Source: Siphonodentalium dalli
Lineage: Eukaryota; Mollusca; Scaphopoda; Gadilida; Siphonodentaliidae
Direction: 5' to 3'
Assembly (NCBI GenBank): GCA_032622095.1
Contig: CP136066.1
Span: 170,634,664 to 170,698,663 of the forward strand
DNA: 64,000 bases
Under the pieces are notes generated by a model that saw only the letters and a list, made by a program, of their open reading frames with translations, had not been told where the DNA came from and ran no database searches. Made by a program: the position numbers and the translations under genes. Positions 1 through 64,000 of this stretch are shown in pieces. Numbering within the stretch: position 1 is the stretch's first letter; every line of letters starts with the position of its first letter.

Positions 1-52
1 TATTAACCATAATTATGCTGTGGTTAAGAAGTCGATTACTTAGAGCATTACT
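1..52. repeat. edge fragment of a dispersed repeat
   Basis: The first ~50 bases resemble 24055-24100. Both read roughly CCATAATT..TG.TGTGGTTAA followed by GTCGATTA and TTAG. At 24 kb this sequence is the right end of a large hairpin element, so the window probably begins inside another copy of that family. Only a short imperfect match is visible, and the rest of the element would lie outside the window. Confidence 0.4.
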
Positions 53-339
53 GTTTCCTCGATAATGTTGTGCATCTCATCCGAACTGTCAAGAGTATCC
101 TCACGCAGAAGAGTCCTTCGGTTGTGCACATCCTTCATTGGCGTTGCATCTCTCCTGACTTTATCTTGAGGAGTGTGCACTTCTTCTTTACTTAGAGTAC
201 GAATTGTCATTTCATCATCGCCAAGAAAAAAGTCATCGCCTGCGGTTCTAGCGACCACTCCAAAAATGTATCGCTCGTTATTTGTTTCGCCCCAACGCAG
301 AGTCGCCACCAAGTTCACTAAGAATCGGAACCTCTGCAT
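40..339 (-). CDS. hypothetical protein or exon, unrecognised
   Basis: An ATG-initiated 99-codon open frame on the minus strand. It is hydrophilic, rich in D, E, R and T, and has no membrane segment or known domain. The middle and C-terminal parts (containing DDFFLGDDEM and TLDSSDEMHN) look more like ordinary protein than like translated repeat. It could be a terminal exon or a pseudogene piece, since the left edge of the window abuts a repeat. The reverse strand of the neighbouring trinucleotide tract begins just beyond the ORF start. I cannot assign a function; without homologues it may be chance. Confidence 0.25.
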   Translation of the reverse strand: MQRFRFLVNLVATLRWGETNNERYIFGVVARTAGDDFFLGDDEMTIRTLSKEEVHTPQDKVRRDATPMKDVHNRRTLLREDTLDSSDEMHNIIEETVML

Positions 340-399
340 TAGCTAGGATGTGTCTCTTTTGTGCGACTATGATCGGCGGTTACAACGACGATGTTGGAG

Positions 400-560
400 A
401 AGAGGACAAAGATGATGATATGGTGATGATGATGATGATGATGATGGTGAAGACGATGGTCAGGCGACGACGATGATAGTGATGAAGATGACGTGATGGG
501 AATGAGAATGATGATGACGATGATGAATATGGTGATGATGATGACAATTGTGATGATGAA
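400..560. repeat. imperfect (GAT/GAC)n trinucleotide tract
   Basis: A run of GAT, GATGAC and TGATGATGA units with interruptions. It generates long Met/Asp, Ser/Ser or His/Ile-rich frames on all strands. These frames are an artefact of the repeat and are not annotated as genes. A similar, longer tract lies at 32620-33350. Confidence 0.9.
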
Positions 561-1180
561 TTCACCGGGCTGTATGAGACGAAAACCGGGGGTTGATGTA
601 TATTTGTATATATGTGATGTCACTTTATTTTTTGCTGTCTATCTTTTGTAAAAAAAAACTACATTTTTGTTTTCTCAATGTCCATATATTTTATCTTGGA
701 TGAGAGAATAAAGCATATATATAAAGCAATACCTCGCTGTTTTCTTCGATTCCTTGCAGTTGTAGCATCTGAACTTATGAAATAAAACCGAAAACTGAGC
801 TTTATTATGAATATCCATAAGCTACCGTGTCCCGTAAGCGTGTGTGTGAGCAACGGCGCCATCTACCCATTTCCTTCACTGTATTGGAATCGAATGTGTA
901 CACATTAAAACTCTATATCTCAATAAACAGACAAGAAAACCATAGTCAGAAATGGTAACGCCACCAAGATCATATTATTAGCCATAAATATAAATTATAA
1001 TACAATTATTCTATAAACTAGCTTTCAAATTTTATGTGGGAAATTTGCATACTTCTATATTTCAAGTTTTCCCGTTTCTCGTGTTATACATTACTTTCTT
1101 CAAACTGTCTTCTTTATTACACAAGCTGATGGGCCCGACTTCGTCCGGGATGTTTCCCATCTGATTTCCGGCGAAAGGCG
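561..1180. other. intergenic, no feature seen
   Basis: AT-rich single-copy-looking sequence without an open frame of note, a hairpin or a tandem repeat that I can support. Confidence 0.5.
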
Positions 1181-1184
1181 CGAT

Positions 1185-1690
1185 TTGACCTTCAATTGAC
1201 TATTTCGAAAGTCAAGGTCAGGTCAGGGTCATGATTTGACCCGTCCAAAACACCCCACCGGAGAAAAGTACCACTAGGTATCAAATTTCGTCGAAATCCG
1301 TCCGTTTTACCCCACTTGACCTTTAATTAACAATTTTGAAGGTCAAGGTAAGGTCGGAGTCATGATTTGACCCGTCCAAAACACTCCCCCGACAAAAGTA
1401 CCCAGAGGTATCAAATTTCGTCGAAATCCATCCGTTTTACCCGATTTGACCTTTGATTGACCACATTGAAGGTCAAGGTCACGCCGATGTCACGATTTGA
1501 CCCGTTCAAAACACTCCCCGGACAAAAGTATCCCTAGGTATCAAATTTCGCCGAAATTTGTCCGTTTTACCCAAATTGACCTTGCATTGACAGTTTTAAA
1601 GGTCAAGATCAGGTCGGGCTCACGATTTGACCCGTCCAAAACACTTCCCGGACACAAATACCCATAAGTATCAAATTACGTTGAAATCTA
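1185..1690. repeat. tandem array, ~130-bp unit, about four copies
   Basis: The phrase GATTTGACCCGTCCAAAACA recurs at about 1233, 1364, 1494 (with GTTC) and 1624, a period of 130-131 bp. Each unit also contains AAGTACCC.AGGTATCAAATT(T/A)CG, TCCGTTTTACCC and TTGAAGGTCAAGGTC. The units differ by scattered substitutions, so the array is old. No coding frame runs through it. Confidence 0.85.
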
Positions 1691-1974
1691 TGGAAAGCCG
1701 AAGAGGACATGTTAGTTGCTAATTGCTAGATATACGACGCACGACTTGTCGCGGTATTTTAAAGGTGTTTCAAACTAGGAGATAGAAGGATTCTGCGTTT
1801 CAAATGGTGATGAATTATAGTAATTTATTCAAATTTTATGGCATAAATTGTTATTAAAACCGTATATACTATAACAAAAATCAATGACTCGAAAATTAAG
1901 TGGGACTTTAAACAAAGTCACAATTGCAGTTAGGCTCATCTCATACTCGTTTAATCAGCGATATTCTGCTGCGC
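1691..1974. other. intergenic, no feature seen
   Basis: Short AT-rich spacer between the 130-bp array and the next repeat family. Nothing recognisable. Confidence 0.4.
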
Positions 1975-2260
1975 AGTTTGTTATAGTTCCCAGTATTCAT
2001 TGAGCGTTATAGCCCCACTGTTATAATTCGCCTTTAGCAGGCGTACTCTTGCCTCAGATTATTGAGATATTAGGTCACACGTAATGACATTAAATCGCAT
2101 GGAAACATAGCAATTGTGTGGGCTGCTTGGCGTGAATATTTAATGAGAAATAAAGTCATACGTACTGACATTCAACTCAAGAAAACCCGCGAAAACAAAA
2201 CAAAATCACATTTAATGTTTTAAGTTATTTCCTTCATAAAAAGAATCTTCGTGATAATGA
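1975..2260. repeat. dispersed repeat family X (partner at 29774-30060)
   Basis: The segment contains GCCTTTAG..GGCGTA, ATTGAGATAT, AATGACATTAAATCGCA, ATTGTGTGGGCTGC and ends with TTTCCTTCATAAAAAGAATC. The same order of blocks occurs at 29774-30060 with substitutions and small indels. It runs directly into the CTTCGGAATAG-rich family C at both places, so X and C are probably parts of one longer interspersed element. Confidence 0.75.
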
Positions 2261-3057
2261 ACCCTCCCAATACATTAGAATATAGAATTAACCTTAAAAT
2301 AACAAAAACCTTCGGAATACAGAACCTTCGGAATAACGAACCTTCTGATTGGTGAACCTTCGGAATAGCGAACATTCAGAGAAATTTCGGAATAGTGGAC
2401 ATTCTGGATAGTGAACCTTCGGAATGGAGACATGCCCCCAATATTCATATTATATGCCCAGAGTTCAAAGGTATGGGCCCATAAAATCCTAAATTTGGCC
2501 CTTAAAATATTGAACTCCAAATTGGAGCCCACACAGAACATCACTTAAGTCAACTGTACCTGTGTCATGTCCCAATGCGGGAGGGTCCACAATATACCAC
2601 AACATTCATATTATATGCCAAGAATTCAAAAGTATGGGCCCACGTAATGACATTAAATCTCAAGAAAACCCTCGAAAACAAAACAAAATCACATTTAATG
2701 TTCTAAGTCAAGTTATTTCCTCCTGTATCTGTATCGGTATGCGCGCAGGATCAGTTCGGATGTGAGCGCACACTCCGTAAAAAGAATCTTTGTGATAATG
2801 AACCCTCTCAAATTAGTCTCAATACTTTAGAATATAGAATTAACCTAAAAATAACAAAAACCTTCGGAATAGAGAACCTTCGGAATAGCGGACCTTCGGG
2901 ATAGCGAACCTTCATAATAGAAACATGCCCCCACAAGTACACCGGCGACGTAAACACATGTGCTAATCTTTGTTGTACTATCGTGTCTCTATCGGTACGA
3001 TTTATACTCAGTACGAAATAACCATAATAATACAGTCGCAAGAATCTTCGTGATAAT
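2261..3057. repeat. repeat C, copy 1, rich in CCTTCGGAATAGCGAA
   Basis: An ~800-bp unit with many short iterations of the motif (A)CCTTCGGAATAG(C/T)GAA. It is repeated nearly intact at 6177-6955 (offset ~3917) and in part at 30040-30185. Both borders of this copy share the words AGAATCTTCGTGATAATG (about 2243-2260 and 3040-3057), consistent with an ancestral tandem duplication of period ~797 bp. Small ORFs inside it, such as 2275-2544 minus, occur in both copies only because the DNA is duplicated. Confidence 0.8.
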
Positions 3058-6000
3058 GGTTACACTGATGTAAATGTTTTCCATAGGACTCAGTGCAAAA
3101 TTTTCTTTAAATCTGAAAAATTGACATTTTGGGAAACTTTTTACAAAAAAAAATCATGTCTGTCTAGCAGGGAATTCGCCTTTAAATCTTATGTTTTCGT
3201 AACTAGTGTCAGAACCGCATAAAAAAATACAGTCATATTTTAGACCACACCAACAAATTCAAACTTCACTACAAAGGGTTAATTCCTGTGCCAATGGTTA
3301 TTTTACCTATGGGAAATCATAGGGAAGAGGTGTGATGATTTTTTTATGTGAAAAGCACACAAGGCTATTGACCAATCAGGGCCCAGTGTCTATTTTATTC
3401 TCTCCTATATATTCCTCCCGCATCCGCTAGATGTCACTCGGAACCTTATTTACACCAGTGTAACCTAAAGCGATAGCCCGCTTTTTCGCGGAATAATTGT
3501 AACTCCCTACATTTCTTCAGAATTGCCCATCAATGGAAAAAATGTGTTCAAAAACAATATCACTTCTGTGGTTCTTTATTTATCACACACAATTTAACCC
3601 CACCCTCTTTAACAAATTATTCATCAAAAAAGCACAATTTTCCACCACCAGTCATGTTCAGGCCCCATTTTCACTCAGTTTTAGGGGTCTGGTGTTGCAA
3701 ACTTGGATCAGCTATGGAAGACTGTTCAATATTCTTTCCATGAGAGAACTTCTGGTGATGTGAGGTCATTGAGTCCAGATCTGATCAGCTGAGCATCAAG
3801 CGCATGACTTTATCAGCACATTGAAGAATAAAATATGACATTTTCAGGTCTGCAAGGGTGATCCAAGATAACTGGATGTGGGTGTATATTGAATTAGTTG
3901 AATAAAGATATGCTCTCTTTGAATTGCTGAAGCATTTTCTTAAATGTGTCCAAGTTTTAGTGCTATTAACCTTCAAATGACCATACCCACCAGTGGAAAT
4001 GACACACTTTTATGATATATATCTGTATATCACTGGCTATAAAATCCAAAATACTTGTTAAATTAGGTTCTTATAACAATTGATATATGTGTCTTTGACA
4101 TGCCCATGTTATGGGTCATTTGCATTATCATGTGACTATTACCACCTTGAAAAATTTTGAAAATACCTTGAAAAATTGGCATTTTTTATGAAAAATCTTA
4201 CTATTTTTTTGGCTGATGTAAGTGAAAGAAGACATCAGCAGCAAGAATAGCCACATCAAGCATGAGATATTCATTGGACTGAAAGACCAGGCTCTGTAAA
4301 ATGCATTAAAATGCTTTAAAGTGACTCCCAGGAATCAAAAATGATAAAAAGCTATTTTTTCCCTTTAGGTTACACTGATGTAAATGTTTTCCATAGGACT
4401 CAGTGCTAACGTTTTAGCGTATAGTGTTGGCAATATAAATGTTGGGTCCAAAATTTTCTTTAAATCTGAAAAATTGACATTTTGGGAAACTTTTTACAAA
4501 AAAAAATCATGTCTGTCTAGCAGGGAATTCGCATTTAAATCTTATGTTTTCGTAACTAGTGTCAGAACCGCATAAAAAAATACAGTCATATTTTAGACCA
4601 CACCAACAAATTCAAACTTCACTACAAAGGGTTAATTCCTGTGCCAATGGTTATTTTACCTATGGGAAATCATAGGGAAGAGGTGTGATGATTTTTTTAT
4701 GTGAAAAGCACACAAGGCTATTGACCAATCAGGGCCCAGTGTCTATTTTATTCTCTCCTATATATTCCTCCCTCATCCGCTAGATGTCACTCGGAACCTT
4801 ATTTACACCAGTGTAACCTAAAGCGATAGCCCGCTTTTTCGCGGAATAATTGTAACTCCCTACATTTCTTCAGAATTGCCCATCAATGGAAAAAATGTGT
4901 TCAAAAACAATATCACTTCTGTGGTTCTTTATTTATCACACACAATTTAACCCCACCCTCTTTAACAAATTATTCATCAAAAAAGCACAATTTTCCACCA
5001 CCAGTCATGTTCAGGCCCCATTTTCACTCAGTTTTAGGGGTCTGGTGTTGCAAACTTGGATCAGCTATGGAAGACTGTTCAATATTCTTTCCATGAGAGA
5101 ACTTCTGGTGATGTGAGGTCATTGAGTCCAGATCTGATCAGCTGAGCATCAAGCGCATGACTTTATCAGCACATTGAAGAATAAAATATGACATTTTCAG
5201 GTCTGCAAGGGTGATCCAAGATAACTGGATGTGGGTGTATATTGAATTAGTTGAATAAAGATATGCTCTCTTTGAATTGCTGAAGCATTTTCTTAAATGT
5301 GTCCAAGTTTTAGTGCTATTAACCTTCAAATGACCATACCCACCAGTGGAAATGACACACTTTTATGATATATATCTGTATATCACTGGCTATAAAATCC
5401 AAAATACTTGTTAAATTAGGTTCTTATAACAATTGATATATGTGTCTTTGACATGCCCATGTTATGGGTCATTTGCATTATCGTGTGACTATTACCACCT
5501 TGAAACGTTTTGAAAATACCTTGAAAAATTGGCATTTTTTATGAAAAATCTTACTATTTTTTTGGCTGATGTAAGTGAAAGAAGACATCAGCAGCAAGAA
5601 TAGCCACATCAAGCATGAGATATTCATTGGACTGAAAGACCAGGCTCTGTAAAATGCATTAAAATGCTTTAAAGTGACTCCCAGGAATCAAAAATGATAA
5701 AAAGCTATTTTTTCCCTTTAGGTTACACTGATGTAAATGTTTTCCATAGGACTCAGTGCTAACGTTTTAGCGTATAGTGTTGGCAATATAAATGTTGGGT
5801 CCAAAATTTTCTTTAAATCTGAAAAATTGACATTTTGGGAAACTTTTTACAAAAAAAAATCATGTCTGTCTAGCAGGGAATTCGCCTTTAAATCTTATGT
5901 TTTCGTAACTAGTGTCAGAACCGCATAAAAAAATACAGTCATATTTTAGACCACACCAACAAATTCAAACTTCACTACAAAGGGTTAATTCCTGTGCCAA

Positions 6001-6176
6001 TGGTTATTTTACCTATGGGAAATCATAGGGAAGAGGTGTGATGATTTTTTTATGTGAAAAGCACACAAGGCTATTGACCAATCAGGGCCCAGTGTCTATT
6101 TTATTCTCTCCTATATATTCCTCCCGCATCCGCTAGATGTCACTCGGAACCTTATTTACACCAGTGTAACCTAAAG
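3058..6176. mobile_element. composite A-B-A-B-A block, 1353-bp period
   Basis: Sequence from about 4363 to 5715 is repeated with an exact offset of 1353 bp. The order is A (3058-3470, with a ~43-bp deletion and lacking the first CTTTAG), B (3471-4362), A (4363-4823), B (4824-5715), A (5716-6176). A begins CTTTAGGTTACACTGATGTA and ends TTTACACCAGTGTAACCTAAAG, so it has inverted ends of about 22 bp. The block interrupts repeat C exactly after GATAATG; C resumes with AACCCTCCC at 6177. Copies are nearly identical, implying recent amplification. Neither A nor B encodes a recognisable protein; the duplicated short ORFs (3533/4886, 3785/5138, 4384/5737) have no domain. Confidence 0.85.
4363..4823. 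mobile_element. A element (461 bp, inverted ends), middle full copy
   Basis: The inverted ends CTTTAGGTTACACTG and CAGTGTAACCTAAAG are clear, and the interior has no ORF of note. It behaves like a small non-autonomous DNA element, yet it also sits as a direct repeat on both sides of B, as a terminal repeat would. The class is unresolved. The other full copy is 5716-6176; 3058-3470 is a slightly deleted copy. Confidence 0.65.
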
Positions 6177-6955
6177 AACCCTCCCAATACTTTAGAATAT
6201 AGAATTAACCTTAAAATAACAAAAACCTTCGGAATACAGAACCTTCGGAATAACGAACCTTCTGATTGGTGAACCTTCGGAATAGCGAACATTCAGAGAA
6301 ATTTCGGAATAGTGGACATTCTGGATAGTGAACCTTCGGAATAGAGACATGCTCCCAATATTCATATTATATGCCCAGAGTTCAAAGGTATGGGCCCATA
6401 AAATCCTAAATTTGGCCCTTAAAATATTGAACTCCAAATTGGAGCCCACACAGAACATCACTTAAGTCAACTGTACCTGTGTCATGTCCCAATGCGGGAG
6501 GGTCCACAATATACCACAACATTCATATTATATGCCAAGAATTCAAAAGTATGGGCCCACGTAATGACATTAAATCTCAAGAAAACCCGCGAAAACAAAA
6601 TCACATTTAATGTTCTAAGTTAAGTTATTTCCTCCTGTATCTGTATCGGTATGCGCGCAGGATCAGTTCGGATGTGAGCGCACACTCCGTAAAAAGAATC
6701 TTTGTGATAATGAACCCTCTCAAATTAGTCTCAATACTTTAGAATATAGAATTAACCTAAAAATAACAAAAACCTTCGGAATAGAGAACCTTCGGAATAG
6801 CGGACCTTCGGGATAGCGAACCTTCATAATAGAAACATGCCCCCACAAGTACACCGGTGACGTAAACACATGTGCTAATCTTTGTTGTGCTATCGTGACT
6901 ATATCTGTACGATTTATACTCAGTACGAAATAACCATAATAATACAGTCGCCCAG
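6177..6955. repeat. repeat C, copy 2
   Basis: A near-identical copy of 2260-3045 that resumes immediately after the A-B-A-B-A block. It carries the same CCTTCGGAATAG iterations and the same AATACAGTCGC end, after which the two copies diverge (CAAGAATC in copy 1, CCAGTGGATT here). Confidence 0.85.
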
Positions 6956-9407
6956 TGGATTATCGATCGACCACAGAATATGAAAATCTGCGTACCAAGC
7001 AACACCACGGTGTGGCGTAATAACTAAGTATCTAATATATAAAGATACCGAACAATTTACCCATAAAACTCATTTATATTCCATGAAAAGTTAAATGCTT
7101 TGTCGAAGAATGAACCGTCGCCTATCAAAATGAAGTACATATGAACCGTCGCTCTCAATCAAATAGAATCGCCGCCGCTCGTTTTAGGAGCGCTTTATCT
7201 GTTCCAGCAAATATGATATAGAAATAGCGCTGAGTAAGTGTAATAATCGATAACCAAAATTACTAAAATCGACATCTATGGAAATGACAGGGCGTTTATT
7301 CGTTCAAAACAAAGCTTTCAAAGCCGTGATGCTGACATATGTCGGAAATATGGTGGTGATTAACGTACTGATTTTATTGACTGAAATGTGGGTAAGGGCT
7401 CTAAATGACTTGCTTCCAGGCCAATGCCATAAAATCAAATCATAAGTTTATATATTCCATCCAATAAGTATGTTTTATTAATAATTTAGCATTGAGATCA
7501 CAACGCCAACATGATGGCAACATCGCCTGATCGATTATCCGCCATCACTTTTATCAAAACACCGAATCTCGCGTCGCATGGGTTCAACGCCCGTGAATTG
7601 GTCTCTTTATCTTATGTCACGACAATTGAAACAATGTAGGACTGTGCACTTGGCACAATGCTAAATTATTCAGTTATCCAGGAGTCACAAATGTACGATT
7701 GTGAATAGAATCAAGAACAATATATTTCCGGCATGCCCCCAAATTACTATTCCCATGTCTTTTATGCCCGTGCATCGTTGATTCGTCGTATGGTGGCGAT
7801 GCATACATTTCGTTTGTATGAAAATCGGCGAAAAGAATGTTTTATCAAGTTTGGTCTCCCTCTTCTGATCCCCAAATCCTGACTCGAATGGTGCCGCTTA
7901 AGAGAATTTAAATTACACTATTGGGTCTCTTATATTACGGGAATGTATGCAAGTTAAATCCGCGATAAAATGTTTTATAATTTTATGTCCCCTTCTCAGA
8001 CCCTTATTCCTGACATGGGCGGTGCCTATTATGTCTTTATAGCACAAAATTAGATTTTCCCATGTCATCGAGATAACTGAATATAAGTTTGGTGGATATC
8101 GGCCACAAACATATTTCCATCGAATTTGGTGTCTCTCCCATTTTCCATCGTTTACTCAGACAGTGTAATTTTAATTTGTTTTAACCAGAACCATTATCTT
8201 CCTCGTAATATGTTAACCCCCAGTTTGAACCCTTTTGCGCACCAAAGATGGTTCCCCGTTATTGTCGATATAGGACCGACAGATATATGAATAATATTTA
8301 AAGTCAGGTACATGTACAATCGTGCATGTATACTATCAGACATAATATACTATTTAAAGGCCTCGATCCCTACAAAATCCACGCAAATAATTGCTATGTT
8401 GTCAGCTTTTACGCCAAAACTGTACCAGGTAACCGAAACTTCTTAGTACAATGAATTGTCATTCGATTGAATAACTCTTCGTAAGAGTATCAATGCATAT
8501 CAAATATCGGGCGGATTGCCCCTTGTAACTATTAAACGTACATCTCTTAAATCGTAGACTGTAGCAATATTTCATATTAAGGTTTATTGTTATTATCAAC
8601 TCATGAAGACGTTTGTGATTTATACGTGACGAACATCACGAGGAATGTGTGTTCCAGTGTTTTATTTGGAGTTTGTCGATTTAAAGGGCATATTAGCGAT
8701 GTTCAGCCACATGTACTTGTAACTTGTGTTGTAATTTCCAACCAAAGCGACCTGACCTGACCCACATGACCGTTCCACCTACACGTACACCGTCGACCCG
8801 TTTAGAAGTTTTGTATCAAACGTGTAGCACAGATGAGTAATCCAATCTTCGGGTCAATCGGCGAATCTGTGCTTCGTGAACTTTTGTTAAAGGTACGGTT
8901 GGCCTTGGCGGTGGGTATCCTGTGAAAATATCTCCACCCATCAAAAACCGCTACAAACAGAAAGAACATCAAAATGTAGATCGACTTTGTCCGTATACAA
9001 ATAAGATATATCGCATAAACAGTATGTTATTGTCATATGTTTGACCATTGTTATGTAAACAAAAGCATAAAAAGTGACTTTTCTGGCGTTTGTTTATATT
9101 ATGATGGTAAACATAAAGAGCGTTCTTTGTTGTTGAATTCCTGATATGGAACTAATAAAGAGCGTTTATGCTATTTTTGTGTAATCACGTTGCCATACGA
9201 ACTACTCATTGACAGGTAGTTCCCCAAAGAAATATTCAGATAAGTTCAACAAGCGACCTTATTATCTGAACATTTCCCACCAATACATGTAGATGAATCA
9301 TTCTATTCTTGTATTATTTGTTTTTCTGTATGTAATCTGCTTGTATTACGTGAAGACCTCTCTGAATGAATTATAGACCATTCAAATGTATACTTTTATA
9401 ACTGAAT
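6956..9407. other. intergenic or intronic, no gene recognised
   Basis: This is where exon 1 of GPCR copy 1 would be expected if that copy resembled copy 2, but no 7TM-like frame is present on the plus strand. Stretches near 7840 and 7970 weakly resemble 13985-14110 (ATGTTTTATCAAGTTTGGT, TTCCTGA, AAGTTTGGTGGA), suggesting an old shared repeat. Positions 9223-9278 form an imperfect hairpin related to 60258-60326 (ATTCAGATAA..AGTTCAACAA and its complement). From 9363 the sequence matches the intron of copy 2 just before its second exon. Confidence 0.5.
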
Positions 9408-9952
9408 CAGGGGGGGGGGTGAAAAAAAAAATTCCGTCACGTGTGCCGGGGTGGGTGGGTGGTCAAAGCCACCAACAAGCAATTTTTTCCGCAACTAAAA
9501 AAAAAAATTCCTGCTTGTTTTTTAGTGTTTTGGCAATGAGTTGGGCTTCAAACCCACTTTGAATGAGAGAAATAATGTAATTCTAACTGTAAACTGACTG
9601 CAGGCAGTTATCGTGTTGTATTTTGTTGCAAATTTTGAAATCCAAGATGGCCGCTGGCAGCCATGGTTTTTTGGCCGAATGACCTCAAAATGACTCATTC
9701 CTATTTACATGTCCATGTTAACATCCATGATAAATAGTATGCACAGAAATTCATATACAGCTGTTTACAGTGAATTTCCCCCCGCAAATCTCTGTTTTAG
9801 TGTTAAAAGGGGGGGTGGGTGTAAAAAAATGGTCGGAAAAAACTGCCGAAAACGGAAAAAAATTTGGCGGTGGGTGTGGGTGAGTACAAAAAATGATCGA
9901 AAGGGAAAAAATGCCATACGTGCCTGAATTTTTTTTCCGACCCCCCCCCCTG
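9408..9952. mobile_element. hAT-like MITE with poly-G ends
   Basis: A 545-bp insert starting CAGGGGGGGGGG and ending CCCCCCCCCCTG. Its subterminal inverted repeats run through a poly-A/T tract (GTGAAAAAAAAAATTCCG against the complement of GAATTTTTTTTCCGAC). It is bracketed by ACTGAAT on both sides (9401-9407 and 9953-9959). The paralogous intron of GPCR copy 2 has only one TGACTGAATGGGAGAATC at about 21050, so that is the empty site. CAGGG ends with a 7-8 bp duplication suit the hAT superfamily; no transposase is encoded. Confidence 0.75.
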
Positions 9953-10053
9953 ACTGAATTGGAGAATCGATTCAGTATAGAAAACGGTTAATTAGTATCG
10001 TATAATCTTATATGGTAATTACTTAATTGATTTACTATCGTATGTTCTTTCAG

Positions 10054-10532
10054 GTATAACGTTAATGTTGGAAATAGACAACCGCCTTGATGACTTGACT
10101 CCTCTACAAAAGAGCAACCTCATATTCTATGTCGCCGGCATCGCATACATCAACGGTATCGTGAATCCCATCATATATGCATTCAAAATACGAGTCGTCA
10201 AGATCAGATTCTACAAAATATTCTGCTGCAAGGATATAATCATATCAGCTAACGGGTCACTGGCGAAGAACGGCAGTTATAACCCATCTATGAGTTCAAG
10301 GGCGACTTCAGAAATGAGAAGTTCGTCTTCTGACAGTCAGTCTGGAATAAACGTTAGTACAATTTCAGCATCAATAGACACAGTGTTCACAGAAGACCGC
10401 GAAGAGAAAACAACTATTATGAGTTCAAGGACTTTAGATATGGCAATTCCTCATTCTCACAGTCAGCTTGAAATACATTTTGATAACATTTCACCGTCGC
10501 CAGACAAAGTTTCTACACAAGTAGGATTTTAG
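10054..10532 (+). pseudogene. GPCR copy 1: orphan TM7/C-tail exon
   Basis: Homologous to exon 2 of the GPCR at 19.6-21.6 kb. A polypyrimidine-AG acceptor (TTCTTTCAG, ending 10053) precedes the exon, and the phase matches copy 2: one base comes from the previous exon. The frame encodes extracellular loop 3, TM7 with the NPxxY-type motif VNPIIYAFKIR, a basic helix 8 ending FYKIFCCKD, and about 2.5 serine-rich tail repeats, stopping after QVGF. About 95 bp around TM7 are almost identical to copy 2, while the tail has diverged. No exon 1 with TM1-TM6 is visible in the upstream 10 kb. It is either a partial duplicate or uses a first exon beyond the window. The conserved acceptor and TM7 argue against simple long-term decay. 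Confidence 0.7.
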
Positions 10533-10904
10533 AAATGGAAATTTCGCGTTCTGATAGGCTGTCTGCGAAAGCATGTACCATTGCACTACGACAGACATAG
10601 TTTTAAAAAGAAAGCAGTGAGAAACCAGCTACGGGTTCAAGGACGACTTCAGAATTGATAAGTTCGCGTTCAGAGAGTCAGTCTGAAATAAATTGGATTC
10701 TATTTCACCATCGTCGGACACAGTTGTCACAGAAACCAATGGAGAGAAAACATCTATGAGTTCAGAAATGGGAATTCTGTATTCTGACAGTCAGCCTGTG
10801 AATAACTTTGATAAGATTTCACCGACGCCAGACATAGTGTTCACAGACATAAGCCAGTGAAATGAAAACATCTATCAGTTCAAGGACTTCAGAAATGAGA
10901 ATTC
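10533..10904 (+). pseudogene. decayed GPCR tail repeats, copy 1
   Basis: After the stop at 10532 the DNA still carries tail-repeat blocks: GAAATGG.AATTTCGCGTTCTGA, ATGAGTTCA, TTTCACC..CGTCGGACACAGT and GTTCACAGA. They are spread over shifted frames with stops. These are coding repeats of the ancestral longer tail that are no longer in frame. Confidence 0.7.
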
Positions 10905-11722
10905 CGCATTCTGACTATCAGCCTGTCCGCATTCTGACTATCAGCCTGTCCGCATTCTGACTATCAGCCTGAACTAAATTCCGCATTCTGACTATCAGCC
11001 TGAACTAAATTCCGCATTCTGACTATCAGCCTGAACTAAATTCCGCATTCCGACTATCAGCCTGAACTAAATTCCGCATTCTGACTATCAGCCTGAACTA
11101 AATTCCGCATTCTGACTATCAGCCTGAACTAAATTCCGCATTCCGACTATCAGCCTGAACTAAATTCCGCATTCTGACTATCAGCCTGAACTAAATTCCG
11201 CATTCTGACTATCAGCCTGTACTAAATTCCGCATTCTGACTATCAGCCTGAACTCAATTCCGCATTCTGACTATCAGCCTGAACTAAATTCTGCATTCTG
11301 ACTATCAGCCTGAACTAAATTCCGCATTCTGACTATCAGTCTGTCCGCATTCTGACTATCAGCCTGTCCGCATTCTGACTATCAGCCTGAACTAAATTCC
11401 GTATTCTGACTATCAGCCTGAACTAAATTCCGCATTCCGACTATCAGCCTGAACTAAATTCCGCATTCTGACTATCAGCCTGAACTAAATTCCGCATTCT
11501 GACTATCAGCCTGAACTAAATTCCGCATTCTGACTATCAGCCTGTACTAAATTCCGCATTCTGACTATCAGCCTGAACTCAATTCCGCATTCTGACTATC
11601 AGCCTGAACTAAATTCCGCATTCTGACTATCAGCCTGAACTAAATTCCGCATTCTGACTATCAGTCTGTCCGCATTCTGACTATCAGCCTGTCCGCATTC
11701 TGACTATCAGCCTGAACTAAAT
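10905..11722. repeat. 31-bp minisatellite grown from a GPCR tail repeat
   Basis: About 27 units of ATTCCGCATTCTGACTATCAG + CCTGAACTAA (31 bp), with a shorter 23-bp form lacking AACTAAAT. The monomer matches the tail-repeat codons that in copy 2 read GGAATTCCGCGTTATAACAG TCAGCCTGGAATTAA. Variant units recur with a 325-bp spacing: CCTGTACTAA at 11220 and 11545, GAACTCAATT about 325 bp apart, and CAGTCTGTCC at 11340 and 11665. A second-order duplication of about ten monomers therefore occurred. The unit length is not a multiple of three and contains TGA/TAA, so the array is not coding. Confidence 0.9.
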
Positions 11723-11990
11723 TTTGATACTATTTCACCATCGTCAGACACAGTGTTCACGCGAGCCATGCAGTGAAATGAAAACATCTATTAAATCTAT
11801 GCCTTAATTCAGAAATGGGAATTTCGCGATGACAATCAGCCTGAAATCAATTTTGATAACATTTCTCCGTCGGCAGACATTGTTTTTTTTTGGTCAGAAT
11901 GCAGTGAAGTTACACATGAAGTTTAAATAGTAAAGCAATCAGTGAATAGTATACAGCTAATACCACCGCCTCGTATATACGCGACACTGG
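11723..11990 (+). pseudogene. 3' end of GPCR copy 1 tail, decayed
   Basis: This sequence resumes tail-repeat homology after the minisatellite (TTTTGATACTATTTCACCATCG, GACAATCAGCCTGAAATCAA). It ends with GTGAAGTTACACATGAAGTTTAAATAGTAAAGCAATC, which corresponds to the last coding bases of copy 2 near 21930-21970. Frameshifts and stops prevent translation. Confidence 0.7.
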
Positions 11991-14414
11991 AAATTGCACA
12001 TGAAGTTTGCCAATTTTATCGTCTTGATACTATACCACTGTTATAATTTCATCAATTTCATTTATAACTCGTAACTCTGGCTGAATGTGTTCGCTATACA
12101 ACGGCCGTGGTAGGATATGGACGATGCGCTGAACAGTAAGTATAACGCGCATGCCGAGTAATGTAAAATAATTGTGCGCTCCTGCACAGAAAATATCCAC
12201 CATATAAAACGCCCCTTATGTAATATACCATATTAATTTTTCTCGAGGTTCTTTCTAAAGAAATTACATCGATAAACATCGAGGTGGCATTTCAGCCTGT
12301 TATACGGAATATCCGCAGATTATCTGCTTATATTAGAACTTGATTTAGGTAGATAAACTGCTTAGAAAGCTTCATTTTGAGCCGATAATGTACTGAGCAG
12401 GAGAGCATTTTAGTCACATTATCGACTCATAATGAAGCGATACCAAGCATTTTATGTGCGGACAATGACAACAATAAGCCAACTCACTACCTTTCAGGTG
12501 TACGCTCTTTAACATGTGTTTTCATTGTAGCCCGCGCCATAAAACAAAATAACGGGTATGAATCCATTATCGGCTTATCTCAAAATCAAATAATCACATT
12601 ATGTACCTATTTCACATTATATGTGGATTTTGTGCGTATTTACGCGAGGATATGTTGCGGCATTTTGTAAGGTCATTTTCAGTGCATTTGCAAAAAAACT
12701 AAGTGATATAAATACGATTAAACAACTGCATATAAGATGAAATGACATGTGCCCTAACCCATGGTAGTTATTCGTTACAATACAATAAGCTTACAATAAG
12801 TCTAACTGCATCATGTCAGGCTTTTTAATAAGGTAATTTTCTCCCACTAGATTTGAAATATATTATATATCTAGAATAATGTAAAAGGGATTCGGGCACA
12901 AGTTTTGCAACTTATGCACCCCTCTCCCGATGCTCCTGATCGGTACTCCTAAATCAAAATAAGAAGGGCGGTGATTGTTCTATCTGGGTTATAGCTAGGT
13001 TTGTTTCCTCTCAATTGGAATCTCAACTGGTATATGAGTAGCATTTTGCCTCTACATTACTGGCTGGCAAACTAATGTAGGCCTTATGTCCACATTTGCT
13101 CAAATAAGGAAAAACTTGTTTTGGTTTCAACACTTTGTATTGTGATCATAAACTTATCAGGAAAATATCCATGAATTTGAAGTTCTATAAATATTTTTCT
13201 ATCAATTTTTATTTATATTTATATGTGTTTCCTTGGATGACTCGGGGTGGTATTCTGGCCCTCCCGTAGTTGTTAACAGCCAGGCATACTTCACCCTTAA
13301 AATTGCAAGTCGTTTCAAATGGAGCACAGATACACATTTAAGGGATGGTTCATAAGTTCTTTAGTGTACATATGGGGATGATCTTCCAAAGAAATGGAAC
13401 ATCCTTTGCCATTTCTCCATATGGGTGGAATTAAATTGTATAATATCCTCTAAATGATCTCATAACAAACTGGGGGAGTTGTCTCAGTCGATATGGTATG
13501 TATAACATACGTCATACTCAGTAGTAAGCCAACAAAGGTTAATTGATCACCTCTTTGTATTTTAAACTTTCACTCTCACTGCCGCCCGGACAACAATGCG
13601 AAAACACCCCAATGGATATATTCATCTCCACTGGGGTCTGCATTTAACATGAATAGGAAGAAGCTATTCAATGAGGGCGACGCTGGTTCTCTTCCTGACC
13701 TCTCATATTTCTGATCCATATGTACTGAAAGCTTTAATTGTGCAAATGCATCAGTCGTTTAACGAGGGTCGCCAGTTTTTATTTATACGGGAGTTATTTT
13801 ATTGTTCACGTGCGGTACCCTCTCCTTGAACAGAATATGAATAGACTGTAAGACTTTTTAGTATGCATGGCGCTCTACATATACGTGTATATATTTTGTT
13901 CATTCTGGTGACCTTAGTCAAGTGAAAATAACAATATTATCAATAATCAATTAAATTCCTGGAATTACAGAGCTGCCTACATATCTATCTGGTGGGAATA
14001 GGGGTAATGTTTTATCAAGTTTGGTACTATCTCTCTTCTCGTCCCTGAAGCAGAGAACACCACACAGTTATATTCCTGAAATCATGGAAGTTTCTACAGA
14101 TAGGTTTGGTGGAAATTAACATTTCTTTACCATTACTGTCCTCTTCTAACACCGTCCTATCCGGTCGGCATTGCTTGTGGCAAATTAAAGATACACGGTC
14201 CGATTTGACAAAATATAATACTTGCAACCACCGCGCCATTCGGATGGCATTATCTACCTCGTTTGTGAAACGAAAGCATGGGTGCTCATTGAAATTTTTG
14301 CTAGGCTGACGAAAACACAAAACGTGTTTAAATTTCCTGTTTTGAAAGTCTGTCCATCAAATCCTCATATTAATGAACTCATGTGTCCGGTCACAGGTAT
14401 TAGGCACAATTTTT
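11991..14414. other. intergenic; contains a segmentally duplicated stretch
   Basis: No gene was recognised. Positions 12290-12690 (ATTATCTGCTTATA, CTTAGAA, GTGCGGACAATGACA, CGCCATAA, GTGCGTATTT.CGCGAGGATATGTTG) are paralogous to 35835-36050 plus 37873-38060. In that later locus the stretch is split by a 1.8-kb insertion, so this copy is the uninterrupted state. The remainder is AT-rich without supported features. Confidence 0.6.
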
Positions 14415-15545
14415 TTTATTAATTTAATCAAAATCTCGGAAAGGTAAGTATCAAGGCTGATAGTGAAAATAGGAGGTCAAAAAATCATCCTCACAAAAGC
14501 AAAATGTTTTATCAAATTGATCTGGAATTCTAGCATTATGAGCCCAAGTAATCATATTTTTTGTTAAAGTTTAGCTTTCAATCGTATTTTAAACTAGTCA
14601 GCATAGAAAATCATTCGAAGTTGTCAATGAAATTTATTTTTTGGTACCCAAAACGTCCGTCCAATGAAAAATCAAAAAATCAAATAATATAACCCCTAAA
14701 TCACCGAAAGTTTTACTATTATCATCAAACTAAATAGCCCTATTGTCAAACAGACGTTGTTTCATGAAGTACAGCTAATTTGGGGTGGTACTCAACATAC
14801 ATCGTGTTTAATAACGATTTATGTTCTTTCTTTTCGTCAGTTTTACAGATTTCTATTCCCGGGAAGCCATTTTGCAAAACTGAAAGCGAAACTAACTTGA
14901 AATTTATTAAATTCATTTTAATATCTCTTATTTTAATTGATATCCAGCATTCGTAATGACAAAATTCATGCGGTGGATATATAATACCCACTAGATAAGG
15001 AATTTGATAAAACATTATTTTTTATCGATGTAAAATTATTTTATTTTGGAGTCATTCACGGCAGTGTTTCTCGAGTTTGTTTCGCACTTTCAAAACGGCC
15101 TCCCGAGAATAGAATCATGTTAAACTGACGGGGAAATAAAGACAAAAATCGTTATTAAACTCGATGTATGTTGAGTACCACGCCCAAATTAGCTGTCCTT
15201 CGTGAAACAACGTCTGTTTGGCAATAGGGCTATTTAGTTTGATGATTAGAGTATAGATTTCGGTGATTTAGTTGTTGGATTGTTTGATTTTTTTTTATTT
15301 TTCATTGGACGGACGTTTTGGGTACCAACCAAATAAATTTGATTTATTAAGTTTAAATGTTTTTCTATGTTCACTAATCTCAAATACGACGGCGAACCAA
15401 ACTTTTTTGAAAACTATGATTATTTGGTCACATAGTGCTGCAATTACAGATCAATAAAAAATAAAATGTTGCTTTTGTAGAGAAAAATGCTGACCTCTAT
15501 CAAAAATGAGATAGATACCTTTCCGAGATTTTGCTTAAATTAAAA
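14415..15545. mobile_element. large foldback element, ~480-bp inverted arms
   Basis: The left arm (about 14415-14898) and right arm (about 15068-15545) are imperfect reverse complements around a ~170-bp centre. Landmarks are AATCTCGGAAAGGTA against TACCTTTCCGAGATT, TTGGTACCCAAAACGTCCGT against ACGGACGTTTTGGGTACCAA, and ACAGACGTTGTTTCATGAAG against its near complement in the right arm. Divergence between arms is considerable, so it is old. ORFs inside (14746-15015 minus, 15272-15457 plus) have no domain. Target duplication and class are unclear. Confidence 0.8.
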
Positions 15546-15580
15546 AAAAAACAGGGCATACATAAGCCACATCATTGTAT

Positions 15581-15895
15581 TCATTGTGTCACGGACATGC
15601 GTACACAGGTGTTGTGGAAATCGACGTCAAATATTATATTAAATTCGGCGAAGATCTCCGACCCCCATGCATCCCTGCCAGTGACCCAAAATGACGGAGA
15701 CACGTTTGCTAGTTTTAAATCATACAGTTTTCTTCCTGGTACAATGCTAAAGGTATTAAACCTCTTTGGAGTCGTAATAACGGCCCCGTCAATTTCAACA
15801 GTGGACAAGCAGGCAGACACACATTCCAAAAAATATATAGATACAAGACATAAACCAGCTTTGTCATTATACTGTATCGCTTCCATTACACGCAT
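15581..15895 (-). other. overlapping ORFs on both strands, unassigned
   Basis: About 105 codons are open on the minus strand (15581-15895) and 124 on the plus strand (15531-15905) over the same DNA. The minus frame has a moderately normal composition with several Cys and a FWVTGRDAWGS stretch, but I cannot match it to a family. At most one strand could be real. It may be a remnant exon; it may equally be chance. Confidence 0.15.
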
Positions 15896-16087
15896 AAAAG
15901 GCTAATGAGGTATGCATCTGACAACTGAATCATTGTTATTCACTTTCCGGTTACATTGGGGAGAAAGTTGTGTTTTTAGAGAATGGAACTGTTAGATCAA
16001 ACAACATAACAATGCCACTCCTACTATTCCGTAAAGTTCAAGTAATGCCTGCAACGGATTTGATCGGATTTCGGTGGCATAGATTAA

Positions 16088-16478
16088 CCCTTTACCCAAC
16101 AGAAGGGCCCTGTGCCAATGCATTCTCTTATATATGCGAGTCGACCATAGGTCGCCTCGCATATATAAGAGAATGCATTGGCTTAACACATTAAAAATTA
16201 TAAAATTGTTAAAGAATGTAAGAAAAATGGTAAAAAGTGTTAAAACAAGATTTTTTTTAGGCCAATGCATTCTCTTATGTATGCGAGGCGACCTATGCTT
16301 GACTCGCATATATAAGAGAATGCATTGGCACAGGGCATAACTATAACCATCACAATGTGGTCAATGAGCCGGTTCCAATGATATCCATATTTGTATGGTT
16401 TTATTGAGACAGACCCAAGATATTTTAGGCTGTTGAAGCTTTATTTGGCCGGTTTTGGCCGGTTTGTTGGGTAAAGGG
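16088..16478 (+). mobile_element. TTAA-flanked double-hairpin MITE, copy 1
   Basis: A 391-bp element bracketed by TTAA at 16084-16087 and 16479-16482. Its ends are CCCTTTACCCAACA and TGTTGGGTAAAGGG. CCC...GGG ends with TTAA duplication are typical of the piggyBac superfamily; no transposase is present. The interior has two ~70-bp hairpins (about 16110-16186 and 16258-16331) in inverted order, separated by an AT-rich spacer. After them come TATTTTAGGCTGTTGAAGC and GGCCGGTTTTGGCCGG. The second hairpin carries substitutions (TATGTATG, CTATGCTTGAC). ORFs in this element translate hairpin DNA and are not genes. Confidence 0.85.
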
Positions 16479-16482
16479 TTAA

Positions 16483-17539
16483 ACACTAATGTTTTGCATT
16501 TTCACGTCCTCTCCCTATGCAGGCAATTTCAAATTTTAAACTGAAATGTCTATTTGTTCTTTTTCGTACCGATATTTCATTCAGATGTCTAAGATGTATA
16601 TAAAGACACCATGAAATCGTTAAGTAAGTTCGCATCACAATGTATTGTGCATCTGAGAAACCATTGTTGGCGTGTGGTTTCTAACCATTTGTTTTGTTAT
16701 ATGAACGAACACTTGATTTAAACTAAGACTTCCTTCGAAAATAGTTAATGGGAGGTTTGTAATTACGACTACTCCTTTAAATGAATTGTATCGTAACGGT
16801 CATCGCATGTCATAGCATGTGTTAAAATTCAAAGTAGGCCTTTAAACTTACCATGCTGACAAGCTTCAGAGAAGATAATCCGATCTGATTATATTTTAAA
16901 TCCCCAAATAAGTTACCATTAAATTGTAATGGACGAATATATGATGCACACATGACCTGGAGGCTGGAACTAAACAGAATGGTATCATCGTCATCACACT
17001 GATATGTAATAATATGATTCCTATTTTGAGACAAATATTTGCCCGTAGTTTACAGATAATTATTCCGTTTTGCAATATTCCATACAGTAATCAATCCGGT
17101 GAATTGTAATTTGCACGACACTGCTCCTGCAACTAGCCGTACAACAGATAATTATATCTTTCGGCAGTAATTTTACCAAACTGCTATCAATATCATGTGT
17201 GTTTGGCGCTATATACACCATTATGATCCTTATTGTGTCATGGGTATGGCAATATTCAAACATACATACGATTTAAGTATATTATATTATGTATTTATCA
17301 GACCAAGTTGCAGACAATCCGTTCAGTTCACTTAATAATCGTAAATTCAGAGGACGCACTTCACCTCCAGGATTTATAGATAGTAAATTTTAGAAGTATA
17401 GTATATTCACCAATTAGTCCGAGCGATTTGATATTCCGAACATGTCCTATTATTTAGACATCATAAATAGCATGTGAAAAATAATATAATTTAATGTAAA
17501 CAAATGAAAAACTCTTGAGCAATTTCTGGTGTCGAATAC
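16483..17539. other. intergenic, no feature seen
   Basis: AT-rich sequence with short random frames only. No repeat or hairpin supported. Confidence 0.45.
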
Positions 17540-17870
17540 ACACCCTGAATGTTCAGTTGGCTAGGTGTCCTATGTTCTGCGTCAATATATATACAGCAAT
17601 GTTCTGTAAACTAAATCAGACTGCGGGTGCAAATGGTGATGTTGGTTTGTGCGGCAATTCACCCGGCTATCGAAATGAAAGCCAGAAATTCGTGGTCGAA
17701 CGAAATGCAGCGGACGATGGTTAAGTTGGAAGTGAAGATACTGCAGCAGGAGAAGGTGATGGTGTTCTGGCAGTTGTGGACCAAACTGACCACCGTGAGA
17801 TATATGCCGAAGACCAATGGAGCTTTCCACAGAGGCCACACCCACAGCGGTAGTACCGCCCACTGGTAAA
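17540..17870 (+). pseudogene. paralogue of the region 3' of GPCR copy 2
   Basis: Aligns with 22003-22280: TGTTCTGCGTCA..TATA, CAGCAATGTTCTGTAAA, GATGTTGGTTTGTGCGGCAA, TTCACCCGGCTATCG, GAAACTCGTGGTCGAA-like sequence, and GTTGTGGACCAAACTGAC against GTTGTATACCAATCTGAC. The conserved frame reads DVGLCGNS..YR and VVE, then hits TAA after DDG where copy 2 has TTT; the frame continues open beyond that stop to about 17852. The shared codon pattern suggests this was once coding, either as a separate downstream exon or as a small gene. It is interrupted here. Confidence 0.5.
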
Positions 17871-18560
17871 AAGACTTTACCCACATAAATATTGTCTGTT
17901 ACCCGAGATAGACTTCCGAAGTGAACACAACAGCACTCGCCCTTACGTTAACTAGCTGAAACAGACTCATACATATGATTCGTGCGATCTTTTTAAATAG
18001 TTTGATTAAAACAAATTATTTAAATTCAATTTTTACATTTTTTTTAGGAATTGAACTCTGATCTGCTGTAGAACAAATATTAGTAATTTTTGTTTTAATT
18101 TAAAAAACAAATTTAAATTTTTTAATTTGTTTTTATATTTATTTGGGGGCGGACAGGACTAACCGGACAGTGATTTCGAAGAGGGTGTCTGCATAGAAAG
18201 AAGTAATTATTTAAACTGAGAAAATCTATGATAATAATAAATATGGCAATATGGCGTAATAAATAATATTTAATGGGGGAAGATCACACATTTGAACTGA
18301 AACATTGGTTTTGATAAAAATTTGCTATGAAAATTATGAACATTTACATTTGATGGGATATTTTTGAGAACAATTCGTCAGTCGGTGATGATTCAAATGA
18401 TTTTTTCAACAATAGAGCGATGTCAATTGATTTGAATAAAGCATCGGGGCCTTATGCCACGAACACATTATTAACCCACCTTAAACTGATGAAAACAAAG
18501 GGTTATGATGCTGTAATTTGTAAAAATGCGAGTATTCAAGCTAAAAGTAATATCTAAGTG
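17871..18560. other. AT-rich intergenic sequence
   Basis: Very AT-rich, with a TTTAAATTTTTTAATTTG inverted patch near 18085-18130. No gene or supported repeat. Confidence 0.45.
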
Positions 18561-18871
18561 CCACCGCAGACGCTGCGATTAAAATCGTAAGTGGGGATAA
18601 TCGCAGGTGGAGAAAAGTCGCTTGCCTGCGATGTATGCAGCTGCGATTTTATCCACGTGATCGATCGCACGATAGCATGTAAATAGTGAGAGCAGCGCGA
18701 CCATGGTCATGTGACAGTTACGATCGCGCGCTTTACCAAGGTCGCCACGATTTTCCTGATAAAATTCAAACATTGCTTGATCGCTACGATATGGCTGCGA
18801 TATTGTCGTGAGCATGCGCAGTGGATGTGCCAGCTGCGATTTTCCCCACTTACGATTTCAAACTGCGGTGG
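18561..18871. mobile_element. 311-bp MITE with ~45-bp TIRs (CCACCGCAG ends)
   Basis: The left end CCACCGCAG..GCTGCGATTAA, AAATCGTAAGTGGGGA and TAATCGCAG is mirrored by the right end TTCCCCACTTACGATTT then CTGCGGTGG. ATCTAA lies close outside both ends (18552-18557 and 18872-18877), a candidate target duplication of 6-9 bp that is not perfectly placed. The class could be Mutator-like or hAT-like; no ORF with a domain was seen. Confidence 0.7.
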
Positions 18872-19087
18872 ATCTAAAATATATTTAAAATTATCTCGCC
18901 TCGGACTTCTTGACTGCATATTTTCGTTACTGCTCGATGATCTACTGTGTGCATACTGACAGGGGATGGTCTCTGGGGACCGTGATTTCCATGTTATTCA
19001 CATAGTGTCAACCTGTTAATGGAAACTTGTTAATATCAAACCGATTAAGGACGTGTGCGTTTCCGTCGTTACACAAAGGGGGACAGG

Positions 19088-19095
19088 TATATAAA
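19088..19095 (+). promoter_or_regulatory. candidate TATA box of the GPCR gene
   Basis: TATATAAA lies 542 bp upstream of the GPCR start codon in otherwise mixed sequence. If it is used, the transcript would have a ~500-base leader. The motif is common by chance in AT-rich DNA, so this is tentative. Confidence 0.3.
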
Positions 19096-19229
19096 CACAA
19101 CGGACATGTTTCTGCATTAGACTCAATTGGCCTGCTATTCTGTTGTATATTCCATCGATCTGGATTGCGCTATGTTCTGTTGAAGCAATGTGACATTTAG
19201 AGGTTCATTGAACCGTTCGATTCGGCGAC

Positions 19230-19520
19230 CTGTAGGAACTTACTCCGCTTTGGATATTATTATCTCCAGAACAACAAAGCAAGCCTTCAAGATAGAAAGA
19301 GTTCGTACACAGCTGGACTGAAACACATGTTGAATTGAAAGATCGTTCAAGTTTGTGTGACTTGTATATGCAACATTTTGAGTTTTTATTGGACCATTAT
19401 ATTCTGGGACTTGCATCAACTTACATCGCTTACCTTTAAATCAACGACAGCCTTCAACATAGAACGATTTCGTACATACTAAATATGTTGATGTTGAATT
19501 TAAAAATCATTCATGTATGA
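19230..19520. repeat. diverged internal duplication in the putative GPCR 5' leader
   Basis: Two similar stretches follow each other. One reads AACTTACTCCGCTTTGGATA ... AGCCTTCAAGATAGAAAGAG TTCGTACACA ... ACATGTTGAATTGAAAGATC. The other reads AACTTACATCGCTTACCTTTAAATC ... AGCCTTCAACATAGAACGAT TTCGTACATA ... TGATGTTGAATTTAAAAATC. The spacing is about 150 bp and identity is moderate. It has no coding meaning that I can see. Confidence 0.55.
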
Positions 19521-19629
19521 ATGTAAAACAAAACACGAAAAGTATAAATATGTATAGGGGTCATGCAGTGTTCAAAATGTGTTTCTGACAACAATTCATT
19601 TAAGGTATTTTTACAAGCGGATTCATGAA

Positions 19630-21575
19630 ATGGACCGTAATGCTTCTCAACACGTGTTATTCTGGACCTTGAATGGCTATGGACCCACAGCGACGGTACT
19701 TTTCATCGGCGCAATCTCATCCCTGATTGCACTTACGATTATATTCCTCAACTCAATCGTTCTTGACACACTCCGGACGAATAGACACGTGCTCCAGACA
19801 GCCGATATATTTATAGCTAGCATCGCATTGGCCGATCTCATTCATGGAGTAACATTGTTGTATCAAGTGACATATAGCATCGTTAACTTCCAAGATTTAA
19901 CGGAATGTAGGTTCCGGTACGGACTTATCCACACCACTGGAATAAATTCAGTCCTTAACCTCGTTTCATTGACCTTTGAACGCTACGTTAAGATCACACT
20001 GCCGTTCAAATACAACAACATTTTCCATAAGACATCAAACCTATGCCTGACCGCCGGAATATGGATCCTGTCTGGAGTTATTGGTCAGCTCCCGACGATG
20101 GGATGGAACGTGGATCCACCGAATGACGTCATATGGCCTTGCACATATCTAGGTGTCCATAGCAACGCGTATCTGACGCTGGTTGTCGTCGCGTTCCTGT
20201 TTACATCCTTCATCATGATCGTCGTTTATCTTCATATTTTCAAGGTCGTGTGGTCACACTCACGAGCAATGAAGACACAGCGTCACGTAGGCCGCAGTTC
20301 TAATTTCGACAGAAACACGTGGAGATTAACTAAAACAATCTGTTTCATAGCCGGGGTTTATTTCCTTACTTGGATTCCAACAGGTAAGGGGTGTCAGGTC
20401 CAGGAACCTATACGTCACTAATGTAATATCTCTTCAGACGTTCGGGTGGCCGCTATTTTGGAACTCATGCAGTGGATGAGGTCGATATTTCTTGCACTAG
20501 TTATTGTACGAGTGAAAGGTATTATAGGAGGTGCCAAGTGAATTCTTTTATATTAATGTTTTGACTCGTTTCACTCGAACAAACAAATGATTTATACAAT
20601 AACAACTACGAATTATAGAAGTTTTAAATCTAGAAATTCAGGTTAACGTCATTTGCTTCAAACTAATTGTACACATCTTATTTATATTGTTATAATATAG
20701 TCACAAAAAAGACCTGTAATCCTATTAACATGTATCGTACAATGAAACTAACTCGCCAATCACCCAGATATGCCCCATCGATTTAACCCACGTCGATCTT
20801 ATATTTTCCATTAACATCCTTATCTCCAAATAATTCTTCGTTGAACTTCAATAAAGTAATTTCGTTATATCGAAATAAGATATCGTTATAACGAAATAAT
20901 ATTTAGATATATCGAAATAAGATATCGTTATAACGATATCAGATTTCACTTGTTACACTTGTGTTATTTTTTTGTTTTGTCTGTCTTCTGATCATTTTTT
21001 CTGGCCAACCTTCAAATGAATGATAGGCTATTCCAAAGTATTATTGTATGACTGAATGGGAGAATCTGTTTAGTATAGAACGGATTAATTACTTCATTAC
21101 AGGAATAGCGTTGATGTTTGAAATAGATGGACGTCTTGAAAACATGACACCTCTACAAAGGGGCAACATCATATTCTATGTCTCCGGCATCGGCTACATC
21201 AACGGTATCGTGAATCCCATCATATATGCATTCAAAATACGAGTCGTCAAGATCAGATTCTATAAAATATTCTGCTGCAAGGATATAATCATAGCAGTTA
21301 ACGGATCGGCGATGAAGAACGGCAGTAATAGACCATCTGTGAGTTCAGTGACGACTTCAGAAATGAGCATTTCGCGTTCTAACAGCCAGTCTGGAATCAA
21401 TTGCAGTGCTAGTTCACCACCGTCAGACATATTGTTTACAGAAGCCAACGACGAGAAAACATCAATGAGTTCTAGGACGACTTCCGAAATGGGAATTCCG
21501 CGTTATAACAGTCAGCCTGGAATTAAATTTGATAACATTTCACCGTCGCCCGACAGTTTTTACAGAAAACAGTAA
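19630..21575 (+). CDS. rhodopsin-class G protein-coupled receptor, orphan
   Basis: Two exons, 19630-20383 and 21103-21575, joined by a phase-1 intron (CAG|GTAAGG ... TTACAG|GAATAG), give 408 residues. The ATG at 19630 has G at -3 and G at +4. The N-terminus begins MDRNAS (glycosylation site). TM1 carries LNSIVLDTL, TM2 ALAD, TM3 a cysteine 24 residues before ERY (DRY variant), TM4 a Trp, ECL2 a GWN and a partner Cys, TM5 VVYLHIF, TM6 FLTWIPTG, and TM7 VNPIIYAFKIR. Helix 8 ends CCKD, a likely palmitoylation site. The tail holds ~41-residue Ser/Thr repeats (SSRTTSEMGI..SQPGI..D.ISPS.D) before a frameshift-induced stop. Overall layout resembles the amine/adenosine-type class A group; the ligand is unknown. 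It is predicted to sit in the plasma membrane and couple to G proteins. Confidence 0.9.
20384..21102 (+). other. GPCR intron with palindromic TATCGTTATAACGATA repeats
   Basis: A 719-bp intron. At about 20855-20942 it contains alternating TTTCGTTATATCGAAAT, AAGATATCGTTATAACGA and similar words, each itself palindromic, so the stretch can fold in several registers. The 3' part (from ~21014) matches the sequence before exon 2 of copy 1, minus the MITE inserted there. Confidence 0.75.
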
Positions 21576-22000
21576 TTATAAGCCACCTGTGAGTTCAGAT
21601 ATGAACAGTTCGCGTTCAGAGAGTCAGCCTGGAATACATTGTGATACTATTTCACCATCGGACACAGTGTTCACAAAATCCAACGAAGAGAAAACATCTA
21701 TGAGTTCAAGGAGGACTTCCGAAATGGGAATGTCGCGTTCTGAGTTTCAACCTGCGACAAATTTCGATACTACATGTATTTCACCATGCATCGACATAGT
21801 TGTCACAGAGGGCAATGGAGAGAAGTCATCTATGAGATATACAATGTTTAGGACTTTCTCATTCTGGCTGTCAGCGTGGAATACATTATGATAGTATTGC
21901 CCCCTCGTCAGACATAGCTTTCGCAGAAGCCAGGGAAGTTACAAATGAAGTTCAAACAGTAAAGCAATCTTCAGAATCTACTGCTAATAATAGTTCATAG
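21529..22000 (+). pseudogene. out-of-frame remainder of the GPCR tail
   Basis: Two bases appear to be missing near 21555 (consensus GACACAGTTTTCACAGA, here GACAGTTTTTACAGA). The downstream tail repeats continue in another frame to 21891 with clear protein-level similarity (VFTENSN, SRSESQPGIHCDTISPSDTVFTK, EEKTSMSS, RRTSEMGMSRSE). A second shift near 21865 returns to a frame ending at 22000 (SPSSD-like, then AFAEAREVTNEVQTVKQ...). The repeat starts lie at about 21341, 21467, 21591, 21702 and 21833. The ancestral receptor therefore had a tail of about five repeats. The truncation may be recent, allelic or an assembly error. Confidence 0.75.
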
Positions 22001-22066
22001 GGTGGTGTCTCTGGTGTTCCGCGTCAGTCTATAGACAGCGATGTTCTGTAAAATAAAGGATACCTT

Positions 22067-22246
22067 ATGTATAATACGGATGATGTTGGTTTGTGCGGCA
22101 ATTCACGCGTCTATCGTGATGGGGGCGAGAAACTCGTGGTCGAACCACCTGCAACTGAAACGGATGATGGTTTTGTTGGTAGTGACACTACTGCATCAGA
22201 AGTAGGTGCAATTGACAATTGTGCTGACAGTTGTATACCAATCTGA
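22067..22246 (+). CDS. 59-residue ORF downstream of the GPCR, conserved in a paralogue
   Basis: The ATG-initiated frame starts MYNTDDVGLCGNS and ends ADSCIPI. It is acidic, with four Cys in total and no signal peptide. The segment 17627-17720 preserves the same frame (GDVGLCGNSPGYRNESQK then VVE), which is the only reason to list it. It may be an extra GPCR 3' exon, a small gene or a translated 3' UTR. Function unknown. Confidence 0.3.
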   Translation: MYNTDDVGLCGNSRVYRDGGEKLVVEPPATETDDGFVGSDTTASEVGAIDNCADSCIPI

Positions 22247-23921
22247 CTGCCATGAGTTTTATGCCGAAATTTAGGCATGGCTCTCTTAGAGCGATTATTC
22301 AGCCATCTGTGATTGATCACTTGGTTGATATAATTTCCGGAGAATGAACTTCCGGGGATTAACATGACTCAAATTGTGATTATAATTAATCACTTATGTG
22401 CACGCGATATGGACAAACAAGCGATTTTGAGGGCCATTGAAGAGGAAACCTGGAATATGAGTATTCGCACAGACTTACCACTGATCACGAAGTGTGAGCG
22501 GGCATCACTAGCTAACACAGCGTACGATCTTAGAAAAAGACAGAAAAACAGAAAACGTGCATTAGACTAAATGGAACTAAAATGATCCTGAAGCCTGGTA
22601 AAAATTCTACAAACCATCCGCTAGTTCTTAGTGTGTTAGAGACTAGCACCAAGGAACTATATATCACAAGAATTCTGAGAAATATTGGAAATTTACAATA
22701 AATTTTGATCTTAATTTTTCATCTTTATAGATGTGTTTCTAGAGTATAGTAACAGTAATAGTAATAGTGTCCACCTTGTATAGAAAAACCTGACATACAT
22801 GTATTCACAAATGTATTATTGGATGAGGAATTGCTTATCACACAGCTGGTTGCTTATTTTGTCTTATTTTATTCATGGCAACTTGGCTCATGCCACTTGC
22901 TGCAGCTTAGTTCTGGGTAGCTTTGTATTAGAAAAAATGCAACGTGATTTCTATTCATTACATGAGGGTTTGGAATATGTTCAAATTGTTAGATTTTTAC
23001 AATGACTTTGTGATCACTTGGTGTGTCCACATCTGACCTAGTAATTATATACTATAACTCACACGACATCTAAAATTTCCTGATCTCTACTATGAGTTAC
23101 TGTACTGTTCAATTTCTGTGTTGGGCCACAACAATAATATGGTTGGTTTACGAACATTTGGTTTGAAAAAAAAAGTATTTGCAAATAAAAAAATAAACTT
23201 ATGCATCACTACCACAACATTTGGCAAATATCAGAATTGTCCATGAATTTCACAAAACTTTTGAATACGATAAGCTTTAATCAGATTATAAAAATAAGTT
23301 GAAGTGTTCCTGCCTATGAAACTGTATAGATGGTAAAAAAGAGACTCAGCCATCAAATAATTTATTCACCACTATTACCAAATGCTTCATATTTTAATCA
23401 GCTTGAACATAAACCATGTAAACAAATATTTGTTTTACAGTATTGGAGGAAAAGTTGTAAGAGAGGTTTGCAGGCTAGGCTGTTAAGTTGTTGATGCCTT
23501 GCACAGAAATATTGTATAGAATTTTGTATTACCTGTTCCTGAAATTTATTGAACTTATTAATATTTATATATAAAAAAGTAGTATCTTGGTGCTTGGGTA
23601 TCATGGTCTTGTTTCGCGCTATGCAGCCCGTTAGTACCCTTTCAACTTTCAATATTTCGCGAAAGGGTACAATATAGGGGCCGGCTTACATACCACCGTG
23701 GTCTCAAGCAATTGTACCAAACAGCATGGATAAGCATTCATGTAATTTCTGAGGCCGACTATCTACCTATCAAGCATCTCGTAATCGTATAATTACTCTT
23801 ATTTATTTTCCAAAAACTTCTAGTGGATATCTAAACACTTTGGGCACTGAATAACTTGTATCTTGAATTGTTCAAATAGACAAAACTATGGTGAAGTAGT
23901 CCCATAACATGGTCGTGGCAC
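22247..23921. other. intergenic, no convincing gene
   Basis: A 68-codon ATG frame at 22364-22570, with a basic C-terminus (DLRKRQKNRKRALD), is the only item of note and has no recognisable domain. The phrase TCCGGGGATTAACATGACTCAA near 22351 resembles 29232-29250, a possible further duplicate scrap. Otherwise nothing seen. Confidence 0.4.
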
Positions 23922-24073
23922 CCACATCAGAATTATGGGTAACTTTTCAGGATTTAGTCGGAAATATGGCTTGTTGCCATTCATCGGAAAGCTCTCGGGG
24001 ATAGATTTCCGATGAATGCAACAAGCCATATTTCCGACTAAATCCTGAAAAGTTACCCATAATTCTGATGTGG
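23922..24073. repeat. near-perfect 152-bp hairpin, 68-bp arms
   Basis: The left arm 23922-23990 (CCACATCAGAATTATGGGTA ... TCATCGGAAA) and right arm 24006-24073 (TTTCCGATGA ... TACCCATAATTCTGATGTGG) are complementary except for one extra C in the left arm. The loop is 15 bases. The right flank continues with GTCGATTAATTAGGCAC and a run of C (24098-24112), and the first 50 bases of the window look like the same flank. It is probably a recent foldback or MITE end; a precursor for small RNA is possible. Confidence 0.85.
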
Positions 24074-24112
24074 TTAAAGGAGTCGATTAATTAGGCACCC
24101 CCCCCCCCCCCC

Positions 24113-25110
24113 TCAGTCCCAAAAGAATAAAAAAAATAAAACAATAATAATCACCATAATTATAATGATTGCTAAAAATGCAATACTGTATTCTACTTAT
24201 GATACGGGATTGTAGACGTTCTGTTTGTCACACTATGTGTCCCGCGGGGATGATGGAGCAGAGGCTAAATATATCTACCCCACCCTTCGCCATTATTTCG
24301 GAAGGATGGTTTTGTGGGGATGGCCTACCCCCTCTTGTTCTGTTCACCATCTGATGGACACACATGGTACAACAATAATTCTGCTGTAACAACCTATGTT
24401 AATTATAGATTACATGTACGACAAGAAATATTTTAGCTAAAACGAATAAAAAGTTTAATTCTCCTAATTTAAAATATGTGAGATATAACTTTTTCGATTT
24501 CAGTACTGCGTTACTAAATTTAAGTTAAATACTACTTTCATGTATTAATGTTGGATATAAGCTATCACTGAAGCCAATATATAGATATAGCATTGCCTCG
24601 TAATTATTTAATCATTTACGGACTGAATCTCGATGCTTTTGCCACTTCTCACACGAGGTTACCTGGCATCCATATATCATATTATAAATTAAAGAAATCT
24701 CTAAGAAATTAACATATTTTCCAGTGAGGAAATAACCACGTGTACGGGAGCATGCCAGCACACAATCTGGGAAGTTAGTTATATATGTCTTTTTTTCATT
24801 ATTTGCAAAATGATTATTATTTTCTTTTTTATTCGGACCCTGAGACTATGTGCGATACCGTTTGTCTAGGTAGTTAATATGATACTTGAGTTATCGGACC
24901 TTGATACCATATCTTTTAATGTTTCCATAAATTTCTACCCTTTGTCTCCTAGTGGCTAGTTGTAACAGAATAGCGTTTGATGGTATAGTATATAATTGAC
25001 TGCTAAGAAACATACCAGTCATGATCTGACGGACAAGATGATTCGGCCGATAATCAATATCTGGATTAGTTCCAAAAAATATTATTTCCCTGAGGTTTTT
25101 CAACAATACA
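24113..25110. other. intergenic, no feature seen
   Basis: AT-rich sequence with random short frames. No tandem or inverted repeat supported. Confidence 0.45.
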
Positions 25111-25402
25111 AGTTTCATTGTTTACTTTAAACTGTCGAAGTTTCAATGCCAATTGGGATGCTTTCAAGACACTGATATACGAACTACAAAATACAAATGA
25201 TAAATTTGGTCTTGGGTCTGACTGATATATTTCGTGCCCCAGACAATATTAATTTAAGTTTCATTGTTTACTTTAAACTGTCGAAGTTTCAATACCAATT
25301 GGGATGCTTTCAAGACACTGATATACGAACTACAAAATACAAATGATAAATTTGGTCTTGGGTCTGACTGAAATATTTCGTGCCCCCGACAATATTAATT
25401 TT
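25111..25402. repeat. tandem duplication, 146-bp unit, two copies
   Basis: AGTTTCATTGTTTACTTTAA begins at 25111 and again at 25257. The units also share AATTGGGATGCTTTCAAGAC and TTTGGTCTTGGGTCTGACTG, with only a few differences. Recent; not coding. Confidence 0.9.
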
Positions 25403-25599
25403 TCGCCAGTAGGATATCATCCTCTGATAAAAAATATAGACCTCTGGCGATATGCTTACTGGAGGAATGTCCCTTTCTACTATCATCGCCTAAATGCTCA
25501 AGCAAATCAACCGTACTATTTCATAGAAAACATCGTCTGAACTACGCTCAATTGTAAATATTGATTCGGGACGCAACAGTTACTGTCGGCGATAAATTT

Positions 25600-27580
25600 C
25601 GCCATCGAGAGTCACTTATTTTTAGTCGAGTTTTTTTCTCCAAAACTCGACTTATAGTTTGATGGGGGACGGCGGGCGGCGGGCGGGCGGGCTGGCGGGC
25701 GGCCTGTTTTGCTTATAACTGAACCGTTTATTGACGGATTACGAAAAAATTTGGTGTGTGAGTACATATCCATGCACGTAAGCTGCAGACAACAAATCGG
25801 GTTCGTCCGCACATTTATTACAGAGTTATGGCCTTTTGCCATTTTTCACTGATTTTAGGCTCGTTAGCGCAACAACTTCAACAAACGTTATCTGATTCGA
25901 TTGAAATTTGGGATATATGTGTCTCCCAAGAATATCTCGGACGAGTTCGAAAACTGGCCTGGTCCGATAAAATTTGATAGGTTATGGCCCTTAATTAGTC
26001 ATTTTTCACGAATTTTCAGCTCGTTAGCGCGATAACTTCAACAAACGTTATCCGATTTGATTGAAATTTGGTATATAGGTGTCTCCCAAGATTATCTCGG
26101 ACGAGTTCGAAAACCGGCCTGGTCCGATAAAATTTGATAGAGTTATGGCCCTTAATTAGTCATTTTTCACGAATTTTCAGCTCGTTAGCGCGATAACTTC
26201 AACAAACGTTATCCAATTTGATTGAAATTTGGTATATAGGTGTTTCCCAAGAATATATCCGACGAATCGAAAACCGGCCTGGTCCGATAAAATTTGATAG
26301 AGTTATGGCCCTTAATTAGTCATTTTTCACGAATTTTCAGCTCGTTAGCGCGATAACTACAGCAAACGTTATCCGATTTGATTGAAATTTGGTATATAGG
26401 TGTCTCCCAAGAATATCTCGGTCGAGTTCGAAAACCGGCCAGGTCCGATAAAATTTGATAGAGTTATGGCCCTTAATTAGTCATTTTTTCAAAAAAATTC
26501 AGCTCGTTAGCGCGAGAATTTAACAAACATCATCCTATGATATATATATATAGGTGTCTCCCAAGAATACCTCGGACGAGTTAGAAAACCGGCCCGGTCC
26601 GATAACATTTGATAGAGTTATGGTCCTTAAGTAGTCATTTTGTACGAATTTTGAGCTCGCTAGCGCGATAACTTCAACAAACGTCATCCGATTCAACTAA
26701 AATTTGGTATATAAGTGTCTTCCAATAATATCCTGGACGAGTTTGAAAACCAATAAAATTTTATAGAGTTATGGCCCTTAATTAGTCATTTTTCACGAAT
26801 TTTCAGCTCGTTAGCGCGATAACTTCAACAAACGTTATCCAATTTGATTGAAATTTGGTATATAGGTGTCTCCCCAGAATATCTCGGTCGAGTTCGAAAA
26901 CCGGCCAGGTCCGATACAATTTGATAGAGTTATGGCCCTTAATTAGTAATTTTTCACGAATTTTCAGCTCGTTAGCGCGATAACTTCAACAAACGTTATC
27001 CGATTTGATTGAAATTTGGTATATAGGTGTCTCCCAAGAATATATCGGTCGAGTTCGAAAACCGGCCAGGTCCGATACAATTTGATAGAGTTATGGCCCT
27101 TAATTAGTCATTTTTTCACAAATTTTCAGCTCGTTAGCGCGAGAATTTAACAAACATCATCCTATGATATATATATATAGGTGTTTCCCAAGAATACCTC
27201 GGACGAGTTAGAAAACCGGCCCGGTCCGATAAGATTTGATAGAGTTATGGTCCTTAAGTAGTCATTTTGTACGAATGTTGAGCTCGTTAGCGCGATAACT
27301 TTAACAAACGTCATCCGATTCAACTAAAATTTGGTATATAAGTGTCTTCCAATAATATCCTGGACGAGTTTGAAAACCAATAAAATTTGATAGAGTTATG
27401 GCCCTTAATTAGTCATTTTTCGTGAATTTTTAGCTCGTTAGTGCGATAACTTCAACAAACGTCCTCCGATTTGTTTAAAATTTGGAATAGACGTACTTGC
27501 CAAGAATATTTCGGACGAGTTCGAAAACCAGCCTGGCCCGATAAAATTTGATAGAGTTATGGCCCTTAATTAATTTTTCG
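25600..27580. repeat. satellite-like array, ~157-161-bp unit, about eleven copies
   Basis: Each unit reads CAGCTCGTTAGCGCGATAAC, TTCAACAAACGTTATCCGAT, TTGATTGAAATTTGGTATAT, AGGTGTCTCCCAAGAATAT, CTCGG.CGAGTTCGAAAACC, GGCC.GGTCCGATA, AATTTGATAGAGTTATGGCC and CTTAATTAGTCATTTTTCAC. The first unit is divergent and preceded by a GGCGGGCGGGCGGGC tract near 25672-25705. A variant with GCGAGAATTTAACAAACATC and a TATATATATA run occurs at 26511 and 27138, exactly 627 bp apart, giving a four-monomer higher-order repeat. A related word, GAGTTATGGCCCTTTTGCC, occurs at 50778. No coding frame. Confidence 0.9.
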
Positions 27581-29286
27581 ATTTTACCTATTAATTAGTC
27601 TACCGATACTGATGCACACCAATTGGCGGTAGCCACTAGCCACCGGCAGTAAGCCACCGAAAACGAGACACAGCATCTCCGATGCCACCTCTTGTAATTA
27701 ATATATAAGAATGACGGTCTGTGTGTTGTAAATTTGCCAAATTTGGATATAATATTTGTAAAAATACCTACTTTGAGCAAGTTATTCTCAATTTCTATTT
27801 TATCACATTACCGGAGTGTTTCACATTACTTTAATCTTAACATCTTGAAATTTGGATTACACTCGAAAACAAATGGGTTTGTCAATTCGTTCCTTGCTGA
27901 AGTGTTTCTGCCGACCATATTTAAACCAACACAAGTTACCACTATACAGTCTATACTGCAACATTGATTGGCCAATTACTTACCAATAACTACTTGAACT
28001 TCCAATCCGGCTTTATTGTAACTGACGTCATTGACAATTTTGGTACTTTTTATCGCGAATCGGCCATACGTCATCTTTAATAAAAGATATGACAGCCACA
28101 CTGAACCAATTTTCAAAAAGTAAAATTCTGAAAGCTCGCGATCTTTGTGGATTACGCGTTTAGCAATTCATGAACAATTGGTCTTGTAACACTGACCCCT
28201 GGCATTCCAAAACACGTATCACATATATCATCACACTACAATGGTAACTAGACAGAGTGGCAAACTGTGAGGAACTAAATCTAGAATAGCCCTCTCCGAA
28301 AACATTTCTTTCCAGAATTTGAATCATCTCTTCAATCAGTATCAGAAGAAATTATCAATAGCTATTCCGATAGTGTCATATGTAAAACATACACTGTTTC
28401 GACTCTTATCAATTTATGGATGAGAACTAATACGCACACATTGATAAAAACAATCCAACGTTGTTAAATCCCTAGTTTGTTCATCAAACATTATATAATT
28501 TATAAATGTCAGTTTTATACCATCAATTAACGATTAATTAACGTATTGCCACTTACATGTATGCTTTGGAAATAATGTGAATCACGTAGTTATTGTTGTC
28601 CATAGTATATATATGTATGTATACACAACCAGTAGACGTCGTCGCAGGGTCTCAGTGTCGTATTATTGTTAGTTAAGTTTGGGAGTGTACATGAAGACGA
28701 TTAGTAGGTCATGCCATTTCCCGGTAATATATACAATGTTTTGCTTCAATTTTGTATTATGCGTTATCATGTTCGATATATATTACTAAATAAACATTCA
28801 TTCAAAAATTCATTCAGGTGTTATAACCTTGTTAACCATGGATATTAATTAACTCAAATTGTGGAAACAATACAGTTCCTACAATCAAGTCCAATAGCAC
28901 ACGAAATGTGTGTTAGTTAGTAGAATATTACATATATGTACTTATATATGAGCCGCCAATCCCATAAAAAGGCTACTTCCCAAATCATGATATGCTGCGA
29001 ACTATGCTAGTATGAAATGGTGAATATATAAGTTACGACCATACTAAAACTTCTCCAATATTTAAATTAATATTTCTATAATTATTCTGAAACTATCTAA
29101 CAAGCAGGTCAGGACCATAAGACGATATTAACCGATGATTTCTCATTGTATTGTTGCTATTCGTGCTAGGTTAAAATGGTGGGGGTGGGAAATTGCGATC
29201 CGGCACGGTCACGGTATTAAACCAATGACCATCCGGGGATGAACATGAATCAATTTTATTGTAATTATGCATTTATTTTCGCCTTG
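27581..29286. other. intergenic, no gene recognised
   Basis: No domain-bearing frame. A short stretch near 29225-29260 (CCATCCGGGGATGAACATGA) resembles 22345-22370, downstream of the GPCR, and may be another scrap of the duplicated segment. Nothing else. Confidence 0.4.
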
Positions 29287-29773
29287 TTAAAGGTACTCAA
29301 TCCGACCAGAGGGTCCCCATCTCAACAGATTCCAACAACAACAATCCGATCAGAGGGTCCTATATTACTATTTCTTTGGCTTTGGTGGTAAAAAATATTT
29401 GATTCGAGTCGAGGAACCATCAAACAAAGCTCAGAGTTATTAGATATTGATTTTTGAAAATTCTTATGTTCTCGAGATGAGTACTAATAATTGCCGTCAA
29501 TTTCGTTTCCTGCTCGAGATTTGTACACCAAAACTCAATTCAAACAGACAAGGATGGATAACTCTAAAATCAAGTGGTAATAATAACGCAATTTTGACTG
29601 AGATCTGGGCCAGAAAGTATTCCCGATAATGAAAAATAATAGATTTCTTAAATCGATATCTAACAAATCTGAGCTTTGATGGGTGACTTTCTCGACTCGA
29701 ATAAAATATTTTTGACCCCCGAAGCCATTGAAATAGTAATTGAGAGGAGTTTTATCGGATTGAGTACCTTTAA
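29287..29773. mobile_element. TTAA-ended foldback MITE (487 bp)
   Basis: The ends are TTAAAGGTACTCAATCCGA (29287-29305) and TCGGATTGAGTACCTTTAA (29755-29773), perfect inverted repeats whose outermost four bases are TTAA. Inside, a second imperfect inverted pair includes AATATTTGATTCGAGTCGAG against CTCGACTCGAATAAAATATT, and GATTTCTTAAATCGATATC-like sequence. The interior frame 29447-29629 lies in this fold and is not a gene. TTAA ends suggest piggyBac-type mobilisation, but the terminal bases AGG are not the usual CCC. Confidence 0.75.
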
Positions 29774-30185
29774 GAGTTATAGTCCCGCTGTTTTAATCCC
29801 GCCTTTAGTTGGCGTATTGTTGCCTGTAAGATTATTGAGATATAACGCCATACGCGATGACATTAAATCGCACGGAAAGAGCAATAATTGTGTGGGCTGC
29901 CTGACGTGAATATGTTTTGGAAAATAACGTCATACGTATTATAATGACATTAAATCTCAAGGAAACCCACGAAAAAAAATAAAAATAACATTTAATGTTT
30001 CAATGTTTTAAGTTATTTCCTTCATAAAAAAGAGTCTTCGTGATAAAGAACCCTCTCAATACATGAATATAGAATTAACCTTTAAAAAAAAAAATCTTCG
30101 GAATAGCGAACATTCGGAGTAGTGAACCTTCGGAATAGTGAACCTTCGGAATAGCGAACCTTCGGAATAGAGACATGTTCCCCTT
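29774..30185. repeat. repeat X+C fragment, third copy
   Basis: This copy parallels 1990-2440: GGCGTA, ATTGAGATATAACG, GACATTAAATCGCACGGAAA, TTGTGTGGGCTGCC, TTATTTCCTTCATAAAAAAG, then several CCTTCGGAATAG(C/T)GAA iterations ending near CATGTTCCCC. It begins directly after the TTAA MITE, which therefore inserted beside or within it. Confidence 0.75.
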
Positions 30186-30377
30186 ACATATATATTAACC
30201 GTCAAGCCGACAGGCCACCAAAAACCATTCGGTAAGAAAAACGGAAGGCCAGAAGAATCATAAGGTCCTCAGACACCTAATGAAGAGGAAGCCGTCGCAT
30301 ATACTGAACAGAACTCTCTTCCCAGACGGAACGTCAATTATCCCTTTCATGACGGGAGCCGCGTTGGTGCAGCAATA

Positions 30378-30545
30378 AAAATCCTGCCCCAGTGCATTCT
30401 CTTATATATGCAAGTCTCACATCGAGAGCCTCGCACATCTAAGAGCATGCAATGGCTTACAAGGTCAATCTAAGTATTGTTAGGCAAAATTATTCTCTTA
30501 TATATGCGAGGCTCCCTATGAGACTAGCATATATAAGATAATGGG
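30378..30545. repeat. decayed double-hairpin element
   Basis: GTGCATTCTCTTATATATGC, CCTCGCACATCTAAGAGCATGCAATGG, TTATTCTCTTATATATGCGAGG and ATATATAAGATAATG are recognisable but mutated arms of the same hairpins found in the TTAA MITEs. Outer TTAA ends are not visible. It represents an older copy. Confidence 0.7.
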
Positions 30546-30740
30546 GACCTTCGGAATAGCGGACCTTGGGAATAACGGACTGTACTCGAATCACACGACG
30601 AAGGCATGCTTGCACTGTTCCGTTCTACATCCGTTTTCCAATTTCTAGATAAAGATGTTCTTATTCTAGCACCTAACGTAACTATGTTGAATCAATAGAT
30701 ACCGTGCTGAAATCTTTAATTATATGCATGCTGTAGTTAA

Positions 30741-31132
30741 CCCTTTACCCAACAGAAGGGCCCTGTGCCAATGCATTCTCTTATATATGCGAGTCGACCA
30801 TAGGTCGCCTCGCATATATAAGAGAATGCATTGGCTTAACACATTACAAATTATAAAATTGTTAAAGAATGTAAGAAAAAATGGTAAAAAGTGTTAAAAA
30901 AAGATGTTTTTTAGGCCAATGCATTCTCTTATATATGCGAGGCGACCTATGGTCGACTCGCATATATAAGAGAATGCATTGGCACAGGGCATAACTGTAA
31001 CTATCACAATGTGGTCAAGGAGCCGGTTCCAATGATATCCATATTTGTATGGTTCTATTGAGACAGACCCAAGATATTTTAGGCTGTTGAAGCTTTATTT
31101 GGCCGGTTTTGGCCGGTTTGTTGGGTAAAGGG
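30741..31132 (+). mobile_element. TTAA-flanked double-hairpin MITE, copy 2
   Basis: Flanked by TTAA at 30737-30740 and 31133-31136, with the same CCCTTTACCCAACA/TGTTGGGTAAAGGG ends and the same orientation as copy 1. Both hairpins have intact arms: GCCAATGCATTCTCTTATAT ... GCGAGTCGACC-ATA-GGTCGCCTCGC and the reverse order. The terminal repeats and hairpins are better preserved than in copy 1. Confidence 0.88.
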
Positions 31133-31572
31133 TTAATCGAAAATCATGGTACGCAACTGAAGACTTCTAGTCTCCATGTACACATATCATACATATTAAT
31201 TCTCAAGGTTTCCGGTGACTCAAGGGATGAGACTCAATCTGTTCAATATAAGTTTCATAAGAATTTCAAATTATATTGTAATGCAAATAAAACCTCACAA
31301 CTTGAATGGTCGTTCTAAGTGAAGCGATTTGTTGACTAAAGTGATAGGAAACTGAAATATACTCATACAACCAAAATCGACATTTCATGCATGCCATCTC
31401 TCTTAAAGTGTATACTTCCCATACGTAACATACTCTTTCAGATCGATATTATGATCAGAAGACATATTTAGTCACAGTGAACCATAACATACAGTCTGTC
31501 TGTCTATCTGTTTCTCAAATTAAAGAACATTGACAATTGCGATATTGTCGGTCTCAATTGTGACACAGTGAT

Positions 31573-31957
31573 TTTTTTTACCCTGTGCCAATGCATTCTC
31601 TTATATATGCGAGTCGACCATAGGTCGCCTCGCATATATAAGAGAATGCATTGGCCTAACAATTTTTTATCATTTTTTTAAAATAAATGTTTCTTACAAT
31701 TTTTAGGAAATAAAATAAAAAACATCCATTACCCTGCAGGGAGCCCCACACATATATAGAAGCATATAGAAGAGTGTCGTCTGCTCATGTTTGTCTGGGG
31801 CTCTGTATGGGTGAAATTATAAAATTGTTAAAGAATACAAGAAAAAATTATTAAATTTGTAAAAAATTGTTAGGCCAATGCATTCTCTTATATATGCGAG
31901 GCGACCTATGGTCAACTCGCATATATAAGAGAATGCATTGGCACAGGGTAAAAAAAA
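31573..31957. mobile_element. stand-alone hairpin-pair element (no outer TTAA body)
   Basis: The two hairpins appear here without the CCCTTTACCCAACA ends. The element begins TTTTTTTACCCTGTGCCAATGC and ends in the complement GCATTGGCACAGGGTAAAAAAA. The centre (31660-31870) holds different sequence, including AGCCCCACACATATATAG. The hairpin module can therefore exist independently of the TTAA-flanked carrier. Confidence 0.75.
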
Positions 31958-32619
31958 CCAGACATGTATGTCTTAGCCGATTCTACTTATGTGGTGATAT
32001 GTGGGTTTATTGGAGACACTGTCAAAAATCGTTACAGACAGACACACACTTGGCTTTTATATAGTACGAGTAACGATGCTATGCATTTAAATTGCTATTT
32101 TGTAAACACTATTTCCTGGCAGTTTTACTCGAAATGTTGTATAATGGGTCACAGACGTGGCAAGATGGCGTCTCTTGTGGCGGCTGTTCAATTTAGAATT
32201 AACAAAAGAAACCCCGTGAATCAGACCCATATGTTCAACCCGACAGCCCACTGATTTTTCAGTTGATGACCATTTCAATCCAACAATTCGACCAAATGAA
32301 CGAAAATATTCAACTTTTGATCTAAAATCAACAAATTTCACACTAAATACTAGAATGAAGATCAATCAATAAGAAAAAGTTTAATCTGCCAACTGATATT
32401 GTGTCAGGCAAAGGGGTGTGGGTCTGTTGATTTTTTTTAAAGACACATTAGGAAGTGGTGTGTGGGTATGTGTAGATGGGGCGAGGCAGACATATTTACC
32501 ACGATATTATTGGGAAGAACCATCTAGATGGAAATCTACAAACTATTAGCTACCAGAAACCCCGAACTTAAAAAACGTCTAGGTATTTTAATTAAAATAG
32601 GACTGAAAAGGATCGACAA
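31958..32619. other. intergenic, no gene recognised
   Basis: Opposing short frames (31964-32254 plus, 32087-32365 minus) overlap and carry no domain. Nothing else seen. Confidence 0.4.
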
Positions 32620-33350
32620 TAACGACCGTGGTGATGATAATGAGGATTATGACGACGATGAAAAGATGATGGTGCTGCTGCTGATGATGATGATGATAAC
32701 AAATATGATGATGATGGTGACGACGAGGATGAGGACGATGGTGATGAATAACGATGATGAAATGACGAGTAGTTGACGATTATGATGATTGCATGATATT
32801 GGTGATGAAAATGTTGATGATTTGATGATAATGATGGATGCAGGTTAGTGGTGATAATGGTGATGTGGTGATGATGACAATGATGATGATGGTGATGGCG
32901 ATGATGATGATTACTTCATGATCGATCGACGTACTGATGACGACGATGATATTAACGACGATAGTTGAGGACGATGATGGTAGCGGTGACGACGACGATG
33001 ACTGCATGATAGTGGTGATAATGATGATAATTAATGTTGAAGATGATGATGGAGATGATAATGACGATGATGCCGATGACGGTGACACAAACACATACAG
33101 ATGGCGTGTTCTGATGGCGACGATGATATTGATGATGATATATGAGGATGATGAGGATGATAGCGGCGACAATGATGATGATGATGCGGACGATAGGCAT
33201 TCTAATGATGACGGAGGTGATGACAACGAAGATGATGATTATGATGATGATGATTATGATGATGATGAGGATTATGATGAGGATGATGATGATGATGATG
33301 ATGAAGATTAGCATAACACAGATAACGATTATAGTGATGATGAGATGACG
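32620..33350. repeat. long imperfect (GAT/GAC)n trinucleotide tract
   Basis: About 700 bp of GATGAT, GACGAC, GATGACGATGAT and TGGTGATGATG units with point interruptions. All long Asp-, Met-, Ile- or Ser-rich frames here are artefacts of the repeat. Internal near-duplicates (GCATGATA.TGGTGATAATG near 32791 and 33004) suggest expansion by segment duplication. Confidence 0.9.
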
Positions 33351-33426
33351 ATGACTATGTTGTAAATAGTGTATATATGTTCACAGTCATCTCTAATTTC
33401 ATGTTAATTCACGATTGAGTTATTAA

Positions 33427-33816
33427 CCCTTTACCCAACAAAACGGCCAAAACCGGCCAAATAAAGCTTCAACAGCCTAAAATATCTTCGGTCTGTCTCA
33501 ATAGAACCATACAAATATGGATATCATTGGAAACGGCTCCTTGACCACATTGTGATAGTTACAGTTATGCCCTGTGCCAATGCATTCTCTTATATATGCG
33601 AGTCGACCATAGGTCGCCTCGCATATATAAGAGAATGCATTGGCCTAAAAAAAATCTTTTTTTAACACTTTTTACCATTTTTTCTTACATTCTTTAACAA
33701 TTTTATAATTTTTAATGTGTTAAGCCAATGCATTCTCTTATATATGCGAGGCGACCTATGGTCGACTCGAATATAAGAGAATGCATTGGCACAGGGCCGT
33801 TCTGTTGGGTAAAGGA
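33427..33816 (-). mobile_element. TTAA-flanked double-hairpin MITE, copy 3
   Basis: Same element in reverse orientation, with TTAA at 33423-33426 and 33817-33820. The GGCCGGTTTTGGCC segment now comes first and the hairpins second. The last base of the right terminal repeat is changed (AAAGGA for AAAGGG), and one hairpin arm lacks CAT (GACTCGAATATAAGAG). Otherwise complete. Confidence 0.87.
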
Positions 33817-33820
33817 TTAA

Positions 33821-34289
33821 AGCACAAATTAGTTTTGCTACAATCAACTTTACTCATGTTGTCCTCTATCTACCTTATATAGATCATTTAGAACATATTT
33901 AGCTCTCTGCAGATGGTCTATATTTGGTCTGAATTTCCAATACTCGTTCCAATGCAGGCATTCTGACACGGTCCTCGTGAAAACGTGTTGAACTAGTTCC
34001 AGGGCTAAATTGGAAATTTACCTCCTGGTCAGCATTGATGAGAAGATTGTCGGGCAGATTGAACATTCAAATATGAGCCTGTATTAGCGAAGGTTTTATG
34101 GAATAAGTTATATTTGGCGGCGAAAGATGGGGATCGATGTGATACCGGTACAATATATAGGTTTCCTAACTTGTTATTTTATATTTTTAAGTGGCGATAT
34201 CATTTTTTTAAATTAATAATAAAGGCATTGTCTGACTTAGTTACTATTGTCATGGAACATCATAGGCATAATGTGGCTTTAGCCCCGTA
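33821..34289. other. intergenic, no TM7 sequence found
   Basis: If GPCR copy 3 had kept its last exon, TM7 would lie here or just beyond. No match to the TM7 codons is visible, so that part has been lost or replaced. Confidence 0.5.
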
Positions 34290-34890
34290 AACGATTAGCC
34301 CCGGAGCTTTGATGAAGAAGAACGTCAGTTGTCAACCATATATGACTTCAAGAACTTCTTCATAAATGAGAAGTTTGCGTTTTGTCAGACTTGAATAAAA
34401 TGCAATGTCATTTCACCATTTCGTCGGACACATATTTCACAGAAGCCAACGAAGAATAATAATAGATCTACGAGTTCAAGGACGTCAGATGTGGCGTGGA
34501 AATTCCGCGTTCTGACAGGCAGCCTGGAATCAATTTAATAGCATGTCAATAAACCATCCATGAGTTCAATAATGTGTTTAGAAATGGGGATTTAGCGTTC
34601 TGACATTCAACTAGCGATAGGTTTTGATATCATTTCACACCATTGTAAAACATTTTTCACAGCAAATAGTGAAGATAAAACATCTGTTAGTTCAAGGAGA
34701 ACTTCACAAATGTCAACTATGCGTTCTGACAGTCAGTCCGTGATAAATTTTGATGGTATTACACCAGCGCTAGACAAAGGTTTCGCAGAAGCCAGTGAAG
34801 TTACAAATGAAATTCAAACAGAAAAGCAATTAGTGATATCGTATGACAGTGAGGCAGATTCTACTGCCCATATATACAGAGCGATATGAG
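34290..34890 (+). pseudogene. GPCR copy 3: decayed C-terminal tail
   Basis: Recognisable blocks in the same order as copies 1 and 2: AAGAACGTCAGTTGTCAACC, ATGACTTCAAGAACTTCTTC, TTTCACCATTTCGTCGGACA, TTCACAGAAGCCAACGAAGA, CGCGTTCTGACAGGCAGCCT, TTCAAGGAGAACTTCACAAATG, CGTTCTGACAGTCAGTCCGT, and finally GAAGCCAGTGAAGTTACAAA TGAAATTCAAACAGAAAAGC. Frames are broken repeatedly. The end block equals the ancestral C-terminus (SEVTNE.QTEKQ). Confidence 0.75.
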
Positions 34891-35117
34891 TGTGTTAATG
34901 GGTTGGTCGATATGGCACCACACTATCGCGGAAGGATATAAAGATATGCGCAGCCTCGAGTTCTATCCGTCCGCGATGTCACAAGTGCAGCATGGACAAC
35001 AATATTGACATCCGTGTCGTTCTGTGTTGATTACACGCCATCCGTCCTAGAATCTGTGAATTAAATAAAAACAGATTTACAATGCAGGGCTTGTTTTGTT
35101 ATGTGCGATGATCTTAA

Positions 35118-35510
35118 CCCTTTAACCAACAGAACGGCCCTGTGCCAATGCATTCTCTTATATATGCGAGTCGACCATAGGTCGCCTCGCATATATAAGA
35201 GAATGCATTGGCTTAACACATTAAAAATTATAAAATTGTTAAAGAATGTAAGAAAAAATGGTAAAAAGTGTTAAAAAAAAGATTTTTTTTAGGCCAATGC
35301 ATTCTCTTATATATGCGAGGCGACCTATGGTCGACTCGCATATATAAGAGAATGCATTGGCACAGGGCATAACTGTAACTATCACAATGTGGTCAAGGAG
35401 CCGGTTCCAATGATATCCATATTTGTATGGTTCTATTGAGACAGACCGAAGATATTTTAGGCTGTTGAAGCTTTATTTGGCCGGTTTTGGCCGGTTTGTT
35501 GGGTAAAGGG
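35118..35510 (+). mobile_element. TTAA-flanked double-hairpin MITE, copy 4
   Basis: The left TTAA is at 35114-35117. The right end TGTTGGGTAAAGGG is followed by GCAA, so the right target copy has been lost or mutated. The left end has CCCTTTAACCAACA (one change). Both hairpins are intact. It sits in the interval between the GPCR copy 3 tail and the paralogous 35.8-kb segment, so it inserted after the duplication or copy 1 never had it. Confidence 0.85.
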
Positions 35511-35834
35511 GCAATGCTTTCATTCAGGTTTCATGGTTGATGGTAACGTCATTTGTGAGCTGTTTCACGGTGTGCGTATGGAACGCTTGTTCCATACGGA
35601 TTTGTAAATATGGAGCAACAGAAACACTGCAATTCCAGGAAGAGTGCAATAAATATCTTTATTGCCTCCATCACAGGTCACGACATTTGTCCTAACACCA
35701 AAATTACCTATTATACGACAAGGTTCTTAACTCCCGAAATGTACAATTTCCACATGTCCTCAAGACATTGGTCAGAGATGCAGCGATATATGGAAACAAG
35801 AGATAATAATGAAACAGTCAGATGCCTTGAATAA
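35511..35834. other. short spacer, no gene recognised
   Basis: Contains an inverted TGGAACGC..GCTTGTTCCATACG-type patch near 35575-35600 and a random 74-codon frame. Nothing else. Confidence 0.35.
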
Positions 35835-38060
35835 TTCAGGCCGTTCTCCCGAAAATTCGCATATTATCTGCTTATAATATAATTTGTTTTAAGTCGATAA
35901 TCTACTTAGAATCTTATCGTTTTGAGTCGACAATGAACTGAAAATAAGAGTGTTCAGTCACATTGTCGACTCAGAATGACTTCGTTATAGGTTCATTATG
36001 TGCGGACAATGACACAAATAAACCTTGTCACGACATACAGGCCGTATTCGTCATCTCCGCTTTAAACCTCCGAGTTTAAACCTGGTTTAAACCTACATTG
36101 GCGGTCCACCCAAACCGGGTCTAAGGGGCGTTTTTGTCGTTCAGTTGCCAGCTAATTGACAACTCGATTCGGTGATATGATTATGCAATCAAACTACCCT
36201 CTTACCAATCGGACCAAAGGATAGGCCGATATAATGGTTATTGACAAGTCATCGATTATCGTGACCGCGTGCACGTACAATGGATTTATTCATTGAGAAA
36301 CAAGTATCGCTAATTGACTATTAATCCGATCTCATTCTGTGTTGAAAAGCAATTTAACAAAGGGCATGTCTCTCAACACGAGTTTCACGCTTTGTTCATC
36401 ACTTTGTTTGTGATAGGTTTCTGCAAGATGCTTCACCCGAAAAGACAAAATTTTGTGTATTTACATGTATATCTGTATATATTAAAGGATATAGGAGCTG
36501 TCTAGCTGTATGTCCGTTTGTATGTTCGCAACTGTTTTCCAATACCTCTGGACCGATTTCAATTAAATTAGGGGTGTGGTGATTCGTGTGGTATAACGCG
36601 TTAGGTTTTAAAAAATTTGATTTAAAAATAAGGAAAATATAATTTTTAAAAAATGAAAAAATTATGTTAAATTGAGTAAGGAGTTGAATCTAAAAAGAAA
36701 CAAAATTTAAAATTTAATTTAACATTTGTTTGTTTTAAATTTAATTAAAATATTTTTTAAATTAAAATGATAAAAATGTGCACAAAGCCCCTCTGGCGCT
36801 GAATAAAATTTCCATAATCGAGTCAATCCTGGACCAAGAGGCCAGTCAAGTAAAGGCAATTTGCTTATGAGTGCACACCATAAGCGGCATCTGAACTGTT
36901 GGAAGTTGGCAGCCATGCAGAGGGATAGCTTTTAATAAAGAAATATATTACATGCGTTGATTTTTTTCACAGTCATAAATTTCCAGTCATGCAGAAAATC
37001 AAAAAGGTTCCCAGGTTTTGAATTGGTAGAATATTATGGGAATTTATGTGCGTAGCCAGAGTAGAGCTTTGTGGCATGATCTACATCAAAATAAGTTATC
37101 AAATTTGACTCATATAGCATTATAGGTTGAGGATTGCAAACTATGTGTATAGCATATCTGGTCATGCAGTAGCATCGTTTTGGTGTCAAAATTAAAACGT
37201 TGAACCCTTCAAATGAATTCGTAGAAAACACCAGTATTTGCGATTGCCACAAGCCAAACAAAAAACCCCACAAAATAGTTGTAAAAATCATATATATGGG
37301 AACATGTCCATATCTGAGCAAAGCTCGCATGCGAATGAATCAACTGTGACATGATAACACCAGTCGCCACTTAGACACGCCCTCACTCAAGATTATTTAC
37401 AGCTCCACCCTTTGACTGATTGTTTGACAATTCTAAACCGCGATGAAGAAAAGACGGATTCGTCATCTCAAGTTTAGCCTCGATAAAGCTGGTTTAGCTG
37501 GACCGCCGAATTAGATGGTTTAGTTGCCGGTTTAAGCTTATAAAACGCAAAAACAATATTGAAATTGACAAAAACTTATCCCCATACGATTTATATGTTT
37601 CAATCAAAATATGACCGCTGTCGTAATTATTGATTTTCGCAATCAATAAAATGAGTCGGTCCGCATTAGGAAAGTACGTTTAATTAGCTCGACGATACAG
37701 AGACACTATTGCTAAACCACTGGTCTGGCTGGACCAGGTTTAAACCAGAGATGACGAATGCGTCACTTAGACCTGCGGTTTCGGGTTTAAACCACGGATT
37801 TTGCTGACTCGTGGTGGTTTAAACCTAGAGGTTTACGTAGACCAGGTTTAAACCTGAGATGACGAATCCGGCCATAGGATGTATTCTCTTTAAAATTATT
37901 TTGTTCACTGTGGCATGCGCCATAACACGGAATAATGGATATAAGTCCTTTATCTGGTTATTTCAGCCTGAATCAAATAATCCACTATGAACATTGTAGG
38001 TCACTATGGGTAGCTTATGTGCGTATTTGTGCGAGGATATGTTGAATAATTCCCTTCGTT
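35835..38060. repeat. segmental duplicate of 12.29-12.69 kb, split by an insertion
   Basis: Positions 35835-36050 match 12295-12500 (ATTATCTGCTTATA, GTCGATAATCTACTTAGAA, TCACATTGTCGACTCAGAAT, GTGCGGACAATGACA). Positions 37873-38060 match 12520-12690 (TTTTGTTCACTGTGGCATGCGCCATAA, TATCTGGTTATTTCAGCC, GTGCGTATTTGTGCGAGGAT). The intervening 36051-37872 is absent from the 12-kb copy. Together with the tail at 34.3 kb this shows a long segment was copied, not only the receptor exon. Confidence 0.75.
36051..37872. mobile_element. 1.8-kb foldback element rich in GTTTAAAC
   Basis: The left end GGCCGTATTCGTCATCTC and right end GAGATGACGAATCCGGCC are inverted repeats. Subterminal GGTTTAAACC words are scattered at both ends. 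A further GGATTCGTCATCTC lies at about 37456 and an inverted GAGATGACGAATGCG at about 37750, so a smaller foldback (about 37456-37872) is nested at the right end. The interior (36300-37400) has only domain-less short frames and an AT-rich patch at 36605-36770. The uninterrupted paralogue at 12.5 kb marks it as an insertion. Target duplication is unclear (ATA near both borders). Confidence 0.75.
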
Positions 38061-38268
38061 TTGGCATATGAGGCAATCATGTACATCATCATCATCATCA
38101 TCATCATTATCATGTTCTTGGAACAAGTCTTGCGACTTTTTGTTCCTGTACTAATGATAATACATTTATTTGTAATCAATTAATTGGGAGACAGAGTCGA
38201 GTGGACTCTTATCCCAATTTTACAATGTGAACATTAACAATTTTCAATTTGTCACAATAGGTAGTAAG

Positions 38269-38727
38269 TCATCGACATTCGACAATGTCCATGTCTTGGA
38301 TAAAACATCTTTTTGTTGGTTCATTTTCTCTCTTTTTCTTTAGTTCAACTCTGAGTGTATAAAGTTCTTCTATTTCCTTTCTTGAATACTCTCGATTGAA
38401 ATATATTTTTAGTTGTCCCTTTACTCCAGTTTCTTTTTTATTGAATAAATTCGCTTCTTTTATCATTTGGTCTCGTGAATGTTTAGAATTTAATAACAAT
38501 TTCACTGGTCGATGTTTGTTTTCAGTTTTGTGACCAATCCGCTGGTATGACAGTACTTCAGTCGCCTCACATGTTGTCGTTTTTATTACTGTTTTTGATA
38601 TTTGAGTCAGATCTGCTTCTTCTGTTGATCCATGGGGTATGTTTGCTACTATATGATGTTGTTGTTTCTGTTTTCTACGATGTTTTTGTTTTTTTCTAAC
38701 ACTTTTCAATGTCTCGTTTATGTTCAT
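38269..38727 (-). CDS. LINE ORF1 C-terminal part, RRM-like
   Basis: 152 residues. A basic start (KKQKHRRKQKQQHH) leads to HIVANIPHGSTEEADLTQI, then a core YQRIGHKTENKHRPVKLLL followed by YFNREYSRKEIEELYTLR and VELKKKRENEP. The pattern RIG-KTE-RPVK-LLLNS ... Y.R.EIEEL..LR.EL..RR is the usual second half of non-LTR retrotransposon ORF1 proteins, which bind RNA as chaperones. It follows the upstream frame after TAG AA ATG, i.e. two bases apart and out of frame. Either one base-shift split a single ORF1, or the ATG is reached by reinitiation. Confidence 0.7.
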   Translation of the reverse strand: MNINETLKSVRKKQKHRRKQKQQHHIVANIPHGSTEEADLTQISKTVIKTTTCEATEVLSYQRIGHKTENKHRPVKLLLNSKHSRDQMIKEANLFNKKETGVKGQLKIYFNREYSRKEIEELYTLRVELKKKRENEPTKRCFIQDMDIVECR

Positions 38728-38729
38728 TT

Positions 38730-39389
38730 CTAACCTTCTTGTAATTGCTTTATCTCAGTTTTCTGTAGAGCAAACGATTGTGCTTGCTGTTTCGGACATT
38801 CCTTGATTTGGTTGTCCGTTTTTCTTTTCAAGGCGTCAAGTTTTGTTTGAAACTCACCTCTCTCGATAGCTTGTCTGTCTTCATGATTTGATAACCGCTT
38901 TTCTACTTTGAATATCCTGGTTTCCATTTTCAACATAATACTGCTTATTTCTGTTGTGTGCGTTTCCATTCTGGTCAATTGTTTCTTCTCAAATCGTTCA
39001 AAACGCAAATCATATTGTTCAAGACTAAGGACTACTTTTTCTAATAATACTTCCATGCGCTCCATTCGTTTTTCTACTGCTTTCATCGTGCTATGTGTGT
39101 CTTTACATCCATGTGTCTTTTGTTGTACTTGGTTATTTTCTCCTTGTGTTTCTGTCTCGTGTGTCAAGTCCGTTGAGGCTAGATTATGTTTCTTTTCTTG
39201 CGTTTTTGTATTTTTGCAGCGTTTACATGGCCATAAAATGGCTTTTGATCGTTTGACGAGATTTTCCGCATCTTCTCTTTCAATTCCCAGGCAGCTGACA
39301 TGGAAAGCGTGCTTACAAAAATCACATATTATTTTGTAACTTAGTTTCTTGAAGGTTCCATCGCAGGAAAAACACTTATCTGTGCACAT
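38730..39389 (-). CDS. LINE ORF1 N-terminal part: PHD finger plus coiled coil
   Basis: From the ATG at 39389 the protein starts MCTDKCFSCDG. Its Cys4-His-Cys3 pattern (CFSC, CDFC, HVSC, CKRC) spans roughly residues 6-61, a PHD-type zinc finger. A polar linker and a long heptad-rich stretch (KAVEKRMERMEVLLEKVVLS ... MLKMETRIFKVEKRLSNHED) suggest a coiled coil that would trimerise or dimerise. It ends KQLQEG and TAG. PHD plus coiled coil is a known ORF1 architecture in CR1/L2-type elements. The open frame could extend upstream without an ATG into the neighbouring E element, so the 39389 start is preferred. Confidence 0.7.
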   Translation of the reverse strand: MCTDKCFSCDGTFKKLSYKIICDFCKHAFHVSCLGIEREDAENLVKRSKAILWPCKRCKNTKTQEKKHNLASTDLTHETETQGENNQVQQKTHGCKDTHSTMKAVEKRMERMEVLLEKVVLSLEQYDLRFERFEKKQLTRMETHTTEISSIMLKMETRIFKVEKRLSNHEDRQAIERGEFQTKLDALKRKTDNQIKECPKQQAQSFALQKTEIKQLQEG

Positions 39390-39412
39390 GTTGGAGTTAC
39401 TATTTTGTTTTA

Positions 39413-40058
39413 GGTGACACTCCACAGTTTCGAATGATCAGTAGGGGTGATTTTATAGATATAAAGTGCTAGTGGTTTCTGGCACCATTCATGTGGTATG
39501 TATATTGAGACATGGTGGGATATGAATTTGTGTAATTTTAGAAGGTGTTCTAGACTGATGAAAACATTAAGTGCAAGTGACCTTGACCCCACCCATAGAC
39601 AGCAGTAGCGTTTTCTGCGAAACAGTGGCTCTAGATACTGGGTCAATTTTTTAGCACCCAAAATTTGTCATCTGCATTAAAAATTGATTTTCTGGAAAAT
39701 TTAACGGCGAAACTTGAATTTTTTTCACATTGATGTTGGAAGCCAGAGGCCTTTAAACCAACATAGGTGACCATGCTTGAATAAATCTGGTATTCGTGCC
39801 TCTTGGGTATGAACATGCAATATTTTGGTCTTTTTTTGAATAAAAATCACATTTTCGATCAAAAGATCAAGGGCCATAACTCTTGATAGTCCATATATTA
39901 TGGAAATTATGTATCAAATTCTGAATGCCTATTCTGTACTAATTTCAGGCATATATATATTGTCTATATGGCTTGGTATCATAATCCAGATAAATCTCAA
40001 TGAATCTATGGGCCCCTTATTTCTGGGCCCATACCTGTTGAAACTGTGGAGTGTCACC
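39413..40058. mobile_element. E element, copy 1 (646 bp, TTAA target)
   Basis: The ends are GGTGACACTCCACAGTTTC and GAAACTGTGGAGTGTCACC. The right flank is TTAA (40059-40062); the left flank is TTTA (39409-39412), a likely mutated TTAA. The interior has AAGTGACCTTGACCCCACCC and AGGGCCATAACTCTTGATAG and no transposase. The second copy at 42153 is nearly identical and in the same orientation. It is a non-autonomous DNA element with TTAA specificity, but its ends differ from the CCC...GGG MITEs. Confidence 0.82.
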
Positions 40059-40062
40059 TTAA

Positions 40063-42152
40063 AGACCAGCAAATAGCACCATTGTCATCTGTCAAATTGA
40101 CAAATATTTACACTGAAAATCATTTTTAGCAAATCTGCTCAGTTAGAAGGAACATTTTATGTTAAATACACCATTCTTCTATGGAAATTCCAATACATGT
40201 GGCCTTTAGACATATAAATTGGTGGGGATATGGAGTCTTAGAGCAGTGGGGGGGGGGGGGGGGGGGTGGTGGTGGTTTATGTGTGTTGTTATTGATGATG
40301 TTTTAGATGATGGGTACTTCTTCATGACATCATGCTCCTTGAATCTTAGCTGAAAAGGCTGACATTGACATTACACAGTATACTAAAAGATTATATATTC
40401 AGTCTTTCTTATTCACAAGTGTGAAATATAATAATTCATGTTTTCCTGGACATATTTCACTTGACAACATATTGTTCATGTGATGTCATAACCCTGTATA
40501 GCTTTCCCTTAATGCTAAATAAGACTTGGAATTGTTTAACCCATGGTTTTGGGAGAGTATTAAAGATAGTAGTTGCATGAAATATAATGTTTTATTTTGA
40601 TATCTGAGGAAAGATGCATCTCATAATATATTTTATACAACATTTTGGAATTTCAGACCTTTTTCAAGCTATAGATGATGGTTGAATATATACATTTTGT
40701 CACTACATCAAGCATAACGTCATTGGGTTCTGAAAGACCCAAAAGAGGTGAAATCATGCGGGTGCATGTAAATCCCCACCCAATCTTGCTGCTTGTGATT
40801 GCAATAACGCATGGGGTGTAATATATCATTTAAAGCGATATAATGCAGAGAATATGGAGATGTGGTCCATATTAAAGATTAATGAAATTGCTTTCCCCTT
40901 AAAGACCAGCAAATAGCACCATTGTCATCTGTCAACTTGACAAATATTTACACTGAAAATCATTTTTAGCAAATCTGCTCAGTTAGAAGGAACATTTTAT
41001 GTTAAATACACCATTCTTCTATGGAAATTCCAATACATGTGGCATTTAGACATATAAATTGGTGGGGATATGGAGTCTTAGAGCAGTGGGGGGTGGTAGT
41101 TTATGTGTGTTGTTATTGATGATGTTTTAGATGATGGGTACTTCTTCATGACATCATGCTCCTTGAATCTTAGCTGAAAAGGCTGACATTGACATTACAC
41201 AGTATACTAAAAGATTAGATATTCAGTCTTTCTTATTATTGCACACACAATGGCTTATTTGTGCGAAATACAGCAAAATACAGAAGAATTGAAACGTTCA
41301 ATAAAAAAATGTGTATTGTTCTTAAACAATACAAACATATTACGTCAACAACGGCACTGGCGACGTCAACTTTAACAGAAAATGTCTTCGCTAAATTATG
41401 GGATATAGTCTACATTAAGCACACGTTTGTTCAATTAAATACAACAATATCGACATAAATGTTAGTATGTTACAAGCTGCAATCTTCAAAGTGTGCAATA
41501 AATATAGAACAACACAGTTGTGTGAACATAGTAACGTTATTGCACTCGTTTGTCGTGCTGCGAGGTAAAACTCGAACCTCCGGTTCTCGTTTTACCATCG
41601 CGTCACAACAAACTCGTGCAATAACGTTAACCAGTTCACACACTTGTGTCGTTCTATCTATTTCACAAGCGTGAAATCTAATAATTCATGTTTTCCTGGA
41701 CATATTTCACTTGACAACATATTGTTCATGTGGTGTCATAACCCTGTATAGCTTTCCCTTAATGCTAAATAAGACTTGGAATTGTTTAACCCATGGTTTT
41801 GGGAGAGTATTAAAGATAGTAGTTGCATGAAATATAATGTTTTATTTTGATATCTGAGGAAAAGATGCATCTCATAATATATTTTATACAACATTTTTGC
41901 ATTTCAGACCCTTTTCAAGCTATAGATGATGGTTGAATATATACATTATGTCACTACGTCAAGCATAACGTCATTGGGTTATGAAAGACCCGAAATAGAT
42001 GAAATCATGGGGGTGCATGTAAATCCCCACCAATCTTGCTGCTTGTGATTGCAATAACGCATGGGGTGTAATATATCATTTTAAGCGGTATAATGCAGAG
42101 AATATGGAGATGTGGTCCATATTAAAGATTAATGAAATTGCATTCCTCTTAA
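40063..42152. repeat. D-D tandem duplication between two E elements
   Basis: D1 (40063-40902) and D2 (40903-42152) begin AGACCAGCAAATAGCACC and end in TTAA. They are nearly identical apart from a 19-base G run in D1 (40248-40266) and a ~426-bp insertion in D2 (41238-41663). No coding content. Both outer TTAA borders are occupied by E elements, while the middle TTAA (40899-40902) is unoccupied. Confidence 0.85.
41238..41663. mobile_element. insertion in D2 with a 64-bp-arm hairpin
   Basis: Absent from D1 at the equivalent site (TTTCTTATT|CACAAGTGTG). The right third forms a strong hairpin: GTTGTGTGAACATAGTAACG ... GAGGTAAAACTCGAAC pairs with GTTCTCGTTTTACCATCGCG ... CGTTAACCAGTTCACACACTTGTG (41509-41654). 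ATT borders both sides (short target duplication possible). Frames inside carry no domain. Confidence 0.7.
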
Positions 42153-42798
42153 GGTGACACTCCACAGTTTCGAATGATCAGTAGGGGTGATTTTATAGAT
42201 GTAAGTGCTAGTGGTTTCTGGCACCATTCATGTGGTATGTATATTGAGACAAGGTGGGATATGAATTTGTGTAATTTTAGAAGGTGTTCTAGACTGATGA
42301 AAAAATTAAGTTCAAGTGACCTTGACCCCACCCATAGACAGCAGTAGCGTTTTCTGCGAAACAGTGGCTCTAGATACTGGGTCAATTTTTTAGCACCCAA
42401 AATTTGTCATCTGCATTAAAAATTGATTTTCTGGAAAATTTAACGGCGAAAGTTTGAAATTTTTTCACATTGATGTTGGAAGCCAGAGGCCTTTAAACAA
42501 ACATAGGTGACCATGCTTGAAAATATCTGGTATTCGTGCCTCTTGGGTATGAAAATACAATATTTTGGTATTTTTTTGAATAAAAATCACATTTTCGATC
42601 AAAAGATCAAGGGCCATAACTCTTGATAGCCCATATATTATGGAAATTATGTATCAAATTCTGAATGCCTATTCTGTACTAATTTCAGGCATATATATAT
42701 TGTCTATATGGCTTGGGATCATAATCCAGATAAATCTCAATGAATCTATGGGCCCCCTATTTCTGGGCCCATACCTGTTGAAACTGTGGAGTGTCACC
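42153..42798. mobile_element. E element, copy 2 (646 bp, perfect TTAA flanks)
   Basis: TTAA at 42149-42152 and 42799-42802 flank GGTGACACTCC ... GGAGTGTCACC. It is the same length as copy 1, with a handful of substitutions (for instance AAAAAATTAAGTTC where copy 1 has AAAACATTAAGTGC). No coding capacity. Confidence 0.87.
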
Positions 42799-42802
42799 TT
42801 AA

Positions 42803-43227
42803 CTCTTCCATCGTCGTTGCTAAGGTTAAATTAACAAGAATGTTCCTGTAGGTATATTAAGAGAATTAGAATCGAATAACTTCAAAACATCCACGAATTT
42901 TCCATCAGAATTTCACATATAAGTTCCATGATATGTAACAGTCATTTTGTAGAAGTTTTTTTTCGGCGTCATTTCTGTCGTTTTTTGTAGTTTTTCGCGT
43001 TATTTTACGGAGCTTATTTTTTCATGACTGGCTGGCTATTGTGACACCATACATCTAGCAACAGTAGAGATAGCTTCCATGATACAATCGGACAATACTG
43101 GAGACCGCACAAATAAATGGTCGAACAGGACTGTCCGATCACGCACCATACCATAATGACACTAATATTAGCATAAGGATTGTGTCGATACAGCCATCGA
43201 ATTCCTGCGATATTTCCCTTTGTTATC
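42803..43227. other. intergenic, no feature seen
   Basis: Mixed sequence between the E-D-D-E composite and the Harbinger target repeat. No supported feature. Confidence 0.4.
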
Positions 43228-43314
43228 CTTCAACCCATTTCCTCTCTTCTGATTGGCTGAGAGTGCGTCACATGGCGGGCGATAAATCACCATATTACCC
43301 TCGAGGGTAACATT
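43228..43314. repeat. left remnant of repeat F, interrupted by Harbinger
   Basis: CCTCTCTTCTGATTGGCTGA, GAGTGCGTCACATGGCGGGC and ATTACCCTCGAGGGTAACATT match 48850-48936. The match stops exactly at ATT (43312-43314), where the transposon begins; the right half of the repeat resumes at 47816. Confidence 0.9.
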
Positions 43315-43731
43315 GGCTGCGGACACACGTACCACAGTTTCGATGGCATAGTAGGTGTGACAATTAATTATGGTGGAGTTTGGTGACAATTGGCCAACAT
43401 AATTTATATGGCATAGGAAGTCATGTCGCCCACCGCATATTCACACAGTGAGTCGACTGACCAATTAACCCATTGCGTTTCACCAAGGCTGATCTCTACT
43501 CATTACGTTTAGCCACATTGTATTCTCTACGATACATAAAATTGCACGATCGATCGTCCATAATTGTGTTTGAACCTATTCACTCACATATCATGCAAGT
43601 GGCATGTTTTTATTGATATGAGCTGAATACATGTTTATCTACTTATATTATTTTCACGCGTATTAAGTCAGTTCCCCAATTGCGTGTTTTATTTTGCGAC
43701 GTTAAATTCTACGCATAATTAGGCTAACATC

Positions 43732-44688
43732 ATGTGGACAGATGCAGCTGTATCGGAATTGTTGGAAGCGATGCAGATAAGAGAAAGTATATGGAATAAA
43801 CAAAGCGACTTATACAAGGATCTAAACAAGAAAAAAGCTGATTATAACGAACTTTTGGAAATTTTGTCCACGATTATTCCGGGTTTATCGGAAAAATCAC
43901 TGAAGAGTAAAATACAGAGTTTAAGGACCATGTATCGAGAGGAAGTGAGAAAGGTGAATAAAAGCAAGAAAAGCGGCGTTGCTGCCAAAGATATATATGT
44001 ACCAAAATGGAAGTTTTTTGAGGAATGCTCTTTTCTGGAGGAAAGTCTGTGGACCGGACCAGGGACTTATTCTAACATTCCACAAACACGTGCAAATACC
44101 GTCGTTTCTGACCACTCCGATGTAACACAAGCCAGTATCTCGGATAGTATTTCAGGTGATGCTGATGTGCCTGCTACCAGCAGTAATGACACAAACGATA
44201 ACAGTTCTGTGCAATCGACGCTACCGTCGACATCCAACGTGAGAAGGAAGCGTGGTGCTACGTCATGGGTGGACACAGCAGCCCAGGCATTCGCTACAAT
44301 CGCCGATAATGTTACACAGAAAGAGGATGAATGTGATGTGTTTGGTAGAGACATCGCGATGGCCCTGAGGCGTTGTCCGGATGCAGAAAAGCGACGTAGA
44401 CTCAAGTTTTTGCTACAAACCACTGTATATAATTTTGAAGAGAGCAGCAGCTATTTACAAAATTTCCAAGGAAATCAAAGTTTCCCTTCAACTTTTATTT
44501 CCGGACCGACGGTGCCAGCGTATCCAAATGTTGGATCTTCGATGAATGGACAATCTAATCAAGGATCTAATGTTATGTTCACATCGAATTATAATTCTCT
44601 GAATGGAATGCAGAATGGTAATGTTTATCCGACTGGACAGTCATGTGTCACCACGGACGTACAACCCCCTAGTACACCAGACTGTTGA
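43732..44688 (+). CDS. Harbinger-encoded MADF/Myb-SANT-like DNA-binding protein
   Basis: 318 residues, single exon, ATG at 43732. Residues ~1-105 form a trihelical MADF/Myb-like domain: WTDAAVSELLEAMQIRESIW, YKDLNKKKADYNELLEIL, KSKIQSLRTMYREEVRKV, then VPKWKFFEECSFLEE. A Ser/Thr/Asn-rich linker follows, with a basic RRKRGA cluster near residue 173 that could be a nuclear signal. The region ~195-240 (DECDVFGRDIAMALRRCPDA ... RRLKFLLQTTVYNFE) resembles a BESS-type interaction motif. The C-terminus is Asn/Gly/Ser-rich. In Harbinger systems this partner protein binds the transposon ends and helps import the nuclease into the nucleus; that role is inferred from the family. No in-frame damage. Confidence 0.88.
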   Translation: MWTDAAVSELLEAMQIRESIWNKQSDLYKDLNKKKADYNELLEILSTIIPGLSEKSLKSKIQSLRTMYREEVRKVNKSKKSGVAAKDIYVPKWKFFEECSFLEESLWTGPGTYSNIPQTRANTVVSDHSDVTQASISDSISGDADVPATSSNDTNDNSSVQSTLPSTSNVRRKRGATSWVDTAAQAFATIADNVTQKEDECDVFGRDIAMALRRCPDAEKRRRLKFLLQTTVYNFEESSSYLQNFQGNQSFPSTFISGPTVPAYPNVGSSMNGQSNQGSNVMFTSNYNSLNGMQNGNVYPTGQSCVTTDVQPPSTPDC

Positions 44689-45417
44689 ACTGATGACTGA
44701 CATTTTGAACTAGTTCGTTGGTGTCTTGAGATAATTGATTAAAAGAGCGTTCGTGAGTTTCTTATGTGTCATTCCATATTATCACTGACATGGGGATAGG
44801 GAGAAGTGGATGGTAATCGACCGCACTGATGGTAAAAAATTCCAACTAGTTAAAAAGAGACACAAGGCAGTCGCAGTGGGTTCAAGTAAATGTGGAAAAT
44901 AAAATAAAAATATTTAATAAATATAACAAAATTAATTAACATGGAAAAAGTATTTTTTATTATCAATACTGATAACTCCGATGACGATGTATAGCATGTT
45001 GGCACCATTCTTTTGTAAACAGTACTGTTACACGCCAGTCATCCCATACATATCGCCAAATGGAGTAGCTAATCAAATGTTAAGTCGAAATTTTTTTTGG
45101 TTTAATTTATTGTTGTTACCATTTGTAAATTGATCTTAATTTGCTGATCTGTTTACATAACATATGTTTTAACATGTGACATCTCATCATTGGATGACTG
45201 CATATAGACAGTAATGTGGATATTTCCAACAACAAATATTGAGAAAATAAGACTTTTGATCTTTCATATCGGACTCGGGGGGGGGGGGGGGGGTCAACAT
45301 TCGAAGTTGGACATACGCAGAAAAGATAACTTATAAACACACCCATACACGCCGGAACCACATATATTAATGTTAAGAACAGTTGTTCCGGGGATAAATT
45401 AGCTTGGTAAATACGTT

Positions 45418-45579
45418 ACTCAAGGAACGACTTGCAGATCGATTGGGATCATTGGATTTTGACCGGCAGAGTAATTAAATAAAGTGTGTGAATCCCAAAA
45501 TGATTCAAACGAACTTTGTTTAACTACCCTGCCGGTCAAAACCAATGACCCCAATCAACCAGCAAGTCATTCCTTATAA
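45418..45579. repeat. intergenic hairpin inside Harbinger, ~60-bp arms
   Basis: CAAGGAACGACTTGC, TTGGGATCATTGG and TTTTGACCGGCAGAGTA in the left arm pair with TA.CCTGCCGGTCAAAA, CCAATGACCCCAA and GCAAGTCATTCCTT in the right arm. The centre is about 38 bp. It sits between the 3' ends of the convergent genes. It could limit read-through, or be a MITE that landed in the element. Confidence 0.75.
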
Positions 45580-45805
45580 TCATATATCAGTACATGTTAA
45601 TATTAGTCATTTGAAAAATATTTCAAAACTACCAAAACAATTGTCAAGAGTTCAATGACACCTACATTTAAGCAGCGAAATATTTACATATGGCATATTA
45701 CTGGGACTACACGACTATACACATAAACCGCACACATTATAAAACATATTTTATAGTTTAATCTCATTAAATCGAGTGTTGAATTTTGCAAGCACATAAT
45801 AATTA

Positions 45806-47427
45806 TTACTCAATAAGACTCCACTGAAAAGGGAGCGCACCCTCATAAAAAAAAAAGTCACTGAGTTCGTCCCTCACTTCACGAGCATCGACATTCGGAA
45901 CAGTTGTCGAATCTCCAATATCTCCAGTTGCAGTCAACTGTGCATTATGTTCAGCATATCGTAAACATCCGCTCTGCGAAACACCTAAATCCGCATCCTT
46001 CCCAAGAAAATTGTGAAGAGCAATGCATGCACGGACTACCCGATTCACGTTATCGGTGTCCAACTGTATGGACCCTAGAAGTATTCTAAATCTAGCCACC
46101 AAAACACCAAATGCACACTCGACGGTCCTACGTGCCCTCGAAAGTCGGTAATTGAAAACTTTCTGATCACCAATGGCTGTTCGATGGGGATACGGCTTCA
46201 TTAGGTGATTGCTTAATGCGAAAGCGTCATCACCAACAAGGAAATACGGTATGCTCAGTGTTCTGTTAGGACTGGAAAGTGGACTAGCATCTGGGAAGTT
46301 CTGCTGTATATCACACATCCCACTGTCCTTGAAAATGCCACCATCAGCACTACTCCCTGGTGATCCCAGATCATAACATATAAATTTTCCCGTTGCATCA
46401 ACTACAGCCATCAGAACAATGCTCTCGTAGTCCTTATAGTTCCGATGATCGCATGCACTGTCAGACGGCCTCCGAATTTCAATGTGTTTCCCATCGATTG
46501 CACCCAAGCAATGAGGAAACTGCCACATTTTGTCAAAGTTATCTGCGTGGAGCAACCACTCTTGCTTGTTTTCGGGCATTCTCAAGAAATCTCCCTGTAG
46601 AGTGTCGTAAATAGCATCACAAACTTCCGGAATAAACGCACCAATGGTTGATCTGGCGATTCTGGAAGTGAAGTGTAGACTTGTGTACGTTTCCCCTGTA
46701 GCAAGAAATCTGAGTGTTGTGGCAAGTTTTTCATATGGAGTCAACGCTGATCTCATAACTGTATCTTGTTTCGCAATCAATGGGGTCACTTTTTGCAATA
46801 CGGTATGGAACTCCGACTTGTTCAGCCTGAAGAAAAAAGAAAACACCATGTAAAGTAGCTCATAACATATTTTGACAAATTATCACCCCCTCCCATATGC
46901 AATCATAGAATGGGCCATATTTTATACGCTGAAAACGACGCAGAAGACACAGACGCCGAAAACACAGAATGCCAAAATAACTTTACTGCAAATACGCATT
47001 CTCACCCAAGAACATTCGCACGATGCGTTGTAATGTATAGGCCCCCGGTGGCACTGGAACTATGTACATCATGGGACTGTGGCACCAGCCATCAACTCAC
47101 CCTATAATATATTTTATATTGTCCACCCATGTGAAATGGTTATGTCTCAATAGTAATACTCTCCTGGTAATATGCACCTATCAACATAAACATTTATATT
47201 TACCTCGTGAAGTTGGTGAATTCTTTCTCATCCGCGTCTTCTAATTCCTGCAGTAGACTGTGAGAAATTCCATACCGGTTCCGTTCTAGGGTGGAGTTCA
47301 TTGGTTTTGTCCAGCACTTACGATTTAGATGTCGTTTTGTTCGTTCCAGTTCTCCCAATAGTAACGTGCCCAGACCCACAAGGGCCAACAACGTATCATC
47401 ATTCGACCGTACATGTGAACGCGACAT
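45806..47427 (-). CDS. PIF/Harbinger transposase (DDE nuclease, HARBI1-like)
   Basis: Two exons on the minus strand: 47427-47204 and 46826-45806. The splice sites are AG|GTAAAT and TTTCTTCAG|GCTGAA; the intron falls within an Arg codon. The product is 414 residues. The N-terminus contains LEDADEKEFTNFTR joined to LNKSEFHTVLQKVTPLI, the usual pre-catalytic helical region. The DDE_4 nuclease has its first Asp in CLGAIDGKHIEI, second in YFLVGDDAFAL and Glu in RRTVECAFGVLVARFRIL. The open frame extends upstream of 47427 but without an ATG. Length and motifs are complete for the family, which cuts and joins at 3-bp targets. It should act in the nucleus with the partner protein. Confidence 0.93.
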
Positions 47428-47754
47428 AACACTTATAACTGATCGCAATGTTTGACCCACTTTTATATATGCTGAGAAATTACACCGGTGATTTGTTCTT
47501 AGTAAGAACAATCATGACTGTTGACAGAAACAAGGTATTCATTAAGTTATCAAGTGGACTTGTGTGTTAGCATTAAAATATAACATTGCGTGTTGAGTAA
47601 AGATCAACAACGACAAGACATTCGGTTAGATAAATCATTGAGATGTCGATCTCGACGCTGATAGAGCTTGGAAAAGACTCATTGTGTGAATGTGCGGCGG
47701 GCGACATGGCTCACTATGGCACAGAAATATGACGACCAAGTGTCACCAATATTG

Positions 47755-47815
47755 CACCATAATTAATTGTCACACCTACTATGCCATCGAAACTGTGATA
47801 CGTGTGTCCGCAGCC
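47755..47815. repeat. Harbinger right terminal inverted repeat (outer part)
   Basis: CACCATAATTAATTGTCACA ... CGTGTGTCCGCAGCC is the complement of 43315-43375 with one mismatch. Beyond this the complementarity continues less perfectly to about 47670 (GGCGGGCGACATGGCTCAC against the left-end GTCATGTCGCCCACC). Confidence 0.92.
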
Positions 47816-48694
47816 ATTGTCTCAGTTATTGACCGGTCAGCTGTTACCAGTAAACATAGAACTACGAAGAACTCACCGCGCAGAGATTCTCTGAAAGCTC
47901 TCTGATAATTTTGAAAAACACTGTTTTTATAAACCCCACTGTTTCATAACAACCGCGAAATGTGGTGTTTGCTAATTTGCATAATTGTGTGTTTTTTATT
48001 TGCAATTTGAGCACGCTATGTATAAATGGTGTTATCACAGACACATATCTGTTATAAGGTGTAATATTCATATTGGACCTTTTTATATCAATAATAAAGA
48101 CCGTGGGACAAATATATAAACCTTATTATGTAGTTGGTATGCTGCAGACAATTGCACATACGATGTACATACGTTACAACTACGTTTATATACTAGATCA
48201 AATAGCCACTCTTTGCTGTTTATCAATTGATTATTTCTTTTCTTCAATACATTCATCAGACTTCAGAGAATACCCATATATTGCGTAACGATCTGTGACA
48301 GATATCAATTTCTTTTTGCACTACCACAACGTGTTAGTTCCACATTATAGCATTCTGGAAATTAACACGTCTGTCGGCGTCTTCACGCTCATTTGAAACG
48401 AAACCGAACATTTCGCTGCATGGCAACTCAACTTCGAAATTGCTTTACTCCTCTTTCCGTGAACCGATTTCCACAATGCAACCAGCAAACTGACCGGAGA
48501 ATATCTGCGCAAATGACGGGTATGTTAATTGATCCAGATTATGAATGTTTTATTTTCTAAATAGCGATGATTCCAACATAAAATTAACTTTTCGAACTGG
48601 ATTAAAGAATATATGCGCACATTTATGCCTGCTATTAAGGAGGTTCGTGTGTACTCCATTGTCAGATAACAAAACAATTATCACCCTTGTTTTC

Positions 48695-48806
48695 GTGAGA
48701 CACGGGGATTTGTCGCCGCTCTCGACCTGGAATGTCACCCTCGGGCCTGGTGGCCCTCGGGTGACATTCCAGGTCTCGAGCGGGCGACAAATCCCCCGTG
48801 TCTCAC
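48695..48806. repeat. 112-bp hairpin in F unit 1
   Basis: GTGAGACACGGGGATTTGTC, GCCGCTCTCGACCTGGAATG and TCACCCTCGGGCC pair with GGCCCTCGGGTGA, CATTCCAGGTCTCGAGCGGG and CGACAAATCCCCCGTGTCTCAC. The loop is only a few bases. The G+C content is much higher than that of the surroundings. Confidence 0.9.
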
Positions 48807-49801
48807 TCAATCGCGGGCGATAACTGTATATTGTTATCCTTCATCACATTTCATCCCATTTTCCTCTCTTCTGATTGGCTGAGAGTGCGTCACATGGCGG
48901 GCCGTAAATCACCTTATTACCCTCGAGGGTAACATTGTCTCAGTTATTGACCGCTCAGCTATTACCAGTAAACATAGAACTACGAAGAACTCAACGTGCA
49001 GAAACACTCTCACAGCTCTCTAACAATTTTCGAAAACACTGTTTTTATAAACCCTACTGTATCATAACAACCGCGAACTGTGGTGTTTGCTAATTTGCAT
49101 AATTGTGTGTTTTTTTAGTTGCAATTAAAGCACGCTATGTATAAATGGTGTTATCGCGGACACAAATCCGTTATAATGTGTAATGTTCCTATTGGACATT
49201 TTTATATCAATAATAAATACCGTGGAACAAATAGATAAACCTTATTATGCAGTTGGTGTGTGCTGCAGGCAATCGCACATACGATGTACATACGTTACAG
49301 ATACGTTTATGTACTATAGTTCAAATAGCCACTCTTTACTGTTTATCAATTGACTATTTCTTTTCTTCGATACATTCCTCAGACTTCAGAGAATACCCGT
49401 ATGTTGCGTAACAATCTGTGACATATGTCAATTTCTTTTTGCACTACTACAGCAACGTGTTAGTTTCACATTTTAGCAATTTGGAAATGAACACGTCTGT
49501 CAGCGTCTTCACGGCCATTTGAAACGAAACCGAACATTTCGCTGCATGGCTACTCAACTTCGAAATTGCTTTACTCATCTTTCCGTGAACCGATTTCCAC
49601 CATGCAACCAGCTGCGCAAATGACGGGTCTGTCAATTGATCCAGATTATGAATGTTTTATTTTCTAAATAGCGATGATTCAAACATAAAATTAACTTTTC
49701 GAACTGAATTAAAGAATATATGCGCGCATTTATGCCTGCTATTAAGGAGGTTCGTGTGTACTCCTTTGTCAGATAACAAAACAGTTATCACCCTTGTTTT
49801 C

Positions 49802-49912
49802 GAGAGACACGGGGATTTGTCGCCGCTCTCGACCTGGAATGTCACCCTCGGGCCTGGCGACCCTCGGGTGACATTCCAGGTCTCGAGCGGGCGACAAATC
49901 CCCGTGTCTCAC
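49802..49912. repeat. hairpin in F unit 2
   Basis: Same hairpin as at 48695 with a slightly different loop (GGCCTGGCGACCC). The arms are conserved between units, including GACCTGGAATGTCACCCTCG and its complement. Confidence 0.9.
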
Positions 49913-49930
49913 TCAATCGCGGGCGATAAC

Positions 49931-50554
49931 TGTATATTATTTTAATGTATGGTGTGAACATGTACAATAGCGCTAGTTGAGCTATCTCCCACGAAAACAT
50001 CGGATAGTGGCCAAAGAATGTGGCCGACCAAGTCTCGGTCCGATAAAACGGCCATGAGACCTGGTCCGGAACGCGGCAATGATACCGGACAGAGTCTTGT
50101 TCGACCAATGGTTTTCGCCGGTCTCCGATGGTTTCAGGGAAGATATCTCCGCTGTCGCAGACCCAACACAGTTGATACATATATAATCATGTGGGGACTT
50201 GTTATCGCAATACAAAAATTCTACTATTTGACTTTATTTTGTCTCTGTTATTCGATTTCTTACCAGAGTTTGGAGAAATTATCAATTTGAGGAGTATAGG
50301 AAAATTGTCTTATATATTGTGCCAGTGTGTGTCAGGGACCTGTGGCCTCCATTACACGAAGAGTAGATACCACGCAGAACAATAAAAATGCATACAACAA
50401 TGTGCAACACTGAACATAACAAGAAAATATAAACATAATTACACTATTATCATTGTATGGCGGAGCACATGCGTGCACCATACACACTCCACTATATATG
50501 TACACTACTGTATACACACGTGTACACATGCACGGGCATGCAGAAATATACGAT
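49931..50554. other. intergenic, no gene recognised
   Basis: Opposed short frames overlap around 49982-50215 and carry no domain. Contains a TACACAC/GTGTGTA-rich patch near 50480-50530. Confidence 0.4.
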
Positions 50555-50670
50555 AATAGCAGTGTGTTTTGAGATGTGTGTTATCTCTTTGAGTTAAAAG
50601 TATGATCGGCAAAGCGAAAAATCATACTTCTAACGAGTTGAGATAACACACATCTCAAAACACACTATTT
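50555..50670. repeat. 116-bp hairpin, ~52-bp arms
   Basis: AATAGCAGTGTGTTTTGAGA, TGTGTGTTATCTC and AAAAGTATGAT pair with ATCATACTTCTAACGAGTTG, AGATAACACACA and TCTCAAAACACACTATT, around a short GC-containing loop (CGGCAAAGCGAAAA). Small bulges only. Confidence 0.88.
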
Positions 50671-51663
50671 TATTGTTGTACATGTAATTATATTATGCCG
50701 ACCGACATCACTTTTGGCCAAATTTATGTCAGTTTTGAGAAAAAAACATTTCATTTCAAATACTTTTTTTTTGGCGGAGTTATGGCCCTTTTGCCATATC
50801 AGTTTTCCTCTAGTGGTCGACCGTTTCTAATCGTATTGCAGGGAAGTTCATGGGTGACTAACTTCCCTCGTTAATACCCATCCTAATAATTAACAAAATA
50901 ACGCAAATATCTGAATGTCATTTGAGATTTTGATTTGTTTCTATTCCCAGCGAATGGCGCATCGTAACGTTAATTTGTTTTACACTTTCACGTAACATTG
51001 AAATTCGTCTGTATATTGCATTTGTGTTTGTTTGCAAGAATAAGTAAATAATAAGCAACATAGTAAACTAAAATAGTGTCACGAAAAGGGAAATTTTGTA
51101 AATTGCTTAAATATTCATTAATGGCTTTTTCGGGGATATTGATACCAAAACTCAATTTCACACGTACTTCCATTGCTATACCGGTTGTACTTAGCTTTTG
51201 AAATCCATGATTACAGAGCAGAAAACCGTTCCAATTTATTTTGAGTTACTGGAAATGAATGGGCGCTGCCAGCAATGATTCGATGTATTCGTACGAACCA
51301 GCCTTGGGTCAGAAGCAAGATTATTTATCTCAAGTTTAAAACGGACATGGTTCTTTTCAATGCCCAAAATTACATAATTAGGTAAGTGGTATCCAAAAAT
51401 ATACCTACACGGAATATTATTCGTCTATATAGTGCTGAAAATACGCCTTTTTTTCTTGCAGTTTTCGATAAATTTGAGGTCGTTTCGTTTGTGTGGGTTT
51501 TTTTTTGTCAGCGGCCATGGAAACATTGCAACTGCTGACCATAGGAAGAATATGTAGAGCGATCGTTGCTCTGAAACGTTTATGGTGTATACTATATACT
51601 TTTGATGATAAAAACGAACAGAAAGCAATTAATGTATGCATTTTTAATTACATGCAGTTCCAT
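50671..51663. other. intergenic, no gene recognised
   Basis: Contains a scrap of the satellite-like motif (GGAGTTATGGCCCTTTTGCC at 50777). Short frames at 51417-51641 overlap on both strands. Nothing else. Confidence 0.4.
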
Positions 51664-53459
51664 GTTAAGATAATTATAATAATAATAATGATGGAGCTTA
51701 TATAGCGCCTATCCCTGCGAGGGCCCTATAAGCGCTTCACATTATTACCCCAGCTGTTGAGGAATGCTCTTGCTTACACTTACCCAACAACCAGTTCCCT
51801 ATTTCTCGTTTAGGTACGACGATGGGAAAATCCTTGCAGTTATAAAAGCATTGTATAATAACCTGAAACTCTGTATTCGCACGAAAACGCACGAATCAAG
51901 CTTCATCAACAGTAGTGTGGGCCTAAAACAGGGAGACAACTTATCACCTCTGCTATACGCCCTATACGTCAACGATATCGAAAGCTCACTGAAAAAATCA
52001 GGTTATAATGGTATAGATATATCAGATTTCGACAGCGAGTTTTACATAAAGCTCTTTATCCTGATATATGCGGACGATACTGTCCTACTGGCACATTCAG
52101 CCGGCGATCTCCATTATGCCCTTCACAAATTCTCTAACTACTGTAAGCAGTGGAAACTAGATATCAGCGTAACAAAAACTAAAGTACTAATATTTGGAAG
52201 AAACTGCAAGAAAAAACATAATAATATTTTTAAAATCGGCAACAATAACATTGAAACAGTGAAAGATTATACATATTTAGGAACTACCTTCCATAGAAAT
52301 GGCTCCTTCTCTCTTGATAGAAACATGCGCTGCGAAAGAGCTAAAAAAGCGATGTACGCATTACTTAATAAGAAGAGATCCAATAGCTTAACTGTAGAGA
52401 GCACACTCGAAGTTTACGAAAAATCAATTGTCCCGATTCTAACATACGGAGCAGAGATTTGGTCATTCGAAAATCAATCCTGCTTCCAGAAAATAGAACT
52501 ATGGTTTCTAAAATTTTTGCTTAATCTGAAAAAATCTACACCTTCAGCATTCGTGTATGGGGAACTGGGAATATTCCCCATCACTATGAAAATCAAATTA
52601 AGAAATTTAACGTACTGGGGAAAACTTATACAAATGAACTTCAATAGGCTACCATTTATACTGTATTATATATTACTCACTTATTACAACTCATCTAACG
52701 TTAACAACCCATGGATTGCAAATGTGCATAAACTGTTAAATGAACTTGGAATGGGGGGTATATGGATCAACCACACATTATCTAGTCTCGACAGATTTAA
52801 GAAGTCGGTCAAGTGTAGGCTGGAAGACCAATTCATTCAAGAATGGAGAGGTACAATGTGTAATTCAAATAAGTATGCCTTTTACAGAATTATAAAACAC
52901 GACTTCACCAAAGAGAAATTCCTCTCTTTCGTGAAAAACGACACCGTCCAAATACTTCTGAAATTTCGTACCCGCAACCACCACTTACCAATCGAATCTG
53001 GTTCATGGATTAACTCAGATTATTCCGATAGACTATGTACTCTATGCGGTACAAATATAGGGGACGAATTCCACGTAATATTGCAATGCCCGTGTTTAAA
53101 AGACTTGCGAGTCAAATACATACACAAATATTATTATTGTCGACCAAATACCATCAAATTAAGTGAACTTTTTAACTGTAAACGACATAAAACCTTGAAA
53201 AACCTATCTCTTTTCATTAGACGGGTCCTGATTTTATTCAAAAACTCCTGAGGCATACTATATGCGTAATACATTAAAATCCGACATTTGCACAACCATG
53301 GGCTGTTCTCAATCACCTGTATTATTATAATATGTGTAATTTTCAACGCGCACCACTTTTGTAACTTGCACAGAAATTATATGCACTGTATTCCACCGAG
53401 CTCTATTGTGTCATATTTGACGATTTGAGTGAATAAATAATTGAATTGAATTGAATTGA
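51664..53459 (+). mobile_element. 5'-truncated non-LTR retrotransposon (LINE)
   Basis: The unit holds the C-terminal two thirds of a reverse transcriptase and ends in an ATTGAATTGAATTGAATTGA tail (53431-53459), as expected of target-primed insertion. The 5' side begins inside the RT domain after an AATAATAATAATG patch and a segment TATAGCGCCTATCCCTGCGA GGGCCCTATAAGCGCTTCAC (about 51701-51740) that looks like a separate repeat. No clear target duplication was seen. Confidence 0.85.
51764..53251 (+). CDS. LINE reverse transcriptase, C-terminal part
   Basis: 495 codons open to a TGA. The frame starts within the RT fingers/palm: SSVGLKQGDNLSPLLYALYV is the conserved block before the active site, and LIYADDTVLLAHS contains the YADD catalytic pair. 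Then follow the thumb region (YCKQWKLDISVTKTKVLIFG, YTYLGTTFHRNGSF) and a C-terminal Cys-His motif (LCTLCGTNIGDEFHVILQCP). The upstream part with the first catalytic Asp and the endonuclease is missing. The ATG at 51764 is therefore probably fortuitous. The style fits CR1/L2/Jockey-related LINEs; I do not name a clade. The long intact frame implies recent insertion. Confidence 0.87.
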   Translation: MLLLTLTQQPVPYFSFRYDDGKILAVIKALYNNLKLCIRTKTHESSFINSSVGLKQGDNLSPLLYALYVNDIESSLKKSGYNGIDISDFDSEFYIKLFILIYADDTVLLAHSAGDLHYALHKFSNYCKQWKLDISVTKTKVLIFGRNCKKKHNNIFKIGNNNIETVKDYTYLGTTFHRNGSFSLDRNMRCERAKKAMYALLNKKRSNSLTVESTLEVYEKSIVPILTYGAEIWSFENQSCFQKIELWFLKFLLNLKKSTPSAFVYGELGIFPITMKIKLRNLTYWGKLIQMNFNRLPFILYYILLTYYNSSNVNNPWIANVHKLLNELGMGGIWINHTLSSLDRFKKSVKCRLEDQFIQEWRGTMCNSNKYAFYRIIKHDFTKEKFLSFVKNDTVQILLKFRTRNHHLPIESGSWINSDYSDRLCTLCGTNIGDEFHVILQCPCLKDLRVKYIHKYYYCRPNTIKLSELFNCKRHKTLKNLSLFIRRVLILFKNS

Positions 53460-53544
53460 CGAAGCGAGCGCAGTACAAGTGACCTTGCCCAAGGGTCACA
53501 ACATGGCGCGAGATTTGCGAACTCACGTCGGTGTATTAACACCA

Positions 53545-53935
53545 CGTCTCGGAGGCTGTAACAGATTACAAACACTGATTTATAGATGTCTGTAAAAACA
53601 CTAGTTTGGAGAAAAGATATACACCAGTGAAGGGTACGATAGGGGCTTGAACCAATATCTGTCGCACAGTACCTGACGGGAAACGTTTCATAATGGTGAG
53701 CTCAATATTTAACAAAAGCGGGTTGTTTTGGAAATTAATCTGTCGTAAGCTAGGAATATGCGGTCGATAGCGTTGGCTTCTTTCGAATGTGTTTTGTTTA
53801 TGTATCACCCACACACTTTATGGAGAGAGAAAGCACTTGTCATACACGCGGATAAGTAACTAATTTACGGGTCAATAACACTTTATGAGCACTCTGGTCG
53901 CATAAACCCACTTTAACTACTGGGCTACCACTTCC
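53545..53935. repeat. dispersed direct repeat G, copy 1
   Basis: GGAGGCTGTAACAG, CAAACACTGATTTATAGA, AAAGATATACACCAG, TGTCGCACAGTACCTG, GAGCTCAATATTTAACAAAA, TAGGAATATGCGGTCGATAG, TATGGAGAGAGAAA and TTTACGGGTCAA occur in the same order at 55144-55490. Identity is high but with small indels. ORFs 53566-53814 and 55058-55309 (minus) reflect the duplicated DNA. Confidence 0.85.
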
Positions 53936-55143
53936 ACTGATAACGCAAACATACCTTTTGCGGACATTCCGTTTCCGATACGAGAATTCTGATGAATACG
54001 GATCGGAACATCGTGTTCGAAGTTGTATTTTTGATGACTTCAATGCGTCATTCGAGAACATATAATGCTCGTAGAAATGTAGTTCAGGTATTTATCGACA
54101 TATCTCGATACCGGAAAGTATTTAAAAGCGAATATTAGTAGGTGAAATTTGAGCGCAACACGTACAGTTTTAGATATTGAATCGATTCTGTCGAAGTCAA
54201 CTATAAATTACTCACATATAAATCTTTAGCAATTAGAAGAAAATATTCAAACCTATAATAACATGAGGGGAATATAAGTAATAGTATATAATGGTGTTAT
54301 TATAACTAATAGCTTATCGGTGTCGAAGACTCTCATTGGTAAACAAGAGTAATTTGTTGGCCGGATTAAGAAGCAACATGGGTGCCTTATTGGGAATTCT
54401 AGAGGTTCTCGAAACGATAGTTTATGCACAAAATCGAAGGGTGTAATGTCGAGTGTGGCTCAAACACATTTACCACGGTCGCAAAGATGTCACTGCAACA
54501 AGGAAAATTGTTCTTCGATTTTGAATATCATATTACATTCTTCATACTTCTTCGTTGATAGTTGTTATATATCTGGTGCCAGTTATCAACTCCCTTTCTG
54601 TTTGTACTTGGAACATAATTAATGAAAGTTCGATTATTCCTATGTTGTTACGCCTATTGTAAGGATGCAGGTACAGAGACTACAAATATTGAAGCTGTGG
54701 CGGTCGATAGCGTTTTAGTTAAACATAGTTTATTGCCATTATAGGACATATAAGACAATATGGATTAGAGCACTAGAGTGTTGGACAATAAGGCTTGTCT
54801 AGCTGCGACATATAACACAAGTTCAATATGCAGCAATAAATGACAATGGTTAACAATAGCATATGCTTATGGGGAAATACAGTTAATGTAAATGCACCTG
54901 CGAAAAGAACAAAGAGATGATTTATCTCTTCCCAGAAGTGCTAGCTTCATCAACATAAGTATTTCTATAAATATTTTGACTACTTTTGTGCAATGTTATA
55001 CCAGAAGGAAACAGGCGTAATCGTCTGATATATAAATGGATCTAATTAAAGACATGTTTAGAAGTCCAGAATATTCGAAAAATTTATAGCAAATTTTTGT
55101 CCCGAGTTCAGGTATATTTTGTTCTGGAGAACAAAAACGTTTT
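53936..55143. other. intergenic between repeat G copies
   Basis: AT-rich. The phrase GCGGTCGATAGCGTT near 54699 repeats a word from repeat G, perhaps a scrap of a third copy. No gene recognised. Confidence 0.4.
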
Positions 55144-55490
55144 GGAGGCTGTAACAGAGCACAAACACTGATTTATAGAAGTCTGAAAAAAAAAATAGTT
55201 TGGGGGAAAGATATACACCAGCGAAAGTAATGGGAGGGGATGAAACCAATACCTGTCGCACAGTACCTGGCGGGCAACGTTTCACAATGGTGAGCTCAAT
55301 ATTTAACAAAAGCGGTTTGTTTTGGAAATGAATCTGTCGACAGCTAGGAATATGCGGTCGATAGCGTTGGCTTCTTTCGTGTTTTGTTATGTATCACCCA
55401 CACACGTTATGGAGAGAGAAAACACTAGTCATACACGCGAATAAGTAACTAGTTTACGGGTCAACAACACTTTATGAGCTCTCTGGTCGT
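55144..55490. repeat. dispersed direct repeat G, copy 2
   Basis: Second copy of 53549-53890, in the same orientation, about 1.6 kb downstream. After TTATGAGC.CTCTGGTCG the copies diverge. Confidence 0.85.
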
Positions 55491-56230
55491 ATTCGATCGA
55501 TGAAAGGAAGAAATGCGACAAGATATGAGCGCCACTCATATGGGAGTCTATACGTTCACTACATGTACATGCTAGCAAATTGGGAATGTTAACTTTTGAT
55601 CTCTCTCTCGCATCAGCTTAGTGCTGAATATACATCCAAATTCCATCCTGGGTAACGCGTTTCAACCTGTTACAATGCATTCAAGTTCACACTGAGATAA
55701 TGTCGATGCCGGGACGTGGTTCTGTATGTCAATGCAACCAGCTTCCAAGGTGAACTGTCAATGCCATACTAGTACATGTCTGTGCTAATGACCTACGATT
55801 CAGCACATTTACGCAGATTCGAAATCCGATATCGAATCGGGTGTCTGATATCGATATCGAATCTCGAATCGAATCGATAACGGTGTGGCATGGCATATAG
55901 GTCACAACATTCAGTAGCGAGCTTATTCATATTTTGAACTAAAATACAATAATTACGTGGATATAATTGTACAGAATTTAATTATAACTATGTAATTATT
56001 TAAATTGATTCTGAGTATATGATTGTGCGCAAACTAACTATTCGGTTTGCGGTTAATCGTTATGTTAATCATCTCAAGTACCATTGTTCGCACAATATGA
56101 CCCTTATGTTAGTCAGTTCGCGGCCATACAACAATGGGATCGGGCCATATCGTGACAAAATCAATTAGCAGTTGGTGAACAACGTGACCATGTTCATACT
56201 AACCCGATAACACCTCGATAACACAATTAA
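55491..56230. other. intergenic, ATCGA-rich patch
   Basis: Positions 55817-55882 are made of overlapping GATATCGAATC words. A loosely inverted counterpart (GATTCAGTATCGACACCGAA) occurs at 56870, on the other side of the next MITE. No gene. Confidence 0.4.
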
Positions 56231-56623
56231 CCCTTTACCCAACAAACCGGCCAAAACCGGCCAAATAAAGCTTCAACAGCCTAAAATATCTTCGGTCTGT
56301 CTCAATAAAACCATACAAATATGGATATCATTGGAACCGGCTCCTTGACCACATTGTGATGGTTACAGTTATACCCTGTGCCAATGCATTCTCTTATATA
56401 TGCGAGTCGACCATAGGTCGCCTCGCATATATAAGAGAATGCATTGGCCTAAAAATAAGTCTTTTTTTAACACTTTTAACCATTTTTTCTTACATTCTTT
56501 AACAATTTTATAAATTTTAATGTGTTAAGCCAATGCATTCTCTTATATATGCGAGGCGACCTATGGTCGACTCGCATATATAAGAGAATGCATTGGCACA
56601 GGGCCCTTCTGTTGGGTAAAGGG
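56231..56623 (-). mobile_element. TTAA-flanked double-hairpin MITE, copy 5
   Basis: Reverse orientation. TTAA at 56227-56230 and TTAT at 56624-56627 (one change). The CCCTTTACCCAACA and TGTTGGGTAAAGGG ends are intact, and both hairpins are complete. Confidence 0.87.
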
Positions 56624-56627
56624 TTAT

Positions 56628-57035
56628 AATAATAAATTACCAATTAGTCATACAACTGTTAGGCCACTTGGTGTAGCTGGTCTCTTATGTGAGCTTTCTG
56701 TCTTTACCTAAGTGACCCATCCTTTACACATTTAACATCGGATGTGTTCCGCAGATTATCCCACATGTTTATCATTCCGACATGTAATTAACCACCACCT
56801 AGCGCAAAATCCGCAACAATAGTTCAATGTTGGAGACATGTTGGATAATTCAAATTATTTGAGGGGTTTCGATTCAGTATCGACACCGAATCAGACCCGT
56901 GACTTTTAGCTTTGTGAAGACATGAAGGGTGTAGCATAAGTGGGAGCCGTCTTTAGCGCCATTCATCGTTTTTATAGAATCAAATCGAATCTCCAAGATT
57001 CGCATGGCGCTTTTGTTTTCCTAAATAAATTGTGT
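56628..57035. other. spacer between MITE copies 5 and 6
   Basis: Contains the GATTC-rich patch at 56868-56895 and no gene. Confidence 0.4.
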
Positions 57036-57039
57036 TTAA

Positions 57040-57580
57040 CCCTTTACCCAACAAACCGGCCAAAACCGGCCAAATAAAGCTTCAACAGCCTAAAATATCT
57101 TCGGTCTGTCTCCATAGAACCATACAAATATGGATATCATTGGAATCGGCCCATTGACCAAATTGTGATGGTTATAGTTATGCCCTGTGCCAATGCATTC
57201 TCTTATATATGCGAGTCGACCATAGGTCGCCTCGCATATATAAGAGAATGCATTGGCCTAAAAAAACACTTTTTTAAACACTTTTTACCATTTTTTCTTA
57301 CATTCTTTAACAATTTTATAATTTTTAATGTGTTAAGCCAATGCATTCTCTTATATATGCGAGGCGACCATAGGTCGCCTCGCATATATAAGAGAATGCA
57401 TTGGCCTAAAAAAAAAAAAAAAAATAACACTTTTTAACATTTTTTCTTACATTCTTTAACAATTTTATAATTTTTAATGTGTTAAGCCAATGCATTCTCT
57501 TATATATGCGAGGCGACCTATGGTCGACTCGCATATATAAGAGAATACATTGGCACAGGGCCGTTCTGTTGGGTAAAGGG
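57040..57580 (-). mobile_element. TTAA-flanked MITE with three hairpins, copy 6
   Basis: TTAA at 57036-57039 and 57581-57584 flank a 541-bp element with an extra hairpin and an extra AT-rich spacer. The middle hairpin centre (about 57358-57384) reads GCGAGGCGACC-ATA-GGTCGCCTCGC, perfectly symmetric. The outer two hairpins keep the usual one-mismatch GAGTCGACC/GGTCGCCTC forms. This suggests unequal exchange within the hairpin. An A18-type run follows the middle hairpin. Confidence 0.88.
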
Positions 57581-57584
57581 TTAA

Positions 57585-58333
57585 AGCCCAACTAGACGTG
57601 ACAACGAAAATATCCAGCTAACGTGAATCCTTTCACAATGGACTCACGGCTTTCTTGTGGTGATCAGTGATAGCAACACAGCGCCCATACACATGGTGGG
57701 ATTATACTGCAGCGTTCGGTTAGGAAGGGAAAGAAGAGACCATTCGAACTGTTTTGTGAGCGATTATAGCTTCATTGTGTTCTCTGATCTCGTGAAGGGC
57801 ACCACGCGAAGATGTTGTGGACCAGAGAGAGCAAAAAAAATTTGCTGGTATGAGGCATGCTGCTGCGAACAATCATATCCAAAAATAACCGAGTTCAGGT
57901 TTGATTTGAAGGGAAACCATCGGAATTTGTTGTCTAATTACTTGCTAAAAGTGTTATACGATATACTATAACTATAATGTGCTTTCGTCACTAGACAGTG
58001 GAGACACCCGCCTAATTAGATCTTCTGATCTCCATATATGCAATTGGTGTACGTGGAGCCATACGCTACTCAAATGTATCACATACATAAAGTCAATTTT
58101 TTAACATGTATTGAAAGAATGATAACTACATGTACGTCGATGTTCTACCTGTCGACGTTACCACAGGCTTCCGCATAATCCGTGGATTTCGTTACGTGAT
58201 CTGAGTGCAATGATGCTCTCGTTTCGTAAACGGAAAGCAGCAGCGGGTAAAATGTTATTGCGTTCTTCAAACTTGTGTCATTCATATAAAGCTGTGGATT
58301 TGAAATTGCTATCATGCATTTTTGAACATGTTG
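57585..58333. other. intergenic, no gene recognised
   Basis: A 104-codon plus frame at 57657-57971 with several Cys (CCGPERAKKICWYEACCC) has no match I recognise and is not called. Nothing else. Confidence 0.35.
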
Positions 58334-58629
58334 TTGATCGATTGATTAATTGACTGGGGTTTAATGTCGCTTTCAGAAACTAAGGCCATATCACGACATA
58401 GCCAGTTTTATTGGTGGAGGAAATTCGCACATGCACTTACTGCTAATCTAGTAGTGATTTCAATGGCTGATAAACTCGTCGACCATGTGCGACAACTCCA
58501 TCTGATAACGATTTCGAGTTACAAAGTCCACGATGGAAGCATGTGGATTTGAACCCTCATCGCCAGCGCTGGAGGGAGAAACGGTTTGGAGTTTTACCCC
58601 TAACCGCTTGCGCCACCGAAGCCCCAGAA
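58334..58629 (-). mobile_element. tRNA-derived SINE
   Basis: On the minus strand the head reads GGGGCTTCGGTGGCGCAAGC GGTTAGGGG (A-box-like) and, about 60 bases on, GATGAGGGTTCAAATCCAC, a good B box. The distance suits a tRNA with a long variable arm (Leu/Ser type). The acceptor ends do not pair, so it is not a functional tRNA. The body ends AAGCGACATTAAACCCCAGT CAATTAATCAATCGATC, the AATC-rich tail common on molluscan SINEs. Confidence 0.75.
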
Positions 58630-60257
58630 CATACTATTGTAATGACTTCCAAAATACATATGTGGCAATTTGCCCGGAAATTGGGTATGGACGAGTATGT
58701 GTAGCCTATAGACTATATACAAGTCCGTTAATCCAAACGGTGTCAAATACTTTCCACATGCACGTCCAAGAATATTCTTCTCGGACGTGTAAGAAATGCA
58801 TTACTGCACCATGATTCAGAATATTAGCTTCATGGTCCATGAATGATGGTAGCATGCAGCTGTTATTCTGCTAAAACAATCGGTAACGGATGCACTGAAG
58901 GAAGGAAGTTTTGTTATCGATGAAGGATAACTCTTTCAAACAATTGATAAATTGCTGGTAATCGTCAAACTACATGCAGCGCCCTGCGTTGTAGCACTGC
59001 CACAATGATGGTACTTTGCGGACCGATACATCTATTTTTACACATCGTTGGAACTATATTTAGTCACATATTATCTTATTTTACCACCAAAAGTTTGCAA
59101 TAATGGTAATTCTTTCGGTATTGATAAGACGAATGTGAACTGAGCCAGACATAGACAATTTTAATCTTCAAACATAAGAATTAAGAACACGTCAGAAATT
59201 CTTACCAATTGTACTTATGGCAGTGATATCTCAGCGGAGCGATGGGAGATAACTCTGCCTGGAGTTTGGGTAATAGTGTTATCGCTCTGTAACTGTCAAA
59301 GCTGTCACGAGGCTCATGTGTTCCTCTATATAATGAGCAAATGAAATCCAGTTTCCGTATACCAACAAGATACATGTAGCAGTTATTGTACTATTCCAGG
59401 CATGGAAAGTCGGTATAATGACTGTGAGTGATACATCATCTCTGCTATGTCAAGTACATTACAAGGCGATCACCACCCACGATACGATGTTCTAGCCGGT
59501 GCCAGCATTTGCAGCTCCTATCGCAAGGTTCCGTTGTCTTGTGACAACGCAGTTACTACTGAGATGTGGCTTCATTGCGAGGAATATTTGAAGCCGCGAT
59601 ATCCTAATTGGGCCCACACAATGTACACAAACAATGAATGATGGTGCCAAAAAGTTCAAGAAATTTAATACAATTAAATTCCCGTTCCACATGGAAGCCT
59701 CCCCCAGTATCCAAGCAAGAGAGGTGTGTGTTTAATTTTCTCAATACTACTGTTTTTGGAGTTGTTGTTGGCAATCTTGCTAGTGCATGCAAAATATCCT
59801 GCGGCTTATAGACCTGAAACCAAGCACCTTAGCATTATCTACTAGATACATATATATCTTCAGTCTGTATATGTAACCAACCCTTAAGTAATCATCACTG
59901 CAAATGTTTGTTTTTTAATTTAGAAAACTAAATCTGCTCACAATAAGCACATGCATAGTATTTCCAAAGATGTAAAGTTCAGGTAACGTCATTCAGTAAC
60001 ATATTTCTGCAATATGATATAGTAAAACTCACCTCCTATTAATTTGTTCTCATCGGACTGGTGCCACTGTTTAATATGGAACGATGTCGTAATTTATTTT
60101 TTTGGCGCATTTGGCACATGAACCCTTTCTATACCAAATGGATTCTCCAAGTCAGTTAAAATGTGTCCATCAGAATGGTCTATTATTCATCTGGAGGGAT
60201 AAGGTGGTAAGCATATTATAGATACATAAAAGCACAGAAGGAGCCCTATTTATTGAG
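58630..60257. other. intergenic, no gene recognised
   Basis: Short opposed frames at 59447-59692 have no domain. No repeat supported. Confidence 0.4.
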
Positions 60258-60326
60258 GGAAATGTTTAGATAATAAGTTCAACAAAATAGTCGTTGTTTG
60301 AACTTGTTATCTGAAAATTTCCTATG
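60258..60326. repeat. hairpin related to 9223-9278
   Basis: GGGAAATGTTTAGATAATAA GTTCAACA pairs with TGTTTGAACTTGTTATCTGA AAATTTCC. The same words occur around 9230-9278, so a small foldback family is present twice. Confidence 0.65.
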
Positions 60327-61535
<1,209 letters not shown>

Positions 61536-61560
61536 CATTCGACTAATCGTAATGACTTTC

Positions 61561-61760
61561 TAATGTCTAACTATTTATAATTGCATGTATTAACGTTACT
61601 TTTATTTTTTAAAAGTCTAACTATTTTATAATTGTAAGTATTTACGTTACTTTTATTTTATATGTCTAACTATTTTATAATTGTCTGTATTTACATTACA
61701 TTTTATATATGTCTAATTATTTTATAAGTTTATGTATTTACGTTACTTTTATTTTATATG
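61561..61760. repeat. ~50-bp tandem repeat, four copies
   Basis: The unit is roughly GTCTAACTATTTTATAATTG, T.TGTATTTACGTTACTTTT, ATTTTATAT. Four diverged copies lie between the (GA)n tract and the next TIR element. Confidence 0.8.
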
Positions 61761-61814
61761 TGGGATCTGCCATAGTGTGCTTGAATCGACAATAAATTAT
61801 GTCGTATATAAATA

Positions 61815-63052
61815 GTCCAAGTCTTCTTGTACTAAAACCAGCTAAGATATTGGAATGGCGATTTGCTGGTGTTTAGTCCAAGCCCGCCTGCATAGGCTTC
61901 TTATAACACGACTTATGCCCAGGATCTGTGGCGGGAATTTGTGGTGTATTTTACTCGATTTACCTAAAAAATCAATACATGATGCTATATACATCGGAAA
62001 GAGTGACATCTTATGGTCATAATGGTTTATAATAATCTAACTTTCATGTTAAATTACGCATAGAATATTCCGGTTGATTGTCACCGACATCGCATTTTGT
62101 GACATCGCTGTATATTTTGTTTACGTTTTAAGTGAAAGCCGAAGTCGTACGGAAGAAATCCGGTACAGTCCGGAGTTTGTTCTGGCTATACAAACAAAAT
62201 GGCGGCCCCCATATTATTCTAATGCTCGTTGTGTTTACACTGTTTTAAACTGTGAGATGGTTGTAATTCCCGCAATTTATTTAATGTATTACATTTATAT
62301 CTTCAATATTTACTTAATCTATGCATTTATTTATTTATTGACACGTACAATTCCGATTACAATGGAGAATTCATCGTGCGTGGTTGATCGAAAATCTACG
62401 GAATATTTTCCCCGGAAAATGCCGAACGCAGTTCGCGAGGTCAACTGAGTTCGCATACTTTTAAAATTATGTAAACATTGCGTTAAATGTCTCTTTTCAC
62501 ATTAAATTACCGCGTTCAAATCACAACTGATGTGGGATTCAGATCAAATAGCATGTCTTCTGTGGAAAATATCCGTTTATTGTCGCAATTGTGATATTTT
62601 ATTTCATATAATTGTGGTTTTATTCTTGACAGCATGAATAGCGATACACTCCTTGCGTTTTGCCTAGGAGGGTGTATCCCAATGCAAATTGAACTGATTT
62701 GTGATGAATATCGTCTTTTCAAGCGATGTGTGAGGTTTATGTTCATCCTGTGTTCTGACTAAGTTTTATGATATCGGATACTTCACTATATATTTGTCTT
62801 AAACATCTTGTCTTGCAGTATATCATTCCCACAATGAATTTCTCAAGTTAAATTATATTGCATGTGTATATATGTCTTCATGTAACTTTTGTATATATAT
62901 ATATTGTACCATAATGGTCTCCATATTTGGAGGAATAAACATATCTCTCTCTAAGTCGTGTTATAAGAAGCCTATGCAGGCGGGCTTGGACTAAACACCA
63001 GCAAATCGCCATACCAATATCTTAGCTGGTTTTAGTACAAGAAGACTTGGAC
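61815..63052. mobile_element. 1.24-kb element with ~104-bp TIRs and TA flanks
   Basis: The left end GTCCAAGTCTTCTTGTACTA ... CTTATAACACGACTTA (61815-61918) is the near-exact complement of 62953-63052. TA lies directly outside both ends, as for Tc1/mariner-type insertions, although the surrounding TATATAAA also repeats. The interior has a 124-codon frame (62074-62448) with hydrophobic stretches (VIPAIYLMYYIYIFNIYLIY) but no transposase motif. Non-autonomous. Confidence 0.82.
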
Positions 63053-63193
63053 TATATATAAAGAGCTCGCAAGGTCATATTTTTCATTTACAGAAGAGAC
63101 ATCGCAATTGATTTTCTCCAAGTTCGAAATAATTGAATTAAACGCTTACGCTCAGTGGGGAATCGTGCTATTTAAATTATTAATGTTTAGCTA

Positions 63194-63649
63194 AAGTCTG
63201 AGTTTAGTGTGCATGTCATTTGCAGAAGAGGTCCCAGAGGGTTAATGTATTGATACTATCCCACATAGCGGGCTAGCATAACTAAATTCACCATCTGGGG
63301 ACCTCATTCTGATAAGGCCTCATCTTCTCTGGAAAGTTTCTTTATTGTCAAATTTCTATAGAAATTTCTTCACATAGATTCTATTTCTTTGTTAGTGTAG
63401 TTTATCTATATCCCCAAAATTGGCAGACGACACATTGCATAATCTAGGTTCTCAATGGGTGTACATGACAATATTCACCATTTTGGAACTTCAGTCTGAG
63501 TCTATGTCTCCAATAGCGGGTGAGTTCATGCAGAATGAGGTCCCATGAGGGTGAATTTAGTGATGCTAGCCCGCTGTGCGGGATAGCGTCACTATAATAC
63601 CCACTGGGGACCTCATTCTGCAAATGACAGGCACACTAAACTCAGACTT
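63194..63649. mobile_element. 456-bp foldback element, ~130-bp arms
   Basis: AAGTCTGAGTTTAGTGTGC, TGTCATTTGCAGAA and GAGGTCCC on the left pair with GGGACCTCATTCTGCAAATG ACAGGCACACTAAACTCAGACTT on the right. Within each arm a smaller pair (TATCCCACATAGCGGGCTAGC and CTAGCCCGCTGTGCGGGATA) gives a secondary fold. No coding capacity; the frame starting at 63576 runs out of it. Confidence 0.82.
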
Positions 63650-64000
63650 GACCCGAACAAGCTCACTGATCGAGACGGAGAGGCTGTGGGTGTTCACAAA
63701 CTTTCGTACTAAAATATCGGCGTTTATTCACTTGCCTAAATTATGCATAATATCTTTCAGAAAGTCAGGAACTACCCGTGGTGTAAATGGATTATCTCAT
63801 GCATGCTGTACCCCGCTTAATCTAAATAGTAATGCCATAAATTACAATCAATGGAGTGATAATGAACGATGAATGTTGAAATAATAGTAGAGGTCAACCC
63901 GGAGAGACATATGCCATTTTGGACCAATCGGGTAAATTATCGTTGCCTGAGAATTATAATGTCGAAAATGAGAAGTTGGTATCGTTGGAATCGCCACGAA
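63650..64000. other. right edge, no gene recognised
   Basis: No domain-bearing frame and no repeat supported. Confidence 0.4.

Follow-up and report, generated by a model that had tools for sequence, protein, structure and literature searches.

The receptor cluster

We analyzed a 64,000-nt stretch of the Siphonodentalium dalli genome (CP136066.1), hereafter the window, and positions called window positions are counted within it. The window sits on a 233-Mb contig of a 2.23-Gb genome and carries the second exon of one paralogue (copy 1), both exons of another (copy 2) and a stray tail fragment (Table 1). A third paralogue, copy 0, lies on the minus strand about 42-48 kb upstream of the window (C6:170587149-170592904). 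As predicted from its sequence, the host gene is a two-exon receptor of the rhodopsin type. Exon 1 of copy 2 scores 99.4 bits against Pfam family 7tm_1 (PF00001), for which the cut-off is 30.5 bits; exon 2 alone matches no Pfam family, and NPIIY is visible in its translation. The closest of 380 PDB sequences is GPR119 (1e-16), and LPA1, S1P1, M2, beta2 and A2a trail it by no more than a few orders of magnitude. Our search of the literature found neither this locus nor a receptor with a tail of the kind described here.

Table 1. Features of the receptor cluster and the array in the window
Feature	Window positions	Strand	Evidence
Copy 1 exon 2: TM7 (NPIIY), helix 8 region, tail units 1-2, TAG 10530-10532	10054..10532	+	ORF 9996-10532; acceptor TTTCAG
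In-frame tail units of copy 1: unit 1 (10287-10412), unit 2 (10418-10520)	10287..10520	+	unit-model matches
Copy 1 tail units 3 (10518-10623), 4 (10629-10752) and 5 (10753-10869), post-stop, frame-shifted	10518..10869	+	unit-model matches
AATAAA, candidate polyadenylation signal between stop and array	10687..10692	+	pattern scan
Tail unit 6, left portion (positions 2-58 of model), entering array	10872..10925	+	unit-model match, E 1.2e-12
Minisatellite, 28 units of 31 or 23 bp	10903..11722	+	Tandem Repeats Finder, unit parse
Second-order block 1, 418 bp, 14 units	10903..11320	+	unit parse
Second-order block 2, 325 bp, 11 units	11321..11645	+	unit parse, unit-order shuffles
Beginning of block 3, a pair of 23-bp units plus a 31-bp unit	11646..11722	+	unit parse
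Tail unit 6, right portion (positions 35-122 of model), exiting array	11691..11777	+	unit-model match, E 6.4e-19
Copy 1 tail unit 7	11806..11911	+	unit-model match, E 4.7e-21
Remnant of non-repeat C-terminal segment, probably copy 1's	17573..17811	+	74.0% to 22015-22268; matches copy 0 C-terminus
Copy 2 exon 1 (TM1-TM6), donor GTAAGG	19630..20383	+	ORF 19558-20421; Pfam 7tm_1 E 3.1e-28
Copy 2 exon 2: TM7, tail units 1-2, stop 21573-21575	21103..21575	+	stop follows 2-base gap vs other units
Copy 2 tail, 5 units; frame shifts after unit 2 and again near 21840	21337..21941	+	unit-model matches
Stray 4-unit tail fragment	34341..34803	+	unit-model matches

The three copies share a tail built from a repeat whose consensus is 42 residues, or 126 bp. 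In copy 0, exon 1 lies in a 300-aa frame and exon 2 in a 598-codon open frame that holds seven in-frame tail units and a non-repeat C-terminus. The number of units differs between paralogues (seven, seven and five, plus the four-unit fragment), which is in line with an earlier sequence-only reading of this DNA that had described the tail repeat as unstable. When the genome was searched with the tail and C-terminus of copy 0, all nine matches fell in C6:170587152-170669444. Nine paralogous second exons elsewhere on C6 (184.8-192.3 Mb) lack a tail of this type and end soon after helix 8. A degenerate receptor exon 2 at C2:154645012-154645455 is 51% identical, contains four stops and includes at least part of one tail unit. 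Finally, L009:8524-10000 and L010:1752-3228 agree at 99.865% over at least 1,477 bp that include part of copy 0 exon 1, the repeat lying 3.2 kb on; either part of the copy was duplicated very recently or the assembly has duplicated it.

Because no first exon of copy 1 lies within the window, the copy could have been an orphan exon or fragment; this idea was discarded once an open exon 1, 87% identical to that of copy 2, was found at C6:170619363-170620214. The two exons are separated by a putative intron of 24.5 kb, and a search of the whole intervening DNA up to window 10054 found no other second exon at E 1e-3. Over 162 aa, exon 2 of copy 1 shares 64% identity with exon 2 of copy 2, and the copy 1 tail units past the stop fall in differing frames (tblastn). 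The C-terminal remnant that is probably copy 1's sits 5.6 kb from the copy 1 tail, whereas its copy 2 counterpart (22015-22268) adjoins the tail. The putative intron also holds a direct duplication of about 1.35 kb (about 3477-4830 and 4830-6180), whose stop-to-stop translations, 1,353 bp apart, are identical.

The tail of copy 2 went out of frame in its second unit, with no array present. Past that point, tail and C-terminus can still be read at 21588-21891 and 22052-22246 in two other frames, which makes the frame loss in this copy look recent.

Structure of the array

In the one assembled genome on which this description rests, the copy 1 array consists of 28 head-to-tail units, 22 of 31 bp and six of 23 bp, for a total of 820 bp (Tandem Repeats Finder and a unit-by-unit parse). 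Head-to-tail units within the range of roughly 10-100 bp make it a minisatellite. The 23-bp unit is the 31-bp unit minus the eight bases AACTAAAT; the first unit of the array is of this short form, and further 23-bp units are internal. Eight sequence types occur among the 28 units, with six single-base variants and the 8-bp deletion. The span of 10533-11990 under which the sequence-only reading described the array runs on from the stop codon, and the array forms its middle.

Self-identity of the array peaks at lags of 418 (0.891), 31 (0.849) and 325 bp (0.833), and a pair of 23-bp units opens every second-order block. The 325-bp block is composed of two 23-bp and nine 31-bp units. Consistent with this, the best lag in the order of units is 11, a value equalled or bettered in 391 of 20,000 shuffles of that order. 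The second-order period, claimed at 325 bp from the sequence alone, is thus supported, although not overwhelmingly, by the shuffles; the accompanying claim that a block was duplicated after the first expansion also stands, but the block has 11 units and not ten.

The array and the reading frame

The frame of copy 1 ends with its TAG 370 bp upstream of the array, and many stops occur in all three forward frames through the array itself. No stop-to-stop frame of at least 60 aa runs over the array on either strand. A coding VNTR would have a unit that is a multiple of three and would lie inside a frame; here the units are 31 and 23 bp, they follow the stop codon and they contain stops throughout. 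Taken together, the stop, the stops in three frames and the absence of a frame of at least 60 aa place the array, as assembled, outside the predicted receptor protein. Besides the AATAAA between the stop and the array, a pattern scan for polyadenylation-type words found AATAAA at 10346, within the frame, and ATTAAA at 11790, past the array. Several tail units (window 10346 and 10687; L009 tail units 2 and 4) code Gly-Ile-Asn by GGAATAAAT, which contains AATAAA.

Origin from a tail unit

All 28 units share one founder, and the monomer aligns without gaps to positions 36-66 of the 126-bp tail repeat (full unit model). In a separate test, a doubled monomer was scored against a tail-unit model made from copies 0 and 2, with copy 1 left out. 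It scored 11.7 bits, whereas none of 2,000 dinucleotide shuffles scored as high; only nine of the 2,000 received any reported score, the highest being 1.7. The sequence-only reading had taken the monomer for a piece of a ~41-residue tail repeat and had named an alignment at chance level as grounds for rejecting that view; the shuffles and the 42-residue consensus uphold it.

The two parts of tail unit 6 flank the array in register, and both flank matches run without a break at the array edge (full unit model). This indicates that the array, which lies within the sixth of seven tail units in copy 1, grew in place. No array like that of copy 1 was found among ten genome matches, in a search that skipped simple repeats and scored the best candidates. 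A supposed second array on C3 was dismissed, as the match there is an unrelated 15-bp repeat (judged by eye).

We consider the array to be, probably, a young non-coding minisatellite born in place within the sixth 126-bp tail unit of one paralogue. Its birth may have begun when 31 bp were duplicated in tandem between a pair of AATT words 31 bp apart in the founder. An 8-bp deletion would then have given the 23-bp unit, after which slippage or unequal exchange would have multiplied single units and, later, a block of 11. Since 31 is not a multiple of three, such a duplication could persist just where the frame did not matter. With the array reduced to one unit, AATT is the sole lag-31 run of at least four bases in the founder. 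When the second AATT is joined to the first, the product is exactly the observed junction of array units. As much homology is found at 2.0% of possible breakpoints at lags 20-60, and we regard this 4-base junction homology as weak evidence for the site of duplication. We found no support for the same word pair as a general hotspot of the tail: outside the founder, AATT recurs at lag 31 in 3 of 24 unit rows, and none of these three has a 31-bp duplication.

Selection on the receptor core and tail

Rates were compared among copies 0, 1 and 2 by the Nei-Gojobori count, with four further paralogues left out of the exon 1 count. Omega in exon 1 is 0.21 for copies 0 and 1, 0.30 for copies 0 and 2, and 0.25 for copies 1 and 2; for the first 72 codons of exon 2 the corresponding values are 0.32, 0.32 and 0.52. 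In the in-frame tail of copies 1 and 2, omega is 1.02 over 85 codons. In copy 1, then, it looks as if the receptor core is constrained and the tail is not.

In copy 0 the frame of the tail appears to be kept, and the sequence of the tail evolves almost neutrally. Compared with one another, the copy 0 tail units have a pooled pS of 0.381 and a pN of 0.328. A neutral star simulation of the seven units, which is rough in that it starts from the consensus of those same units, gave a mean of 6.65 stops and remained stop-free in only 30 of 20,000 runs; the frame therefore appears to be maintained. We also considered the tail as a selected phosphorylation code and found no support for it: the Ser+Thr fraction in copy 0 is 0.306 against a neutral mean of 0.289 (sd 0.019, P 0.18); restricted to the 30 stop-free runs, the test gives 0.23.

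We offer tentatively, as a possibility that we think rather doubtful, that this one cluster of receptors has gained a long tail of 42-residue tandem units whose frame is kept open and whose sequence is not, selection acting on the presence or length of the tail, and that paralogues in which this selection has lapsed fray by frameshift, by deletion or, as in copy 1, by the birth of a minisatellite. If this is true, the minisatellite is a by-product that marks where a length-selected coding repeat became neutral DNA. For receptor biologists, what may merit attention at this locus is the copy 0 tail, with its frame kept and its sequence nearly neutral.

The order of the tail units hints at an ABAB alternation. 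For six units of copy 0, with unit 7 left out, distances are smaller at lag 2 (0.222) than at lag 1 (0.308), and an equally good result comes from 72 of 720 orders, the lowest number that this test can reach with six units. In copy 1 there is almost no difference (0.290 at lag 2 and 0.305 at lag 1), and a tree of the tail units has low support. The alternation is suggestive only.

Probable order of events and alternative explanations

With less weight, we infer that loss of the copy 1 frame preceded growth of the array: the copy 2 frame was lost in unit 2 with no array present, and in copy 1 near-identical array units sit in a tail with several independent indels and stops, which suggests that the array is the younger unless its units have been homogenised. 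By eye, however, the native frame of the founder unit is open, so that the frame may have been whole at the first duplication and the order may be the reverse. The array would then have broken the frame of a tail that was whole, with the stop at 10532 and the other frameshifts following later under relaxed selection. The 789 bp added to the unit are a multiple of three, although stops would still end translation within them. We hold this order of events to be unlikely, though deserving of some weight. That the repeat expanded out of frame, as the sequence-only reading had it, agrees with the 31- and 23-bp units and with the place of the array past the stop.

That reading went on to call the tail of a signalling receptor a length-variable substrate. 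On this view the array would be translated in some transcripts and give receptor tails of different length. The constrained core of copy 1 and the coding tail units of the intact paralogue would fit such a coding VNTR, but the unit lengths, the stops, the want of any long frame and the order of stop (10532), AATAAA (10687) and array (10903) speak against it, and we give it almost no credence. The array could also be a regulatory element under selection in a copy 1 3' UTR, such as a repeated mRNA binding site, and its place past the stop of a receptor with a constrained core would fit this; such a role is nonetheless very improbable, since AATAAA precedes the array, neither copy 0 nor copy 2 has an array that could be conserved, and nothing positive speaks in its favor. 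Dispersed and tandem repeats abound in the window, and a piece of a mobile element or satellite could have landed at the array site, but the match of the monomer to a tail unit, the in-register flanks from that same unit and the lack of dispersed copies among the ten genome matches make importation exceedingly unlikely. Assemblies often mis-size tandem repeats, and the number of units could be an artefact. For long reads, though, an array of 820 bp that carries internal variants is a short one, and its variants fall in blocks; we judge an error in the count to be very unlikely, and it would alter the number of units and not their origin.

Comparison with known systems

Squid rhodopsin carries pentapeptide repeats at its C-terminus and is, like copy 0 with its seven units of 42 residues, a rhodopsin-type receptor with a repeated C-terminal tail, although both unit and length differ. 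The passage of PMC13360283 that we consulted makes no statement on rhodopsin. A tandem repeat is also connected with a rhodopsin-type receptor gene in DRD4, where the 48-bp VNTR of exon 3 (PMC3164202) lies within the frame and codes for the third intracellular loop; the copy 1 array, by contrast, is outside the frame.

The birth of a minisatellite as we propose it is a known kind of event, of which this locus is a good example. In the model of Haber and Louis (1998), as the passages on it in PMC4232551 and PMC3389668 describe it, a unique stretch between direct repeats of 5-10 bp is duplicated and then expands by slippage or unequal exchange. The present array resembles such minisatellites in that a stretch between short direct repeats would have been duplicated and expanded in these ways, but the direct repeat flanking the founder, AATT at lag 31, is 4 bp and falls below that range, and the seed is a unit of an older coding repeat. 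A 5-bp AATTT does occur at lag 31 in copy 0 unit 1 but is absent from the founder. Taylor and Breden (2000), as summarized in a passage of PMC3389668, attribute minisatellite birth to slipped-strand mispairing at non-contiguous repeats. Birth from short, separated repeats and a shortened end unit, here the 23-bp first unit, recall that model, yet 23-bp units are also internal to this array, so that the short end unit is not diagnostic.

What the locus adds is a clean single-locus case in which one unit of an older coding repeat gave birth to a minisatellite. A single cluster holds the founder and its two flanks, together with one paralogue whose coding tail is intact and another whose frame is broken although it has no array. 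It also indicates that, when a tandem repeat lies beside a receptor gene, the stop codon should be placed before a variable receptor tail is called.

Other repeats in the window

A dispersed element of about 400 bp with internal inverted repeats occurs in both orientations at 95-97% identity (16084-16482, 30737-31136, 33423-33820, 35114-35510, 56227-56626 and 57032-57405). Tandem Repeats Finder reports a satellite-like array of about 11 units of 161 bp at 25822-27572, and short arrays of a 16-bp unit close to AACCTTCGGAATAGCG lie at 2307, 2859, 6224, 6771, 30096 and 30545.
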